A DNA stretch of 64,000 bases from Vreelandella lionensis. GTDB lineage: Bacteria; Pseudomonadota; Gammaproteobacteria; Pseudomonadales; Halomonadaceae. Under the pieces are notes generated by a model. The model worked only from the letters and a program-made list of their open reading frames with translations, was not told where the DNA came from and did no database searches. Position 1 is the stretch's first letter, and each line of letters opens with the position of its first letter. This document shows, piece by piece, positions 1 through 64,000 of this stretch. A program made the translations under genes and the position numbers. The stretch is from NCBI RefSeq assembly GCF_002087295.1, contig NZ_MWVI01000035.1, forward strand, positions 1 through 64,000. The letters are read 5' to 3'.

Positions 1-1
1 T

Positions 2-664
2 TACTGTCCGGGATTAGTTGACCACTACAAAGAGCAGCGCGCCATCAGAGAACAGATGCGAGAAGAAGAAAAGGCTCGCCGTGACATTGAGAAAGCGCGG
101 AACGAAGCAGAAAAAGAAGAGCGAATGCTTGCTAAAGCCATGGAAGAAGCACGCAAGCAAATGGATAACGCCAGCGAAGCAGAGCGCCTGCAGTTTCAAG
201 AGCGCCTCTACGAGCTAGAGCAACAGCTGGAAGAGGCAGAAGCGCGCGGGCAACGAGCACTTTCCATGGCGCAGCAAACGAAGCGTGGCCATGTATATGT
301 TATTTCTAATATTGGCTCTTTCGGCCAAAATGTTCTAAAAATCGGCATGACTCGACGGTTAGATCCCATGGATCGTGTTAAAGAACTTGGCGATGCTAGC
401 GTTCCCTTCTCATTCGATGTTCATGCCATGATCTACTCAGAAGATGCGCCTAGCTTAGAAAAAGAGCTACACCGTAGGTTTACAGAACACCAAGTCAACC
501 GCATCAATCCTCGCAAAGAGTTTTTCAATATTCCAATTAAGCAGGTGCGCCAAGTCATTGACGAGCAAGGCCATAACGCCCATTGGACCATGAAAGCTGA
601 AGCGCAAGAATATTACGAATCCAGAGCCATTGCAGAAAAAAAGGAGATGCACGCTGTTTCCTGA
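2..664 (+). CDS. DUF4041 / T5orf172 (GIY-YIG-like) domain protein, 5' truncated by window
   Basis: The frame is open from the first bases of the window, so the real start lies upstream. The visible 220 residues begin with a charged helical coiled coil rich in E, K and R, typical of the DUF4041 region. A C-terminal T5orf172/MUG113 domain of the GIY-YIG superfamily follows: GHVYVI, then LKIGMTRR, an Arg in DRVKEL and a Glu in LEKELHRRF. These match the Tyr/Arg/Glu positions expected of GIY-YIG nucleases. Such proteins are common in prophages and plasmids and their role is not settled; DNA cleavage is an inference. It is followed by a good terminator, so it forms a separate unit from the operon starting at 807. 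Confidence 0.8.
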   Translation, partial: YCPGLVDHYKEQRAIREQMREEEKARRDIEKARNEAEKEERMLAKAMEEARKQMDNASEAERLQFQERLYELEQQLEEAEARGQRALSMAQQTKRGHVYVISNIGSFGQNVLKIGMTRRLDPMDRVKELGDASVPFSFDVHAMIYSEDAPSLEKELHRRFTEHQVNRINPRKEFFNIPIKQVRQVIDEQGHNAHWTMKAEAQEYYESRAIAEKKEMHAVS

Positions 665-684
665 CACCAGCCTATCGCCTAAAC

Positions 685-712
685 AAAACCGCCCATCGAG
701 GCGGTTTTTTTT
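685..712 (+). terminator. Rho-independent terminator
   Basis: A CCGCC/GGCGG stem flanked by an A-run and followed by a run of eight T. It sits 20 bases after the stop of the DUF4041 gene and separates it from the regulated operon downstream. Confidence 0.85.
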
Positions 713-727
713 GTGCCCCATAAAAAA

Positions 728-794
728 TATGAGTTTTCGCATTGACAGATATTATGAGCTTTCGCATACTTCAACGCATAACTTATGAGTTGCA
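728..794 (+). repeat. Direct repeats forming a likely operator
   Basis: TATGAGTTTTCGCAT at 728-742 and TATGAGCTTTCGCAT at 753-767 differ by one base and start 25 bases apart. A third partial copy, TATGAGTTGCA, lies at 784-794. The repeats overlap the -35/-10 region of a promoter and precede the LuxR-type gene at 807. They look like binding sites for a regulator of the element operon, possibly the 807 product itself. The regulatory role is inferred from position. Confidence 0.6.
742..770 (+). promoter_or_regulatory. Sigma-70 promoter of the element operon
   Basis: A perfect TTGACA at 742-747, a 17-base spacer and CATACT at 765-770 lie 37 bases before the ATG at 807. The first direct repeat touches the -35 box and the second covers the -10 box, so repressor binding there would block transcription. 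Confidence 0.6.
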
Positions 795-806
795 AGGGGA
801 AGCGCA

Positions 807-1193
807 ATGCAAATCACACAAGGCAACTGGCAAGCCACCATCAACACAGAACTCGGCAGCTTAGGGCTTACCCGCACCGAGGCGGTGGATCTCATGCTGC
901 TGGCCGCGGGCAACACCTGCAAAGAGATAGCGCGCACCACCGGGCGCTCCCCTGAAACCGTTCGCGGCAGTCTCAAAAAGGGCTATCACAAGCTGGGTGT
1001 TTACAAAGCGGCGGGCGCAGTAGCTGAGGCCATGCGCCGCGGCTGGATAGCTCCCCTACTGATCGCCCTGGTCATCAGCGGCCTGAACCCCGATGCCGAA
1101 ACTCTGCGCCACCGCCCGCCGGTGCGCACGCGCCAGCAAGTCAGCGCCAGCCGCACGTTTTCCCGCCGTGATACCGGGAGCGTGTACGCATGA
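807..1193 (+). CDS. LuxR/GerE-type HTH regulator of the element
   Basis: A 128-residue protein. Residues about 20-70 form a GerE-like helix-turn-helix: LTRTEAVDLMLLAAG, then CKEIARTTGRSPETVRGSLKK. A short hydrophobic stretch (WIAPLLIALVISGL) near residue 80 and a basic Arg-rich tail follow. There is no receiver or autoinducer domain, so it is a stand-alone DNA-binding protein of the kind seen in phages. It is the first gene after the repeat-bearing promoter and probably controls the operon. AGGGGAAG precedes the ATG, and the stop overlaps the next start (ATGA). Confidence 0.75.
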   Translation: MQITQGNWQATINTELGSLGLTRTEAVDLMLLAAGNTCKEIARTTGRSPETVRGSLKKGYHKLGVYKAAGAVAEAMRRGWIAPLLIALVISGLNPDAETLRHRPPVRTRQQVSASRTFSRRDTGSVYA

Positions 1194-1465
1194 GCATTCA
1201 AGATAAAACCATCAAGCAACTCATTCGTAACCGCGTGCATGACCTCGCTGACATCGTGCTGGATATGCAGGTGCTGCAGCAGCGCTGTGCCGTCATGGTC
1301 ATCGCCCCCGGCGGCGTGTCGGTGAAAGATGCGCATGACCATGAAGAAGAGACGCTATTTTCCACCTCGCTACCGCCCCTCACCACGCCAGAGCGCGCCT
1401 TGAACGGCTTGGAGCAAATGGTGGCTGAACTGCGCGCCTATCAACACAAAGGAGGTGCCCAGTGA
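1190..1465 (+). CDS. Unknown element protein, 91 aa
   Basis: I do not recognise this small soluble protein. It starts in an ATGA overlap with the regulator at 807. It is acidic in the middle, with no cysteines in pairs, signal peptide or membrane segment. Its C-terminal half (ERALNGLEQMVAELRAYQ) should be helical. Its place in a tightly coupled phage-type operon is the only functional clue. Confidence 0.6.
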   Translation: MSIQDKTIKQLIRNRVHDLADIVLDMQVLQQRCAVMVIAPGGVSVKDAHDHEEETLFSTSLPPLTTPERALNGLEQMVAELRAYQHKGGAQ

Positions 1466-1785
1466 GCCCCCAAGCCATTAAGACCCTATGCGCAGCGTTT
1501 CTCGTCATCGCGGTGCTGGTGATGGGCTACCTCTCCAAAGGCGAAGCCCAAGAGGAAGCTGATTGGCTCGTGAGCTACTGCACCGACGCGGCGATCTGGG
1601 CCGCCGAAGAAGCCAGGGGCGTTCCCCTTTCAGAGCGCACCGGCCAGCCGGACTACAAAGACATTGCGGAAGAACAGTGCCCCGGCATGCAGCCCGCCGC
1701 GCCAGCCATCCAACCCCACTACTCCGCCCCGGCACAGCTCGCCATGCCCGAGACCGTGCCTATCCATCAACTGGTTCAGTTTTGA
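1462..1785 (+). CDS. Unknown membrane-anchored element protein, GTG start
   Basis: The start is GTG at 1462, coupled to the stop of the previous gene and preceded by a strong AGGAGGT. The N-terminus (residues about 7-24) is a hydrophobic helix (CAAFLVIAVLVMGYLS), either a signal anchor or an uncleaved signal. The rest would be exported: it has several cysteines and a Pro/Ala-rich end. A small one-helix protein early in a prophage operon could be an inhibitor or superinfection-exclusion factor, but nothing specific shows that. Confidence 0.55.
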   Translation: MSPQAIKTLCAAFLVIAVLVMGYLSKGEAQEEADWLVSYCTDAAIWAAEEARGVPLSERTGQPDYKDIAEEQCPGMQPAAPAIQPHYSAPAQLAMPETVPIHQLVQF

Positions 1786-1795
1786 GGTGATGACC

Positions 1796-2848
1796 ATGCC
1801 ACAGATCAACCGTACAGGAACCGTTTCATTTCACGATGCCAGCATAAACATCTGGGAAGAACCAGAAGGCCGGGTGCTTGGCAATTGGGAACGCCAGTTC
1901 AAAAAAGACGTGTTTCTTCGCATGGCTCAGCAGCTGCGGCGGCTAGGGTGGCACACAGAAGTGCCCGCTGACATGGTTGAAACGTATGGCCAGCGCTTGG
2001 CTGAAGATCACCGCCATTGCCGTAAAGGCGACCTGCAGGGGCTTTTAGATCTCTCCGGTCGCCACATCGAATTTCAAATGTGGCAAGACGTTGCCAACGT
2101 CAGCAACTCCAACGGTGGCCGCTACGACTTTGATAAAGAGCAGCGCATGCCCTACCTGCTGCGCCTCGAAATGCAGCGCACCCGTAACCGCCTACGGTGC
2201 TACCTATGCAACGTATTTGCTGGCTATGAGTTTTCTTCGAGCAAAAGTGATGGGCGTAGCGAAAAGCGAGGCCCTGGTGCACTCACTGCCATGCAGTTTG
2301 TAGAAGCTTGCTGGGCGTCAAGCTGGCACTTCAAAGGCGACACCAGCACCTATGAGATCAGCGACCACAACCGCAAATCAGCTGACGGCCAGCTAATTGA
2401 ACATGGTCAGCACGTCTATTTCCCTGACAGTAAAGGCCGTATGTGCACCGGTACGGCTTACTACAACATCAACAACATGTGGTGGGTGGTGAGCGGAAAG
2501 TACGGCGTTACCAATGAAGCATCGTTCTACCTATACGCCAATAACCCCGGCAGCCTACGCGACAAGCGCAACGAGCGCCAACGCCGCAAGCGGTTGGAAG
2601 GCGAGCTCTCAAAAGCCATCAAGGCCATGGACTTCAAGCGCGCCCAAGTGCTGAAAGAGATCCTGTTCCCCACTGACGAACCCCTTTACCTGATTTGGCA
2701 CAAAGGCCACTCGGCATGGTTCGCACCCGACTTTAACGGTTACCGCAACAACACAAACGACGCGGGCAAATACACCCGCTCAGAGCTGGGCCGCTACATC
2801 GAGGAGAGCGACCTCACCAAGGCAGTGCCCCTTGAGGTGGCCGCGTGA
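1796..2848 (+). CDS. Unknown element protein with a UVR-like helical motif
   Basis: Start chosen at ATG 1796, because GAGGTGA lies five to eight bases before it; the frame stays open further upstream but lacks a ribosome site there. The product is 350 residues. Most of it matches no family I know. Near residue 260-300, LEGELSKAIKAMDFKRAQVL resembles the UVR helical hairpin of UvrB/UvrC (L..A...DF..A..L). A C-terminal segment (LYLIWHKGHSAWFAPD) recalls a module common in phage proteins. The UVR match suggests protein-protein contact, perhaps with host repair or clamp proteins; that is inference. Confidence 0.65.
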   Translation: MPQINRTGTVSFHDASINIWEEPEGRVLGNWERQFKKDVFLRMAQQLRRLGWHTEVPADMVETYGQRLAEDHRHCRKGDLQGLLDLSGRHIEFQMWQDVANVSNSNGGRYDFDKEQRMPYLLRLEMQRTRNRLRCYLCNVFAGYEFSSSKSDGRSEKRGPGALTAMQFVEACWASSWHFKGDTSTYEISDHNRKSADGQLIEHGQHVYFPDSKGRMCTGTAYYNINNMWWVVSGKYGVTNEASFYLYANNPGSLRDKRNERQRRKRLEGELSKAIKAMDFKRAQVLKEILFPTDEPLYLIWHKGHSAWFAPDFNGYRNNTNDAGKYTRSELGRYIEESDLTKAVPLEVAA

Positions 2849-3159
2849 TAGTCCGCAACAAGCTCGGCCAGGCCGTGACCGTCGGCAACCGCCGCCGCCA
2901 CTGCCGGTGCCGGGTATGCGGTGCGCGCCAAGTGAAGGCCAAGCACCCCAGCGATTACGTCCGCCGCCTCCGCTGCAGAAGCTGCGGCAGCGTCGACTCC
3001 CTCCGGATCGACAGTTGGGCCGATAAACGCGGGTGGCGGCACCTAACGTGCTACTGCGACGGCTACCACTTCCCGCACCGGATCAAATCGGAGTGGTGCT
3101 ACCACAACCCCAACTACCCCGCCGAAGACGCGCAGCGAGCGATATACGGCGGCATTTGA
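2845..3159 (+). CDS. Small zinc-ribbon element protein, GTG start
   Basis: A 104-residue protein starting at GTG 2845 in a 4-base overlap with the previous stop. It has cysteine pairs CRCRVC near residue 20 and CRSC near residue 49, then CYC with several His near residues 73-80. This is a zinc-ribbon pattern. The N-terminal half is strongly basic and would suit nucleic acid binding. Zinc ribbons of this size are common in the early regions of phages; the target is unknown. Confidence 0.6.
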   Translation: MIVRNKLGQAVTVGNRRRHCRCRVCGARQVKAKHPSDYVRRLRCRSCGSVDSLRIDSWADKRGWRHLTCYCDGYHFPHRIKSEWCYHNPNYPAEDAQRAIYGGI

Positions 3160-3166
3160 GCCAGTC

Positions 3167-3253
3167 ATGACCTTTGATGAACAGTTCGACCGAATCTTTA
3201 GACAGCCAGCGCCCGCTAAGGGCAGCGAGAAGCCCAAGCAGGGAGACGCCTAA
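3167..3253 (+). CDS. Possible tiny element ORF, 28 aa
   Basis: ATG at 3167, stop at 3251-3253 directly abutting the next ATG (TAAATG). The peptide MTFDEQFDRIFRQP continues into a short basic tail. It fills the gap exactly in an otherwise gapless operon, which favours translation. I see no family and only a weak ribosome site. Confidence 0.4.
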   Translation: MTFDEQFDRIFRQPAPAKGSEKPKQGDA

Positions 3254-3757
3254 ATGAGCGATTACATCACCACGACTATCGAAGCTCTGGCCAAGCAGGC
3301 TTATGACGGGTGGCCAGGGCATGTAGGTGAAGAGCGCGCGTGCGAGCTGCGCGCCTTCATTCCTGATCGGCTTGAGCACTATAGCCAGCACCTGGGAATT
3401 GACAAAGAACAACTACTACGCGCTTGGGAAGAGGGTCGCCGCGTGAATACGATTAACCACTACCAGCAGTCTCGCTATCCAAACGTTAATGATGTTCATG
3501 TTTTCAAGACGCTGGATGAATTTAAGGCGAGGTTCTCGTCGGGAAAGTTTCGCTGTCCGGCCTGCTCAAAGGAAACCAGCAATCCCTACGAATGCAACAG
3601 CGGCCACATCGATAGTAATGGCGAAGCGTGTAATTGGAAGTCTTATGGCTTTCTCGGGACGCTGGGTAAAGGCGTTGAGGTCATCGTACTAGACGATTTT
3701 ATAAAGACTGGCGCGATTCATAGCATCTTTTCGCCAGTCGAATTAGAGGACGCCTAA
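3254..3757 (+). CDS. Unknown element protein with a zinc-finger-like segment
   Basis: A 167-residue protein. The central region has CPAC near residue 99 and spaced Cys/His residues (ECNSGH, then ACNW) that could bind one zinc. The N-terminal 60 residues are predicted helical and acidic. I do not recognise the family. It sits one gene before the element rdgC and shares the operon. Confidence 0.55.
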   Translation: MSDYITTTIEALAKQAYDGWPGHVGEERACELRAFIPDRLEHYSQHLGIDKEQLLRAWEEGRRVNTINHYQQSRYPNVNDVHVFKTLDEFKARFSSGKFRCPACSKETSNPYECNSGHIDSNGEACNWKSYGFLGTLGKGVEVIVLDDFIKTGAIHSIFSPVELEDA

Positions 3758-3758
3758 C

Positions 3759-4691
3759 ATGTGGTTCAAAAACCTACATCTATACCGCCTGCACGGCGTG
3801 CAACTGCTCAGCCCTGAGCAAACGGCAGAGCTTTTAGCCGAACATGCCAGCAAGCCGCTAGGCAATGCCGATGCACGCCGTATTGGCTGGGCAGCCCCAG
3901 CGGGTCGCAAGGGTGGCGAGCAACTGCTGCACACCCTGCAGAACGATGGCCACCGCCTGATAAGCGCCCTCCGGCAAGAGCGCCTGCTGCCCGCCTCCGT
4001 AGTTGCCGAGGAAGTAGACGAGAAAGTCGCGGAGATCGAAGCCACCGAGGCGCGCAAGGTCACGCGCAAAGAGAGAACCGCTCTAAAGGAACAGGTTACC
4101 GAGAAGCTGCTACCCCGGGCATTCGTACGCAGCCAGAAGATTGATATGTGGTGGGACACAGAGCGCCAGCTAATCGGTGTAAACACCAGCAGCCGCTCAC
4201 GCGCTGAAGACGCGCTGGACCTACTGCGCGAAACCCTGGGCAGCCTGAAAGCCACACCGCTGACCAGTCAAACGCTGCCTATTCGCGCCATGACCACGTG
4301 GCTGGGTGACACCGCCTCGCGCCCCGCCGATCTCCAGCTAGGCGACAACGTCGAGCTCAAAGCCAAAGGCAACGATGGCGTGGTGCGCGGTCGGCAGGTG
4401 GATCTCGATAGCGACGAGATGCAGCAGCTCCTCGAAAGCGGACGCCAAGCCAGCAAACTCGCACTCAGCATCGAGGGCCAGCTTTCGTTCGTGCTTCATG
4501 ACGACCTGGCGCTGAAGTCTCTCCGCTTCGGTGATGCGCTCATTGAGGAGGCCGACGCCACCGACGATGGCGACGACGCCCTCGCCCGCTTTGAAACCGA
4601 CTTCATCTTGATGGCGGGCAGCCTGCGCCAGAGTGTAGAGCGCATTCTGGAGTGGCTCGGCGGGGAGGAATCCAAGGGGGATGGCCAATGA
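3759..4691 (+). CDS. RdgC-family recombination-associated protein, element copy
   Basis: A 310-residue protein of RdgC length. It starts MWFKNLHLYRLH like chromosomal RdgC and keeps the family landmarks GNADARRIGW, ALRQERLLPASVV, LLPRAFVRSQKI and TDFILM. RdgC forms a ring dimer that binds double-stranded DNA and restrains RecA. The host copy at 30000-30938 is very similar along its whole length (about four residues in five by eye), with scattered synonymous and conservative differences. AGAGGA lies nine bases before the ATG, and the stop overlaps the HNH gene start. An element-borne copy could tune recombination during integration or replication; that role is inferred. Confidence 0.9.
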   Translation: MWFKNLHLYRLHGVQLLSPEQTAELLAEHASKPLGNADARRIGWAAPAGRKGGEQLLHTLQNDGHRLISALRQERLLPASVVAEEVDEKVAEIEATEARKVTRKERTALKEQVTEKLLPRAFVRSQKIDMWWDTERQLIGVNTSSRSRAEDALDLLRETLGSLKATPLTSQTLPIRAMTTWLGDTASRPADLQLGDNVELKAKGNDGVVRGRQVDLDSDEMQQLLESGRQASKLALSIEGQLSFVLHDDLALKSLRFGDALIEEADATDDGDDALARFETDFILMAGSLRQSVERILEWLGGEESKGDGQ

Positions 4692-5309
4692 CGGACTACC
4701 TCGCTAACAACGGTAAGCCCTGGTCGCCGGAAGACCTGGCAGCGCTGGCGAAGGTGTATCCGGACACGGATAACGCAACGCTGGCACGCATCTTCCGCCG
4801 CAGCCTGAGCAGTATTAAAAACGCAGCGGTGAACAACGAGCTGAAAAAGTCAGCCGCTTACCTGGAAAGGGAAAAACCTGGTCAATTCCGGAGCGGCCAC
4901 CCCACGTGGAATAAGGGCACGCACTTTCGCCCTCGCGGCAGCGAGAAAGGGCAATTCAAGCCAGGTCACAAGCCGCACACTTGGTTGCCGATTGGCAGCG
5001 AGCGCGTCACAAAAGAGGGCTACCCTGCAGCGCAAGCTGAGCGATACCGGCTACCCGCCACGGGATTGGGTGCCGGTCAGCCACATCGAGTGGGAGAAGC
5101 ATCACGGCAAACCCGTGCCTAAGGGGCACGCCGTGATATTCCGCGACAGCAACAGCCGGAACTTTGCGCCAGCCAACCTGGAGCTGATCAGCCGCGCCGA
5201 TCTCATGCGCCGTAACAGCTACCTCAACCTGCCCGAGCCGCTGCCGCAAATTGTTCAGCTACGCGGGGCCCTAAACCGGAAGATCAACCGCAGGAGTCAA
5301 CAGGTATGA
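4688..5309 (+). pseudogene. HNH homing-type endonuclease, frameshifted
   Basis: The first frame (from ATG 4688, overlapping the rdgC stop) encodes a SANT/HTH-like start (PWSPEDLAALAKVYPDTDN), then basic GQFRSGH and KGQFKPGHKP segments, typical of phage HNH proteins. It runs out of frame at the C-triplet 5023-5025. In the next frame the text continues seamlessly: LQRKLSDTGY, then the HNH core DWVPVSHIEWEKHHG, PKGHAVIFRD and NLELISRADLMRRNS. Removing one C gives an intact 206-residue protein. Either a real mutation or a base-calling error, like others in this window. Confidence 0.8.
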
Positions 5310-5569
5310 AAAACAAGATTGATGACCTACGCAATCACCTGTTTGCCCAGCTTGAGCGACTGGGTGACGAGAGCATCAAAGGGGCTGCGCTGAAAGAAGA
5401 GATCCAGCGCGCTAGAGCGGTAAGCGAAGTATCGGCCCAGATTGTGGATACCGCCCGTGCTGAAAATGATCGCCTGAAGATTACGCGTCGGCAACCCGGT
5501 ACCGACTTTCTCCCCGCCGGTGCGCCGATCGATGAGGAAGGGCTTCCAGTGCTGGGAGGTGGACGGTGA
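5306..5569 (+). CDS. Conserved phage hypothetical protein, 87 aa
   Basis: Starts MKNKIDDLRNHLFAQLERL in an ATGA overlap with the HNH gene. The N-terminal half is an amphipathic helix and resembles a small protein often found in transposable or temperate phages (MKN-DLRNHLF type). The C-terminus is Pro/Gly-rich and likely unstructured. No function is known to me. Confidence 0.6.
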   Translation: MKNKIDDLRNHLFAQLERLGDESIKGAALKEEIQRARAVSEVSAQIVDTARAENDRLKITRRQPGTDFLPAGAPIDEEGLPVLGGGR

Positions 5570-5658
5570 ACCACCAGCAGCCCAGCGTTGAGAAGTGCTT
5601 CGACGTGATCAATCGGTCTGAGCCGCGGGAAGCCATTCAGGAGGGCATGATGGTATGA
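5566..5658 (+). CDS. Possible tiny element ORF, 30 aa, GTG start
   Basis: GTG at 5566 overlaps the previous stop, and the stop at 5656-5658 overlaps the next ATG. Peptide MNHQQPSVEKCFDVINRS and on. The coupling on both sides supports expression, but there is no recognisable family. Confidence 0.4.
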   Translation: MNHQQPSVEKCFDVINRSEPREAIQEGMMV

Positions 5659-6023
5659 GTGCTGCACTTGATGAGCTGTTAGAGGCAAACGCCCGGTACG
5701 CTGCTGTTGATACAGGCCTGGCTCCATGCAAGCGCCAGCAGCGAATCGACGCCCTGGCCGCTGAAGACCAGATGATCGATGACGAAATCATTCTAAAGCG
5801 TTTTTTTTATTCACCCGTTGGAATCCAAGAGCTTGACCACCTGCTCTCATGCTGGCGGCCCGGTAAGGGTCGCGGCTGGACAGATCAACGAGTTATAGCA
5901 TCACTCGATAGGCTCATAGCAGCAGGCCTGATTGCAGAAGGTACATGCCTTTCTGGAAAGCAATACGAGCTGACAAAGCTGGCTTATCGGCATTTTTCCG
6001 GGCAAGGGAGGAAAGGAGCGTGA
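5655..6023 (+). CDS. Unknown element protein, 122 aa, winged-helix-like
   Basis: A mixed alpha/beta small protein. The C-terminal half (DQRVIASLDRLIAAGLI then YELTKLAYRHF) reads like the recognition helix and wing of a winged-helix domain. That is a reading of pattern, not a family match. It is coupled at both ends to its neighbours. Confidence 0.5.
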   Translation: MSAALDELLEANARYAAVDTGLAPCKRQQRIDALAAEDQMIDDEIILKRFFYSPVGIQELDHLLSCWRPGKGRGWTDQRVIASLDRLIAAGLIAEGTCLSGKQYELTKLAYRHFSGQGRKGA

Positions 6024-6547
6024 GCCTACCAATGACCCAGCAACCCACCCACACCCACCGCGAGCGCGGTGGTAAATACGCTGAGCTACAGCAGCACATG
6101 GGCGCAAGCCCGCTCGAGGGTAGCTGGCTGATCATTTACGAGGATCTCGACAAAGGCATTCAGAATGTTACCACGCAGGACGATTGGCTGGACCACTGGC
6201 GCCCGCTACTACCCGACGACTGCCCCGTCTGCCTTGGCAGCGGTCACGACCACATCAAGGGCAATAAAGACCGCCCCTGTGGGCACTGCTACGGACTGGG
6301 CAAAGTGCGGGCAGACGGTGAAACCACTAACGATATGTGGGAGTTGGCCACGGTGGCCACCGGCATCATCGAGCGCCAACAGGCAGAGCTGAACCGGCTA
6401 CGGCAGCTTGAGGCTAACCCCGCGATTCGAGCATTACTCGAGCAGCATCAGCAGCAATTGATTGATGACAGTATGGCGCGGCAGGATCAACAGTGGCGCG
6501 CAGAACAAGGGTATGGCCCTGGTGGCCAGCGGCACACAGGAGACTGA
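6020..6547 (+). CDS. Element protein with DnaJ-type zinc motif
   Basis: The start is taken as GTG 6020, overlapping the previous stop and seven bases after GGGAGG; ATG 6032 is the alternative. Near residues 65-90 are CPVCLGSG and CGHCYGLGK. This is the CxxCxGxG repeat of the DnaJ cysteine-rich domain, used by phage proteins as a zinc module. A long helical, Gln-rich C-terminal part follows (residues about 110-175). The function is unknown. It lies just before the excisionase. Confidence 0.6.
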   Translation: MSLPMTQQPTHTHRERGGKYAELQQHMGASPLEGSWLIIYEDLDKGIQNVTTQDDWLDHWRPLLPDDCPVCLGSGHDHIKGNKDRPCGHCYGLGKVRADGETTNDMWELATVATGIIERQQAELNRLRQLEANPAIRALLEQHQQQLIDDSMARQDQQWRAEQGYGPGGQRHTGD

Positions 6548-6548
6548 C

Positions 6549-6755
6549 ATGCGAACAGGTAAATTGATGGACTTAGATCAGTGGCGCCGCGCACGGTTCG
6601 CCGGTAATCCGCCCGCTCTCACCACGGTGCGCCGCTGGTGCCGCGAAGGTTCGGTACCCGCTAAGAAGATGGGCGGTACCTGGTTTATTGATCTCGACGC
6701 CGAACGTCGCCAGACCGGCAACGACCTAGCCGACAGCGTATTGATGGAGGCGTGA
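6549..6755 (+). CDS. Excisionase-type MerR-like DNA-binding protein
   Basis: Start at ATG 6549, one base after the previous stop. The 68 residues contain the winged-helix signature of phage excisionases: ALTTVRRWCREGSVPAKK, then GTWFIDLDAE. It directly precedes the integrase (one base apart), as xis commonly does. It probably bends DNA at att to direct excision and may also act in regulation. Confidence 0.8.
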   Translation: MRTGKLMDLDQWRRARFAGNPPALTTVRRWCREGSVPAKKMGGTWFIDLDAERRQTGNDLADSVLMEA

Positions 6756-6756
6756 C

Positions 6757-7881
6757 ATGCCACCACGGCCAAGGAAGCGAAAGAACAAAGGCCTGGAGCC
6801 GAACCTGTATGAGAGCAAGGGCTACTATATCTACCGTCGCCCCGACACTGGCACGCGCCACGGGATGGGTAGAGACAAAGCCAAGGCGCAGGACGCGGCG
6901 CGCATTCTCAATGCGCGCTTGATGACCGGTGCCGATCTGGTAGCCGAGGTGATGGGCGAAAGCGGTGTCACGCTCAAAGCTGCAGTCACAGCATGGCTGA
7001 GCGAATGGGTAGACGCCGACCCTAAGCTGAAGGAGTGGACCAAGAAGGCAAAGCGTGGCCGTGGCCAGCGCCTGATTAAAGATGCAGGCGGTATGCTGCT
7101 CGAGCACATCACGACGCGCTGGTGTGCCGAGTACCTGGATGAAAACCACCAGGGCAGCGCGTATGTGCAGTATCGCGCAGTGCTATCGCAGATCTTCCAG
7201 TTCGCCCAGACCAAGGGCTGGATAGACACCAACCCGGTCGCGCCAACGCGCACCAACAACCACTATGAGAAGCAGCGCCGGCGTTTGACGGTCGACCAGT
7301 TCAAAGCCATGCACGCCCTGGCTCCGGATTGGATGAAGATTGCCATGGAACTCTCGCTACTGTGCCTATTCGGCCGTGCCGAGGTAACCGCCGCTAGATA
7401 CGACGACATTCGCAACGGCCGCCTCCACTACATACGCCAGAAAACGCGGGACCGCAGCAAGACGGCCTACGTAGCGATCGAGCTTACCCCGGCTATGGAA
7501 GACCTGATTCGCAGATCGCGCCTAATTGCGCCTGTCTCCCCTTTTATCGTTCACCGCATGCCCGAACGCATCGCCGATCATAAAGGGAAAGCGCACTGGT
7601 CCCAGGTGTCGGGTGACTACCTATCGAGGGAATTTGCCAAGCTGCGCGAGCGTGTACCCAGCATCAAGAGCATGCCCGCTACGGCACAGCCGACCTTCCA
7701 TGAGATACGGTCGCTAGGCTCACGCTTGCTGGAGTTGAAAGGCACGCCGGTGAACGACATACAGGTGCTCATGGGCCACGCCGACGAAAGCATGACGCAG
7801 CACTACCTCGATGGCCACGACACACGGTGGCAACAGTCGAAGGGGAACCCTTATACGATGGAGGCTTTGCTGCAGGGTTAA
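6757..7881 (+). CDS. Tyrosine-recombinase integrase
   Basis: A 374-residue phage integrase. It has a basic N-terminal arm-binding part, a SAM-like core-binding domain (about 70-160) and a catalytic domain from about 180. Visible catalytic elements are the beta-hairpin Lys region (RQKTRDRSK), HEIRS with the second Arg, GHADES with His, and the nucleophile Tyr in QHYLDGH. The first catalytic Arg is unusual: where TGQR or RR is expected, the text reads LFGRAEV, so the Arg is shifted by one or replaced by Gly. If that is true biology the enzyme may be impaired. It probably targets the tRNA-Pro gene 1.2 kb away. Confidence 0.9.
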   Translation: MPPRPRKRKNKGLEPNLYESKGYYIYRRPDTGTRHGMGRDKAKAQDAARILNARLMTGADLVAEVMGESGVTLKAAVTAWLSEWVDADPKLKEWTKKAKRGRGQRLIKDAGGMLLEHITTRWCAEYLDENHQGSAYVQYRAVLSQIFQFAQTKGWIDTNPVAPTRTNNHYEKQRRRLTVDQFKAMHALAPDWMKIAMELSLLCLFGRAEVTAARYDDIRNGRLHYIRQKTRDRSKTAYVAIELTPAMEDLIRRSRLIAPVSPFIVHRMPERIADHKGKAHWSQVSGDYLSREFAKLRERVPSIKSMPATAQPTFHEIRSLGSRLLELKGTPVNDIQVLMGHADESMTQHYLDGHDTRWQQSKGNPYTMEALLQG

Positions 7882-8083
7882 ATCAAATTATTATTGTCTA
7901 CTTTGACTGAAGAACGATATTCCTTTGATCAATAAGCTTGTTCAGAATAGAAATTAGTTCAAGCTGAACAAGAAGATAATTTTTTCCTAAACCAACACCC
8001 AATATACATAAAACAATTAATGTCAACTGGTATAGGTGAAATTTTATTCTAAAAATCATCATAAAAAGCAGGGCTTGATATTC

Positions 8084-8944
8084 ATGTACCAAGAAAAGGC
8101 AATCGAAAAAGCGAGAGATCTCATAGACTACCTTTCTCCATTAAACCGAGAACGGTGGCCTCGTGAAGGGTACGTATTCCGTGGTCAACCATGCTCTACG
8201 TATAACTTGGTACCAGCTGCTTACCGCCCACAGAGCATACCTTCTACTCGTTCATTACTAGGACGACTAGGCGAACCAAAAGGAGATATTCAGGTTTATT
8301 TTGAGGTGATAGTACTTCAAAAATTTCTTGAGGCCTGTGATAGATCTGGCATTCAAGTTATTGGTGATTCAAGAGAGTTGCGAAACCTCCTTGCTGCACC
8401 AGACCAATACACCATTGACCCGAAAGCATGGCCACCTGAAATTATCTATCCAGTACTTGCTACTGCACAACACCATGGCATTCCAACCTGTTTGCTGGAT
8501 TGGACGCGACGATCCTATGTAGCTGCGTATTTTGCAGCATCAGCGGCACTGAAACAGACAAATAGAAAAGATGGGCATCTGGCTGTTTGGGCTCTAAGCA
8601 TTAATTCACATAGGGCTTGGAAAAAAATATCTTTACTAGAATTGCCTGGAGGAACTAGTGCAAATTTATCGGCGCAAGAGGGGGTTTTTACAGTATCCAG
8701 GCTCAATGCAGGTCGCGGGGAAAAACTTGATTATGTTGGATTAGAATATGAGGAGGAAATTTACAAGCATCCCTTCAAAGACCAACCATCACTCCTGAAA
8801 ATCACGCTACCTATCGATGAGGCTGCTGAGCTCCTATGGCTTTGTGAAGACCTTGGAGTGAAGGGATCTGTATTATTTCCAGGCTATGAGGGTGTTGCCA
8901 GAGAAGTCATAGACTTCGCCTATGGACATGCAACTAATGATTAA
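8084..8944 (+). CDS. FRG-domain protein, AT-rich cargo gene
   Basis: Start chosen at ATG 8084 (AGGG ten bases before); a GTG at 8036 is in frame but has no ribosome site. The 286-residue product shows the FRG landmarks: YVFRGQ near residue 34, HHGIPTCLLDWTR near residue 130 and AQEGVFTV near 203. FRG proteins recur in phage-defence islands and next to toxin-like genes; the biochemical activity is not established. Base composition is clearly AT-richer than everything around it, and the gene is separated from the operon. It therefore looks like a later acquisition inserted between int and the tRNA. Confidence 0.8.
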   Translation: MYQEKAIEKARDLIDYLSPLNRERWPREGYVFRGQPCSTYNLVPAAYRPQSIPSTRSLLGRLGEPKGDIQVYFEVIVLQKFLEACDRSGIQVIGDSRELRNLLAAPDQYTIDPKAWPPEIIYPVLATAQHHGIPTCLLDWTRRSYVAAYFAASAALKQTNRKDGHLAVWALSINSHRAWKKISLLELPGGTSANLSAQEGVFTVSRLNAGRGEKLDYVGLEYEEEIYKHPFKDQPSLLKITLPIDEAAELLWLCEDLGVKGSVLFPGYEGVAREVIDFAYGHATND

Positions 8945-8947
8945 CAG

Positions 8948-8974
8948 CATCTACATATGCGGCATATGTAGATG
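8948..8974. repeat. 12-bp perfect inverted repeat after the FRG gene
   Basis: CATCTACATATG at 8948-8959 and CATATGTAGATG at 8963-8974 around a CGG loop, starting four bases after the FRG stop. There is no T-run on either side, so it is a poor classical terminator. It may act as an RNA-end stabiliser or be a recombination site near the element border. Confidence 0.6.
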
Positions 8975-9033
8975 ACTCGTATGGGCTATCAGTGGGATGC
9001 GCCACGTCTCATGCTAGAAAAGACTATGTAGAG

Positions 9034-9063
9034 TTTTTCGAAAATATTTCGAAAATTTTTCGA
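9034..9063. repeat. AT-rich TTTCGAAAAT repeat cluster
   Basis: Three closely spaced copies of a TTTCGA-centred motif (TTTTTCGAAAAT, ATTTCGAAAATT, TTTTTCGA) lie between the FRG gene and the tRNA terminator. Repeated short sites at this place are compatible with arm-type sites for the integrase. Function not shown. Confidence 0.4.
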
Positions 9064-9070
9064 CACAAAC

Positions 9071-9110
9071 AAAAACCGCCGCTCGGTATGATCCGTAAGC
9101 GGCGGTTTTT
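9071..9110 (-). terminator. Terminator of the tRNA-Pro gene (likely bidirectional)
   Basis: CCGCCGC (9076-9082) pairs with GCGGCGG (9099-9105), flanked by five A on the left and five T on the right, so it works in both directions. It lies 14 bases beyond the 3' end of the tRNA gene on the minus strand. Confidence 0.8.
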
Positions 9111-9123
9111 GTTATAATTTCTT

Positions 9124-9200
9124 TGGTCGGAGTGACAGGATTCGAACCTGCGACCTTTGCAACCCCATTGCAACGCGCTACCAAGCTGCGCCACACTCCG
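9124..9200 (-). tRNA. tRNA-Pro (anticodon GGG)
   Basis: Read on the minus strand: a 7-bp acceptor stem CGGAGTG/CACTCCG, a D-arm with GGTAGCGC, an anticodon stem TTGCA/TGCAA with loop ATGGGGT, a T-arm GGTTCGAATCC and an encoded CCA. Loop positions 34-36 read GGG, so it decodes CCC/CCU proline codons. The 3' end points into the integrative element, which marks it as the probable attB gene. Confidence 0.95.
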
Positions 9201-9314
9201 ATGTCTGTTTGGCATTTGCCTCAAGACGGTGCGTATACTAGCGCTTTATTAGCCAAATGAAAAGCTCTTTTTGCGCTTTCTTTTCAAATGCTTGCCGTTT
9301 CGCCTGCCAACCGG

Positions 9315-10127
9315 CTAGCTGCTGGCTTCAATCAGCATCGTGGCCATGGCGTCATATACCTTTGGCGCAGTGACCAACAGCTGCTCTGGAAAGAGGTCGG
9401 CAGGTATGTCGGCGGGCACATCCACTAGATGCCCTACACGCGCACCAGCTTCCCGGGCGATAACCCAGCCCGCTACAAAATCCCAGGGCGAAACTGTTTC
9501 ATAGTAGGCATCTAACCGCCCGCAGGCGACATCACAAATATCTAAGGCCGCTGAGCCATTGCGGCGTACGTCTTGGCAGTGGGTCAACGTAGCTTCCAAA
9601 CGGCGCAGCAGGTGCTTCCGTGCTGTTTTATCATAAGGGAAGCCAGTGCCTACCAAGGTGCTTTCCAGCGAATCCGCACCGCTTGGTGTAATCGGCTGCT
9701 GATTACAAAACGCCCCTAAGCCCTGAGCAGCACTAAAGGTATCATTTAGAAATGGCGCATGAACCACTCCCACTTTTCCTACCCCCTGCTCAATCCAGCC
9801 AATAGAAACTGCCACATGGCGCAGGCCTTGAGCAAAGTTCACCGTGCCATCGATAGGGTCAACCACCCATAGCTGTTCGGCGGGGTTGTGTAGCGCTTCT
9901 TCTGGGCTTAGCTCTTCGCTTAAGCGCGCCTCACCGGGGAAGTGCTCTTCCAAACGCTGGCTAATCAGCTTATCGACGGCAACATCCACATCGGTCACGA
10001 GCTCAATGCCCGCCTTTAAACGCTGGCTAAAAGTTTGCTGTTCGCGGGCATCACGAATCATCTGCCCGGCCTCTTCCGCAATCGCCATTGCCAGCGCTAG
10101 GCGCTCTTCTAGAGGGATGTTAGCCAT
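9315..10127 (-). CDS. Inositol monophosphatase family protein
   Basis: A 270-residue Mg-dependent sugar/nucleotide phosphatase. Conserved metal-binding motifs are DVDVAVDK near residue 47, SEELSPEE near 71, WVVDPIDGTVNF near 88 and PWDFVAGWVIAREAG near 216. The family hydrolyses inositol phosphate (SuhB) or 3'-phosphoadenosine-5'-phosphate (CysQ). The sequence is not close enough to either for me to name the substrate. It stands alone, divergent from the tRNA-side region. Confidence 0.88.
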   Translation of the reverse strand: MANIPLEERLALAMAIAEEAGQMIRDAREQQTFSQRLKAGIELVTDVDVAVDKLISQRLEEHFPGEARLSEELSPEEALHNPAEQLWVVDPIDGTVNFAQGLRHVAVSIGWIEQGVGKVGVVHAPFLNDTFSAAQGLGAFCNQQPITPSGADSLESTLVGTGFPYDKTARKHLLRRLEATLTHCQDVRRNGSAALDICDVACGRLDAYYETVSPWDFVAGWVIAREAGARVGHLVDVPADIPADLFPEQLLVTAPKVYDAMATMLIEASS

Positions 10128-10192
10128 AAGTGCTCCTGTTCATTGGATAAATTCCACCATTCACCCAGCATAAACGCTGCACTTTTCGGGGG

Positions 10193-10624
10193 CTAGCGCA
10201 AAGCGTCTACCAGCACGTCTACAACCACCCTGGTAGCCGCTTCAATCAAGACCACATCCGCCCATACACGCTCCCACTCGTAGCCGGGATAACGAGGCAG
10301 CTCACGGGCAATCGGCCCATCAAAGTGTTTAGCAATGCCTGGAGGAAGCGGTTTACCGCGCTCTAATCGGCGCTGGATGCCTGGCGGCAGCGGCTCAGCG
10401 CGGGGGGCATCGTACTGGCGCAACAGGCTAAGTAGCTCACGTTCATTAATACGCGGCAAATCGACATATCGGTGGTCGCGCTCATACTGGTGGCGCTGTT
10501 CATGATGATGCTTGGCATTACCGTGGTCTCGCGCACCGTGAGCAGGCGCATGGGCAGGCTGTGCGGAAGCGGCTGTATGCCAAAACAGAGTGGCGAGTAA
10601 AACGCCTAAGGTGAAGGGTCTCAT
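10193..10624 (-). CDS. CigR-like secreted protein (RcnB/CigR family)
   Basis: Start at ATG 10624, with AAGGAG seven bases upstream; an upstream ATG at 10639 would overlap that ribosome site. The 143-residue product has a signal peptide (cleaved near ASAQP), a His-rich stretch, repeated LPPGIQRRLERGKPLPPGI blocks and a C-terminal RYPGYEWERVWADVVLIEAATR. These match proteins annotated as anti-virulence regulator CigR. It is probably periplasmic. The function outside Salmonella is not known. Confidence 0.65.
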   Translation of the reverse strand: MRPFTLGVLLATLFWHTAASAQPAHAPAHGARDHGNAKHHHEQRHQYERDHRYVDLPRINERELLSLLRQYDAPRAEPLPPGIQRRLERGKPLPPGIAKHFDGPIARELPRYPGYEWERVWADVVLIEAATRVVVDVLVDALR

Positions 10625-10702
10625 AACTGGCTCCTTCAAGGCATTTAATCTATCTAGGAGCTTTGAGTGTATAAGGCAAATACGCAGGGAGTGTGGAAAT
10701 AA

Positions 10703-10731
10703 AAAACAGCCGCATAGTCAGCGGCTGTTTT
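10703..10731 (-). terminator. Terminator downstream of pilA (both directions)
   Basis: AAAACAGCCGC (10703-10713) pairs with GCGGCTGTTTT (10721-10731) around a 7-base loop. The A and T ends make it usable by pilA on the minus strand and as a block in the other direction. Confidence 0.85.
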
Positions 10732-10748
10732 AAGCAAACAAATATTAA

Positions 10749-11273
10749 TTACTCTTGTTCTGTATCTTCTTGACAGCCACGCGGACGAATATTGTCTTCA
10801 ATAGTGGCTGCACAAGTCCAGCCACCATTAGCAGTACGAGTTACAGCCATAGTGTTAGAAGCGGATGTATCACCCGCTCCATCCGTTCCACTGGTTGCAG
10901 CAGCACCAATAGAACCAAAGTTAAAAGTTATTGTCGGCATAGTCGTATCCAGGCCTGTGTATGTAACAGTATTCCCACCGCTCAACTCCTCTTCGTCAAA
11001 GCCTACATAAGTTTCAAAAGCATCATTGCCATCAGTAGCATCAAACTCCTCATCGGGATCAACTCCAGAAGCCAAAGCGGCGTCAAAACCAGTCTGAAGT
11101 GAGCTTAGAGTGGAGTATGCCGATGTTGCCTCTGCTCGTTGTGTATACGTTTGGTATTGAGGCACAGCTACAGCGGAAAGAATACCGATGATCGCAATTA
11201 CAATCAGCAGCTCGATGAGGGTAAAGCCCTGCTGCTTGAAGCGGCGGGGTTGGTTAGGTTGAGTAGTTTGCAT
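10749..11273 (-). CDS. Type IV major pilin
   Basis: Start at ATG 11273 with AAGGGAA upstream; an upstream ATG at 11339 adds residues unlike a pilin leader. The 174-residue protein has the class III leader and cleavage site [19 protein letters not shown], Glu5 of the mature pilin, and a C-terminal disulfide pair (WTC and RGC). The mature part is strongly acidic, as expected for a halophile surface protein. It is divergent from pilB. The assembly machinery is PilB/PilC/PilD next door. Confidence 0.9.
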
Positions 11274-11504
11274 TGCGAGGTTCCCTTGCGGTGGTGAGGG
11301 TATGAGTATGCTAGGATTCACTAAACCGTCGCCTAACATACGGCTTACAGTAGCTTACGAACCCGGCTATGGCAACCAGCTTTCTCATCCGTTTAGAGCC
11401 TCTGTAGCAGCCTATTTCATCGGTTAGCCTAGAGGTGGCTAGTACCTCATATAGGGTAAATATGGTACAACACTCAGCATATATGCCTAGCCACCGAGTC
11501 AGCT

Positions 11505-13262
11505 ATGAGCCAAATCACCCCGGAGTCCACCCTTAGCCATGCGGCCCACCATGGGGGGCTGCGCGGTATTGCCAAACGGCTGGTCAAGCACGGCCTGCTA
11601 ACCGATGCCCAGGCGACCGTTGCGGAAAGCACGGCTGCGGATTTAGAAATTTCGCTTCTACAGCATGTGGTGGATAGCGGGCTAGTTGAGTCCAATGCAG
11701 CGGCCGTTGCAGCGGCCTGGGAGTATGGCCTACCTGTCATTGATCTGGAAGCTATCCGTGTTAACGCCCTACCACCTGCTAATGACTACCCCGTAAAAAT
11801 TCTACAACGGCTGGATATTCTTCCCCTTGCTCGGCATGGACACCGGCTTACCGTGGCCGTGCCCTACCCAGCCACCTTAACACAGCTGGATGAACTACAG
11901 TTTGCCACCGGCCTAAGTGTAGATGGCGTACTAGCACCCGCTGATCAGCTTCGTAACACTTTAATCCAGTATCTCGCGCAAAATGAGCGCAGCATGCTTG
12001 AGGAACTGGAAAACGTTGATGATGCGGTCAGTGGGCTTAATATCATCCAAAACGCGGATGGCGATGAAGTTGCCCTGGATAAAGCCGAGCAAAACAGCGA
12101 AGACGCCCCCGTTGTTAAATTTGTCAATAAAATCCTCCTAGATGCCATTAGTCGAGGGGCATCGGATATTCACTTTGAGCCTTACAAAACCCAATTCCGT
12201 GTACGCTTTCGTGTCGATGGCTTGTTGGTAGAGTTTGCTCGCCCGCCGTTTGCCCTAAGAGACCGTCTTGCCGCGCGTTTGAAGATTATGCCCCGGCTAG
12301 ATCTCTCCGAACGACGCCTGCCACAAGACGGCGCGCTCAAGCTGCAGCTCTCACGAACCCGTTCGATTGATTTCCGTGTCAACTCATTGCCTACGGTATG
12401 GGGTGAGAAAATCGTTCTGCGAATATTGGACCCCACATCCGCACAACTGGGTATTGACCAGCTTGGTTTTAGCCCTCAACAGCAAACTGCTTATGAGAAC
12501 GCGCTTAAAAAGCCCCAAGGCATGATTTTGGTGACTGGACCAACCGGCAGTGGTAAAACCGTCACTCTGTATACCGGCATCAATATTCTCAACCAAACCC
12601 AGCGCAATATCTGCACGGCTGAAGACCCGGTAGAAATTAAAGTTTCAGGCATTAACCAAGTCAACGTACTCCCCAAAATTGGCCTCGACTTCGCCAGCGC
12701 TCTCCGTGCTTTTTTGCGCCAAGACCCTGATGTTGTGATGGTAGGCGAAATTCGTGATTTAGAAACCGCTGAGATCGCCGTAAAAGCGGCTCAAACTGGC
12801 CACTTGGTGCTTTCAACCGTGCACACTAACTCGGCGGCGGAAACGCTAACACGCCTTGCCAATATGGGGGTCGCTACTTACAACATTGCCAGCTCAGTCA
12901 GCTTAATTATTGCTCAGCGACTAGCCCGTAAATTGTGTCATCAGTGCAAAACGCCCGCTGAGATTCCTGTCGAGGCACTGCGTAAAGCAGGCTTCAACCA
13001 GCAAGATATTCGCGATGCCACTATTTATAAGGCGGTTGGTTGTAAGCAATGTACTCAGGGTTATAAAGGGCGGCTTGGCATTTATGAAGTAATGCCGATT
13101 ACCGACGAGATGCGCCAACTGATTATGCGCGATGGCAATGCCATTGAAATCGACCAGCAAGCGCGCCGGGAAGGCTACCCTAGCCTTTACCAAAGCTGCC
13201 TAAGCCGCGTTCTTGATGGCAGCACATGTCTAGATGAAGTTAACCGAATCAGTAAGGAGTAA
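11505..13262 (+). CDS. Type IV pilus extension ATPase PilB
   Basis: 585 residues. It has an N-terminal MshEN-like part (to about 160), then the hexameric ATPase: DIHFEPY near residue 224, Walker A GPTGSGKT near 345, an Asp/Walker B region VMVGEIRDLETAEIA near 410, and a His box. A zinc tetracysteine is formed by CHQC and CKQC at about 478 and 512. It powers pilin extraction from the inner membrane. It is intact and followed by pilC 8 bases later. Confidence 0.94.
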   Translation: MSQITPESTLSHAAHHGGLRGIAKRLVKHGLLTDAQATVAESTAADLEISLLQHVVDSGLVESNAAAVAAAWEYGLPVIDLEAIRVNALPPANDYPVKILQRLDILPLARHGHRLTVAVPYPATLTQLDELQFATGLSVDGVLAPADQLRNTLIQYLAQNERSMLEELENVDDAVSGLNIIQNADGDEVALDKAEQNSEDAPVVKFVNKILLDAISRGASDIHFEPYKTQFRVRFRVDGLLVEFARPPFALRDRLAARLKIMPRLDLSERRLPQDGALKLQLSRTRSIDFRVNSLPTVWGEKIVLRILDPTSAQLGIDQLGFSPQQQTAYENALKKPQGMILVTGPTGSGKTVTLYTGINILNQTQRNICTAEDPVEIKVSGINQVNVLPKIGLDFASALRAFLRQDPDVVMVGEIRDLETAEIAVKAAQTGHLVLSTVHTNSAAETLTRLANMGVATYNIASSVSLIIAQRLARKLCHQCKTPAEIPVEALRKAGFNQQDIRDATIYKAVGCKQCTQGYKGRLGIYEVMPITDEMRQLIMRDGNAIEIDQQARREGYPSLYQSCLSRVLDGSTCLDEVNRISKE

Positions 13263-13270
13263 CCCAGCGA

Positions 13271-14500
13271 ATGGCTAGAGCCAAAGCACGCCGCGCCAAG
13301 CCCGCTCCGCTGCACCGCTGGAAGTGGGCTGGTAAAGGCCCCCAAGATAGGCCTATGCGTGGCGAACTCATCGGCCGTACCAAGGCGGATATTGTAGAGC
13401 AGCTCGCCAAACAGCGTATTGTTGCTAGCAAAGTCCAAAAGCGCAGCAGCTTCAGCGGCCGAGGCAAGGTCACCAATGTCGATATCATGGTCTTTGCTCG
13501 CCAAATGGCCACCATGGTACGAGCGGGCATTCCTATCTTGCAGGCGCTGCAGGCCGTTTCAGAAAGCCTAAAAAAACCAGCGATGGTGGCGCTAACACAG
13601 CAAATTATGGAGGACGTCTCTTCGGGTGATAGCCTTTCTGGGGCCATGGCCAAACACCCCAGACAGTTCGATCGACTATTTGTAAACTTAGTCGATGCAG
13701 GCGAACAGGCTGGCGCGCTCGACCAAATGCTGGAGCGTATTGCCAGCTACAAAGAGAAAGTGGAGTCGCTTAAAAATCGAGTGAAAAAAGCACTTTGGTA
13801 ACCGACCTCCGTTATGGCTATTGGTATTGGGGTCACTATGCTGCTGTTAATCAAGGTAGTGCCAGAGTTCGAGAGTATGTTCCAGGGTTTTGGTGCTGAG
13901 CTACCCGCCCTTACTCAGTTTACCGTTAACCTTTCTGAGATGGCGCAGCAGTATTGGCTCCATGCCCTCGGCGCGTTAGTGGGAAGCATCATGCTTTTAA
14001 AAGCCGCTGCGCGGCGCTCGCCTAAGGTCGCTTATCGGCTAGATGGTTTGCTGCTTAAGCTACCCATCATTGGCGATATCATGCATAAGTCAGCCGTCTC
14101 CCGCTTCACTCGTACCCTAGCGACAACCTTTGCCTCTGGTGTGCCGTTGGTTGAAGGTTTGGAAACTGCCGCTGGTGCTGCGGATAACCGTGTGTACAGC
14201 AAAGCAATCAATGAAGTGCGCCAAGATGTCACTACGGGCCAACAGCTCCACTTCGCCATGCGCATGACCAACCGATTCCCTGCATTGGCTGTACAAATGG
14301 TGAGCATTGGCGAAGAAGCGGGCTCGCTAGATGCCATGCTTAACCGCGTGGCTGACTATTATGAAGAAGAAGTAGATAACAAAGTGGATGCGCTAACCTC
14401 ACTTATGGAGCCAATTATTATTGTGGTACTCGGTTTCCTGGTGGGTGGCGTTGTCGTTTCAATGTACCTGCCGATATTTGAAATTGGTACGGCGCTATAA
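13271..14500 (+). pseudogene. Type IV pilus inner-membrane platform PilC, in-frame nonsense
   Basis: The frame reads as one 409-residue GspF/PilC protein except for TAA at 13799-13801. Before it is KNRVKKALW and after it PTSVMAIGIGVTMLLLIKVVPEFE. PilC orthologues have Tyr at this place (KALxYP), so TAC to TAA, one base, explains it. Both halves carry the expected domains: two GspF repeats (residues about 75-197 and 275-400) and three membrane helices. As written, the platform protein would be truncated before its first helix, which would block pilus assembly. It may be a real loss or a sequence error. Confidence 0.9.
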
Positions 14501-14529
14501 CCTAACCTTGAGACTCAATTAGGAGCACC

Positions 14530-15375
14530 ATGGGCTTACCGCCAACATTTTTGTATGTGTCTGCATTGGTGATAGGCCTTTGCTTAGGCAGTTTTTTAAA
14601 CGTCGTGATCACTCGCTTACCCGTTATGCTGATGCGCCAGTGGCGCAACGAGGCGCTGGAGTCGCTTGAGCAACCCACGGAGCCTGCACCGCGTTTTAAC
14701 CTCGCTTACCCACCCTCTATGTGCCCAAGCTGCGAACATGCCATTGCCTGGCACGACAATCTACCACTAGTAGGTTGGTTAAAGCGTCGCGGCCGCTGCG
14801 CCCACTGCCAAACCCGCATCAGCCCCCAATACCCAGTTGTAGAGTTAATGGGTGGAGTGCTTGCTGTAGCCGTCTTGGCACTGCACGGTCCTAGCGTAGC
14901 TAGCCTGTTCATCTACGGTGCATGTCTGGCGCTGCTAGCCTTAACTGTGATAGATCTACGCACTTATTTGCTGCCCGACATTATTACCCTACCGCTATTA
15001 TGGGCGGGCCTACTCTACCAACTACTCTTTCAGCCGGTGATGCTGCCTAGCGCAGTATGGGGAGCGATGGCTGGCTATCTCGTATTGTGGAGCTTTTATT
15101 GGCTCTTTAAATTGGTAACTGGCAAAGAGGGAATGGGCTTTGGCGACTTCAAACTGCTAGCCGCCTTAGGCGCTTGGCTTGGTTGGAGCATGCTACCGCT
15201 ACTACTGATTGTTTCGGCAGGCATAGGCGCTATTTGTGGGCTAGTAGCCCAAGCACTATCACCCCGCTTACGCGGGCAGCCTCTCCCCTTTGGGCCATTT
15301 TTAGCGCTGGCTGGATGGATAGGGCTACTGGTGGGCGATGAGCTGATGGCACTTTATCTGGCGCTCATCTATTAA
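14530..15375 (+). CDS. Prepilin leader peptidase / N-methyltransferase PilD
   Basis: 281 residues with about eight membrane segments. The N-terminal part has LGSFLNVVITRLP and two zinc-type pairs CPSC and CAHC. The aspartyl-protease Asp residues are in VIDLRTYLLPD and GFGDFKLL (the GxGDxK motif). It cleaves and methylates PilA-type prepilins. A good AGGAG precedes the ATG. The gene order pilBCD-coaE is the usual one. Confidence 0.94.
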   Translation: MGLPPTFLYVSALVIGLCLGSFLNVVITRLPVMLMRQWRNEALESLEQPTEPAPRFNLAYPPSMCPSCEHAIAWHDNLPLVGWLKRRGRCAHCQTRISPQYPVVELMGGVLAVAVLALHGPSVASLFIYGACLALLALTVIDLRTYLLPDIITLPLLWAGLLYQLLFQPVMLPSAVWGAMAGYLVLWSFYWLFKLVTGKEGMGFGDFKLLAALGAWLGWSMLPLLLIVSAGIGAICGLVAQALSPRLRGQPLPFGPFLALAGWIGLLVGDELMALYLALIY

Positions 15376-15418
15376 TCAGTCTGCTACCTTTGTTTTTGAT
15401 AGCCTTTAAAGGAATCAC

Positions 15419-16018
15419 ATGATTATTGGTGTCACTGGCGGTATCGGGTCAGGAAAATCCACCGTTGCCCGCGCTTTTGGAGACCTTGGAGCGGGCTGGG
15501 TGGATGCCGATGACGTTGCTCGTGAAGTCGTAGCACCAGGTGAGCCTGCTCTAGCGGCAATTACCGAGCGCTTCGGTGAGCAGGTTATTAATGAAGATGG
15601 GAGCCTTAATCGGGCTGCGTTGCGCCAAATTGTGTTTGATGACCCTACTCAGCGCGCGTGGCTTGAATCCGTTACTCATCCTCGCATTCGCGAGCGTTTA
15701 CTTGCACACCTTGAGCGCTTGAGCGCAACATCGCCCTATGTGCTATTGGTATCGCCGTTACTGTTTGAATCAGGACAGGATGCCTTGGTGAACCGTACAT
15801 TGGTGGTTGATGTTCCAGAACACGAGCAAATCTCCCGGACACTGGCGCGGGATAAGGTGAGCGAAACGCAAGTGCGTGCTATCCTCGCCGCCCAATTGCC
15901 TCGAGACGAACGCCTCTCACGTGCAGACGATGTCATTGATAACAGTCAGGGCCTCGACTTCACTCGGCAACAAGTAAGTACGCTAGATCAGCGTTACCGA
16001 AACAGCAAAACATCATAA
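15419..16018 (+). CDS. Dephospho-CoA kinase
   Basis: 199 residues. P-loop GGIGSGKST at residues 8-16, [12 protein letters not shown], and LLFESG before the lid. It phosphorylates the ribose 3'-OH of dephospho-CoA, the last step of coenzyme A synthesis. AAAGGAATC precedes the ATG. It is followed 11 bases later by yacG, which it commonly accompanies. Confidence 0.94.
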
Positions 16019-16029
16019 AGGAGCCCACC

Positions 16030-16263
16030 ATGCCCATTCCCGCTAATGATGCACCGCTGGAAGTAGATTGCCCACAGTGCGGCAAACGGGTGCCCTGGGC
16101 CCCCGAAAGCCATTACCGCCCTTTCTGCAGTAAGCGCTGCCAACTGCTAGATTTAGGTGCCTGGGCAGAAGAGTCCCACCGTATTTCAGGTGAATCCGCT
16201 ATGGACGAAGCAGATATTGAAACCCTGCTAGCTCAGGCCGACAAAGATGCTCCGCTCTCTTAA
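16030..16263 (+). CDS. DNA gyrase inhibitor YacG
   Basis: 77 residues with the YacG zinc finger: CPQCGK near residue 15 and [14 protein letters not shown] near residue 38 (C-x2-C...C-x3-C). The acidic tail follows. YacG binds the GyrB C-terminal region and inhibits gyrase in E. coli. It sits between coaE and the Tus-like gene. Confidence 0.9.
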
Positions 16264-16278
16264 CACAGCGTACCGCTA

Positions 16279-17052
16279 ATGACCGACACCTCGCGCCCGC
16301 TTTATCGCTTACTCCATGAGTTAGATGATCATTTTGATCAACTCATTAACACCATTCATCATGCCGCTACGTTATATGAAGCGAAAACGCCCGCTACCTG
16401 GCGTTTTGATGGGTTAAGCAATGCGGGGTGGCTACGGGCCGCATTGCTGGATATGTGGCATCAGCAGAATCAAGACGGCCGTGAGACTCGCAACTACATC
16501 GCTCTTATTGCCGCTGACGATACACTTATATCAGCATTCCAAGAGGTCAATGCTGCCAAAAAGGCGATAAGCGAGCTGCTCCAACGAATCAAACAAAGCC
16601 ACCCTAACGCACTCAGCGAAGCCAAACACCGCCTTCCACAGCGCCACCCTGAAGTAGAAACAGTGCTTCGCCAGGGCGGCCTTGCTAGGCTGCATTTAAA
16701 ACAGTGCTGGCGACAGCTACCTATTGCAGAAGCACCTGTCGCAAGAGTTCGGTTCGCTTGGTACAGCAGCGGGCGCTCTATCAAGCGCATCACAGTTCAG
16801 GAGGCTGAGCAGAAACTACTGCAGTTAGATACCGACTCGCCACATATCCGCATTCAGCTACGTAGACTAGCGGGAATACCAAGCAGCGAACCGCTAGCAC
16901 AGGTACAAAACCAAGCCCCGCTCATGCGCGGCAACCTGTTTTTTACAGAACCACTAGAAGACGGCCATCCCCGGCGCGCATTAAATATTGCCATGCCGCT
17001 TATTGTTCCCGCCCCTGAAAATCGCTTGCCACATATAAAATGCCGCCCCTAG
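16279..17052 (+). CDS. Tus-like DNA replication terminus site-binding protein
   Basis: 257 residues. The middle section reads LKQCWRQL...ARVRFAWYSSGRSIKRI and LRGNLFF-like strands in the C-terminal half. It aligns by eye with Tus around YRTL, LRFGWANKHIIKNL and the interdomain DNA-binding strands. It is shorter than E. coli Tus (309 aa). The E. coli neighbour at this spot, ZapD, does not match. If correct, it would bind Ter sites and arrest forks from one side. This is a fold-level reading and could be wrong. Confidence 0.55.
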   Translation: MTDTSRPLYRLLHELDDHFDQLINTIHHAATLYEAKTPATWRFDGLSNAGWLRAALLDMWHQQNQDGRETRNYIALIAADDTLISAFQEVNAAKKAISELLQRIKQSHPNALSEAKHRLPQRHPEVETVLRQGGLARLHLKQCWRQLPIAEAPVARVRFAWYSSGRSIKRITVQEAEQKLLQLDTDSPHIRIQLRRLAGIPSSEPLAQVQNQAPLMRGNLFFTEPLEDGHPRRALNIAMPLIVPAPENRLPHIKCRP

Positions 17053-17056
17053 AGCC

Positions 17057-17077
17057 GCCCGCGCAGCGTACGCGGGC
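17057..17077 (+). terminator. GC hairpin after the Tus-like gene
   Basis: GCCCGCG (17057-17063) pairs with CGCGGGC (17071-17077), loop of seven. It lies five bases after the stop. There is no T-run, so termination there would be weak or Rho-assisted. Confidence 0.4.
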
Positions 17078-17143
17078 AAAGCGTCGGGATGAAAAGCTGG
17101 AGAGTGACGTATTTCTACCCAGCTTGCGGGTATATCGCTACCG

Positions 17144-17488
17144 TTAGTGCCCACTGTCACTTTGGGCGGGCATGCGATCCATCTCCCATAGGCCGTAGGC
17201 CAATAGCGTCTGTATCAGTTCGCTTACCCCACCCTCTGATAAATCATACTCCTTCAGCAAGGCCTTTAAGCGCTGGCTGAACAGCAGATCCTGTTCCTTC
17301 TGCCGCTCAGCCTGATCATCAGCCTCGAGCGCCGCTAAAGAGCGTACAGGGGGCCCTGTTGGAATATCAAAGTCACTATCAGGATCTTCCAACTGACGCA
17401 ATGCTTGCGCAAAGGCGTCATCCAGCTCACGAAACTTACGCAGCTTTTCACGCTCATCCAGTTGTTTTTGAACCTTTTGATATTTCAT
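17144..17488 (-). CDS. Conserved hypothetical coiled-coil protein, 114 aa
   Basis: The N-terminal 35 residues (KYQKVQKQLDEREKLRKFRE) form a charged coiled coil. The C-terminal half has a helix (LFSQRLKALLKEYDLSEGG) and a short hydrophobic end. There is no signal peptide or cysteine. I do not recognise a family. It converges with the Tus-like gene. Confidence 0.55.
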   Translation of the reverse strand: MKYQKVQKQLDEREKLRKFRELDDAFAQALRQLEDPDSDFDIPTGPPVRSLAALEADDQAERQKEQDLLFSQRLKALLKEYDLSEGGVSELIQTLLAYGLWEMDRMPAQSDSGH

Positions 17489-17859
17489 CGATGTTTCATT
17501 TACACCTTACTTGGGATGGTCGATATGTCTGCAAAACAGACTTTATTTACAAAAAAACTGTGCACAAACGCGTAAACTCCCATAGCAAACTTGCCTTTGC
17601 TTCAGCTTAGCAGCATAAAGACACCATCGTGATGAAGCCACTAATCGGTAATAATGATTATCCGGCTATCTATCGAACGTCAAACGCATCACGTTCCATC
17701 ACGAGCCATGGATGGCCGCTCTGTAGATAACACTCAAACACTGGTGGCAACGATAAAAGTCATGGACCACCAGGTTACCAGCAACAACAAGCACCGGGAG
17801 GGTGCATTACAGGCAAGCTATCAACTGACCTGTATGACTCACGCATGGGAGGCCAGATA
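17489..17859. other. Intergenic stretch before the AraC gene
   Basis: No convincing gene. It holds the start regions of the minus-strand coiled-coil gene and the plus-strand AraC gene, and a small stem GTCTG/CAGAC (17527-17541) followed by TTTATTT. An open frame at 17654-17860 has no ribosome site and runs into the AraC start, so I read it as non-coding. Confidence 0.5.
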
Positions 17860-18711
17860 ATGTTCAATGCAATGTCGCGAGCTGAGATCTGGCTACAGGA
17901 CACGCTTGATCAATCGCTAAGTATAGAAGACCTTGCTAATCACTTGGGATATTCAGCGTCACAGATACGGCGGCAATTTCGTCACTGCTTCAACACCTCT
18001 CCTAGCGCTTATCGTGAGCAGAGGCGCTTAGAGCGAGCAGCGGTCTTGCTATCGCTTACCCCACAAAATATAGCGCATATTGCCATGCGCTGCGGGTATG
18101 CAAACCATTCATCGTTTTCGCGCGCATTTCAGCGGCGCTATCAGCTGACGCCTAGGCATTATCGCCAATCTTTTAGCAGCATGCGCCACCTAGCGTTACC
18201 TGTAAAACAGTTTACCACTACTATCGAAAAGAGCCGTCCACGCCAGGCTGTTTTTACGCGTGTCTATAAAGCTCCAAATGCTATCTCTGGCCTAGGCAAT
18301 ATGTCGCACCATGCTAACCACCTCCCCTGCTTTGTGGCTCAACTGGGGCATGCGACACCTACAGTAGCGCTACCTGACCTGCTCGCAGACAAAGTTGACG
18401 CCCTTGAGGCAGGCGCTAAGGTACGCAAGTCAAGAACTGACATTGGTCTCTATTTAGCCCACACAGCAAATACAGAAAATTTAGCCCTACCAGTTGCTTA
18501 CCGGCGCATTGAAATTCCTGCACAACACTATGCAAAAACCTGCTTTGATGATTTTGATGAGCTATCAGATGCATTGACATCAACGCTACTGCAGCTGCTC
18601 AATCAACAGCATCGCTTTCACATTAGTGGAGAATCCCCACGGATTTTATGGCACCCCGATCACTTAGAGCTGCGGGTGCCACTACTGAGAGAAGCAACGC
18701 ACACCTATTGA
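17860..18711 (+). CDS. AraC-family regulator with GyrI-like ligand domain
   Basis: Start at ATG 17860, seven bases after GGGAGG. The 283 residues carry an N-terminal pair of AraC helix-turn-helix motifs (LSIEDLANHLGYSASQIRRQF and IAHIAMRCGYANHSSFSRAF, residues about 20-105). A C-terminal domain of about 160 residues resembles the GyrI/Rob effector-binding fold. This is the Rob/SoxS-related layout of regulators that sense small hydrophobic or cationic compounds. No clear target neighbour is visible. Confidence 0.8.
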   Translation: MFNAMSRAEIWLQDTLDQSLSIEDLANHLGYSASQIRRQFRHCFNTSPSAYREQRRLERAAVLLSLTPQNIAHIAMRCGYANHSSFSRAFQRRYQLTPRHYRQSFSSMRHLALPVKQFTTTIEKSRPRQAVFTRVYKAPNAISGLGNMSHHANHLPCFVAQLGHATPTVALPDLLADKVDALEAGAKVRKSRTDIGLYLAHTANTENLALPVAYRRIEIPAQHYAKTCFDDFDELSDALTSTLLQLLNQQHRFHISGESPRILWHPDHLELRVPLLREATHTY

Positions 18712-18811
18712 ACTGGTTGATGCTGAACTAGTGGCCGACTAGTCCGCAGTGCCAAACCCTGCTGACTTCCAAGCCAGTCTTCTAGGTCGCTGCTGGAAAC
18801 TAACCCTCTAA

Positions 18812-18846
18812 AAACAAAACCGGCATTTCTATTAGAAATGCCGGTT
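18812..18846 (-). terminator. mvaT terminator
   Basis: AACCGGCATTTCT (18818-18830) pairs with AGAAATGCCGGTT (18834-18846). On the minus strand the stem is followed by TTTGTTTTT. It begins eight bases after the mvaT stop. Confidence 0.85.
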
Positions 18847-18853
18847 AAACTAC

Positions 18854-19228
18854 TTAGTCTTCCATGCGTACGAGCCAGGACTCGACAGCTTCATCACCAT
18901 GCTCATCTTTCCAGCTACGCAGACCTTTATGGTTCCCACCACGGGTTTCAATCACTTCACCAGTATGCGGGTTCTTATAGATCTTTAAACGACGCTTACG
19001 GCGAGTAGAGGCGGCTGGAGCTGCTTTGGCACTGCGCTGATCAGTAGTCGGATCCAAAAGCGCAATTACATCTGCAGGACGCTTACCAAACTCGTTCATC
19101 AGTGCTTCAAGTTTAGCTTTAAACTCAAGCTCGCTTTTCAGGCGCTGGTCGCCTTCAAGACGCTGCAGCTCTTCTTGAAGCTGTTTAAGCTGCTGCTCTT
19201 TTTGAATGTAGTCGTTTAACAGTGACAT
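18854..19228 (-). CDS. MvaT/MvaU-family H-NS-like nucleoid protein
   Basis: 124 residues that follow Pseudomonas MvaT closely: MSLLNDYIQKEQQLKQL N-terminal oligomerisation coil, ELEFKAKLEALMNEFGK, a flexible basic linker, and the DNA-binding end YKNPHTGEVIETRGGNHKGL with AVESW. MvaT binds AT-rich DNA through its minor groove and silences horizontally acquired genes. Candidates for such silencing in this window include the AT-rich FRG gene at 8084. It lies downstream of rpsA on the same strand but has its own long leader and terminator. Confidence 0.93.
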   Translation of the reverse strand: MSLLNDYIQKEQQLKQLQEELQRLEGDQRLKSELEFKAKLEALMNEFGKRPADVIALLDPTTDQRSAKAAPAASTRRKRRLKIYKNPHTGEVIETRGGNHKGLRSWKDEHGDEAVESWLVRMED

Positions 19229-19471
19229 AGGAAATCCTTTTAGCTTGGTTTTAACTGCGATGGCATTCAGCTGGGCAACTCAATACCGATTAGTTCAGGA
19301 TGCGGACACATTATTGCCTTAAATTTTGTAATTGACAACAGTCTAGTTCATTTTGGTCCATTTACTAAACAATTTTACAATCCACAATAGCGCTTTAAAG
19401 CCTTTGCTTATTAACCCAATCATCCACTTACTTCTGACTAAGCCAACAAAGAAAAGTGTGTAAAATTTTGC
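19229..19471. other. AT-rich leader between rpsA and mvaT
   Basis: About 240 bases with no gene, AT-rich compared with its neighbours. It should hold the mvaT promoter and 5' leader, and may be autoregulated by MvaT binding. In pseudomonads ihfB commonly follows rpsA; nothing like it is here. Confidence 0.5.
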
Positions 19472-19498
19472 AAAAAAAACGCCGCCCTTTTGGGCGGC
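19472..19498 (-). terminator. rpsA terminator
   Basis: GCCGCCC (19481-19487) pairs with GGGCGGC (19492-19498) around TTTT. On the minus strand the stem is followed by a run of eight T (19472-19479). It starts 26 bases after the rpsA stop. Confidence 0.9.
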
Positions 19499-19523
19499 GC
19501 TTTAGTAGGAAAAAACTAATAAT

Positions 19524-21203
19524 TTAGTCTTGACCCATCTGCTGCTTGATCAGATCACCGATAGTGGTCGGGCCACCTGCTGCTTCCGGCTCTTGGTCAC
19601 GCCGTTTCTTCAGGTTCTGACGAGTGTCGTCTTGCTCTTTCGCTTTCACCGACAGATTGATCTGACGGCTCTTACGATCGACGCTGACAATACGCGCTTC
19701 AACGCTGTCGCCTTCGTTCAGCACATTGCGTGCATCTTCAACGCGGTCTGCGCTAATTTCAGACGCTTTAAGAATGGCAATAACGTCAGTTGCCAGCTCA
19801 ACGTGTGCTTCTTTAGCGTCAACTTCTACGACGCGTCCAGTAACGATGCTGCCTTTATCATTCACTGACAGGTACTCAGCAACCGGATCGGAATCCATTT
19901 GCTTGATACCCAGGGAGATGCGCTCACGCTCCGGGTCGATAGACAGAATAACGGCTTCTGCTTCGTCGCCTTTCTTGAAGTTGCGAACGGCTTCTTCGCC
20001 TGTTTCTGTCCAGGAGATGTCGGACAGGTGAACCAGACCGTCGATACCGCCTTCAAGGCCGATGAAGATACCGAAGTCAGTGATTGACTTGATGGTACCG
20101 GAAACACGGTCGCCCTTGTTGTATTCAGCGTTGAACGTTTCCCACGGATTAGCAGTGCACTGCTTGATACCCAGAGAAATACGACGACGCTCTTCATCTA
20201 TATCAAGAACCATCACGTCAACATCATCGCCCACTTGAACGACTTTAGACGGATGAATGTTCTTGTTGGTCCAGTCCATTTCAGACACGTGAACCAGACC
20301 TTCAACGCCTTCTTCCAGCTCAGCAAAGCAGCCGTAATCGGTCAGATTAGTGACCACAGCGTGCACTTTCATGCCTTCCGGGTAACGCTCTTTGATGTTG
20401 ACCCACGGATCTTCGCCCAGCTGCTTCAGACCCAGTGAAACGCGGTTGCGCTCACGGTCAAACTTCAGCACTTTGACGTTGATCTCGTCGCCAACGGCAA
20501 CGATTTCAGACGGATGCTTGATACGCTTCCAAGCCATATCAGTGATGTGCAGCAGGCCGTCAAAGACGCCCAGATCAACGAAGGCGCCGTAATCAGTCAG
20601 GTTCTTAACGATACCCTTGATTTGCTGACCTTCTTGCAGAGTGGCCAGCAGCGCTTCACGCTCAGCACTGTTTTCTGCTTCCAGCACGGCACGACGCGAT
20701 ACAACGACGCTGTTGCGCTTCGGATCAAGCTTGATGACTTTAAAGTCCAGCTCTTTGTTTTCCAGATGCGCAGTGTCGCGAACCGGACGAACGTCAACCA
20801 GAGAGCCCGGCAAGAAGGCACGGATAGAGTCGACGTCGACAGTGAAGCCGCCTTTGACTTTACCGTTGATCACGCCCTTGACGATTTCGTCTTTCTCGAA
20901 GGCTGCTTCCAGAATCTTCCAAGCTTCTGCGCGCTTGGCTTTTTCACGGGACAGACGCGTTTCACCGAAGCCATCTTCAACGGCTTCCAGTGCAACGTGA
21001 ACGTCGTCACCGATAGCGATGGTCAGTTCACCATTCTCATCGCGGAATTGTGCCGCAGGGATCTGACCTTCGGATTTCAGACCAGCGTTAACGGTAACCC
21101 AGTCACCGTCAATGTCGACAACCTGAGCCGAGACGATAGCGCCTGGCTCCATGTTGATGTCGTTAATAGACTGTTCAAACAGTTCAGCAAAGCTTTCGCT
21201 CAT
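19524..21203 (-). CDS. 30S ribosomal protein S1
   Basis: 559 residues, the usual length, with six S1 RNA-binding repeats; for example [21 protein letters not shown] and [22 protein letters not shown] in the middle repeats. It binds mRNA leaders and brings them to the 30S subunit. It follows cmk by 184 bases, the standard order. Frame and domain spacing are intact, in contrast to several genes upstream in the same block. Confidence 0.96.
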
Positions 21204-21387
21204 GGTTTTCCTACGTGATCAACGTTGTTGAGGCATAACTGCCTTCTCCGTACCACCAGCGAGTACGGGCCTAATGTCACTCTGCTTTTGGAGGCGTTAG
21301 CGCTGGTTAGACCTGACCGGGCTCACTGATATGGAGTTATCGCCCTGCCACGTCGTGACACCTTTCCAAAAACGCCGCAAGGGAGAA

Positions 21388-22065
21388 TCAAATGCCGTTA
21401 GACATGCCGCGTTGGGCAAGCAGTTCGGTCAGCCGATCAACCACTTCCTGTATGCTCAGGCGCGTGGTATCAAGCGTAATGGCATCATCTGCCGGCTTGA
21501 GAGGAGCCACACTGCGCTGCGTATCGCGTGCATCGCGTGCCTGAATCTCCTTTAAAAGACTCGACAGACTAGCATCCACCCCTGCTTCCTGCAACTGTAG
21601 ATGCCTTCTGCGAGCCCGTTCTTCAGCGCTGGCGGTGAGAAAAACCTTCAACGGCGCCTCGGGAAATACGACAGTTCCCATATCGCGGCCGTCTGCCACC
21701 AGCCCAGGTAATTGGCAAAAATCTCGCTGGCGCTGAAGTAGTGCTGCGCGCACACTAGGCAGTGCTGCGACCTGAGAAGCAAGTTCACCCGCTTGCTCGG
21801 TACGAATCACCTGCCCAACGTCTTCGCCCTCTAACAGGGTGCAAGGCTGACCATCTACCACAGGAAAGGCAACATCTAACTCAGTGGCAATCGCTGCCAG
21901 TGCCGCCTCATCATCTAGGGCGATATGATGCTTGACAGCCGCCTGGGCCGTAAGACGATAAAGTGCCCCACTGTCTATAGGTGCCAACCTAAACGCTCGG
22001 CCACGAGGCTGCTAATCGTGCCTTTACCGGCACCGCCGGGGCCATCGATTGTCAGCACAGGTACC

Positions 22066-22076
<11 letters not shown>
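21388..22076 (-). pseudogene. Cytidylate kinase, frameshifted
   Basis: Starts at ATG 22076, overlapping the aroA end by 11 bases, and reads [16 protein letters not shown] (P-loop) to ERLGWHL. It then hits TAG at 21975-21977. The other frame carries on with [13 protein letters not shown], where cmk proteins continue HLLDSGALYR. One missing base near 21974-21979 explains this and restores 229 residues with DGRDMGT and the rest of the NMP-kinase core. Cmk makes CDP from CMP and is important for growth, so a sequence error is likely. Confidence 0.9.
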
Positions 22077-25440
<3,364 letters not shown>

Positions 25441-25445
25441 GATGG

Positions 25446-26550
25446 TTAGCCTCTTCGTTGTTCAAAATCCGCCATAAAGGCGATTAAGGCATCGACCGCC
25501 TCTTCTGGTACGGCGTTATATAAACTGGCGCGCATACCACCTACGCTGCGGTGGCCTTTAAGGTTTAGCAGGCCTGCCTCATCGGCTTCTTGTAAAAACG
25601 CTTTATCCAAACGCGCATCCGCCAAACACAAACGGTACGTTCATACGCGAACGGTTAGGTACGGCGATAGGGTTACTGTAGAAGGCGCTGGCATCAATGG
25701 TAGCGTAAAGCTTTTGCGCTTTGCGCTGATTCAGCGCATCCATTGCATCTAAGCCACCGATGTCATTTTTAAGCCATTGGAAAACCAAGCCCGATAGATA
25801 CCAGGCATAAGTGGGCGGGGTGTTCACCATAGAGCCCGCTTCCGCCAGCATTTGATAATCAAAAAGTGATGGAATCGTGCTAGGAGCTTTACCTAGCAGA
25901 TCGTCACGTACGACCACGATGGTTAACCCCGCCGGGCCGATATTTTTCTGCGCGCCAGCGTACACCACGCCAAAATCGCTGATATCAATCGGGCCAGAGA
26001 GAATATTCGACGACATATCGCACACCAGCGGCACGGCTGCACCGTCAGCGCGGGTTATCTGGGGCGTGTAATCAAACTCTAAACCGCCAATGGTTTCATT
26101 CGACGTGTAGTGCAGATAGGCCGCGTCATTGGTGATTGATAATGACGCCTCATCAGGCACGGCAGTGTGACCATTAGCCTCGCTGCTGGCAGCCACATGG
26201 CAGTTGAAGCCAAGCCGCTTGGCTTCACTTAACGCTTTCTTTCCCCAAATGCCTGTTTGGATAAAGTTAGCGCTACCGCCCTGGCCCAGTAAATTCATCG
26301 GCAGCATCGAGAACTGCATGCTTGCGCCGCCCTGCAAGAAGAGCACTTGGTAATTGCTGGGAATTGCTAGCAGTTCACGAAGATCTGCCTCGGCACGTTC
26401 TGCAATGGCAATAAACTCATCACTACGATGGCTCATCTCCATCACAGACAAACCACGACCCTGATAGTCAAGCAATTCGTTACGCGCTCGCTCTAAAACG
26501 GCGGTTGGCAGGGCCGCAGGCCCTGCACAAAAGTTATAATGACGTGTCAT
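25446..26550 (-). pseudogene. Phosphoserine aminotransferase SerC, frameshifted
   Basis: Starts at ATG 26550 inside the gyrA end. It reads [15 protein letters not shown], and the PLP-Lys segment GAQKNIGPAG is present. After RMNVPFV the frame slips to FGGCAFG and stops; the true continuation [20 protein letters not shown] is in the next frame. One extra base in the A-triplet 25624-25626 (plus strand) explains it; removing it gives 367 residues. SerC acts in serine and pyridoxal phosphate synthesis. Six bases separate it from pheA. Confidence 0.9.
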
Positions 26551-29233
26551 CGGTTCCCGGTTCCTGTGCGCCATTGTCTGCGTCTGCTGGCTCGCCTGCC
26601 TCTAAAACATCGGACTCTTCAGGCTCATCAACGCGTACGGTTTTCACCAGCTTCTCTTCTTTACCCAAGCGAATCAGCATCACACCCTGAGTATTACGCG
26701 AAGTCGTTGACACCTCTTCCACGCGAGTACGCACCAGCGTGCCGCGATCGGTAATCAGCATCATTTCGTCGCTGTCATACACCTGCATAGCGGCAACCAA
26801 TGAGCCGTTACGCTCGCTGGTCTGCATCGCAATGACGCCCTGGCCGCCACGGCCGCGCAGCGGAAACTCCTCCAGTCGGGTGCGCTTGCCGTAGCCATTC
26901 TCACTGGCCGTCAGAATATAAATCTGGCCTTCGCCCTGGGCTTGCTCCACCGCCTCTGCCTGCGCAGCTACCTCAGCGTCGGTATCGGCTTCGGCATCAA
27001 TCTGCTGGCTCTTCGGAATAATCAGACTGATAACTTCCGCATCGCCTGCCAAGCGCATACCACGTACGCCGCGAGCGGTACGGCCCATCGCGCGCACATT
27101 GCCCTCTTCAAAGCGAATCGCTTTGCCATTCGAGGAGAGCAGCATGGCGTGATCGGAACCCGATGTAATCGCAGCACCGACCAAGCGGTCACCCTCTTCC
27201 AGGTCAATCGCAATCAGGCCAACGCTACGCGGGCGAGAGAACTGCTCAAGGCTGGTACGTTTGACCGTACCATTTGCGGTGGCGAAGAAAATGTAATGCT
27301 CAGGGTCATAATCCCGGACCGGGAGAATGGCATTCACCGATTCGCCCTCTTCCAGCGGCAGCATGTTCACCAAAGGCTTGCCACGAGAGCCGCGGCTTGC
27401 ATTGGGCATTTCGTACACTTTCAGCCAATACACCTTGCCACGGTTAGAGAAGAGCAGCACGGTGTCGTGGGTCGAAGCCACGAGCAGGTGCTCGATGACG
27501 TCTTCGTCTTTCATGGACGTCGCCGACTTGCCGCGACCGCCACGACGCTGAGCCTGATAATCAGACAGCGGCTGAGTCTTCGCGTAACCAGAGCGGGACA
27601 CGGTAACCACCATATCCTCTTCCGCGATTAGGTCTTCAATGGAAAGATCCAGGTGGCTGGCTTGGATTTCCGTGCGGCGGTCATCGCCGAACTGATCACG
27701 CACCGCGTGCAGCTCTTCACGGATGACTTCCATCAGGCGGTCAGCGGAAGCCAGAATTTCGGTAAACTCGGCGATCTTCTCAAGAATCGAGAGGTACTCA
27801 TCCAGCAGCTTCTCGGTTTCAAGCCCAGTAAGGCGGTGCAGGCGCAACTCAAGAATGGCCTGCGCCTGAGCGGGGGAAAGCCGATATTCGGTCGCTGACG
27901 GATTAAGACCAAAGCCTTCATCCAGATCCTCCGGCTTGCAGGAGGTCGCGCCAGCACGTTCCAACATCGCGGTTACCTGACCAGGCTTCCACACTTTCGC
28001 CAGCAGCTTTTCACGCGCTTCAGCGGCGTTAGGCGAGGCTTTAATCAGCTCAATGACTTCATCTATGTTCGAAATCGCGACGGCCAAACCTTCAAGCAGA
28101 TGGCCACGCTCACGCGCTTTCTTAAGTTCATATAGCGTGCGCCGCGTCACCACTTCACGGCGGTGACGAATAAACGCTTCCAGCATCTCTTTGAGGTTCA
28201 ACGTGCGGGGCTGGCCATTCTCCAGCGCCACCATGTTGATGCCGAATACGTTTTGCAGCTGCGTCTGGGCGAACAGATTATTGACGACCACTTCGCCGGA
28301 CTCGCCGCGCTTGATCTCAATCACCACGCGCAGGCCGTCTTTATCCGACTCATCGCGCAGCTCAGCAATGCCTTCGATTTTCTTCTCTTTAACCAGCTCG
28401 GCAATCTTCTCAATCAACCGGGCTTTGTTCACCTGATAAGGCAGCTCAGTGATGATAATGTGATCGCGGCCGGTTTTATCGTCGTGCTCAATGGTGTGGC
28501 AAGCGCGTACGTAAATGCGGCCTCGCCCTGTACGGTAAGCATCCAAGATGCCTGCACGTCCATTGATAATGCCGCCGGTAGGAAAATCCGGGCCGGGAAT
28601 GTACTGCATCAGATCATCGACGGTTAAGGTGTAGTCGTCGATCAGTGCCAAGCAGCCGTCAATCACTTCCCGCATGTTATGAGGCGGAATATTGGTGGCC
28701 ATACCAACGGCGATACCTGATGACCCGTTAATTAACAGGTTAGGAACCTTGGTCGGCAGCACTTCAGGAATACGCTCGGTGCCGTCGTAGTTATCGACCC
28801 AATCGACCGTGTCTTTTTCTAGGTCAGCCAGCAGCTCGTGGGCTAGGCGCGACATACGCACCTCGGTGTAACGCATGGCCGCCGCGTTATCACCGTCGAT
28901 GGAGCCAAAGTTACCTTGACCATCGACCAGCACATGGCGCATGGAAAAGTGCTGAGCCATCCGTACGATGGTGTCATACACCGCACTGTCGCCGTGCGGG
29001 TGGTATTTACCGATGACATCGCCGACGACACGCGCCGACTTCTTGTACGGTTTATTCCAGTCATTGCCCAGTTCATGCATGGCAAACAGCACACGCCGGT
29101 GAACGGGCTTCAGGCCGTCGCGCACATCAGGTAGCGCGCGGCCGATAATGACACTCATCGCATAGTCGAGGTACGACTGTTTGAGCTCGTCTTCAATATT
29201 GACGGGCAAGATTTCTCTGGCGATGTCACCCAT
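26534..29233 (-). CDS. DNA gyrase subunit A
   Basis: 899 residues, intact. The active-site Tyr is in [12 protein letters not shown]. The quinolone region reads [17 protein letters not shown], with wild-type Ser and Asp at the positions of E. coli 83 and 87. The GyrA box is QRRGGRGK at about residue 560, and six C-terminal blades follow. The C-terminus has an acidic tail. The last 17 bases overlap serC. Head of the serC-pheA-tyrA/aroA-cmk-rpsA block. Confidence 0.97.
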
Positions 29234-29398
29234 GAAAGTCAGATCCTTTGCACTGCATTGGCACTGCGAGAGTTGAAAGCGCTTGAAAATGCCGCCTTTC
29301 GTCGTACGAGACTGAGTACATGAAGGCGGCGCGCAGATACCGTGACATCATACCACTGCATGCGCATCAAGGGCAGTCGGTGACACCGCCATTGCCAT

Positions 29399-29833
29399 TT
29401 AGGCCGTAAACGCCTCTTTGGGCACGATCAGTCCCCGCAGCACGTCGCGCACCTCACCTTCGATGGCGGCGGCTTTATTGGCCTTCACATCCAGCAGCAC
29501 GAAGGTGAGGTCTGCCTTGGCAACCAAGGTGCCATCTGCACGCACGATACGGTGGTGGCAAAGAGCACTACGCTCACCAACGTCGACGATGCCCGTTAAT
29601 ACCTGCAAATCATCACCCTGGACGGCCGCCGCGCGATAGTCGATGTTTAAATTAACCACCACGAATGCCCGCCCAGCGCTGTGAAGCTGCTGGATAAGCC
29701 GAGGGTGCTCATCGAAGAATGCCCAGCGCCCCTCCTCCATAAACTCCAGATAACGCGCGTTGTTGACATGACCATAGCCATCTAGGTGGTAACCACGGAC
29801 CCGCATACTGACGTGGGAAATCGACTCAGACAT
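29399..29833 (-). CDS. Acyl-CoA thioesterase, 4HBT (hotdog) family
   Basis: Start at ATG 29833 after AGAGG; a GTG at 29851 is an alternative. 144 residues. GYHLDGYGHVNNARYLEFMEE is the YbgC/FadM-type motif with the Asp that activates water (D..GHVNN). The chain-length preference cannot be read from this. It stands alone between gyrA and rdgC. Confidence 0.85.
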   Translation of the reverse strand: MSESISHVSMRVRGYHLDGYGHVNNARYLEFMEEGRWAFFDEHPRLIQQLHSAGRAFVVVNLNIDYRAAAVQGDDLQVLTGIVDVGERSALCHHRIVRADGTLVAKADLTFVLLDVKANKAAAIEGEVRDVLRGLIVPKEAFTA

Positions 29834-29999
29834 AGCAACCTCTCTATTCACTCTTTACAAAATGGGCAAGGAATCATTAATACTCTGCAAATCAAACACA
29901 AGTTTTAAACTCGTGCAACAGCAAGTCGCTGCACCAAGGTGCTGGTAGGAAAGGCCGCGTTTCGACATAATGTGCCACCTTTTTCATAGGATCGGTGAC

Positions 30000-30938
30000 A
30001 TGTGGTTTAAGCACCTGCATTTATATCGCCTACACGGCGCTCCCGAGCTAGATAGCCAAACTCTGGCCAACGCATGGGATGAGCACGCGGCCAAGCCGCT
30101 AGGCAATGCGGATGCACGCCGCTTAGGCTGGACAGCGCCTGCGGGGCGGCTAGGTGGCGACCAGCGTCTGCATGAAATTCAGGGGCACCGCTTACTCTCT
30201 GCCCTACGCCAAGAGCGCCTGCTTCCCGCGTCGGTTGTCAAAGAAGAAGTCGACGAAAAAGTCGCCGACATCGAGGCCAGTGAGGGACGCAAAGTCACGC
30301 GCAAGGAAAAGACCGCGCTGAAAGAGCAGGTCACCGAAGAACTCATGCCCCGCGCCTTTGTCCGCAGCCAGAAAATTGACTTATGGTGGGACACTAAGCG
30401 CCAGCTCATTGGCGTTAATGCTAGCTCGCGCACCCGAGCAGAAGATGTATTGGACCTGCTGCGTGAGACACTCGGCAGCTTAAAAGCTACGCCACTGAGC
30501 AGCCAAACATTGCCGATACGCGCCATGACTACCTGGTTAGGCGACCCATCTAGCCGCCCAAGCGACCTACAGCTCGGCGACCAAGTGGAACTCAAGGCAA
30601 AAGGCGACGATGGCGTGCTACGCGCACGGCAAGTTGACCTAGACAGCGATGAAATTCAGCAGCTACTTGAGAGCGGACGCCAGGCCAGCAAACTGGCGAT
30701 CAGCTTGGAAGGCCGCCTAAGCTTTGTGCTACATGACGATTTAGCGCTGAAGTCGCTGCGCTTTGGCGACGCACTGATTGAAGAAGCCGACCATGCCGAC
30801 GACGGCGATGATGCGCTAGCCCGCCTGGAAACCGACTTTATTCTGATGGCCCAAGCGCTTTCTGACGATGTTACCCGCCTGCTGGAATGGCTTGGTGGCG
30901 AAACTCAGCGGGAACCGACGGCTCAGCAAGATACCTAA
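30000..30938 (+). CDS. Recombination-associated protein RdgC (host copy)
   Basis: Start taken at ATG 30000 with MWFKHLHLYRLH, the RdgC N-terminus; upstream in-frame codons lack a ribosome site. 312 residues with ALRQERLLPASVV, MPRAFVRSQKIDLWWD and DFILMAQAL. RdgC binds duplex DNA as a ring dimer and limits RecA activity. A very similar copy is in the integrative element at 3759-4691. Confidence 0.93.
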   Translation: MWFKHLHLYRLHGAPELDSQTLANAWDEHAAKPLGNADARRLGWTAPAGRLGGDQRLHEIQGHRLLSALRQERLLPASVVKEEVDEKVADIEASEGRKVTRKEKTALKEQVTEELMPRAFVRSQKIDLWWDTKRQLIGVNASSRTRAEDVLDLLRETLGSLKATPLSSQTLPIRAMTTWLGDPSSRPSDLQLGDQVELKAKGDDGVLRARQVDLDSDEIQQLLESGRQASKLAISLEGRLSFVLHDDLALKSLRFGDALIEEADHADDGDDALARLETDFILMAQALSDDVTRLLEWLGGETQREPTAQQDT

Positions 30939-30996
30939 CGCTCTATATTTTAAGCCGCAGCAACCCGATTATTTTTGCTTATATCCAACGGATCGC

Positions 30997-32178
30997 ATGA
31001 CTCATCACAATAACGCACCCAACACTGACACCACCAACGACCCATGGGCAGACATTCGCCCCTATATGGATCATGAGGTGGCCGATGTTCTTGAACGGCT
31101 CTCTCACGATAGTGAACTGCTTGACGCGCTTACCCGCTTTAGGCTGCCGCGCATGGCCAAATGGGCGCCGCCCGTAGCGCGAGCCCTGGCAGGCCACGCC
31201 ATTCGCCGTGAAGTAAAGGGTGTTACCAGCGTTCGCGAATTTCAAATGCGCATTGCAAGCTATATGGAGCGCATGATCCGCACCACCACGGATGCCTTTG
31301 AGGTCTCGGGATTAGACAAACTCGACGACAACAGCGCTTATCTATTTATCGGCAATCATCGCGATATCTCGCTGGACCCCGCCTTTGTTAATTACGCGCT
31401 TTACCAGGCAGGCCGAGATACGGTACGTATTGCGATTGGCGACAACTTGCTGAAAAAGCCCTATGTAACCGACCTGATGCGGCTGAACAAAAGCTTTATT
31501 GTGCCGCGGAGCGCACGCGGAAAGCGGGCCATGTTGGCCGCTTATCAGCAGCTGTCGTCTTACATTCGCCACTCGATTACCGAAGACAATCACTCTATCT
31601 GGATGGCCCAGCGCGAAGGTCGTGCTAAAAACGGCATTGACCGCACCGACCCCGCCATTATCAAAATGCTCACGATGGCAAAGCGCCATGCAGAGCGAGA
31701 TATGGTCTTTGGCGATGCCATTGCCGAGCTGAAGCTCGTTCCTGTATCGATTAGCTACGAGTACGATCCCTGCGACTTGCAAAAAGCCCAGGAACTGCAT
31801 GATATCGCCACCCAGGGTAGCTACGCCAAGAGTGAGTTTGAAGACATCCGCTCAATTGTTTCTGGCATTACCGGCTCTAAAGGCCGCGTTCAGCTAAAAT
31901 TTGGTACGCCGGTGGGTGCTGATATGGCGACACCTGACGAAGTGGCCGCTGAAATTGACCGCCAGGTGATTGGTGGTTACCGCCTCTTTCCCAGCCACTA
32001 TCTGGCGCTTGAAGCGTTGGGTGAATCGCCGGAGCTGGTCGCTCGTAAGTCTATTACCCGTCAAGACCGGGAGCGATTCAAAGCACGACTGGCAAGTGTT
32101 CCAGACGAGTTGCAACCTTACTGGCTGGAGCAGTATGCCAACCCGGTGAAACATAAGGCGGGGCGACTCAGCGTATAA
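30997..32178 (+). CDS. 1-acyl-sn-glycerol-3-phosphate acyltransferase-like protein
   Basis: Start at ATG 30997. The 393-residue protein has the PlsC catalytic motif as GNHRDISLDPAF near residue 118 and FIVPRSARGKRAM near 165 with a conserved basic pair. WMAQREGRAKNGIDRTDP near 205 is the third block (EGR). This variant of the family is longer than PlsC and probably acts on membrane lipids. It follows rdgC by 58 bases. Confidence 0.8.
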   Translation: MTHHNNAPNTDTTNDPWADIRPYMDHEVADVLERLSHDSELLDALTRFRLPRMAKWAPPVARALAGHAIRREVKGVTSVREFQMRIASYMERMIRTTTDAFEVSGLDKLDDNSAYLFIGNHRDISLDPAFVNYALYQAGRDTVRIAIGDNLLKKPYVTDLMRLNKSFIVPRSARGKRAMLAAYQQLSSYIRHSITEDNHSIWMAQREGRAKNGIDRTDPAIIKMLTMAKRHAERDMVFGDAIAELKLVPVSISYEYDPCDLQKAQELHDIATQGSYAKSEFEDIRSIVSGITGSKGRVQLKFGTPVGADMATPDEVAAEIDRQVIGGYRLFPSHYLALEALGESPELVARKSITRQDRERFKARLASVPDELQPYWLEQYANPVKHKAGRLSV

Positions 32179-32313
32179 AGGCTTACATGCAGCGGCTTAC
32201 CTAGTTAAGCGTAATGATCAACGCATGCTCGCAGCTCGAAAAAGTGCTATGGTCAAGGCATTCATTGGTCTCGCTTGGTAGCTTCATCAGGCGCGGTCTT
32301 AAGGAGACTCTCT

Positions 32314-32595
32314 ATGTCCGCATCAGAAATTCAAAAAACACGTATTATCAACGAGCTACGCGGCTTTATTCGCAAGCTTCTGCAAGACCCTAAAATTCTA
32401 GAGCAGTCGCTGGCTATTGCACGCCAGCAAATGATTGAAGGCAGTAGTCCCGCCGTGATGGCACGTATTGCCAATGAGATTTCAGATACCACCAGTGTGC
32501 ATATTCCTGAAGACCCGGCAGAGCACTCGGAAGCAGACAAGCTATTTTTAGAATTGCTGCGTGAAGTAGTTCAAGAAGAGCAAGCGCTCTACTAG
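32314..32595 (+). CDS. Conserved hypothetical helical protein, 93 aa
   Basis: ATG 32314 lies six bases after AAGGAGA. A wholly helical small protein (ELRGFIRKLLQDPKILEQSL, then ADKLFLELLREVVQEEQ), acidic, with no membrane segment. I do not recognise it. It has its own leader and precedes metG. Confidence 0.6.
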   Translation: MSASEIQKTRIINELRGFIRKLLQDPKILEQSLAIARQQMIEGSSPAVMARIANEISDTTSVHIPEDPAEHSEADKLFLELLREVVQEEQALY

Positions 32596-32706
32596 TCTGT
32601 CAGGCTGAGCCTCTGGCTATTTGTATGCATTAACATGACATTACCGGCGAAGCACCTCCCCTTCGCCGTCTTTATTTGTACTGCCTAACCGGAATTATCA
32701 CTCACC

Positions 32707-34742
32707 ATGTCCAATACTGCCCCGCGCAACATTCTGGTGACGAGCGCCCTTCCCTATGCCAATGGCGCTATTCACTTAGGCCACCTGCTTGAGTACATCC
32801 AAACGGATATCTGGGTACGCTTCCAAAAGAGCCGTGGCCAGCAGTGTTACTACGTTTGTGCTGACGATGCTCACGGCACCGCGATTATGCTGCGTGCCGA
32901 GCAGGAAGGCATTTCCCCTGAAGCACTGATTGAACGCGTTTCCCAAGACCACCAGGAAGATTTCGCCCGCTTTGGCGTGGGGTTCGATAACTACCCCCCC
33001 CCCCACTCGGATGAGAACCGCTACTTCAGCTAGTTGATCTACACCCGCCTGCGCGATAAAGGCCATATTGCCACTCGCGATATCGAGCAGATGTTCGACC
33101 CGCAGAACGGTCTGTTTCTAGCCGATCGCTTCATCAAAGGCACCTGCCCGAAGTGCCACGCGGTCGATCAGTACGGCGATAACTGCGAAAAGTGCGGCGC
33201 AACCTACACACCTGCGGACCTGATCAATCCAGTTTCCGCCATCTCCGGTGCCACGCCCGAAGTACGCAGCTCCACGCACTACTTCTTCAAACTGCCGGAC
33301 TTCGCCGACTTCCTGCAGCAGTGGATCAATGATGGCCACGTACAGCCACAAATCCGCAATAAGCTAATGGAGTGGTTTGAGTCTGGCTTTAACGAGTGGG
33401 ATATTTCCCGCGATGCGCCCTACTTTGGTTTTGAGATTCCCGATGCGCCCGGCAAATACTTCTATGTATGGCTAGACGCCCCCATCGGCTATCTCGCCAG
33501 CTTTAAAAACCTCTGCGAGCGCGAAGGTATTGATTTCGATCGCTTCTGGGAAAAAGACTCAGACGCGGAGGTCTACCACTTCATTGGTAAAGACATCGTC
33601 TATTTCCACGCGCTGTTCTGGCCTGCCATGCTCCACGGTGCTGATTTGCGCACCCCCACGGCGGTAAACTGCCACGGCTTTTTGACCGTCGATGGTGCGA
33701 AGATGCCGAAATCGCGCGGCACCTTCATCAAGGCTGCCACTTACGCTGAACATCTCAACCCCGAGTACCTGCGTTACTACTTTGCCGCCAAGCTCACCTC
33801 CAAGGTGGATGATCTTGACCTAAATCTTGAAGACTTCGCTGCCCGAGTGAATTCAGATCTCGTCGGTAAGGTCGTGAACATTGCCAGTCGCTGTGCCGGT
33901 TTTGTCAAAAAACTCGGGGGCGGCACCCTCTCTGAGCACTGTGCCGAGCCGCAGATGGTTGCCCGCTTTATCGCTGCCGGTGACGACATTGCCGCCGACT
34001 TTGAAGCGCGTGAGTTTAGCCGCGCCATGCGCAAAATTATGGAATTGGCCGATGAAGCCAATACCTATATCGCTGAAAAAGAGCCCTGGGCACTTGCCAA
34101 GCAGGATGGTCGCGATCAAGAAGTACTGGAAATCTGCTCGGTGGGTATCAACCTATTCCGCCAGCTCATGGTGTATCTGGCACCGGTGGTGCCCACCATG
34201 GCAGAGCAAGCCCGTGAGTTTATAAATATTGACACTCTTGATTGGGAAAGCCGTGGTAATGTGCTGGTCAACCACCCGATCAACAAATTCAAACCGCTGA
34301 TGACCCGAGTTGAACGGGACAAAATCGATGCCATGATCGACGCATCAAAAGAGGATCTGGTAGAAGAGCAGAAGCTAAAAAACACCCCGAAAGGCCCGCT
34401 AGCAGACGAGCCAATCGCGGATGAAATTAGCTTTGATGAGTTTGCCAAGGTTGACCTGCGCATTGCTCGGATTGCCAAAGCACAATATGTCGAGGGTGCT
34501 GACAAGCTACTACAGCTTACCCTGGATTTGGGTGGCGAAACCCGCAACGTCTTCTCTGGCATTCGTTCTGCGTACTCTCCAGAAGCCCTGGAAGGCCGCC
34601 TGACGGTGATGGTCGCCAACTTGGCGCCCCGCAAGATGCGCTTTGGTGTATCCGAAAGCATGGTGCTTGCTTCAGCGAATAAAGAGGGTATTTATCTGCT
34701 TCGCCGGATGCTGGCGCCGAGCCGGGTCAGCGTGTAACGTAA
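32707..34742 (+). pseudogene. Methionyl-tRNA synthetase, interrupted by nonsense and 3' frameshift
   Basis: HIGH-type motif [11 protein letters not shown] at the N-terminus, the zinc knuckle CPKC...CEKC, and a C-terminal tRNA-binding domain ([10 protein letters not shown]) are present. Three oddities appear. An in-frame TAG at 33031-33033 stands where ENRxFSELIY needs Glu. An 11-C run at 32994-33004 encodes YPPPHS where Y-H-x-T-H-S is usual. The C-terminal residues [13 protein letters not shown] come right only after adding one base near 34701 ([11 protein letters not shown]). KMSKS reads KMPKS at 33703. Restored length is 678 residues. The gene is essential, so most of this must be sequence error unless another MetRS exists. 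Confidence 0.92.
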
Positions 34743-34760
34743 CGCCGCCATTCACGGATG

Positions 34761-34796
34761 AAAGGGGCAAGGCGAACAGCCTGCCCCTTTTGTTTT
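34761..34796 (+). terminator. metG terminator
   Basis: AAAGGGGCA pairs with TGCCCCTTT across an AGGC/GCC inner stem, followed by TTGTTTTT. It starts 18 bases after the restored metG stop. Confidence 0.8.
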
Positions 34797-34856
34797 TAGG
34801 CTACTTTCATTTAGACCCATTAATGGCCGTCATAAACATCAATACGAGTTTGCTCT

Positions 34857-36446
34857 ATGGGCCAGCGCCTCTCTCTATCATTGCGTTTTCGTTTCTTTGC
34901 CGTATTAGGCGGGTTATTAATCGTCGCAATGATAGCGCTCGCGGTCATCAGCAAATGGTTGATTTTCCCAGCGCTACAGGCTGAAGAACACACCGCCGTG
35001 CAGCGCGAACTAGATCGGGCTGAGCGCAGCCTAATGCTCAATCAAGAGAGCCTGCTCGCCCAGGCACGGGACTGGGCGAACTGGGATGATAGCTACCAGT
35101 TTCTTGAAGGTAGCAACCCTCGCTATACCGAGGTCAACTTTAGCCAGCAGATGTTTGAAGACATGAACTACCACCTTATGGCGTTTTTTACCCTAGCAGG
35201 CGATGTTCATTTCTTGGCGGGGCTTGATCCAGTTACCCGTCGCTATCAAACCTGTACCGCAGCCGTTAACCGCTGTGGATGGATGGCCCCTTGGGTCGAG
35301 ACGATGCAATCAGCCATCGCAAACCAGGTTGACCCGATAACGCTTTATATCGAACAGTGGCCCGCCATCGTGGCGGCTAGCCAAATTTTACGTACCGATG
35401 AGAGCGGCCCACCCAACGGCTGGCTGTTTAAAGTCCGAGCCATGGATGATGCCTGGCTTGAGCGCATGGCCGATTACACCGGGCTCCCCATATCGCTCAA
35501 CGTCACACCCTACAACGCTGCAAAGGCTACCGAACTCACGTTTTCGGGCGACCAAGCCCGAGCATCACAGCAGTTTCCCGCCTTGGGAACGAACGAGGCT
35601 GTGTCGCTGGAGATCGAGTTAAATCGCGTGCAGTACCTCGCAAGCCTCGCCACCTTTCGCTACATCCTGCTCTGGACAGCCGGTTTGATGCTGCTTGTCA
35701 TTGGCATGGTGCTATTACTGCTCGAGCGAATGGTGCTGAAGCCACTGCGCCAGCTCACCGCGTTCACACAGTCTGCGGGCCAGCTTAATGACAGTAATGG
35801 TTTAACCCAACGTCGCGATGAAATCGGTATCCTATCCAGAGCCTTTTCAGAACAGCTCAGCTGCCAACAGCAGCTCAATGCGGAACTGCTCCGCATGTCG
35901 ACCCATGACTCACTGACGGAGCTTCCCAACCGGCGGTTATTCGATCAGCGCTTAACCTTAGCGGTGAGCCAAGCCAGTGCAGACAGTGAACCACTGGCCG
36001 TCATGATGCTGGATATCGATCACTTCAAACTCTACAACGACTATTATGGCCATCAGAAAGGAGACGAGTGCTTACAGCAAGTGGCGACGGCGCTGCATGG
36101 CATAGCCAACCAACATGACTTTCTTATTGCTCGTACCGGTGGAGAGGAGTTTAGCGCGCTGCTGCCAGGTATTACCCCGAAAGAGGCTACCGAATTTGCC
36201 AATGCGCTGATTGAGGCAGTCGACCAGCTTATGCTGCCCCACACCACGTCACCTGTTAGCCGCTATGTCACCATTAGCTTAGGCATCGGTATGCTAGAAG
36301 ATAGTGAAACATCATTGCCAAGCGCAGTTATGGGCACCGCTGACCAAGCACTGTATTTAGCCAAAGCCAGCGGCCGCCACTGCATGGCTCTCTACAAGCC
36401 CCCTCTAGCCAGCCACCCTATTTCTAAGCAAAATACGCCGTCATGA
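34857..36446 (+). CDS. Membrane diguanylate cyclase with CHASE4 sensor
   Basis: 529 residues. An N-terminal membrane helix (about 12-33), a periplasmic CHASE4 domain with [10 protein letters not shown] near residue 65, a second helix near 270, a HAMP-like linker, and a C-terminal GGEEF catalytic domain ([22 protein letters not shown]). No inhibitory RxxD is obvious. It should make c-di-GMP in response to an external signal. It overlaps rnfA by four bases and may share its transcript. Confidence 0.9.
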
Positions 36447-37024
36447 ATGAACTCTTCGTTATTTTGGTCAGCACCGCGCTGGTCAACAATTTTGTGTTGG
36501 TCCAATTTCTTGGGCTATGCCCGTTTATGGGTGTCTCGAACAAGCTCGAATCGGCAATGGGCATGTCGTTGGCCACCACGTTCGTGTTGACGCTAGCCTC
36601 TGCCGCTAGCTATGTGGTTTATCACGGCTTGCTGGTGCCCTTTGATATTACCTATCTGCGTACCATTAGCTTTATCGTCGTGATTGCCGCCGTGGTGCAG
36701 TTCACGGAAATCATGGTGCGCCAGCTCAGTCCGTTACTGCATCAGGTGCTGGGTATTTTTCTGCCACTGATTACCACCAACTGCGCCGTCCTCGGCGTGG
36801 CGCTGCTGTCGCTGAACCGAGAGCTGAGCTTTTTCCATACCACGCTGTATGGCCTGGGCGCTGCGTTAGGCTTTTCGCTGGTGCTTGTACTGTTTGCCGC
36901 CATGCGCGAACGCTTGGCTAGCGCAGATGTACCCAAGCCCTTTCGTGGTGCCGCTATCGCCATGATTACCGCCAGCCTCATGTCGTTGGCATTTCTCGGA
37001 TTTTCCGGACTGGTACAGGGGTAA
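36443..37024 (+). CDS. Rnf/Rsx electron transport subunit A
   Basis: 193 residues, six hydrophobic helices, starting [20 protein letters not shown] with NNFVL and CPFMG near the membrane Fe-S site and TTNCAVLG. RnfA pairs with RnfE in the membrane core. First gene of an unbroken rnfABCDGE-nth set. Confidence 0.95.
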
Positions 37025-37029
37025 CGGCC

Positions 37030-37611
37030 ATGAGCGATTCATTTTCATGGTGGGGCGTGCTTAGCGCCGTCGGCGTACTCACCGGCCTGGGCATCACCTT
37101 TGGCGCGCTACTCGGCATGGCGAGCGCGCGCTTTAAAGGTGAAGAGAACCCGCTGGTTGAGAAAATTGATGCGCTGCTGCCACAAACCCAATGTGGCCAG
37201 TGCGGCTATCCCGGCTGTCGCCCCTACGCTGAAGCGATCAATCAGGGCGACGCCATCAATAAATGCCCTCCCGGCGGTGAGGCAACTATTCTCGCCCTAG
37301 CGGATATGCTCGGCCGTGACCCTGCCCCGCTAGATGGGGAAGCAGCCAGTGAAGATACCGTGGCGTATATCCGTGAAGCCGAGTGTATCGGCTGCACCAA
37401 GTGCATTCAGGCGTGCCCGGTAGATGCCATTATTGGCGCGGCTAAACAGATGCATACCGTAATCGAAGACGAGTGCACCGGCTGCGACCTCTGCGTAGCC
37501 CCCTGCCCGGTGGACTGCATCGACATGCTGCCCAGACGCAAGCCGCTGACACAGTGGGAGCCCATCGTGAGCGACCGCCAGCCATTAAGGAGCGCGCATG
37601 CCGGCCTATGA
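37030..37611 (+). CDS. Rnf/Rsx electron transport subunit B
   Basis: 193 residues. An N-terminal membrane helix, then an iron-sulfur motif CGQCGYPGC...CPPGG, and two ferredoxin clusters [12 protein letters not shown] and [12 protein letters not shown]. It passes electrons toward the membrane partners. It overlaps rnfC by 14 bases. Confidence 0.95.
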
Positions 37612-39268
37612 ATTTCCCGGTGGCATCTACCCGCCCGAGCGTAAAGAGCGTTCTAATCAAGCGCCGCTGCGCCCCGCGCCGTTGCCCAGTGAGGTAACGC
37701 TACCGATGTCGCAGCATACCGGCAAGGCAGCGTGGCCCTGCGTCAACGTGGGCGATACAGTCAAAACAGGTACGCTAGTCGCCCGCCGAGATGGCATGGT
37801 CTCAGCCAACGTGCACGCCAGTATCAGCGGCACCGTGATCGAGATAACTGACAGCGTGATCATCATTCAAGGCGATGGCGAAGATCGCTGGGCCACGCTG
37901 CCACCGCTGGATTGGCGAACCACAGAGCGCGACGCGCTGCTGGAACGGCTAGATGACAGCGGGCTTATTGGGCTAGGGGGGGCTGGCTTTCCGGCCTATA
38001 TCAAAGCTCAAGTCAACGAGCACCACGCCATTGATACGCTGGTGGTCGATGCCGCCGAATGTGAGCCTTACATTACCGCTGATGACCTCACGCTTCGCCA
38101 CTATGCGGCGGATGTGCTTGAGGGGGCTCAATTGCTGGCCCGCCTATGTGGAGCCGCGCACATCATCGTCGGTATTGAAGATAACAAGCCTGAGGCTATT
38201 CAGGCGCTACAAGCTCTTCTTACGGTCATTGCTGACAGCGAACCGCTCGCGAGCGTGACGCTGAAGATAATCGAAACCCGCTATCCCAGCGGCGGAGAGC
38301 GCCAGCTGATTAAAAAGCTGCTGAACCGCGAAGTGCCTAGCGGTGGGCTACCGGCGGATATCGGCGTGCTATGCCACAACCCCGGAACGCTGCTCGCGGG
38401 TCTGCAAGCGGTACGCGACGGACTACCGCTGGTCGCAAGGGTCGTTACCCTAACTGGTGATGCCATTACCCAGCCCGGCAACTACTGGGTTCGTGTAGGC
38501 ACCTCGGTAGACGCGCTGCTGGCGCAGGTTGGCGTGGACGACGAGCAGTTGCATCAAGTGGTGGTCGGCGGGCCGATGATGGGCACGCCGCTTACGTCAT
38601 TAGACACTCCCGTCACCAAAACGACCAACTGCCTGATTGCCGCGACAAAAGAGGAGCTGCCGCCAGCACCCGCAGAAGCCCCCTGCATTCGCTGCGGCGC
38701 TTGTGAAAGTGTGTGCCCTGCTCAACTGCTTCCCCAGCAGTTGCACTGGTACGCCCGTGCCGAAAACGATGCCGCCCTTGAAGCCCATCATCTGTTCGAC
38801 TGTATTGAGTGCGGTGCCTGCAGCTACGTTTGCCCCAGCGCGATCCCTTTGGTGCAGGACTACCGCTCCTCCAAACAGCGCATCCGGTATAAACGCATCG
38901 AAACCGCCAAAGCGGAACACGCCAAGCACCGCTTTGAGTTCCGCCAAGCGCGGCTGGCCAGGGAAGAAGCGGAGAAGAAGGCGCGCCGTCAGGCACGGCT
39001 CGCCCAGCAGCAGTCCGCTTCCAGCGACGCTAAGGGCACTCAAGCTGTTCCCGTGGCAGACCTTCGCAGCCTGCGCATCGCTCAAACGGCCGCCAAAGCC
39101 GCCGTACGAAAAGCGGAGAAAGTGTTGGCACGGGCCGCCGCTCAAGACCCGCAGCAGCGCCACGACGATTTGGAGACCCAGCTCGCCACTGCCCAAGAAA
39201 ATCTAAAAGCGGCAGAAGCACGATTGGCCGAAGCTCGCGCCGCCAGTGAACAGAAGGAAGCGCCATGA
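37598..39268 (+). CDS. Rnf/Rsx electron transport subunit C
   Basis: 556 residues. SLBB/Complex I 51-kDa-like N-terminal region with [12 protein letters not shown], two 4Fe-4S clusters [12 protein letters not shown] and [12 protein letters not shown] near residues 365-410, and a long Ala/Lys/Glu-rich C-terminal coil (about 430-556). That coil varies in length between species. It is the NADH or ferredoxin-side subunit. Confidence 0.95.
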
Positions 39269-40296
39269 GGATGATGCACGCCCCCCAGCGGGGTAAAGCG
39301 CCATCAACAGCCCATGTGATGCGCTGGGTCATCGCCGCCACGCTTCCGGGCCTTGCGGTGATGACGCTCTATTTTGGCCTAGGGGTACTCAGCAACGTAC
39401 TGATCGCGGCGCTTTGGGCCGTCGCCGCTGAAGCGCTCATTCTGCGCCTGCGCCACCGCCCCATTTGGCCGACGCTCAACGACTCCAGCGCCCTGCTCAC
39501 TGGCGTGTTGCTAGGCGCCTCGTTGCCACCTGCGAGCCCCTGGTGGCTAATTGGCGTTGGGGTGATCGCCGCCGTCGTCGTCGCGAAGCAGCTCTATGGC
39601 GGCTTGGGGCACAATCCGTTCAACCCTGCGATGGTGGGCTATGCGCTGCTGCTGGTGTCGTTTCCCACCCATATGACGCCCTGGGCACCGCCCCAACCGC
39701 TTTGGCCCGACTCCCTCTGGCCACAAATAATGGGAACACTACCCACGTCAGCGCTCGATGGCCTGAGCGGAGCCAAACCCTTAGATGCCCTCAAACATAA
39801 AGGCGACGCAGTGCTCGCCAGCGAGTTCTGGGCATCGTCGCCGCTCCCTGAAGGAACGCTGAATGCTTGGCGTAATATCGCGCTGGCATGGCTGGCAGGG
39901 GGCGTGGTGTTGATCGTCAAACGACTGATCAGCTGGCATATTCCGGTCGCTATGCTGGGCAGTATGATGCTGCTCTCAGCGCTGTTTTATGCCAGCGACA
40001 CTAGCCACTTTGGCTCACCGCTGTTTCATCTGCTCACCGGGGCGACGCTGTTTGGTGCCTTCTTTATTGCCACCGACCCGGTCTCAGCGGCCACTAGTCG
40101 TCAGGGGAAGCTGTTATACGGTGCGGGGATTGGCGTGCTGGTCATCCTGATTCGTAATTTAGGCGGCTACCCGGATGCCGTCGCCTTTGCCGTGCTGCTG
40201 ATGAATCTCTGCGTGCCGCTGCTGGACATGGTCAGCGTGCCACGCCCGGTCGGTCAAGCTACTGCTCGGGCTGATGAAAGGAAGAGCGCGCCATGA
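39265..40296 (+). CDS. Rnf/Rsx electron transport subunit D
   Basis: 343 residues, about ten membrane helices, in ATGA overlaps with both neighbours. Family members carry a covalent FMN on a Thr in an SGAT-type motif. Here the segment DGLSGAKPLDALK has Lys at residue 171 (39775-39777, AAA) where Thr is expected. One base, ACA to AAA, would make that change. If real, the FMN could not attach in the normal way. Confidence 0.93.
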   Translation: MRMMHAPQRGKAPSTAHVMRWVIAATLPGLAVMTLYFGLGVLSNVLIAALWAVAAEALILRLRHRPIWPTLNDSSALLTGVLLGASLPPASPWWLIGVGVIAAVVVAKQLYGGLGHNPFNPAMVGYALLLVSFPTHMTPWAPPQPLWPDSLWPQIMGTLPTSALDGLSGAKPLDALKHKGDAVLASEFWASSPLPEGTLNAWRNIALAWLAGGVVLIVKRLISWHIPVAMLGSMMLLSALFYASDTSHFGSPLFHLLTGATLFGAFFIATDPVSAATSRQGKLLYGAGIGVLVILIRNLGGYPDAVAFAVLLMNLCVPLLDMVSVPRPVGQATARADERKSAP

Positions 40297-40919
40297 CCAC
40301 TCAACACGCTATGCTGCGTGGCGCGCTGGCCCTTGGCCTGTTTGCCTTGGTCACTGCCGGCAGCGTCGCCCTCACCCGCGCCGTGACCGCGGAGCGTATT
40401 GCCGAGCACCAGCTTGCTTATCAGCATCGTCAGTTGCAGGAGGTGCTGCCCGCTTCACTGGCCTCGGTGCCGGTTCAGGTCGTATTAGAGAGCGCGTTTT
40501 CGCTACCCGACCCAGCGCCGCTGGGCCATCGAACACCACAAGAGGGCTGGCGGGTGCAGCAAGGCAGCAGCACCGCGACTATTCTGCCGGTCGTGACACG
40601 CCAAGGGTATAACGGTGAAATTCGCCTGCTAGTTGCCATCAACCAAAGCGGGCAACTCACCGGGGTGCGGGTGACTCACCACCAAGAGACGCCAGGTCTT
40701 GGCGATGATATCGAGCGGTCACGCAGCGCCTGGATCACATCATTCAACGGCCTAAGCCTTGAGAGCCTGCCCCCAAGCGGCTGGGCCGTGAGCAAAGAGG
40801 GCGGCGAATTCGACAGCTTTACCGGCGCAACGATTACCCCACGGGCCGTCATCAATGCCGTACACGATGCGATGCGCTACTATCAGCGCGAACTCGCTCA
40901 GCAGGAGCCCACACCATGA
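40293..40919 (+). CDS. Rnf/Rsx electron transport subunit G
   Basis: 208 residues. A single N-terminal membrane helix, then a periplasmic FMN-binding domain with the flavinylation motif [13 protein letters not shown] near residue 172, the Thr intact, and [12 protein letters not shown] before it. It carries a covalent FMN. Confidence 0.95.
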
Positions 40920-41617
40920 GCCAGTGGACACAGCTTGCCCGAGAAGGGCTTTGGTCAAATAACCCGGCGCTGGTGCAGCTACTGGGGCTTTGCCCGCTGC
41001 TGGCGGTCAGCGCCACGGTGGTGAATGCGCTAGGCTTGGCGCTGGCCACTCTGCTGGTCTTGGTAGGCTCCAGCACAACAACCTCGCTCATTCGCCACCA
41101 GGTGCCTAGCGCCGTGCGGCTCCCCGCGTTTGTGATGGTGATTGCCGCTTTTGTGACCTGCGCTGCGCTGCTCATGGCCGCGTTTGCTTACTCGCTCTAT
41201 CAAATATTGGGGATTTTCATCCCACTCATCGTGACTAACTGCGCCATTTTGGGCCGGGCGGATGCGTTTGCCTCCCGCCAGCCCGTGCTGCCTGCGGCAG
41301 TCGATGGGCTGATGACGGGGCTGGGCTTTGGTGCGGTATTAGTGCTGATGGGCGCAATCCGCGAGTTGGTGGGCCAAGGGACGCTGTTTAGCGACATGGC
41401 GCTTCTGTTTGGGCCGGTTGCCGCTCACTGGCAGATCACCCTGGTGGCGGATTACCAGTTTCTCTTTTTCATCCTGCCCCCCGGCGCGTTCTTCGTGGCA
41501 GGGCTTTTGATCGCGCTGAAAAACGTGCTGGATCAGCGTCGCGCCGCCCGCGCTCAGCCCGTCAACGTCGCACCGCGAGCCGAGCGTCGTGTGCGGGTAA
41601 CCGGCACCATTAAATAA
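40916..41617 (+). CDS. Rnf/Rsx electron transport subunit E
   Basis: 233 residues, six membrane helices, similar plan to Rnf[19 protein letters not shown] and [14 protein letters not shown]. Coupled to rnfG by an ATGA overlap. A basic tail follows the last helix. Confidence 0.95.
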
Positions 41618-41646
41618 GCACCATTCAATAACCAAGAGAACACGCC

Positions 41647-42285
41647 ATGAATGCTCAAAAGCGTCATGAGATATTTGCGCGCCTCCAGGCGGAAAACCCA
41701 CACCCCACCACCGAGCTCAACTGGAGCACGCCCTTTGAGCTATTGGCAGCGGTACTGCTCTCCGCCCAAGCAACGGATGTGGGCGTGAATAAAGCCACGG
41801 CCAAGCTTTATCCGGTCGCGAATACCCCTGAGGCGATCATTGAGCTGGGTATTGATGGCCTAAAGCAGCACATTAAAACCATTGGCCTGTTTAACACCAA
41901 GGCAGAAAATTTAATGAAGACCTGCCACCTGCTGGTCAATCAGCACGGCGGCGAGGTTCCCAACACCCGTCAAGCCTTGGAAGCGCTGCCCGGTGTCGGG
42001 CGTAAAACCGCCAATGTGATTTTAAACACCGCCTTTGGCCAGCCTACTATCGCGGTGGATACGCATATTTTTCGCGTTTCGAACCGTACCGGTATCGCCA
42101 AAGGTAAAGACGTGGTGGAAGTCGAGCAGAAGCTGTTGCGCCACGTTCCCAGCGCCTTTAAACAAGATGCCCACCACTGGCTGATTTTACACGGGCGCTA
42201 CACCTGCATTGCGCGTAAACCCCGCTGCGGTAGCTGCATCATCGAAGATCTATGCGACTATAAAGAAAAGACCGAGCTTGCCTAA
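41647..42285 (+). CDS. Endonuclease III
   Basis: 212 residues. Helix-hairpin-helix LPGVGRKTANVIL with the catalytic Lys, the catalytic Asp region IAVDTHIFRVSNR, and the C-terminal 4Fe-4S loop CIARKPRCGSCIIEDLC. It excises oxidised pyrimidines. nth closing the rnf operon is the classical order in gammaproteobacteria. Confidence 0.96.
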   Translation: MNAQKRHEIFARLQAENPHPTTELNWSTPFELLAAVLLSAQATDVGVNKATAKLYPVANTPEAIIELGIDGLKQHIKTIGLFNTKAENLMKTCHLLVNQHGGEVPNTRQALEALPGVGRKTANVILNTAFGQPTIAVDTHIFRVSNRTGIAKGKDVVEVEQKLLRHVPSAFKQDAHHWLILHGRYTCIARKPRCGSCIIEDLCDYKEKTELA

Positions 42286-42304
42286 CGGCACGCCAACGCC
42301 AGGA

Positions 42305-43393
42305 TCACTCTATGCCGAGCAGGTCATTAGTTGCCCCCTCCACCAGCAGCTGACGATACGTTTCTCGCCAGCGCGGCCACTGCCATGGCTGAGTATCCAT
42401 CTGCGCGGGCTGGCTACCGGGGTCTAACAGCCACGCTTTCAAGCGCTGATAGAGCCCCTCTTGTGTACCATCGTAGCGATATTGGGCGGGATAAAGTTCA
42501 GGAAAGCAGAGCCTATCCGGTACCAGCGGCGTGGCTCCTCGCTGGGCAGCCTCCATGATCGCCAGCCCCTGAAACTCATGCCAAGTGGTTGACACCACAA
42601 TACCGCCACCGTTGAGCAGCGCGCGGTACTCCGCCTCTGGCTGCGGCCCCCAGCAGATAATATGCTCAGCCAGGCGCACCTGCGCCTCGGCAAATACCGG
42701 CGGCACGTCGCGAAACTGCTGGCCAAGCACCGCCAACTCAAAGGGCACCTGCTGCTCGTTTAGCTTGAACAGCACCGCGAAGAAGTCCTCCGGGTTTTTG
42801 TCATACTCCCAACGTTGATTCCAAATCAGCCGCTGCGGGTTTGAGTTACCAGCGGCGGCACAGTTAGCAGGCGCGATGGGCACGGGCACCACGCGAGCAC
42901 TTTGGCGTAGCCGTTCTAGCGGTTTAGCCGCGGGTAGATTTTCCGGCATTTTCTTTAAAAAACGCCGCGCACCATCAAAAAAAGAGTCCCGGTTATAGGC
43001 CGTATTGAACACAAGGACATCTGCCGCCAGTGCCGCATACAAGTTGACCATTTTGGCTTCTACCTGGGGCATCTGCTCGCTGGATTCTGGGTAGGCAAAC
43101 TGATTTTCGTGAAAATAGACGATCTTTCTTGCTCGCCCCAGATGGGGAAACAGCCCCACTAAGGTGGCGATATCTACCATAGACGTTGCCAGCACTACAT
43201 CGTAGGGCTGATTTAACCGCTCGTACTCTTTTAACCACCAGCTCAACGGGTTGCCACGAATGCGCCAGGAGAAGTGGCGAGGAGGCAAGCTTAGCAACGT
43301 CCAGGCTACCTCGTTCACTTCAGCCATTAAGCTGTTAGCCCAATAACGGTGGCTAACCGCTTCATAAGCCGATAACAATAAAACGCGCACCAT
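42305..43393 (-). CDS. Queuosine-tRNA mannosyltransferase-like glycosyltransferase (DUF3524)
   Basis: Start taken at ATG 43393, giving MVRVLLLSAYEAVSHRYW; the open frame extends further up but reads as a leader. The 362-residue protein has the DUF3524 N-terminus with LPPRHFSWRIRGNPLSW. A GT-B C-terminal half follows (IWNQRWEYDKNPEDFF, then STTWHEFQGLAIMEAAQRG). Animal and bacterial relatives mannosylate queuosine in tRNA-Asp. Activity here is inferred from the family. It converges with nth. Confidence 0.8.
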   Translation of the reverse strand: MVRVLLLSAYEAVSHRYWANSLMAEVNEVAWTLLSLPPRHFSWRIRGNPLSWWLKEYERLNQPYDVVLATSMVDIATLVGLFPHLGRARKIVYFHENQFAYPESSEQMPQVEAKMVNLYAALAADVLVFNTAYNRDSFFDGARRFLKKMPENLPAAKPLERLRQSARVVPVPIAPANCAAAGNSNPQRLIWNQRWEYDKNPEDFFAVLFKLNEQQVPFELAVLGQQFRDVPPVFAEAQVRLAEHIICWGPQPEAEYRALLNGGGIVVSTTWHEFQGLAIMEAAQRGATPLVPDRLCFPELYPAQYRYDGTQEGLYQRLKAWLLDPGSQPAQMDTQPWQWPRWRETYRQLLVEGATNDLLGIE

Positions 43394-43424
43394 CCTGCCT
43401 ACCGGTGAAAGGTTCTCTTCATAC

Positions 43425-43461
43425 ACAGCATTCGGCCAAGGTCGTCTTGGCCGAATGCTGT
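43425..43461. repeat. 16-bp perfect inverted repeat between divergent genes
   Basis: ACAGCATTCGGCCAAG (43425-43440) is exactly complementary to 43446-43461, loop GTCGT. It lies between the start of the mannosyltransferase gene (minus) and the receiver gene (plus). There is no T-run, so it is not a typical terminator. It could be a regulator site, a leader-RNA stem or a small repeated palindrome. Confidence 0.75.
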
Positions 43462-43528
43462 ACGCTACATACACTTAAACCATCGCTAGCAGTCGCACTG
43501 CTCATCTAACGCCGCTGAGGAGACCGTA

Positions 43529-43903
43529 ATGGCCAACGTATTAGTGGTCGATGATGAACCCAATATCCTACTCTCCCTTGAGTTCCTCATGTCCCATGCC
43601 GGGCTGACGGTGACGACAGCGCCCGATGGCGAAACCGCGCTGCTGAGAATTGCCGATGCATCCCCCGACCTGTTGTTACTGGACATCAGCTTGCCGGGCA
43701 TCAGTGGCTTTGAAGTGCTGGAGCAGCTGCGCCGCTCAGAGTCCGAACGGCATTTACCGGTGATTATGTTAACGGCTCATGGCCGTGAAGTAGAGCGGGA
43801 AAAAGGCTTTGCGCTGGGCGCAGATGACTACGTCACCAAGCCTTTCTCTACCCAACAGCTTGTAGAGAAGGTCAAAGCCCTGTTAGCCGAGCGTGCACCA
43901 TGA
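43529..43903 (+). CDS. Single-domain response regulator (CheY-like)
   Basis: 124 residues, receiver domain only: VVDDEPNI with the acidic pocket, phospho-acceptor Asp in LLLLDISLPG near residue 53, Thr in MLTAHG near 84, and Lys in YVTKPFS near 105. There is no output domain. It overlaps the membrane exonuclease gene, with the symporter-kinase two genes on. Those kinase-type proteins are its likely partners. Confidence 0.9.
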   Translation: MANVLVVDDEPNILLSLEFLMSHAGLTVTTAPDGETALLRIADASPDLLLLDISLPGISGFEVLEQLRRSESERHLPVIMLTAHGREVEREKGFALGADDYVTKPFSTQQLVEKVKALLAERAP

Positions 43904-45958
43904 CACGCAAGGGCCTTCCTAAACGCCAACGCTTGGTCGGCGTGTGGCTGCTGCTAAGCGGCGTTAGCTTAGTAGGGGGAGCGCTCTTTGCCGCTTGGTT
44001 AGATAGCCAGCTGGCACTTTCAGGCGTGGCGCGTGCGGCTCTATGGCTAGGCAGGTTTTCAGGCGGCATCACGCCTTTTTTTAATGGGCCTGCTGCTGGA
44101 GCGCATGCTATTTACACCCCTTCGCCACCTTCAAGCGCAGCTGGCACGCTGGGTAGCCAACCCAGATGCCCAAGACGAACACACTGCAGAGGGCTGGTTA
44201 AAAGGGCTTGGCCCAGACCTTCGCCGCGTCAGCCACAGCTGGCGCGCCGACCGCTCACGACTCGCCACCGCCCATGCAGAAGGAGCGCGTAGCGCATCGC
44301 GTATACGCCAAGAGCTTGAAACGTTGCTGCAGGTGCTTGAAACACCGCTGTTACTTTGCGACCGGCACCGGCGGGTGATGTTGTTTAATCAGGCTGCCGA
44401 AAACTTCTTTGCGGGTAATACCGGCCTGGGGCTTGGTAAACGTCTGGATGCCCTGCTGCCGACAGCTACCCTTGCCAACGCCATAGCACAACTACCCGAC
44501 GACGGCTCGCCTCGGGAAATGCTCGCCCCCTGTGACCAGCGCTGGTTAAAGGTTGTCATTCGCCGGGTCCCCGGCAGTGAACGCGAAACGCTGGTGACCT
44601 GTAGCGATGCGACCACCACCTGGAATAACGAAATGGGCGTGCGGGCCGAACTTAATCATCTATTGCCGCCACTTCGCCAGCACTCCGCCAGCTTAAGCAG
44701 CGCCGCTGATGCGCTGCGTCAAATTCCCCCCTCAGAAACGTCGCTTGAGCTACGAGCACGTTTAGAGCAAGTAGTGCACGATGAGAGCCAAGCATTAAAC
44801 AAGCACGTCGCGGAGATTGGCTCGCTGCTGGACGATCTTCAGTACCACGGCGAACGTTTAAGACCCATTTGGTCCAACGATTTTTGGCAATCGCTGGATG
44901 AGCGCCTTGACCCTGCCCACCGCTTAATCACCCCTATCGGCGTGCCCGCTTGGTTTAAAGGCGACGCCCCCGCGCTGATTGAGCTATTCCACTCTCTGGT
45001 GGATCACCTGCGCTGCCACTTGCCCAGCAGCGGTTTTGAAGGTGAAGTCACGCTCAACCCAAAACGCGCTTACGTTGACTTGATTTGGCAAGGCTCCCCC
45101 GTCCCCGAAGGCGAGCTCACCATTTGGCGCGAGCACCCGCTGACCACGCTACCGCTTAGCCCCTCAGTCGCGGATATTCTGCGCCAGCACGCGACCGATA
45201 TCTGGAGTGTTGCCGATGCGGATAAACGCCACGCACGACTAAGACTGCCGCTACCAACGATTGCACAAGCCCAAGCGCCTCGTGAGCTCGCCCCTCCGCG
45301 CCCGGAATTCCATGACTTTGGCATCGCCCAGCTCCCTGCGCCTGACGTGGCTCTGGCTAGCAGAGCTCTACGCTGCCTAGATATCGTGGCGTTTGATACG
45401 GAGACTACTGGCCTTGAGCTGCGCCGAGGAGACACGGTGATTAGCCTGGGCGCCTGCCGGATCGTCAATGGCCGTTTACTGGCGAATGATGCGTTTGATC
45501 ATTTCGTGGACCCGAAGCGCGCCATTCCTGCTGCCAGTACGGTGATTCACGGCATTACCGATGCGGATGTCGCGGGCGCTGCCCCCCTTGAAACAGTGCT
45601 TGACCTGTTTCGTGATTACGTCGGTGAGGCCGTGCTGCTCGCCCATAATGCGGCTTTCGATATGCTGGCCATTAGCGACCATGGCGTTGCCTTTGATATT
45701 CCCGTTTTAGACACACTGCTTATTTCAAAAGCGCTCGATGAAGCATTGGATGGTCACGATTTAGACACGCTAGCCAAGCGCTATGACCTCCACTTTCCAC
45801 CGGGCACTCGCCACACGGCGTTAGGTGATGCCCGCGTTACCGCAGAGCTATGGCTATCACTGCTGCCACGGCTCGAGGCCCGAGGCATTGATACGCTGGA
45901 AGAGCTGCTTGCCCTGCAGGCAAATGCCTTTGATAAAGAGGATGCCAGCGCGCCATGA
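43900..45958 (+). pseudogene. Membrane PAS / degenerate kinase-like protein fused to DnaQ-type exonuclease, frameshifted
   Basis: Two membrane helices (about 15-60), then a PAS domain (VLETPLLLCDRHRRVMLFN). A DHp/HATPase-like region lacks clear N and G boxes. From about residue 495 a DEDDh exonuclease follows: FDTETTGLEL, LLAHNAAFDML and RHTALGDARVTAEL. The frame breaks within a run of seven T at 44076-44082: GGITPFFNG in one frame, FLMGLLLERM in the next. Removing one T gives 685 residues. A nuclease carried by a sensor-like membrane scaffold is unusual. The gene overlaps both neighbours, suggesting one complex or pathway. Confidence 0.8.
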
Positions 45959-46161
45959 ACCCCTTCAGCGCTCCCTCCCGCAGGCGCGAACGGCTCATCG
46001 CGTTGGCCCTGCTGGCACTGTTTATGTTTTGCCCACCGATGCTGCTTATTGTTGATCGTTTACCGGGCCTGCTGGGTTGGCTACCGCTCTACCTATTTGT
46101 CGTTTGGGGAGCGCTCATTGGATTCACCGCTTGGCTGGTTGAGCCTCCCAAGGAACCATGA
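45955..46161 (+). CDS. Small two-helix membrane protein, 68 aa
   Basis: Coupled by ATGA overlap at both ends to the exonuclease and the symporter-kinase. A basic N-terminus and two hydrophobic segments (LIALALLALFMFCPPMLLI and LPLYLFVVWGALIGFTAWLV), ending in EPPKEP. Small proteins of this form precede sodium/solute symporters in other operons, so a helper role for the next gene is a fair guess. Confidence 0.7.
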   Translation: MNPFSAPSRRRERLIALALLALFMFCPPMLLIVDRLPGLLGWLPLYLFVVWGALIGFTAWLVEPPKEP

Positions 46162-48898
46162 CCATGCGCGGCGATTGGGTAGTGATTGGTACCGCCTTTT
46201 GCTATTTGGCCCTGCTCTTTATGGTCGCCGCCTGGGGAGACCGGCGCGCCGAACAGGGGCGCTCGCTGATTGGCTCGCCTACGGTCTATGCCCTCTCTAT
46301 CGCGGTTTACTGTACTGCCTGGACGTTTTACGGCAGCGTTGGCCGCGCAGCACAGTATGGCCCTAGCTTCCTACTGATTTACCTGGGGCCGACACTGGCG
46401 ATGCTGTTAGCCCCTTTTACACTACGCAAAATGGTGCGCATTGCCGCACAGCAGCGCATCACCTCGATTGCCGACTTTATCAGCGCCCGCTACGGCAAAA
46501 GCTCTCGTTTAGGGGCGCTCGTGGCCATCATGGCGCTCATCACCATCACCCCTTATATCGCACTTCAGCTAAAAGCCATCACGGTGAGTCATGCGGTACT
46601 GATGAACTACCCGCTGGGTGCCGATATCACGCTAGAGAACGAACGCTTCTGGATGGACCGCTCTTTTTGGATAGCGATGGTGTTGGCGGTGTTTATTATT
46701 CTTTTTGGCCCCCGTCACTTAGATGCCAGCGAGCGCCACGAAGGGATGGTGGCTGCCATTGCCGTAGAGTCCCTGGTGAAACTGATCGCCTTTCTGGCAG
46801 TGGGCGTATTTGTCACGTTCATCATGTTTGCAGGGCCAGGCGCCCTCTTAGCCGAAGTCGCTGCTACACCAGCATTAATCAATAGCATGCGCCTAGAAAA
46901 CGTACCTGGCGGCGCAACGGGCTGGGTGGGTATGCTGCTGCTGGCATTTCTGGCCTTCTTTACACTACCCCGGCAGTTCCAGGTTCTCGTGGTGGAGAAT
47001 GTTGACGAGCAGCACCTCCATCGCGCCAGCGGGCTATTCCCGCTCTATTTGCTGTTGATTAACCTGTTTGTCATCCCGATTGCCTTAGCCGGGCTGCTAC
47101 TTGTCGAGGGCGATCCCGATAGCTTCGTGCTCACGCTGCCCCTCTCTGCGGGGCTAGAAGGTTTGCCGCTGTTAGTCTTTATCGGTGGTCTTTCAGCCGC
47201 CACCGGCATGGTCATTGTTGAGACGATTGCCCTCTCTACCATGGTCAGCAATCAGCTCATTATGCCTCTGCTGCTGAAAGTAAAGCGCCTTTATATTGGG
47301 CGCCATGGCCGGCTTGCCGACTGGCTACTCAACATTCGGCGCATCGCCATTTTGCTGATTCTACTCATGGGCTATCTCTACCATGCGCTGATCGGCGATA
47401 GCTACAGCCTGGTAACCATCGGGCTGGTCTCTTTTGCGGGAGTGGCCCAGTTTGCCCCTGCACTGCTCATCGGGCTTTACTGGCGCGGGGCAACGCGCCA
47501 GGGGGCAACGTTAGGGCTGCTCGCTGGATTTTTTATCTGGTTCTATACGCTGCTGCTGCCGGGGTTTGCACAGTCGGGCTGGCTGAAAGAGACGTTAATC
47601 ACCCAGGGCCCTTGGGAAATCAGTTGGCTATCACCTTACGCGCTGCTGGGGCTAAGCGGATGGGATATTTATACGCATTCACTGTTTTGGAGCATGCTAG
47701 TTAATGTTAGCTTACTGATTGGCGTATCATTATTCACTCGTCCTACACCACTAGAGCAGACTCAGGCCGCACTATTTACCGAGGCAATGCACCCCAATCT
47801 GCAAACCACTTCACTCTGGCAAGGTGAAACCACCGAAGGCGCACTCCATGCACTGTTAATTCGGTATTTGGGAAGTATGGCAACTCAGCGTGTCTTTGCA
47901 TCCCAAACGGCACAACCTGTTACCGAGACCGATGCTTATCAGCGGCCAGCGTCTAAGGCACTAATCACTCGTGCTGAACAATCATTGGCTGGCTCCCTGG
48001 GTAGCGCATCCGCCAGCGTATTAATCAACTCGGTCTTACGTGGTGAAGCATTAGATGTAGAGTCAGTGCTCACTATTTTAGACACCACCTCCCAGGCCTT
48101 AGAATACAACCGCCAATTAGAGCAAAAGTCCCAGGAACTAGCTCGTGTCGGTGAAGAGCTACGCAGCGCTAACGAACGGTTACGTGAGCTTGATCGCATG
48201 AAAGATGAGTTTGTCGCTATGGTCAGTCATGAACTTCGCACGCCACTAACATCTATACGATCATTTGCAGAAATTTTACGCGACACACCCGATATCGCGG
48301 CCGATAAACGTCAACAATTTCTCAGCATTATGGTACTGGAAAGCCAGCGCCTTTCCCGGCTTATTGAGGAGATTTTGGATTTAGCGCGACTTGAAAGCGG
48401 CCGATTAACCATGAAGCCAGTGGCGGTAAACTTAACAAAACTTGCAAAACAAATAGCGATGCCATCTTCCGCTTACATGAGGAGAACAGTATTGGGTTTG
48501 AGTTTTATGCAGCGGATGCTCCCGCCATTGTCATTGCGGACCCAGACCGCCTTGAGCAGGTCATTATTAACCTACTGGAAAATGCACGAAAATTTGCTAA
48601 CCCTCAACACCCAAAGATAAAGCTGTCTGTTTATCCTATCGACAATGCCTTTCAGCTTAGCGTTGAGGATAATGGCCCAGGCATTCCGCCTACAGAGCGC
48701 GAAAATGTCTTTGAGAAATTCTATCAGCTGCAGCTTAAAGAGCACACTTCAATGCAAGGTCGGCCTAAAGGAAGCGGTTTAGGCTTGCCCATTAGCCGCG
48801 CTATAATTCACCACCTGGGTGGCAAACTATGGGCTACCGAATCCCCATTAGGTGGCACCAAAATGGTATTGGAACTTCCGAAAGCCTCTTTTATGTAA
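46158..48898 (+). pseudogene. Sodium:solute symporter-histidine kinase fusion (CbrA/CrbS type), frameshifted
   Basis: The N-terminal ~530 residues are a sodium/solute symporter domain with about 13 helices (AWTFYGSVGRAA near the substrate site). Then come a coiled linker and HisKA with the phospho-His in AMVSHELRTPLTSIRSF. The ATPase domain is out of frame: after NLTKLAKQ one A is missing at 48451-48453. The next frame gives IADPDRLEQVIINLLENARKF, DNGPGI and GSGLGLPISRA, ending at 48898. Restored length is 913 residues. Relatives sense nutrients such as histidine (CbrA) or acetate (CrbS). Confidence 0.88.
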
Positions 48899-49014
48899 AC
48901 AATTGTGCCGTTTAACGCATGGTATCTCAGTGTAACTAGCATCCGCTGACTCTTTGACGCTATTCTTCGCGCCCTCGCACGCTTTTCACCCGTTACCGGC
49001 GGAGCAGCAACACG

Positions 49015-50217
49015 ATGCATGGATTAGCTCAACAAGAGAAGAGTGGCCACTACACCATCGCCACCCAACCCATAGTGAATGCCCAGTTGCAACATATTGC
49101 AGATGAGTTGCTCTACCGTGGGGATATATCTGCCTATAGCGCCGCAGTATTAGATGATGTTCAGGCAACCGCTCGTGCCTGTGCTGTGGCTATTTATGAA
49201 ATTGGTTTGGAAAAGCTTTGCGGCCAGCGTCAGATTTTTATTAATGCTTCTGAACAGTGGCTGCTTAATCCCGATTTGGATGGCCTTCCGACCAATCAAA
49301 TTGTTATCGAAGTGCTAGAGGATACTCAACCGAGCGAGCCGCTGATCGCCGCTCTACGTCAACTAAAGGCAAAAGGCTATACGTTAGCGCTTGATGATTT
49401 CGAGCTCACTTCCGCCAATAGTGCGCTATTAAACCTTGCCGATATCGTTAAATTCGATATATCGGTTGGATTACCCGTAGAACTTATTCAACGCCTTTAT
49501 AGCAAAGGGTATACGCTGCTGGCCGAACGCGTAGAGACCTATGCGGATTTCGAGCGGTGTAAAGCACTCGGTTTTCGCCTGTTTCAAGGGTATTTTTACC
49601 AACGCCCCCAAGTGCAAGCCACGCAGACCCAGCGCCGTAGCTCGTCCCGCGCCAATCAAATGCAGCTCCTCGCCCAGCTATATAGCGATAAAGTACGCCT
49701 GCCAGCATTAAGCACACTAATAGCGCGAGACCCATATCTACTTAATGCTGTATTTAAACGCGCCAACTCAGCTGAGAAAGCCTCTCAGCGTCCTGCTTAC
49801 AAACTGCTGGACTGCATCCATATTATTGGCCTGAAAGAGCTGAGAACGCTGGTTTCTATTGTGATGCTGGCGGGCAACAGCCCTGCCAGCAAAGTTAATC
49901 TGATTAATGGATTAACGCATGCGTTTGCCTGCGAAGCGTTGGCTTTACAACGAGGCCTTGATGGAGAAGAGAGCTTTATAACCGGGCTTTTTTCGCATAT
50001 GCCGATAATTTTAGGTGTTGACTTAGAGACCATGCTCCAAGAGCTACCGCTTAACCATGCTATTCGCCACGCCCTTGTAGGGTACCAGGGCCCACTAGGA
50101 GAGCTGTTACGGGATGTCGAAGCTTGCGAGCGGGGTGTTGCTACCCCGGACGTGCCCGCAGAGCTTATGTTGCAAGCAGCCATAGAAGCGCGCGCCCTAA
50201 TGGACGCCCATAATTAG
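49015..50217 (+). CDS. EAL-HDOD signalling protein, EAL degenerate
   Basis: 400 residues. The N-terminal ~200 are EAL-like, but the signature Glu-Ala-Leu reads DELLYRG and further catalytic acidic residues are incomplete (LALDDFELT retained). Phosphodiesterase activity is therefore doubtful and c-di-GMP binding or scaffolding is more likely. Residues about 210-390 are an HDOD domain (LLDCIHIIGLKELRTLV) without the metal HD. This YuxH-type pair is widespread but poorly understood. Its stop overlaps the convergent HlyU-like stop. Confidence 0.85.
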   Translation: MHGLAQQEKSGHYTIATQPIVNAQLQHIADELLYRGDISAYSAAVLDDVQATARACAVAIYEIGLEKLCGQRQIFINASEQWLLNPDLDGLPTNQIVIEVLEDTQPSEPLIAALRQLKAKGYTLALDDFELTSANSALLNLADIVKFDISVGLPVELIQRLYSKGYTLLAERVETYADFERCKALGFRLFQGYFYQRPQVQATQTQRRSSSRANQMQLLAQLYSDKVRLPALSTLIARDPYLLNAVFKRANSAEKASQRPAYKLLDCIHIIGLKELRTLVSIVMLAGNSPASKVNLINGLTHAFACEALALQRGLDGEESFITGLFSHMPIILGVDLETMLQELPLNHAIRHALVGYQGPLGELLRDVEACERGVATPDVPAELMLQAAIEARALMDAHN

Positions 50218-50546
50218 CTAGCCGTGCTGCTATCGCGGCGGGGGTCGGGCTCGAACATGGCATCCCCCACTTCATCGATATAGCGCTGCGCTTTTGACAC
50301 CATTAGCGCATCGCAAGCCTCACGCCCCGGCAACATATCGGAACGCTCAAACCGGTGCTCTTGCGCGCCACCTTGGCTATCGGGTTTGCGTATCCAGCCG
50401 CTCACGCGATACTGGCCGCTTTGGTTATCGGGCTGGGAGATAATTAAATACTCTTTATACTCCACCGATTCAGCCGCTTTGGTGCCAGTACTCGTGTTAC
50501 CACCGCCCTGCGAACCAAATAAGCCTGAAAGCAACTTCTTAAACAT
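50214..50546 (-). CDS. HlyU-family protein
   Basis: Start at ATG 50546 after AGGAG. The 110 residues read MFKKLLSGLFG, then YLIISQPDNQSGQYRVSGWIRK and EHRFERSDMLPG...ACDALMVSKAQRYIDEVGD, as in HlyU-type proteins. Vibrio HlyU is a regulator of a haemolysin, but these short forms have no clear helix-turn-helix and their role is open. It lies downstream of argG. Confidence 0.75.
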   Translation of the reverse strand: MFKKLLSGLFGSQGGGNTSTGTKAAESVEYKEYLIISQPDNQSGQYRVSGWIRKPDSQGGAQEHRFERSDMLPGREACDALMVSKAQRYIDEVGDAMFEPDPRRDSSTAS

Positions 50547-50562
50547 AACGGCTCCTGTTACG

Positions 50563-50590
50563 CAGTGGCCAGCCCTGAGGCTGGCCACTG
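50563..50590 (-). terminator. Hairpin between argG and the HlyU-like gene
   Basis: CAGTGGCCAGCC (50563-50574) pairs perfectly with GGCTGGCCACTG (50579-50590) around CTGA. It starts eight bases past the argG stop and has no T-run. It could be a weak terminator or an RNA-end barrier that lets some transcripts continue to the next gene. Confidence 0.5.
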
Positions 50591-50597
50591 TTGAACG

Positions 50598-51818
50598 TTA
50601 GCTCTGCTGACGACCTTTGCCCGCGGCAATACGAAGACGCAGCGCATTCAGCTTGATAAAGCCTTCGGCATCTTTCTGATTGTAAGCGCCCGCATCGTCT
50701 TCAAACGTTGCGATAGACTCATCAAACAGCGACTGCTCAGATTTACGACCGACTACCGTAGCGTTACCTTTGTAGAGCTTCATGCGGACAACACCCGAGA
50801 CATTTTTCTGCGTCTCGTCAATAGCAGCTTGCAGCATGCGGCGCTCAGGGCTCCACCAGTAGCCGTTGTAGATTACTTCGGCATACTTGGGCATCAGCTG
50901 ATCTTTCAGGTGAGCCTCTTCACGGTCTAACGTCAGTGACTCGATCGCGCGGTGAGCGCGCAGCATGATCGTGCCTCCTGGCGTTTCATAGCAGCCACGC
51001 GACTTCATGCCCACATAGCGGTTCTCAACGATATCCAGGCGGCCAATGCCGTTATCGCCACCCAGCTTGTTGAGCTTCTCCAGCACTTCATGTGCCTTCA
51101 GCGCTTCGCCGTCAATCGCAACGATGTCGCCTTTCTCGTACGTCAGCTCAACGTAAGTCGGCTGCTCTGGCGCGGCTTCAGGAGAAACGCTCCAACGCCA
51201 CATGTCTTCTTCGGCTTCGGCCCAAGGATCTTCCAGAATGCCGCCTTCGTAGGAGATGTGCAGCAGGTTAGCATCCATGGAGTAGGGAGATTTCTTCTTT
51301 TTGTTGGAGAAATCGACCGGAATATTGTGCTCTTCACAGTAAGCCATCAGCTTTTCGCGTGAAGTGAGATCCCACTCGCGCCATGGCGCGATGACTTTAA
51401 CGCCTGGCTTCAGCGCGTAGCCGCCCAGCTCAAAACGCACCTGATCGTTACCTTTACCCGTCGCACCGTGAGAAATAGCGTCTGCACCGGTTTCGTTAGC
51501 AATTTCGATCAAGCGCTTGGCAATCAGCGGGCGAGCAATAGAGGTGCCCAGCAGGTACTCACCTTCATAAATGGTGTTGGCGCGGAACATCGGGAAGACG
51601 TAATCGCGTACGAACTCTTCGCGCAGGTCTTCGATGTAAATCTCTTTTACGCCTAGCGCTTGCGCTTTGGCACGAGCAGGCTCGACTTCTTCACCTTGAC
51701 CGATGTCGGCAGTAAAGGTCACTACCTCGCAGTTGTAGGTCTCTTGCAACCACTTAACGATTACGGATGTGTCCAGGCCGCCTGAATATGCCAGCACAAC
51801 CTTTTTGACATCGGACAT
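50598..51818 (-). CDS. Argininosuccinate synthase
   Basis: 406 residues, intact. N-terminal ATP PP-loop [32 protein letters not shown] for substrate binding, and [11 protein letters not shown]. It joins citrulline and aspartate in arginine synthesis. Its ATP-to-AMP reaction releases PPi. Confidence 0.97.
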
Positions 51819-52030
51819 TCTTTGCTCCTTGTAAAAAGCAGTTCACCAGAAAGGGTAGCGCCCTTAAGCCAGCGCTACCTGTTTATTCAAACCGTCAGTA
51901 TAGCGTTCTCAATGCTCAGCGAATACCGTCAACGACGCCTTAGGGGTAAAGCTGCTAGAATCACCCAACCATAGCGGCAAACACTCGCCGCTGATTCTGA
52001 CCGACTACTCGCTTTACTAAGGAGAGCTGC

Positions 52031-52702
52031 ATGAGCGAGGCAATTGCCCGCGAATTGATGGCCCAGCGTTTTCGCAGTTATTTACCGGTTGTCATTGATT
52101 TGGAGACGGGTGGGTTTAATGCCCAAACGGACGCCGTATTGGAAATTGCAGCTGTCACCCTCACCATGGACCCGGACGGTAATTTACTGCCTGACGCGAC
52201 CTATGCGTACCACATCCACCCCTTTGAGGGGGCCAACGTGGAGCAGTCGGCATTAGACTTCACAGGGATCAATCTGGATGACCCGCTGCGTCGCCAAGTG
52301 TCGCTTAGCGAATCCGAGGCGCTGGGTGAGATCTTTCGGCCCATTCGCAAGTCGTTGAAAGCCCACGGCTGCTCACGGGCGATCCTCGTCGGCCATAATG
52401 CTGCCTTCGACCACGGCTTTCTGAATGCCGCGGCCAACCGCTGCAACATCAAACGCAACCCGTTCCACCCCTTCTCAAGCTTTGATACGGCGACGCTAGC
52501 CGGGTTTGTATATGGTCAAACTGTGCTGGCCAGAGCGTGCCGTGCGGCAGGCATTGAGTTTGATAACAAAGCGGCCCACTCCGCGCGTTACGATACCGAG
52601 CGCACGGCTGAGCTGTTTTGCGCAATGGTTAACCGCTATAAAGATTTGGGCGGCTGGCGACTAGCCCAGCGTGAACAAGCGCTGGACGGTGGCGATGAGT
52701 AA
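52031..52702 (+). CDS. Ribonuclease T
   Basis: 223 residues. DEDDh exonuclease: [20 protein letters not shown] (Asp, Glu), [13 protein letters not shown] (Asp), and [15 protein letters not shown] (His, Asp). It trims the 3' ends of tRNAs and 5S/23S rRNA. AAGGAGA precedes the ATG. Confidence 0.95.
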
Positions 52703-52914
52703 TCCGCGCAGGCAGCTAAAAACCCCCGCAGCGGCGGGCTTGAAACAGCATGTAATGCAGCAGAAATAGCTTTACGCTAAACTTTGCGTCAATTAAGAGC
52801 GCTTGGTTCACAGGGCGACTTTTAGTGCGCCTGTGAAGCATCGGCAAGCAAGGGAGCGAACGCTTGCCGTCAATAACGATGAAACCACCCGTTTTCAGGA
52901 GATGAGACGTTTCC

Positions 52915-54174
52915 ATGGCCCAGCATAATGCCTTTTACGCCCAGTCCGGTGGCGTTACCGCCGTCATCAATGCCAGCGCCTGCGGCGTTATCGAAGCTTG
53001 CCGGCAAGCCCCCGACCAAATCGGCAAGGTGTATGCCGGCCATAACGGCATTATTGGTGCGCTGACGGAAGACCTGATCGATGTCACCCAGGAGAGTGAT
53101 GATGCCATTGCGGCACTTCGTCATACGCCTGGCGGTGCGTTCGGTTCGTGCCGCTACAAGTTGAAGGATATTGATACCCACCGCGCCCAGTACGAGCGCC
53201 TGATCGAAGTCTTCAAAGCGCACGATATCCGCTATTTCTTCTATAACGGTGGCGGTGACAGCGCCGACACCTGCCTAAAGGTGTCACAGCTTTCAGAAAA
53301 GCTTGGTTACCCGCTGACCGCGATTCATGTTCCTAAAACCGTCGACAATGACCTGCCCATTACCGACAACAGCCCCGGTTTTGGCAGCGTCGCAAAGTAT
53401 ATTGCCACGTCTACCCGTGAAGCATCGCTGGATATCGCCTCCATGTGCGCCACGTCGACCAAAGTGTTCGTGCTGGAAGTAATGGGCCGCCATGCGGGCT
53501 GGATTGCCGCCGCAGGCGGACTGGCAGGCGAAGGTGAAGGCGAGCCGCCACACCTGATTATCTTCCCGGAAGTGGCTTTTAACCGTAAAGCGGTCATGGC
53601 ACGGGTGGATGAGAGCGTTAAGAAGTACGGCTACTGCGTCATCGTAGTATCGGAAGGCGCGCGCTACGAAGACGGCACCTTCCTGGCAGATGCGGGTAAC
53701 ACCGATGCTTTCGGTCACCGCCAGCTAGGCGGCGTTGCGCCCACTCTGGCCGGTATGATCAAGCAAGATTTAGGCTACAAATACCACTGGGCCGTGGCCG
53801 ACTACCTACAGCGTGCGGCTCGCCACTTAGCGTCAAAAACCGACGTTGAGCAAGCATACGCAGTGGGCCGTGAAGCGGTGACGCTGGCACTGGCGGGCAA
53901 GAACTCCATGATGCCGGCGATCCGCCGTATTTCACAAACCCCCTACCAGTGGGATGTGATTTCTGCGCCGCTGTCGCAAATTGCCAACCAAGAGAAATTC
54001 ATGCCTCGCGATTTCATCAGCGAGAACGGCTTTGGCATTACTCAAGCATGCCGAGACTACCTCTCGCCGCTGATCCAAGGCGAAGACTTCCCTCCGTTCG
54101 AGAATGGCCTGCCCAAAGTCGCCAAGCTCAAGCTGGCGAAAGTGGAGCAGAAGCTGCCTAAATTCACACTGTAA
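52915..54174 (+). CDS. PPi-dependent 6-phosphofructokinase
   Basis: 419 residues. YNGGGDSADTC near residue 105 and PKTVDNDLPITD near 142 carry the Lys in PKTxDND, as PPi enzymes do, where ATP enzymes have Gly. MGRHAGWIAAAGGLA and the fructose-6-phosphate site follow. It interconverts fructose-6-P and fructose-1,6-P2 using PPi and is reversible. The soluble pyrophosphatase gene lies 2.4 kb away and would compete for PPi. Confidence 0.9.
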   Translation: MAQHNAFYAQSGGVTAVINASACGVIEACRQAPDQIGKVYAGHNGIIGALTEDLIDVTQESDDAIAALRHTPGGAFGSCRYKLKDIDTHRAQYERLIEVFKAHDIRYFFYNGGGDSADTCLKVSQLSEKLGYPLTAIHVPKTVDNDLPITDNSPGFGSVAKYIATSTREASLDIASMCATSTKVFVLEVMGRHAGWIAAAGGLAGEGEGEPPHLIIFPEVAFNRKAVMARVDESVKKYGYCVIVVSEGARYEDGTFLADAGNTDAFGHRQLGGVAPTLAGMIKQDLGYKYHWAVADYLQRAARHLASKTDVEQAYAVGREAVTLALAGKNSMMPAIRRISQTPYQWDVISAPLSQIANQEKFMPRDFISENGFGITQACRDYLSPLIQGEDFPPFENGLPKVAKLKLAKVEQKLPKFTL

Positions 54175-54198
54175 CTTCTCGGCTGGCTGAAACGCTGG

Positions 54199-54444
54199 TG
54201 TCTAGTCCTGAAATAGATTGACACTTATTTCATCTCAAACGCCCAGTGCACTGCATTGGGCGTTTTGTATTTCAGCGCTAGGTGTGGCCGCTGACTGTTA
54301 TAAATCTCGACGGACTCATTCACCATCGTACGTGCCTGACAAACATCTCCTGGCTGAACCAAGAGAAATGCCGTCTTCAATATCCCGTTTACACGCTCTG
54401 CGAGAGCGTTTTGAAAACAGTGTCCTGTCCTGAATAGAGTTGAC
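54199..54444 (-). mobile_element. IS3-family insertion sequence remnant
   Basis: The segment starts with TGTCTAGTCCTGAAATAG (54199-) and ends with a near copy TGTCCTGTCCTGAATAG (54421-54444). Both point the same way, not inverted. Between them is only the 3' end of a transposase gene on the minus strand. The layout fits a deletion between two IS copies, leaving an end of each. It lies between the PPi-phosphofructokinase and the end of the PP2C/kinase gene. Confidence 0.8.
54225..54416 (-). pseudogene. IS3-family transposase (OrfB) C-terminal fragment
   Basis: Reading on the minus strand: QNALAERVNGILKTAFLL, then VNESVEIYNSQRPHLALKYK and TPNAVHWAFEMK with a stop at 54225-54227. This is the tail of an rve-type DDE integrase of the IS3 family, with the final catalytic Glu just before the fragment's start or absent. 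It cannot be active. Confidence 0.85.
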
Positions 54445-54458
54445 TACTGGACGCATTC

Positions 54459-56174
54459 CTAACGCAGCAGCCAGGAAAGCACCAATAGCAAAAGCAAAAT
54501 GCCCGCCACGCCTTGCCAAAAGCGTCGAGACTCCGTCCGTGGCTCTTCTCGCTGAGGCATCCGTCCTAACGGGATACGTAGCGCGTGAAGAAACTCCGAC
54601 ATGCGCCTAAAGCGCAGCGGCCGCTGTGGGTCCAGCGCTCGGCGCAGCGCTTCATCCAACGCGGGGGTAATCTCCGGGTTGGTGGTACGGGCGCTACGGT
54701 AGCTGAGCTCTTCTAAATCGGTATGACAGCGCAGCTTATTCGGCGTCAAGGTATAGGGCAGTTCTCCGGTTAACAGCCAATAAACCGTGGATGCCAGCGA
54801 GTACTGATCGCTGCGTCGCCCCACACTGTCGCCCAGGGCGTACTCTGGAGCCGTGTGCTCATTAAAGCCGATTTGGCGAAGCAGTTCGCCTGAGTGACGA
54901 TGGCCATCCACTTCACGCATGTGGCAGGCGCTAAAATCCGCCAGCACTACCTTTCCATGCTGATCAATCAGCACGTTATCTGGCGTAACCTGCTGATGGA
55001 TAATATCGCGGTGATGCAGCGCTTGAACTGCCTTGCCTAACTGATTGGCAATATCGAGACGTTGGACGAGGCTCGCTTGCGGGTGGCGCTCGGCCCATTG
55101 GCGCAGGGTCTCACCTTCTACGTTCTGCATGAGGTAGTATAGGTAGCGACGTGGGCGCGAGGGTTCCATGACTTTTACCACAAAGGGCGAATTCACCCGT
55201 TCCACCACCCACTGCTGCAGTAAAAAGTGCTCTAAATAGGCGTTACGCAGTGAAAGCTCCGGGCTGGGTGCTTTCATCACCATCACGCGATCGCTATGCA
55301 CATCACGAACTCGGTAAACGCGAGACTGGGCGTTGCGTGACAGCACGGCCTGAATTTCTAACCCATCAAGGCGCTCGCCAGGAGCTAATTCTGGGGGAAT
55401 CGGCAGATCGCCGTAGAGCATGCCCGGGTGGTCGGTTGCTTCTTCCGGCAGCTCATCAATACGCAGGAGTTGAAAGCAGAACTGATCACCGCCGTAACCG
55501 CGCTCCTGAGCGCGCTGCTTTGCCTCGTTGGCCAAACGCTCGCAGGCGGCATCCAAGTCGCTGGCATCTTGCCGAATGAGGCGCACATAGTCCGACGGCA
55601 TTAGCGTGCCCCGAACCGCTTGGGTGGTGAACACAAATAGGTCGCCCTGCTTGAGCGCTAGATGGGTGTAATCAATATCCACGCTACCGTCCATGCCCAA
55701 CGCGCGGGAAGGATAACGATAGCCGCCCACATCGGTCACGTGGTCGCGAGTGAGCTGCTCAAACTCGGCGCCACGTAAGCGAAATACCAGCGTATCGCCC
55801 ATATGGAACAGATGCCCTTCGCGGCCCAAAAACACCATCGCGGAGAGCGAGGAAACAAAGCTACCCTCTTTAACATGCTGGCTTTGGCTATAGCACCAAC
55901 TATTGAGGGCGCGCAGCACGCGGGTGGCCGAGGTTTTGGTATCCCAGTGCTCGGGGGTCGAGTAGTAATCAGAGAGAAACCCACGAACACTCAAATCCCC
56001 AGCCTGCTTGGCCATGGTATTGCGGGAAATCGAGTCACTAATCACCGCACAGCCGCCCTTCACTTTTAACAGCGGTGCTTCCGGCAGGCGCACCGACATT
56101 GAGCTGCGGTGCTGCCGCCGCTCTGGGGCAACAAACGCTTGACCATAACTAATTAGCAACTGGGCGTGCGCCAA
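54459..56174 (-). CDS. PP2C phosphatase fused to a pseudokinase-like domain, membrane anchored
   Basis: 571 residues. Residues about 10-240 are PP2C-like with metal Asp positions in CAVISDSISR, HMGDTLVFRLR and GGDQFCF. From about 265 a protein-kinase fold follows: the VAIK-type Lys is kept (VMVMKAP), DFG reads ADFSAC, and the HRD catalytic loop reads IIHQQVTPDNVLI, lacking both the Asp and Lys. A C-terminal membrane helix (GILLLLLVLSWLL) closes it. The relatives lie near nitrate transport genes. The kinase half is likely inactive unless the reading is wrong; the phosphatase half may be active. Confidence 0.85.
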   Translation of the reverse strand: MAHAQLLISYGQAFVAPERRQHRSSMSVRLPEAPLLKVKGGCAVISDSISRNTMAKQAGDLSVRGFLSDYYSTPEHWDTKTSATRVLRALNSWCYSQSQHVKEGSFVSSLSAMVFLGREGHLFHMGDTLVFRLRGAEFEQLTRDHVTDVGGYRYPSRALGMDGSVDIDYTHLALKQGDLFVFTTQAVRGTLMPSDYVRLIRQDASDLDAACERLANEAKQRAQERGYGGDQFCFQLLRIDELPEEATDHPGMLYGDLPIPPELAPGERLDGLEIQAVLSRNAQSRVYRVRDVHSDRVMVMKAPSPELSLRNAYLEHFLLQQWVVERVNSPFVVKVMEPSRPRRYLYYLMQNVEGETLRQWAERHPQASLVQRLDIANQLGKAVQALHHRDIIHQQVTPDNVLIDQHGKVVLADFSACHMREVDGHRHSGELLRQIGFNEHTAPEYALGDSVGRRSDQYSLASTVYWLLTGELPYTLTPNKLRCHTDLEELSYRSARTTNPEITPALDEALRRALDPQRPLRFRRMSEFLHALRIPLGRMPQREEPRTESRRFWQGVAGILLLLLVLSWLLR

Positions 56175-56525
56175 CTCATCCTCCTGGGCTTACGGCTCAC
56201 CATCGCAACCACCATATCCACTACTATCACAACCACAGAGAGCTATCATACACGCTGGCACAGCGAAACGATGCCCACCTAACGTCGCGACCGGTACAAA
56301 AACCCAGCCCGTACCCCATTACTACTTTGAAGCTCACTAAGCTGCCTAATATGAGGCATTCCCTTAAATCGCGGTGATCTTCAACATCCACGCCGCTAAA
56401 CACCTATGTCGCATTGGTAATCTATCGACCTTGTTCGTATAATTCTTCACCATTAATGCAATGCATCAACTGCTTAGCTACTGCGCTCTGCAATAGGTAA
56501 GAAAAGCCAAGCCAAGGAACCAACG
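56175..56525. other. Intergenic region between the PP2C/kinase gene and ppa
   Basis: No gene seen. It holds the divergent control regions of the kinase (minus) and ppa (plus). A clear ppa promoter is annotated separately. The remaining 230 bases show no repeat or open frame I can support. Confidence 0.6.
56414..56443 (+). promoter_or_regulatory. Likely ppa promoter
   Basis: TTGGTA (56414-56419), an 18-base spacer and a perfect TATAAT (56438-56443) lie 82 bases upstream of the ppa ATG. Confidence 0.6.
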
Positions 56526-57056
56526 ATGAACTTTGATAACATCCCCGCTGGAAAGGATCTGCCCAACGATATCTACGTGGCGATCGAAATTCCTGCTAAC
56601 CACGCGCCGATTAAGTACGAAATCGACAAAGATATGGGTGCCCTCCTCGTTGACCGTTTCATGGCCACGCCCATGTTCTACCCGGCCAACTACGGCTTTA
56701 TCCCGCACACGCTGGCCGACGACGGTGACCCGCTAGACGCGCTGGTAGTGACCCCTCATCCGGTAGCGCCTGGCAGCATCATTCGCGCGCGTCCGGTGGG
56801 CATTCTGAACATGACCGACGAAGCCGGCGAAGACGCCAAGCTGGTATGCGTGCCGCACCCGAAACTCTCAACGCTGTATGATGACGTGCAGGAAGTGACT
56901 GACCTGCCCGAACTGCTGCGCCAGCAAATTGCTCACTTCTTCGAGAACTACAAAGACCTCGAAAAAGGCAAATGGGTCAAAGTTGAGTCTTGGGAAGGCG
57001 TTGAAGCCGCTCGCAAGGCCATCGAAAAGTCGGCCGCGGCTTACAAAAAAGCGTAA
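56526..57056 (+). CDS. Inorganic pyrophosphatase (family I)
   Basis: 176 residues. Signature [11 protein letters not shown] near residue 65, with [16 protein letters not shown] before it and [14 protein letters not shown] at the end, all family I PPase landmarks. It hydrolyses PPi made by biosynthesis. It competes with the PPi-dependent phosphofructokinase nearby. GGAACC precedes the ATG. Confidence 0.97.
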
Positions 57057-57078
57057 TTAGCGTCACGACACTGCTTGC

Positions 57079-57110
57079 AAAGGCCGCCTTTAGAGGCGGC
57101 CTTTTGCGTT
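57079..57110 (+). terminator. ppa terminator
   Basis: AAAGGCCGCC (57079-57088) pairs with GGCGGCCTTT (57095-57104), loop TTTAGA, then TGCGTTT. It starts 22 bases after the ppa stop. Confidence 0.8.
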
Positions 57111-57230
57111 TACATTAACGGAGCATGAAGCACCGCGTCACGTCACCGCAGTAAATACGCTAATCTCAGCAGGTGCGCTATCCTGCCTCTTTGTACCCCC
57201 AACCTGTTACCAATGCGCAAAGGATACTCC

Positions 57231-59107
57231 GTGTTACTCATGCGACGTTTTAGCCTGTTTTTTATGCTGTGCTGGCTACCTTTATTGGCCCATGGACAGT
57301 GGTTCTCCTCAAGCAATCAAAGCGACTTCCTGCCAGTGATGGAAGCCTTCCAACCCAGCGCGTGGCACGATGGTGATACGCTCAGCATTGGGATCGACAT
57401 TGCCGATGAGTACTATTTGTACCGCCACCAGCTTGCCGTCACGAGCCAGCAGGCATCGGTCGACTTAGAAGAGCCTGTTATCCCACAGGGCACATTCACC
57501 ACCGATGAATTTGTGGGGGATGTGTACGTTTTTCGCGATCAGCTCGTTTTTGATGTTCCGCTGAGCGCCCCTTATAGCGGGCCAATCAGTATCGAGCTGA
57601 CCTTTCAGGGATGCGCCGATGCGGGGTTATGCTACCCACCTGAGCGCATCACCCTTGAAGCCGCAGAAACGTCACCGCCCAGCACGTTTGCCAACTGGCA
57701 GGATGAGAGCGAACAAAGCTCTCCAAATCAAACAAGCACGGGTGAACCTGCCCCAAGCAGCGCAGCGACTCAATCGGGCGAGAACGCTGGCTTCTCCGCC
57801 CCGCAAAGTGAAGATAGCAAATTCAGCGCGCTGATTAGTGATACCAGCCTACCGCTCGCCTTAGGGCTCTTTTTCCTCGCTGGCATCGGGCTAACCTTTA
57901 CGCCCTGTGTGCTGCCGATGATTCCCATTCTGTCGTCCATCGTGGTTGGCCAGAACCCCACCAAGCCCCGCGCTTTTGTACTCTCCGCCAGCTATGTGCT
58001 TGGCATGTCCGTTACCTATGCCCTAGTGGGCGTATTAATGGGGCTGTTTGGAGCCGGGCTAAACCTCCAGGCACATTTACAGTCCGCCCCCGTTTTAATT
58101 ACTTTTGCCATTCTGTTTACCCTGCTCGCTTTGGCAATGTTTGGCGCCTTTGACCTTCGCATGTCACCGCGAATCGCCAGTAAAGTAGACACTTGGCAAG
58201 CCCGCGCCCAGCGCAGTGGCCCACTGGGCTTGGCGGTGGCGGGTGCGGTGTCAGTGCTAGTGGTGTCTCCCTGCGTAACGGCTCCGCTAGCGGGCGCCTT
58301 GGGATTTATCTCTTCCACTGGGGACGCCATTATGGGTGGCGCAGTGCTGTTTGCGCTTGGACTTGGCATGGGGCTCCCTTTATTGCTCGTGGGCACCTTC
58401 GGCGCAACGCTGCTACCCCGCTCTGGCGGCTGGATGAATGGCGTTAAAATTGCTTTCGGGCTGTTGTTATTAGGTGTAGCGATTTGGATGATTGAGCGTT
58501 TAATTGCGCCATCAATCTCTCTTCTGCTGTGGGCGGCCCTAGCAATCGGCAGTGCCCTCACCCTTGGCGCACTGAATACATCGCCCTCTCACGGCTGGGC
58601 AAAAGCCCGGCAAACGGCGGGGTTAATGCTGTTGGCCTGGGGGGTAGCACTAGTGTTGGGCGCCGCCCAGGAAGCAGCAATCCATTACGACCGCTATCAG
58701 TGACCACTTCTAGTACAGGGGAAGCCGCTACCACTCCGATCTTTGAAGAAGTCGACAGTCTCAGCGCACTACAGTCTGAGTTGGAGCAAGCCTCTCAAGC
58801 GGGGCAGCCCGTGTTTGCCCACTTCACTGCAGAGTGGTGTATCTCCTGCAAACTGATGGAGCGAGATGTCTATCCTGATCCTCAAGTCGCCGCTGCATTG
58901 AACGATTTTCAACTAATCGCGGTCGATGTGACAGAGACCAATGCACAAAGTCGCGAACTGCTCAATCATTTCAACCTTTTTGGCCCGCCCAGCCTGCTAC
59001 TCTTTAGCCAGGGCAAGGAAGTGCGTGAGGCTCGCATTCAGGGCGAAGTGACTGCTCAAGACCTCGTTCAGCATCTCGACTCGTTCAAGCGCTGGCAGCA
59101 GGGATAA
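57231..59107 (+). pseudogene. Thiol:disulfide interchange protein DsbD, frameshifted
   Basis: Start chosen at GTG 57231, six bases after AAAGGA; ATG 57240 is possible. A signal peptide ends near AHGQ. The N-terminal DsbDalpha has GCADAGLCYPP. Eight membrane helices follow with CVLPMIPIL and CVTAPLAGAL. After LGAAQ one G is missing at 58670-58671 and the frame shifts. The thioredoxin-like end continues in the next frame with FTAEWCISCKLME. Restored length is 625 residues. DsbD moves electrons from thioredoxin to periplasmic thiol proteins. Confidence 0.92.
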
Positions 59108-59322
59108 AAGATGAACTCATGGCCGGTTGCGCCAGTGCAACCGGCTTTGAACACATTTTTAAGCTGCCGTGTCGCGATCGTCGTCAAACAGTTGTTTAAG
59201 TCGCAAATATCACACACATTACCGCGGCCACTGGACAGTGGGTGACTTTTTCGGCAAACTCCACAGCCATATTTGCTAAAAAACCCATCTTTTAGCGCTG
59301 AGTCTGGGTTAACGTTCGCCAT
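59068..59322 (-). CDS. Possible small Cys-rich protein
   Basis: An 84-residue frame with paired cysteines (CGVCRKSHPL, then VCDICDLNNC) that could form a zinc ribbon. It starts with MANVNPDSALKDGFF, and AAGAGAACG lies before the ATG. The C-terminal 12 codons run over the end of dsbD on the other strand. It may be chance, or a real gene using the gap. No homologue comes to mind. Confidence 0.3.
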   Translation of the reverse strand: MANVNPDSALKDGFFSKYGCGVCRKSHPLSSGRGNVCDICDLNNCLTTIATRQLKNVFKAGCTGATGHEFIFYPCCQRLNESRC

Positions 59323-59439
59323 CGTGCTGCGTTCTCTTCATTTTTAAATTTGGTTTACTGCGCTTAAAAGCGCCGCGCCTAGCAGGCATATCTCTCCTGT
59401 GACGACGTGTTACTTTGATCAACTTTTGGGGCTATACGA
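59108..59439. other. Region between dsbD and accB
   Basis: In many relatives aroQ sits here before accB, but no aroQ is present. The stretch contains the Cys-rich minus-strand frame noted separately and the accBC promoter region. I see no clear -35/-10 pair. Confidence 0.5.
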
Positions 59440-59901
59440 ATGGATATTCGCAAAGTTAAAAAACTGATTGAGCTGCTGGAAGAGTCCAACATCAGTGAAA
59501 TCGAAATTCAGGAAGGTGAAGAATCGGTTCGTATCAGCCGTCACCCCAACGGCGCTGCGTGGCAGCCGCAACCGATGCCTCAGTACGCGCAGCCCGCGCC
59601 TGCTGCTCCTCAAGCGCCAGTGGCCACTACCCCCGCCGATGCCGAACCTCAAGGCGCTAGCTATCGCGGTGAAGCAGTTAACTCGCCGATGGTAGGCACT
59701 TTCTATCGCAGCCCGGCACCAGGTGCGAAAGCATTCGTTGAAGTAGGCGATACAGTGAAGCAAGGCGACACTGTGTGTATCGTTGAAGCGATGAAAATGA
59801 TGAACCAGATTGAAGCCGACCGCGACGGCGTGGTTGAGGCCATCCTAGTGGAAGATGGCGAGCCGGTGGAATTTGATCAACCGATGATCGTCCTCGCTTA
59901 A
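59440..59901 (+). CDS. Acetyl-CoA carboxylase biotin carboxyl carrier protein
   Basis: 153 residues. An N-terminal helical domain, a Pro/Ala/Gln-rich linker (about 45-75), and a biotinyl domain with the modified Lys119 in [10 protein letters not shown]. It carries carboxybiotin between AccC and AccAD in fatty-acid synthesis. Followed by accC 30 bases on. Confidence 0.96.
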
Positions 59902-59931
59902 TCTTTCATATCAACACGGGTGGATTCTCCC

Positions 59932-61272
59932 ATGCTGGACAAGGTACTTATCGCGAACCGCGGCGAGATAGCCCTTCGTATCTTACGCGCATGTAAAGAG
60001 CTAGGGATTAAAACTGTTGCGGTTCACTCCAAAGCAGACCGCGAACTGATGCACGTTCGTCTTGCCGATGAAGCCGTCTGCATTGGCCCTGCCTCTTCGG
60101 CGCAATCGTACTTAAACATCCCTGCGCTGATCAGCGCGGCTGAAGTGACTGACTCAAGCGCCATTCATCCCGGCTATGGCTTCCTATCTGAGAACGCCAA
60201 CTTTGCCGAGCAGGTGGAGCGTTCGGGCTTCACTTTTATTGGCCCACGCGCTGAAACCATTCGCCTGATGGGCGATAAAGTCAGCGCGATTGAAGCCATG
60301 AAGGTCGCTGGCGTACCGACAGTACCCGGTTCCGACGGCCCGCTAGGTGATGATGACGCCACTAACCTGGCCACTGCACGTCGCATTGGCTACCCAGTCA
60401 TCATTAAGGCGGCTGCCGGTGGTGGTGGACGCGGCATGCGTGTTGTGCATACCGAAGGCCACCTACTCTCCGCCATTACCGTTACCCGCACCGAAGCCCA
60501 TGCCGCTTTTGGCGATGGCACGGTTTATATGGAGAAGTTTCTCGAGAAGCCTCGCCATGTGGAAGTTCAGGTGCTGGCTGATGGCCAGGGCAATGCTATT
60601 CACCTGTATGACCGCGACTGCTCGCTACAGCGCCGCCACCAGAAAGTACTCGAAGAAGCACCGGCCCCAGGTATTGATCCAGAAGCCCGTGCTAAAGTGC
60701 TTGAAGCCTGCCGCCAGGCGTGCATCGAGATTAACTACCGCGGTGCGGGTACGTTCGAGTTCCTATACGAAGACGGTGAGTTCTTCTTCATCGAAATGAA
60801 CACCCGCGTACAGGTAGAGCACCCGGTGACAGAAATGGTCACGGGCGTGGATATCGTTAAAGAGCAGCTGCGTATTGCGTCGGGCATGCCGCTCTCAATT
60901 CGCCAGGAAGATGTAAAGCTGAACGGTCACTCCTTTGAGTGCCGTATCAATGCCGAAGATTCGCGTACCTTTATGCCCTCTCCTGGCAAAGTCACACTGT
61001 TCCACGCACCCGGTGGCTTAGGCGTTCGGATGGACTCTCACCTTTACACCGGCTATACCGTTCCGCCGCACTACGACTCCCTGATTGGTAAATTGATTAC
61101 CTGGGGCGCTGACCGCGAGATTGCCTTAACGCGCATGCGCAACGCGCTCGATGAGCTGCTGGTCGAAGGCATCAAGACCAATATCGACCTTCAGAAAGAT
61201 CTGGTGCGGGATAGCTACTTCCGCCAGGGTGGTGTCAATATTCACTACCTGGAAAAGAAGCTAAGCGGCTAA
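59932..61272 (+). CDS. Biotin carboxylase AccC
   Basis: Start at ATG 59932 ([15 protein letters not shown]) with GGGTGGA eight bases before; GTG 59920 is possible. 446 residues, close to E. coli AccC (449). ATP-grasp Gly-rich loop [14 protein letters not shown] and metal site [17 protein letters not shown] are intact. It carboxylates the biotin on AccB using ATP and bicarbonate. Confidence 0.96.
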
Positions 61273-61314
61273 GCCATAGGTTGCTACTACGCCTGCCGCT
61301 TGGCGGGTGTTTCT

Positions 61315-61349
61315 GCGGGGTGGCCATCGCCACCCCGCTGCTGTTTTGT
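61315..61349 (+). terminator. Hairpin after accC
   Basis: GCGGGGTGGC (61315-61324) pairs with GCCACCCCGC (61329-61338), loop CATC, followed by TGCTGTTTTG. It is a strong stem with a moderate T-tract between accC and prmA, so a partial terminator. Confidence 0.65.
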
Positions 61350-61408
61350 CCTAGTTATGTCGCAATTTCGCTTGTTCCTTGTTCCTCTAAACGCCGTGGA
61401 GACCCCCG

Positions 61409-62319
61409 ATGCCCTGGCTGCAATTAAAAGCACACGTCGCCCCCGAACAAGCCGACCTTCTCGAAGAGCTGCTGCTCGAGGAGGGCGCGACGGCCATTGG
61501 CCTACAGGACGCCCACGACGATCCCGTCTTTGAGCCCGAGCGCGGCACAACCCCACTATGGCAAGACACCATTTTGACGGGCCTCTATGATGATCTCGAC
61601 GGTATCAACGACATGTTAAGCCGTATTGAAGCCGCCTGGGCTGAGCAAGTGCCCGGTGAGCCGTGCCCGACCATTGAATACTAGCTGCTGGCTGACCGTG
61701 ACTGGGAGCGGGAGTGATGGATGATTTCACCCCTCTGCGCATGGGTGAACGGCTATGGATTGTTCCTAGTTGGCATGAGCCGCCCGAAGCTGGCGCAGTC
61801 AATTTAATCCTTGATCCGGGCCTCGCGTTTGGTACAGGCACACATACGACCACCGCGCTATGCCTTGAGTGGCTGGATAGTTTAGCCGTGCGTAATGAAC
61901 TGCAGGGCAAAGCCGTACTGGATGTAGGCTGTGGGTCGGGCATCCTCGCCATTGCGGCGCTGAAGTTGGGAGCGACGCATGCAGACGGCACGGATATTGA
62001 CCCACAAGCGCTACAAGCCAGCCGCGAAAACGCGGAGCGTAATGCTATTGGTGCGGCGCAGCTCGCGCTCTACTACCCAGAACAACTCAAAGGCGGCTCC
62101 TACCCCATCGTCACGGCCAATATTCTGGCAGGACCACTGGTCGAGCTTTCTAGCATGATTGCTGGCCACGTAGCGCCCGGTGGTCACATTGCACTATCCG
62201 GCATACTGGCCAATCAAGCCTCAGATGTGCTGGAAGCCTACGAAGCCCAAGGGCTTTATATGGATGAACCCACCGTGCGCGAAGGCTGGGTGCGTTTGAC
62301 GGGTCACCGCCCCGCATAA
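61409..62319 (+). pseudogene. Ribosomal protein L11 methyltransferase PrmA, nonsense plus frameshift
   Basis: The first frame (MPWLQLKAHVAPEQADLLEE) runs to PTIEY and a TAG at 61682-61684 where the family has Gln. After that [10 protein letters not shown] is followed by a missing G at 61716 (EWMDDFTP expected). From 61714 the other frame carries [10 protein letters not shown] and the SAM-binding [16 protein letters not shown], then [11 protein letters not shown]. Repaired length is 303 residues. PrmA trimethylates L11 and is dispensable in E. coli, so real decay is possible, but two lesions in 35 bases look like bad sequence. Confidence 0.88.
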
Positions 62320-62417
62320 AATCGGAATTGGCCTTCAATCCCTTGTCGAGTAGGCGTATCATACGCCCCCTTGAAACGTCCTACTCGTCGATTTCATGCC
62401 TACCAAAGTGCACCGCA

Positions 62418-63458
62418 ATGACCTTGATGATTACTTCGCCACCTGCGATTGGGCCTTACCAACTGCCTAACCCGGTAATGCTGGCTCCCATGGCGGGCGT
62501 CACCGACCGTCCGTTTCGCCAGCTCTGCCGTCGGCTAGGCGCTGGCTGGGTAGTAGGTGAAATGGTCACCGCTGACCCTTCGCTATGGCATACCCGTAAA
62601 TCTCAGCTACGCATGGATCATCAAGGCGAGCCCGCCCCCCGGGTAGTGCAAATTGCCGGAGGCGATGCCAAGATGCTGGCCCAGGGCGCCCGGCTTAATG
62701 CTGAGCTTGGCGCGCAAATCATCGACATCAACATGGGCTGCCCAGCGAAAAAGGTCTGCAACAAGGCGGCGGGCTCTGCCCTAATGCGCGATGAAGCGCT
62801 AGTTGCTGAGATTTTAGATGCCGTAGTGAGCGCAGTGGATATTCCCGTCGCGCTCAAGATACGCACCGGCTGGTGCGCCGCGTCGAACAATGCACTGCGC
62901 ATTGCCAAACTGGCAGAGTCTGCAGGCATTCAGGCTCTGGCTGTCCATGGCCGTCACCGAGAACAGCGCTATACTGGTGAGGCTGAATACGACACGATTG
63001 CTGAGATTAAGTCACACCTTGCTATCCCGGTGATTGCCAACGGCGATATCACGTCGCCCGAAAAGGCTGCCCACGTGCTGCGCTATACAGGCGCAGATGC
63101 CGTAATGGTAGGCCGAGGCGCTCAGGGAAATCCGTGGATTTTTCAACAGATCACTCACTACTTAACTCATGGTGAAAGGTTAGCACCACCCAGTTTGACA
63201 GAGCGCTGCCAGATACTACTTGAGCATCTGCAGGCACTGCATGCGTTCTATGGCGATACCATGGGCGTACGCATCGCACGCAAACATGTCGGCTGGTATC
63301 TCAATGACGACCACCGCTTTTCAGACGTTGAACAGCGAGCGCTCAAGCAGCAGTTTAATGCCCTTGCCTCGACTGAAGCGCAGTTTGACTGGATTAATAA
63401 CGCCATGACCCACGACGCCGCTAAGCGTCTGCTAGCCAAAGGAAGCCATGCTGCATGA
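62418..63458 (+). CDS. tRNA-dihydrouridine synthase B
   Basis: Start taken at ATG 62418, giving 346 residues; 62427 is an alternative and the ribosome site is weak. FMN barrel: NPVMLAPMAGVTDRPFRQL, catalytic Cys in NMGCPAKKVCNKAAG, VPIAL-type KIRTGW, and HGRHREQRYTG. It reduces uridine at the D-loop of tRNA. Overlaps fis by four bases, the common dusB-fis pair. Confidence 0.92.
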   Translation: MTLMITSPPAIGPYQLPNPVMLAPMAGVTDRPFRQLCRRLGAGWVVGEMVTADPSLWHTRKSQLRMDHQGEPAPRVVQIAGGDAKMLAQGARLNAELGAQIIDINMGCPAKKVCNKAAGSALMRDEALVAEILDAVVSAVDIPVALKIRTGWCAASNNALRIAKLAESAGIQALAVHGRHREQRYTGEAEYDTIAEIKSHLAIPVIANGDITSPEKAAHVLRYTGADAVMVGRGAQGNPWIFQQITHYLTHGERLAPPSLTERCQILLEHLQALHAFYGDTMGVRIARKHVGWYLNDDHRFSDVEQRALKQQFNALASTEAQFDWINNAMTHDAAKRLLAKGSHAA

Positions 63459-63778
63459 ATGAACGCAACCTGTTCTCCAGCGAACGCTCCTCCCATCTCT
63501 CTGGCACGCTAGCAGACCCTTCCGACAGTGCCCAGCCACAGCCGCTAAGAGAAGCGGTTGAGATGGCAATGCGCCGCTACTTCGAACATCTCGATGGCAG
63601 CCAAACTACCGATTTGTATGCCATGGTGATGGCAGAGGTGGAAGCTCCTCTGTTGGCATGTGTAATGGAACACACCGATGGCAACCAAACGCGCGCGGCG
63701 GATGTGCTTGGTTTAAACCGTGGCACGCTGCGCAAAAAGCTTAAGCTGTATGGATTAATTGAAAGTGACGCCCCTTAA
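63455..63778 (+). CDS. DNA-binding protein Fis
   Basis: 107 residues. C-terminal helix-turn-helix TRAADVLGLNRGTLRKKLKLYGL, and a central DLYAMVMAEVEAPLL. It bends DNA and activates rRNA promoters. It is a few residues longer than E. coli Fis at the N-terminus. dusB-fis is a classical operon. Confidence 0.95.
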   Translation: MNERNLFSSERSSHLSGTLADPSDSAQPQPLREAVEMAMRRYFEHLDGSQTTDLYAMVMAEVEAPLLACVMEHTDGNQTRAADVLGLNRGTLRKKLKLYGLIESDAP

Positions 63779-63795
63779 AGGGGCGTTGTTGTTTT
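63768..63795 (+). terminator. fis terminator
   Basis: ACGCCCC (63768-63774) pairs with GGGGCGT (63780-63786), loop containing the fis stop codon, followed by TGTTGTTTT. Confidence 0.75.
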
Positions 63796-63826
63796 AAACT
63801 CCGACCTGCACACGACGAGCACCCTT

Positions 63827-64000
63827 ATGGCCGATAGTACCGCTACCCCCGTTCGCCGCGCCCTGCTGAGCGTATCCGATAAAACTGGCATCGTAGAGTT
63901 TGCCCGCGGCTTCGCCGAACATGGCGCAGCTGCTATCCACTGGCGGCACCTTCCGTTTACTGCAAGAGAACAGTATTGTGGTTAAGGAAGTATCTGAGCA
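63827..64000 (+). pseudogene. PurH (AICAR transformylase / IMP cyclohydrolase), 3' cut by window and frameshifted
   Basis: Starts MADSTATPVRRALLSVSDK TGIVEFARGFAEHG at ATG 63827. The family continues HGVELLSTGGTFRLL. Here the bases after GGC GCA are two short near 63928, so the first frame goes off, while LLSTGGTFRLLQENS continues in another. The rest of the gene is outside the window. It catalyses the last two steps of IMP synthesis. Fis-purH is the usual order. Confidence 0.8.

Follow-up and report, generated by a model that had tools for sequence, protein, structure and literature searches.

Why should an exonuclease be carried on a membrane-anchored signalling scaffold, next to a lone receiver and a symporter-kinase? 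The question is raised by positions 43529–48898 of the window, i.e. of the whole stretch of 64,000 nucleotides from Vreelandella lionensis analysed here. Four genes lie in a row on the + strand, with a 4-bp overlap at each of the three junctions (RR/EXO, EXO/SM, SM/SSFK). RR denotes the lone receiver, EXO the TM-PAS-kinase-like-DEDDh protein (ATG at 43900, stop at 45958), SM the small membrane protein, and SSFK the SLC5 symporter-kinase.

43529–43903, + strand: RR, single-domain response regulator of 124 aa with phospho-acceptor D52 (Pfam Response_reg, E 3.2e-30)
43900–45958, + strand: EXO, comprising a TM hairpin, coil, PAS domain, pseudo-histidine-kinase and DEDDh exonuclease; intact relatives have about 685 aa; frame break at 44075 (Pfam, ORFs, AlphaFold2 model)
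45955–46161, + strand: SM, membrane protein of 68 aa, probably CbrX-like (profile match)
46158–48898, + strand: SSFK, a symporter-histidine kinase of the SLC5 type lacking a receiver; its orthologue in the related genome G015 has about 913 aa; frame break at 48455 (10ed_A, HisKA, HATPase_c)

The preliminary description of this DNA had proposed this row with its 4-bp overlaps, and the genes were found where it had placed them; however, it had silently bridged two frame breaks. EXO and SSFK of the window each contain one single-base break, while the relatives are intact.

44074–44083, + strand: T run with one additional base relative to G015 at 44075, frame break of EXO (comparison with G015)
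48455–48456, + strand: one base fewer than in G015, frame break of SSFK (comparison with G015)

As assembled, the frame starting at ATG-43900 gives an ORF of 130 aa ending at 44292, the main part of EXO (44084–45958) being in a different frame, and SSFK departs from the HATPase frame near 48455. The reference, G015, shares 95.9% DNA identity over 12.5 kb with the window and has open orthologues of EXO (685 aa) and SSFK (913 aa). A cluster of small gaps relative to G015 at 48511–48524 is net zero; one more extra base is located at 43487, outside the operon. The operon copy of the window might be decaying or dead, whatever the module does elsewhere, as single-base breaks affect both large genes while G015, whose EXO is 97% identical, is intact. 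However, one of the two breaks falls within a T run, the sequence comes from a draft assembly (100 contigs, 80% completeness), and the RR residues and the rest of the frames are intact; we consider decay somewhat unlikely. It is the split in this assembly, not the fusion within EXO, that may be an artefact. Sensor and exonuclease parts are joined in EXO in all 36 other genomes of the same genus, 34 of which also keep the RR-EXO-SM-SSFK order. The fusion, which the preliminary description had named as a possible artefact that would undo its reading, is real.

Within EXO, the following parts were delimited.

44348–44608, + strand: PAS domain (sub-threshold PAS_4, E 0.0028; model residues 150–236)
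44612–44854, + strand: pseudo-DHp hairpin, phospho-His lost (model helices 238–275 and 281–318)
44867–45259, + strand: degenerate CA (ATPase-like) domain (histidine-kinase fold by Foldseek and VIA-align)
45299–45319, + strand: linker RPEFHDF, joining pseudokinase and exonuclease (conservation in 64 sequences)
45371–45880, + strand: DEDDh 3'-5' exonuclease domain (Pfam RNase_T, E 3.1e-24)

The structure model was obtained with AlphaFold2 for the orthologue L138 (mean pLDDT 85.6, pTM 0.40). PAS matches exceeded the Pfam cut-off in the distant EXO members L163 and L186. The catalytic residues of the exonuclease domain are D499, E501, D587, H638 and D643 (G015 numbering); all five are intact in 64 of 64 EXO proteins of the broad set and, in this order, in 76, 76, 76, 75 and 75 of the 76 proteins of the family set, the exception being the frame-broken L049. 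By VIA, the fold corresponds to the PolC exonuclease (Z 23.6, 1.8 Å, 188 residues) and to DnaQ epsilon (Z 20.2, 1.8 Å, 163 residues). EXO has fold and catalytic residues in common with exonucleases of the PolC/DnaQ type, but is membrane-anchored on a signalling scaffold and without a polymerase link. In the linker, R469 and D474 are invariant and P470, E471 and F475 nearly so (64 sequences, L138 numbering).

The middle of EXO is a pseudokinase, having the fold of a kinase without its phospho-His. The 50 listed of 883 Foldseek matches were all histidine kinases or kinase-core proteins, including DivL (4q20), and the CA part was superposed by VIA-align with Z 13.0–13.2 at 3.0 Å over 122–129 residues. 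An acceptor His was found at columns 254–257 in none of the 64 sequences of the broad set; the site, aligned by eye, is Glu in 38 of 64. Trp398, conserved in 64 of 64, is at the place expected for the G1-box Asp (also an alignment by eye), and Arg occupies His+3 in 57 of 64 sequences, its codon in the window being 44675–44677. This agrees with the preliminary description of EXO as TM helices, PAS domain, kinase-derived part without clear ATP boxes and full DEDDh exonuclease: ATP-site and acceptor residues are gone, the catalytic residues intact.

With its DHp-CA fold and replaced acceptor His, EXO has two features of a DivL-like pseudo-histidine kinase and may work in the manner of DivL. DivL of Caulobacter passes the signal on to the kinase CckA, whereas EXO carries its own exonuclease. 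Common to EXO and the DivL-DivK system are the kinase fold without acceptor His, a PAS domain in front, a lone receiver as (in EXO putative) partner and Arg at His+3, but the acceptor residue is Tyr in DivL and mostly Glu in EXO. The Arg matches R553 of DivL, which according to the available part of PMC4211667 is one of four positions at which changes cut binding of DivK~P. While binding of DivL and DivK is known, binding of EXO and RR is proposed by analogy.

RR of the window matches no Pfam family besides Response_reg. It consists of a receiver alone with an intact phospho-site, as expected of a single-domain response regulator, and D8, D9, D52, T82 and K104 are present in 67 of 67 family loci keeping SSFK. 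Being without an output domain, RR must work via a partner, for which EXO is a candidate.

SSFK of the window shows Pfam matches to HisKA (E 1.6e-21) and HATPase_c (E 1.8e-28), the latter in an ORF of the next frame. Pfam reported no SSF domain at E up to 0.1; an N-terminal SLC5 symporter domain was found by comparison of the G015 protein with the solved chain 10ed_A (E 2.6e-75, residues 14–624) and in the match to the NCBIfam VC_2705-type symporter model (E 8.5e-11). In the STAC region the 10ed_A alignment reaches residue 624, but is weak beyond about 530. The DHp-CA core is predicted to be active, HELRTPL being present in 47 of 47 sequences and the GxGLGL box in 46 of 47, with one gap. Chain 10ed_A is labelled just "histidine kinase"; we take it as CbrA, since each of the 10 genomes of the order-mate family f21 contains a gene of about 990 aa that it matches (73–91%), preceded in each case by a CbrX-like ORF of 58 aa. 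SSFK thus resembles the SLC5-STAC histidine kinase of the CbrXA/CbrB system of Pseudomonas, which includes the small peptide CbrX. One Lys of SSFK aligns with Lys196 of CbrA, a Na2-site residue according to the available part of PMC13022988. As in CbrX-CbrA, SM precedes SSFK with an overlap; it matches the CbrX-like ORF profile, built from 10 near-identical sequences, with an hhalign probability of 81.5 and a score of 30.8 (60 column-shuffled controls, ≤17.4). SM had no significant match in the PDB, and judging from the profile it is probably a CbrX-like partner of SSFK.

SSFK also differs from the known systems. CbrA and MxtR contain a PAS domain between STAC and DHp (PMC7918813, available part), whereas Pfam detected none in SSFK at E up to 0.1. 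This negative is weak alone because Pfam missed SSF too, but the 10ed_A match ends at 624 and HisKA begins at 681, and the intervening 57 or so residues leave no room for a PAS domain. Where CbrA works with the NtrC-type CbrB, the set described here contains a lone receiver plus the pseudokinase-exonuclease. The acetate system CrbS/CrbR (MxtR/ErdR) likewise has an SLC5-type kinase, and its neighbour families are similar to those found here; CrbS, however, is a hybrid (PMC5715377, available part), while SSFK lacks a C-terminal receiver, the G015 protein ending at 913, directly past the CA match (909–911). The genomes with SSFK also contain, as separate genes, ORFs of some 1,325 aa, 41–46% identical and judged to be hybrids by length only.

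We give even chances to a two-component pathway with a nuclease effector, running from SSFK via RR to EXO. Parts, folds and residues, and the co-occurrence and co-loss described below, are computed; from these we infer that phosphate is transferred, that RR docks and that the nuclease is controlled, as well as its substrate and physiological role. SSFK, associated with SM, would use its SLC5 domain to sense or transport a small nutrient, would autophosphorylate (step 1), and would pass the phosphate to D52 of RR (step 2). The DHp-like hairpin of EXO would serve RR~P as docking site, in the way the pseudokinase DivL serves DivK~P (step 3); docking and the PAS domain would alter the DEDDh exonuclease activity at the inner membrane face (step 4). 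In carbon metabolism of the acetate/pyruvate type, turnover of RNA or another nucleic acid might thereby be adjusted, a DUF294-CBS nucleotidyltransferase frequently being a further partner (step 5).

The grouping of receiver, kinase and exonuclease noted in the preliminary description recurs across the family, the phylum sample and distant loci, so that the form is widespread, not local as had been assumed. Among 201 family genomes, 118 contain EXO and SSFK, 9 EXO only, one SSFK only and 73 neither; a phylum sample of 398 genomes has 31 with both, 15 with EXO only and 6 with SSFK only, a co-occurrence whose Fisher value ignores phylogeny. In 24 of these 31 genomes the pair is on one contig, always on the same strand and less than 600 bp apart. 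By record titles, the EXO architecture extends to alpha-, beta- and gammaproteobacteria and Magnetococcales; a few single loci, mostly from metagenome bins, are labelled otherwise. Outside Halomonadaceae and Marinobacterium, RR directly precedes EXO in 49 of 63 loci; 33 of the 63 have SSFK in the flank, and the genes are arranged in two orders. Against the proposed pathway, SSFK is missing from 9 of the 127 family genomes and 15 of the 46 phylum-sample genomes that contain EXO, and no SSFK was counted in the flank of 30 of the 63 distant loci, 18 of which nevertheless keep RR. EXO could instead be an accessory of an SSFK-RR pathway, a decoy or docking partner whose nuclease fine-tunes while RR exerts its main output on another protein. 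The need of RR for a partner would fit this, as would the apparent course of SSFK loss, after which RR degenerates or goes while EXO stays catalytically intact. However, RR adjoins EXO even in those 18 of 30 loci without SSFK counted nearby, so that EXO looks like the closest partner of RR, and we regard the accessory role as unlikely.

The EXO tree of the family shows at least six changes in the presence of SSFK; independent-pair sign tests cannot reach significance here. In five of six cases of SSFK loss, RR is absent or its phospho-site altered, and in two the pseudo-DHp is deleted. Three genomes keep RR without SSFK: G070 (D52E), G154 (D9G) and G225. The last, the sixth loss, speaks against the proposed pathway, as its RR retains D8, D9, D52 and K104 and is only diverged (38% identity, T82S); T82S also occurs in 10 of 67 RRs of named loci. 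The other six SSFK-less family genomes have no RR at the locus, and RR matches elsewhere in them do not exceed 46% identity, compared with 57–72% for G154 and G070. Five of these six have a pseudo-DHp deleted in part or entirely, but it is of full length in the three with RR. Outside the family, it is shorter in 4 of 11 no-RR loci than in any of 44 with RR, the medians being alike (75 and 76 residues). The His+3 Arg is found in 51 of 53 EXO proteins with RR in the locus and in 6 of 11 without; the sequences compared are related, and L169, among the 11, is cut at a contig edge. In helix 1, the columns of the docking face (five or six) exceed random sets from the same helix in conservation, 2.25% of 20,000 draws reaching their level. 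However, docking columns His+11 and His+12 (two of five) are alike with and without RR, and 4 of 8 non-docking DHp columns are relaxed in EXO without RR (1 of 6 in PAS/CA); the relaxation is thus DHp-wide, not docking-specific, which speaks against the docking model. EXO might also be a stand-alone, PAS-sensing membrane exonuclease for nucleic-acid scavenging or turnover, merely co-operonic with a CbrA-like transceptor. It survives in the nine family genomes without SSFK, and G165 and G186 still have the TM, PAS and DEDDh parts despite deletion of the pseudokinase; but the tight adjacency across phyla in two gene orders speaks against such independence, as does the fact that family genomes without RR have lost the pseudo-DHp, and we consider it very improbable.

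As to the output of the proposed SSFK-RR-EXO pathway, the module often has a fifth partner, a DUF294-CBS gene, which lies 3' of SSFK in 53 of the 66 family loci that have SSFK, but is present in only 1 of 9 with SSFK lost. Near EXO in the 67 loci L151–L217, DUF294-CBS occurs 32 times, SSF symporters 24, DUF4212 9 and AcsA 6 times (neighbour families named from one representative each). That a nutrient signal controls nucleic-acid turnover, as the preliminary description proposed, is a hypothesis prompted by the likeness of SSFK to CbrA and by these acetate/monocarboxylate-type neighbours elsewhere. Alternatively, the DEDDh domain might in vivo remove nucleotidyl groups, opposing the DUF294-CBS nucleotidyltransferase, instead of degrading nucleic acids. 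We know of no precedent for a DEDDh domain doing so, its fold in EXO is closest to the exonucleases PolC, ExoX and DnaQ, and the window contains no DUF294 match; like the two frame breaks, the absence of this neighbour also counts against the proposed pathway. The DUF294-CBS counts fit this alternative, as does Pflu5625, a CBS-nucleotidyltransferase protein predicted to act by nucleotidylation (PMC5715377, available part). A further parallel, for this alternative as for step 5 of the proposed pathway, is P. putida, whose exonuclease is encoded by a small gene of its own, not fused to a sensor pseudokinase as in EXO: in the available part of PMC9927547, the DEDDh gene pp_0353 belongs to the same operon as the CBS-domain gene pp_0354, whose promoter is bound by ErdR, and loss of pp_0353 delays growth on pyruvate. 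However, the same part reports no acetate phenotype for pp_0353 and neither an acetate nor a pyruvate phenotype for pp_0354, which speaks against the proposed pathway and, as the pyruvate defect is not shared, also against nucleotidyl removal; we consider the latter quite improbable.

If the SSFK-RR-EXO pathway exists, a phospho-signal would reach a nuclease directly, without transcription, via a pseudokinase reading a lone receiver. The DivL principle would be extended from cell fate to metabolism, SLC5-type kinases would gain a new kind of partner, and there would be an inroad to the effect on pyruvate growth, so far unexplained, of PP_0353, the exonuclease of P. putida. In its most far-reaching form, which we rate as rather unlikely, this would be a widespread, undescribed two-component output in which a transporter-shaped kinase acts through a lone receiver as allosteric switch of a membrane pseudokinase-exonuclease, with the DEDDh domain maybe an eraser opposite DUF294-CBS; nutrient supply would then set a reversible nucleotidylation or 3'-end state, controlling monocarboxylate use. 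Since the EXO architecture occurs across proteobacterial classes, it may be a general tie of carbon supply to nucleic-acid turnover.

The four genes follow one another on the forward strand, and the 4-base overlaps noted in the preliminary description are present at all three junctions, each of 4 bp. The features are:

43529–43903, +, lone receiver (RR); Pfam Response_reg
43900–45958, +, membrane protein with PAS, pseudokinase and DEDDh exonuclease parts (EXO); Pfam RNase_T and a weak PAS match
45955–46161, +, 68-aa membrane protein (SM)
46158–48898, +, SLC5 symporter-kinase (SSFK); Pfam HisKA, with HATPase_c in the following ORF

A symporter domain was not reported by the Pfam scan of SSFK. 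Compared with the close relative G015 (95.9% DNA identity over 12.5 kb), in which the EXO and SSFK genes are open (685 and 913 aa), EXO carries one extra base in a T run at 44075 and SSFK has one base fewer at 48455, while small gaps at 48511–48524 cancel out. The source genome is a 100-contig draft of 80% completeness, and the two breaks may be either sequencing errors or real. Frame breaks in EXO also occur in L149 (Halomonas socia, complete chromosome) and in G016 (L049), so the window is not the only case. A promoter scan was uninformative (one site, as compared to a mean of 3.9 in shuffled sequences). Directly downstream of the operon, positions 49015–50217 (+) encode an EAL+HDOD protein, which is present in 10 of 36 same-genus loci; the stretch is absent from the matching region of G015, and in many relatives this spot is occupied by a convergent DUF294-CBS gene. 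A second DEDDh gene (52031–52702, +; Pfam RNase_T) is present in 34 of the 36 same-genus loci.

All 36 other same-genus genomes searched encode an EXO that combines sensor and exonuclease parts, and 34 keep the order RR-EXO-SM-SSFK. Open fused reading frames in relatives rule out an assembly artefact, the doubt raised in the preliminary description, and establish the fusion as real. Among 201 genomes of the family Halomonadaceae, our own included, 118 contain EXO and SSFK, nine EXO alone, one SSFK alone, and 73 neither; the contig of the SSFK-only genome (G130) starts inside the gene. The proposed wider search for the architecture and its neighbours, in which GTDB contigs were queried with 28 aligned EXO sequences, yielded at least 535 stretches encoding a relative, some possibly plain DEDDh proteins, and RR and SSFK were found to recur beside EXO. 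The best 80 of these stretches were taken as loci. Seventeen belong to Halomonadaceae or Marinobacterium; the titles of the other 63, at 28–34% identity, point mostly to alpha-, beta- and gammaproteobacteria and Magnetococcales, while Desulfobacteraceae, Caldilineaceae and Nitrospirota each appear as the label of a single locus. Among these 63 distant loci of the best 80 of at least 535, RR directly precedes EXO in 49, and SSFK lies within the flank in 33 (SSFK before EXO in 23, EXO before SSFK in 10). SSFK was not counted in the remaining 30, 18 of which keep RR; several of the 30 lie at contig ends, and L179 and L180 show partial SSFK matches just below the identity threshold. When nine flanking ORFs, one per SSFK-less locus, were scanned for another kinase replacing SSFK beside RR-EXO, one hybrid kinase (L159, opposite strand), three other families and five ORFs without a match at 1e-8 were obtained. 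A weak kinase-like match, likewise on the opposite strand, was seen in L164.

Of 398 genomes sampled across the phylum, 67 matched the EXO alignment; 46 were counted as EXO and 21 were dropped because the match covers only the linker-exonuclease part, and the search, which scored two candidates per genome, may have missed EXO in some. SSFK (≥47% identity) occurs in 37 of the sampled genomes and both proteins in 31. All 24 EXO/SSFK pairs located on one contig are less than 600 bp apart on the same strand. The Fisher value computed for this co-occurrence is uncorrected for phylogeny. Together with the distant loci and the co-occurrence within the family, the phylum sample rules out chance co-location of EXO with SSFK and RR. 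Short EXO relatives of 467–512 aa, matched only in the linker-exonuclease part, are found in family f94 (G614, G715, G460, G522 and G488), whose genomes carry a 43–44% SSFK relative elsewhere; they may represent a further pseudokinase loss.

The fold of EXO was predicted with AlphaFold2 for the orthologue of Vreelandella maris (687 aa, 64 sequences, mean pLDDT 85.6, pTM 0.40). The model comprises two long N-terminal helices, which we read as a probable membrane hairpin, followed by a long coil, a PAS-like fold, a DHp-like two-helix hairpin, a CA-like domain and the exonuclease. For the full model, Foldseek placed histidine kinases in the first eleven ranks and, below these, PolC and DnaQ exonucleases interspersed with more kinases; VIA-align gave Z 23.6 for PolC (1.8 Å, 188 residues) and Z 20.2 for DnaQ epsilon (1.8 Å, 163 residues). 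Since the full-length VIA list was filled by the exonuclease domain only, the pseudokinase was folded separately (pLDDT 88.0, pTM 0.67). All 50 Foldseek rows listed for this middle part are histidine kinases or kinase-core proteins, including DivL. The top VIA row is a complex of a kinase and its regulator (Z 13.8), with an rmsd of 19.1 because the hinge differs; the CA part alone aligned with PrrB and VanS at Z 13.0–13.2 (3.0 Å, 122–129 residues).

Residues were compared in an alignment of 64 sequences (A3), which excludes 16 of the 80 named loci as near-copies, cut or broken ORFs, or ORFs with doubtful starts. Histidine occurs in none of the 64 at the phospho-His site (columns 254–257). By alignment by eye, the acceptor site holds Glu in 38/64, and Trp replaces the expected ATP-site Asp in 64/64. 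Judged from its residues, the middle part is a predicted dead kinase, in agreement with the earlier description of a kinase-derived region without clear ATP-binding boxes. The exonuclease described there as complete indeed retains all five DEDDh residues in 64/64 relatives; in the family set they are found in 76, 76, 76, 75 and 75 of 76 proteins, where the one exception is an ORF with a broken frame.

For SSFK of G015, a solved chain, 10ed_A, was matched over residues 14–624 (E 2.6e-75); the listing labels it only “histidine kinase”. We take this chain to be the SLC5-STAC part of CbrA, because a gene of about 990 aa matches it (73–91%) in 10/10 genomes of the order-mate family f21, because each of these genes follows a 58-aa CbrX-like ORF, and because it has Lys at position 196. 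Lys196 of CbrA is reported to fill the Na2 site, according to the accessible text of PMC13022988; SSFK keeps the matching Lys. CbrA and MxtR contain a PAS domain (accessible text of PMC7918813), for which SSFK, with roughly 57 residues separating the 10ed_A match from HisKA, has too little room. Unlike CrbS-type hybrid kinases, SSFK has no C-terminal receiver. A second relative (41–46% identity) is encoded by a gene of its own; its open frames of about 1,325 aa mark it as hybrid by length only. SM is a probable CbrX relative on profile comparison (hhalign probability 81.5, score 30.8 against the CbrX-like ORF profile; maximum 17.4 in 60 column-shuffled controls). A search of SM against the PDB returned MerF only (E 0.33 and 0.75), and its assignment as a DUF4212 symporter subunit is unsupported (score 15.0). 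According to the accessible text of PMC13022988, CbrX, a peptide of 58 aa, binds the CbrA SLC5 domain, yet cells can grow on histidine without it.

We propose that SSFK, with SM, phosphorylates RR, that RR~P would dock on the EXO pseudokinase, that the PAS domain may provide a second input, and that the exonuclease would be switched as the outcome. For the chain as a whole we consider the chances evenly balanced. Co-loss gives good support to the step from kinase to receiver. For the step from RR to EXO, support comes from adjacency, fold, the docking Arg and deletions within the family, though there are exceptions; that the nuclease is controlled, and on which substrate it acts, we infer.

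To trace the co-loss, 76 EXO proteins of the family were placed on a tree with the pseudokinase columns left out; in it, G080 forms a very long branch and SSFK presence changes at least six times. D8, D9, D52, T82 and K104 of RR are intact in 67/67 family loci with SSFK. Three genomes have kept RR without SSFK: G070 shows D52E, G154 shows D9G, and G225, whose RR is 38% identical overall with acidic residues and Lys intact, shows T82S only. The other six SSFK-less family genomes have no RR at the locus, and whole-genome searches in these six gave no RR match above 46% identity. RR is thus missing or altered at its phospho-site in five of the six SSFK changes, which points to SSFK as the putative kinase of RR.

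Within the family, the fate of the pseudo-DHp, the dimerization-hairpin-like part of EXO, parallels that of RR. All three SSFK-less genomes with RR have it at full length; it is shortened in G036, G024 and G189 (54, 51 and 30 of 90 residues aligned), and nearly absent, together with the ATPase-like CA part, in G165 and G186; G080, with 67 of 90 residues aligned, is too diverged to judge. EXO of these pseudo-DHp-deleted genomes retains the TM, PAS and DEDDh parts. By the EXO tree the deletion arose at least twice, the events being too few for significance in independent-pair sign tests. Outside the family, no clear general loss of the pseudo-DHp is seen without RR (medians 75 without and 76 with RR); in 4 of 11 RR-less loci it is shorter than in any of the 44 with RR.

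In DivL, the Caulobacter pseudokinase acting with the lone receiver DivK, the acceptor position is Tyr550, and R553, three residues on, is the site of one of four changes that cut DivK~P binding (accessible text of PMC4211667). Arg occupies the matching place in 57/64 EXO proteins, namely in 51/53 with RR in the locus versus 6/11 without (p 0.0011, on related rows). A small residue seven positions after the lost phospho-His (His+7) is found in 53/53 versus 7/11, and His+8 also differs; no difference between the 53 and the 11 was seen at His+11 and His+12. One of the 11 RR-less rows (L169) is cut at a contig end. The docking columns are conserved above random helix-1 sets, with 2.25% of 20,000 draws reaching them. 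Relaxation without RR also affects 4/8 non-docking DHp columns and 1/6 PAS/CA columns, which speaks against relaxation specific to the docking face and shows that constraint is relaxed over the DHp as a whole.

A DUF294-CBS nucleotidyltransferase gene lies downstream of SSFK in 53/66 family loci with SSFK, within the fetched flanks (52 on the opposite strand, one on the same), and is a frequent fifth partner of the module; an initial supposition that family loci lack a neighbouring DUF294 gene was dropped on this ground. Among the nine SSFK-less family loci, the fetched flanks gave one match (L062), weak and on the other side, and the window gave no DUF294 match. The 67 loci L151–L217 have DUF294-CBS nearby in 32, AcsA in six, DUF4212 in nine, and SSF symporters in 19 and 5 (two clusters; neighbour families are named from one representative each). 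The frequent partner favours a role of the DEDDh domain as a remover of nucleotidyl groups, opposing the nucleotidyltransferase, which we nevertheless regard as quite improbable. It likewise raises the broader possibility that nutrient supply sets a reversible nucleotidylation or 3'-end state via EXO, with DEDDh as the eraser opposite DUF294-CBS, a tentative and rather unlikely reading. Conversely, it lowers the standing of EXO as a stand-alone PAS-sensing membrane exonuclease that merely shares the operon, which we think very unlikely.

In Pseudomonas putida, a DEDDh gene (pp_0353) and a CBS-domain gene (pp_0354) share an operon, and ErdR binds the pp_0354 promoter; as described in the accessible text, growth on pyruvate but not on acetate is delayed when pp_0353 is lost, a pp_0354 mutant is affected on neither substrate, and mRNA degradation is the authors' speculation for pp_0353 (PMC9927547). 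Our genome also has, apart from the operon, a DEDDh ORF near a DUF294/CBS-like ORF on contig C49 (L003, 1441–2166 and 2821–3459, both −); the latter, named by eye, looks cut short. A spore-photoproduct-lyase-family gene directly downstream of DUF294-CBS or EXO (L198, 7419–8516; L215, 7797–8927) hints at a nucleic-acid context. Monocarboxylate metabolism is the likeliest setting for the module. Its parts are already known; among the open-access papers listed by the searches, none describes their combination or a PAS-pseudokinase-DEDDh protein. If the nuclease proves to be the switched output, it would represent a new class of two-component output.
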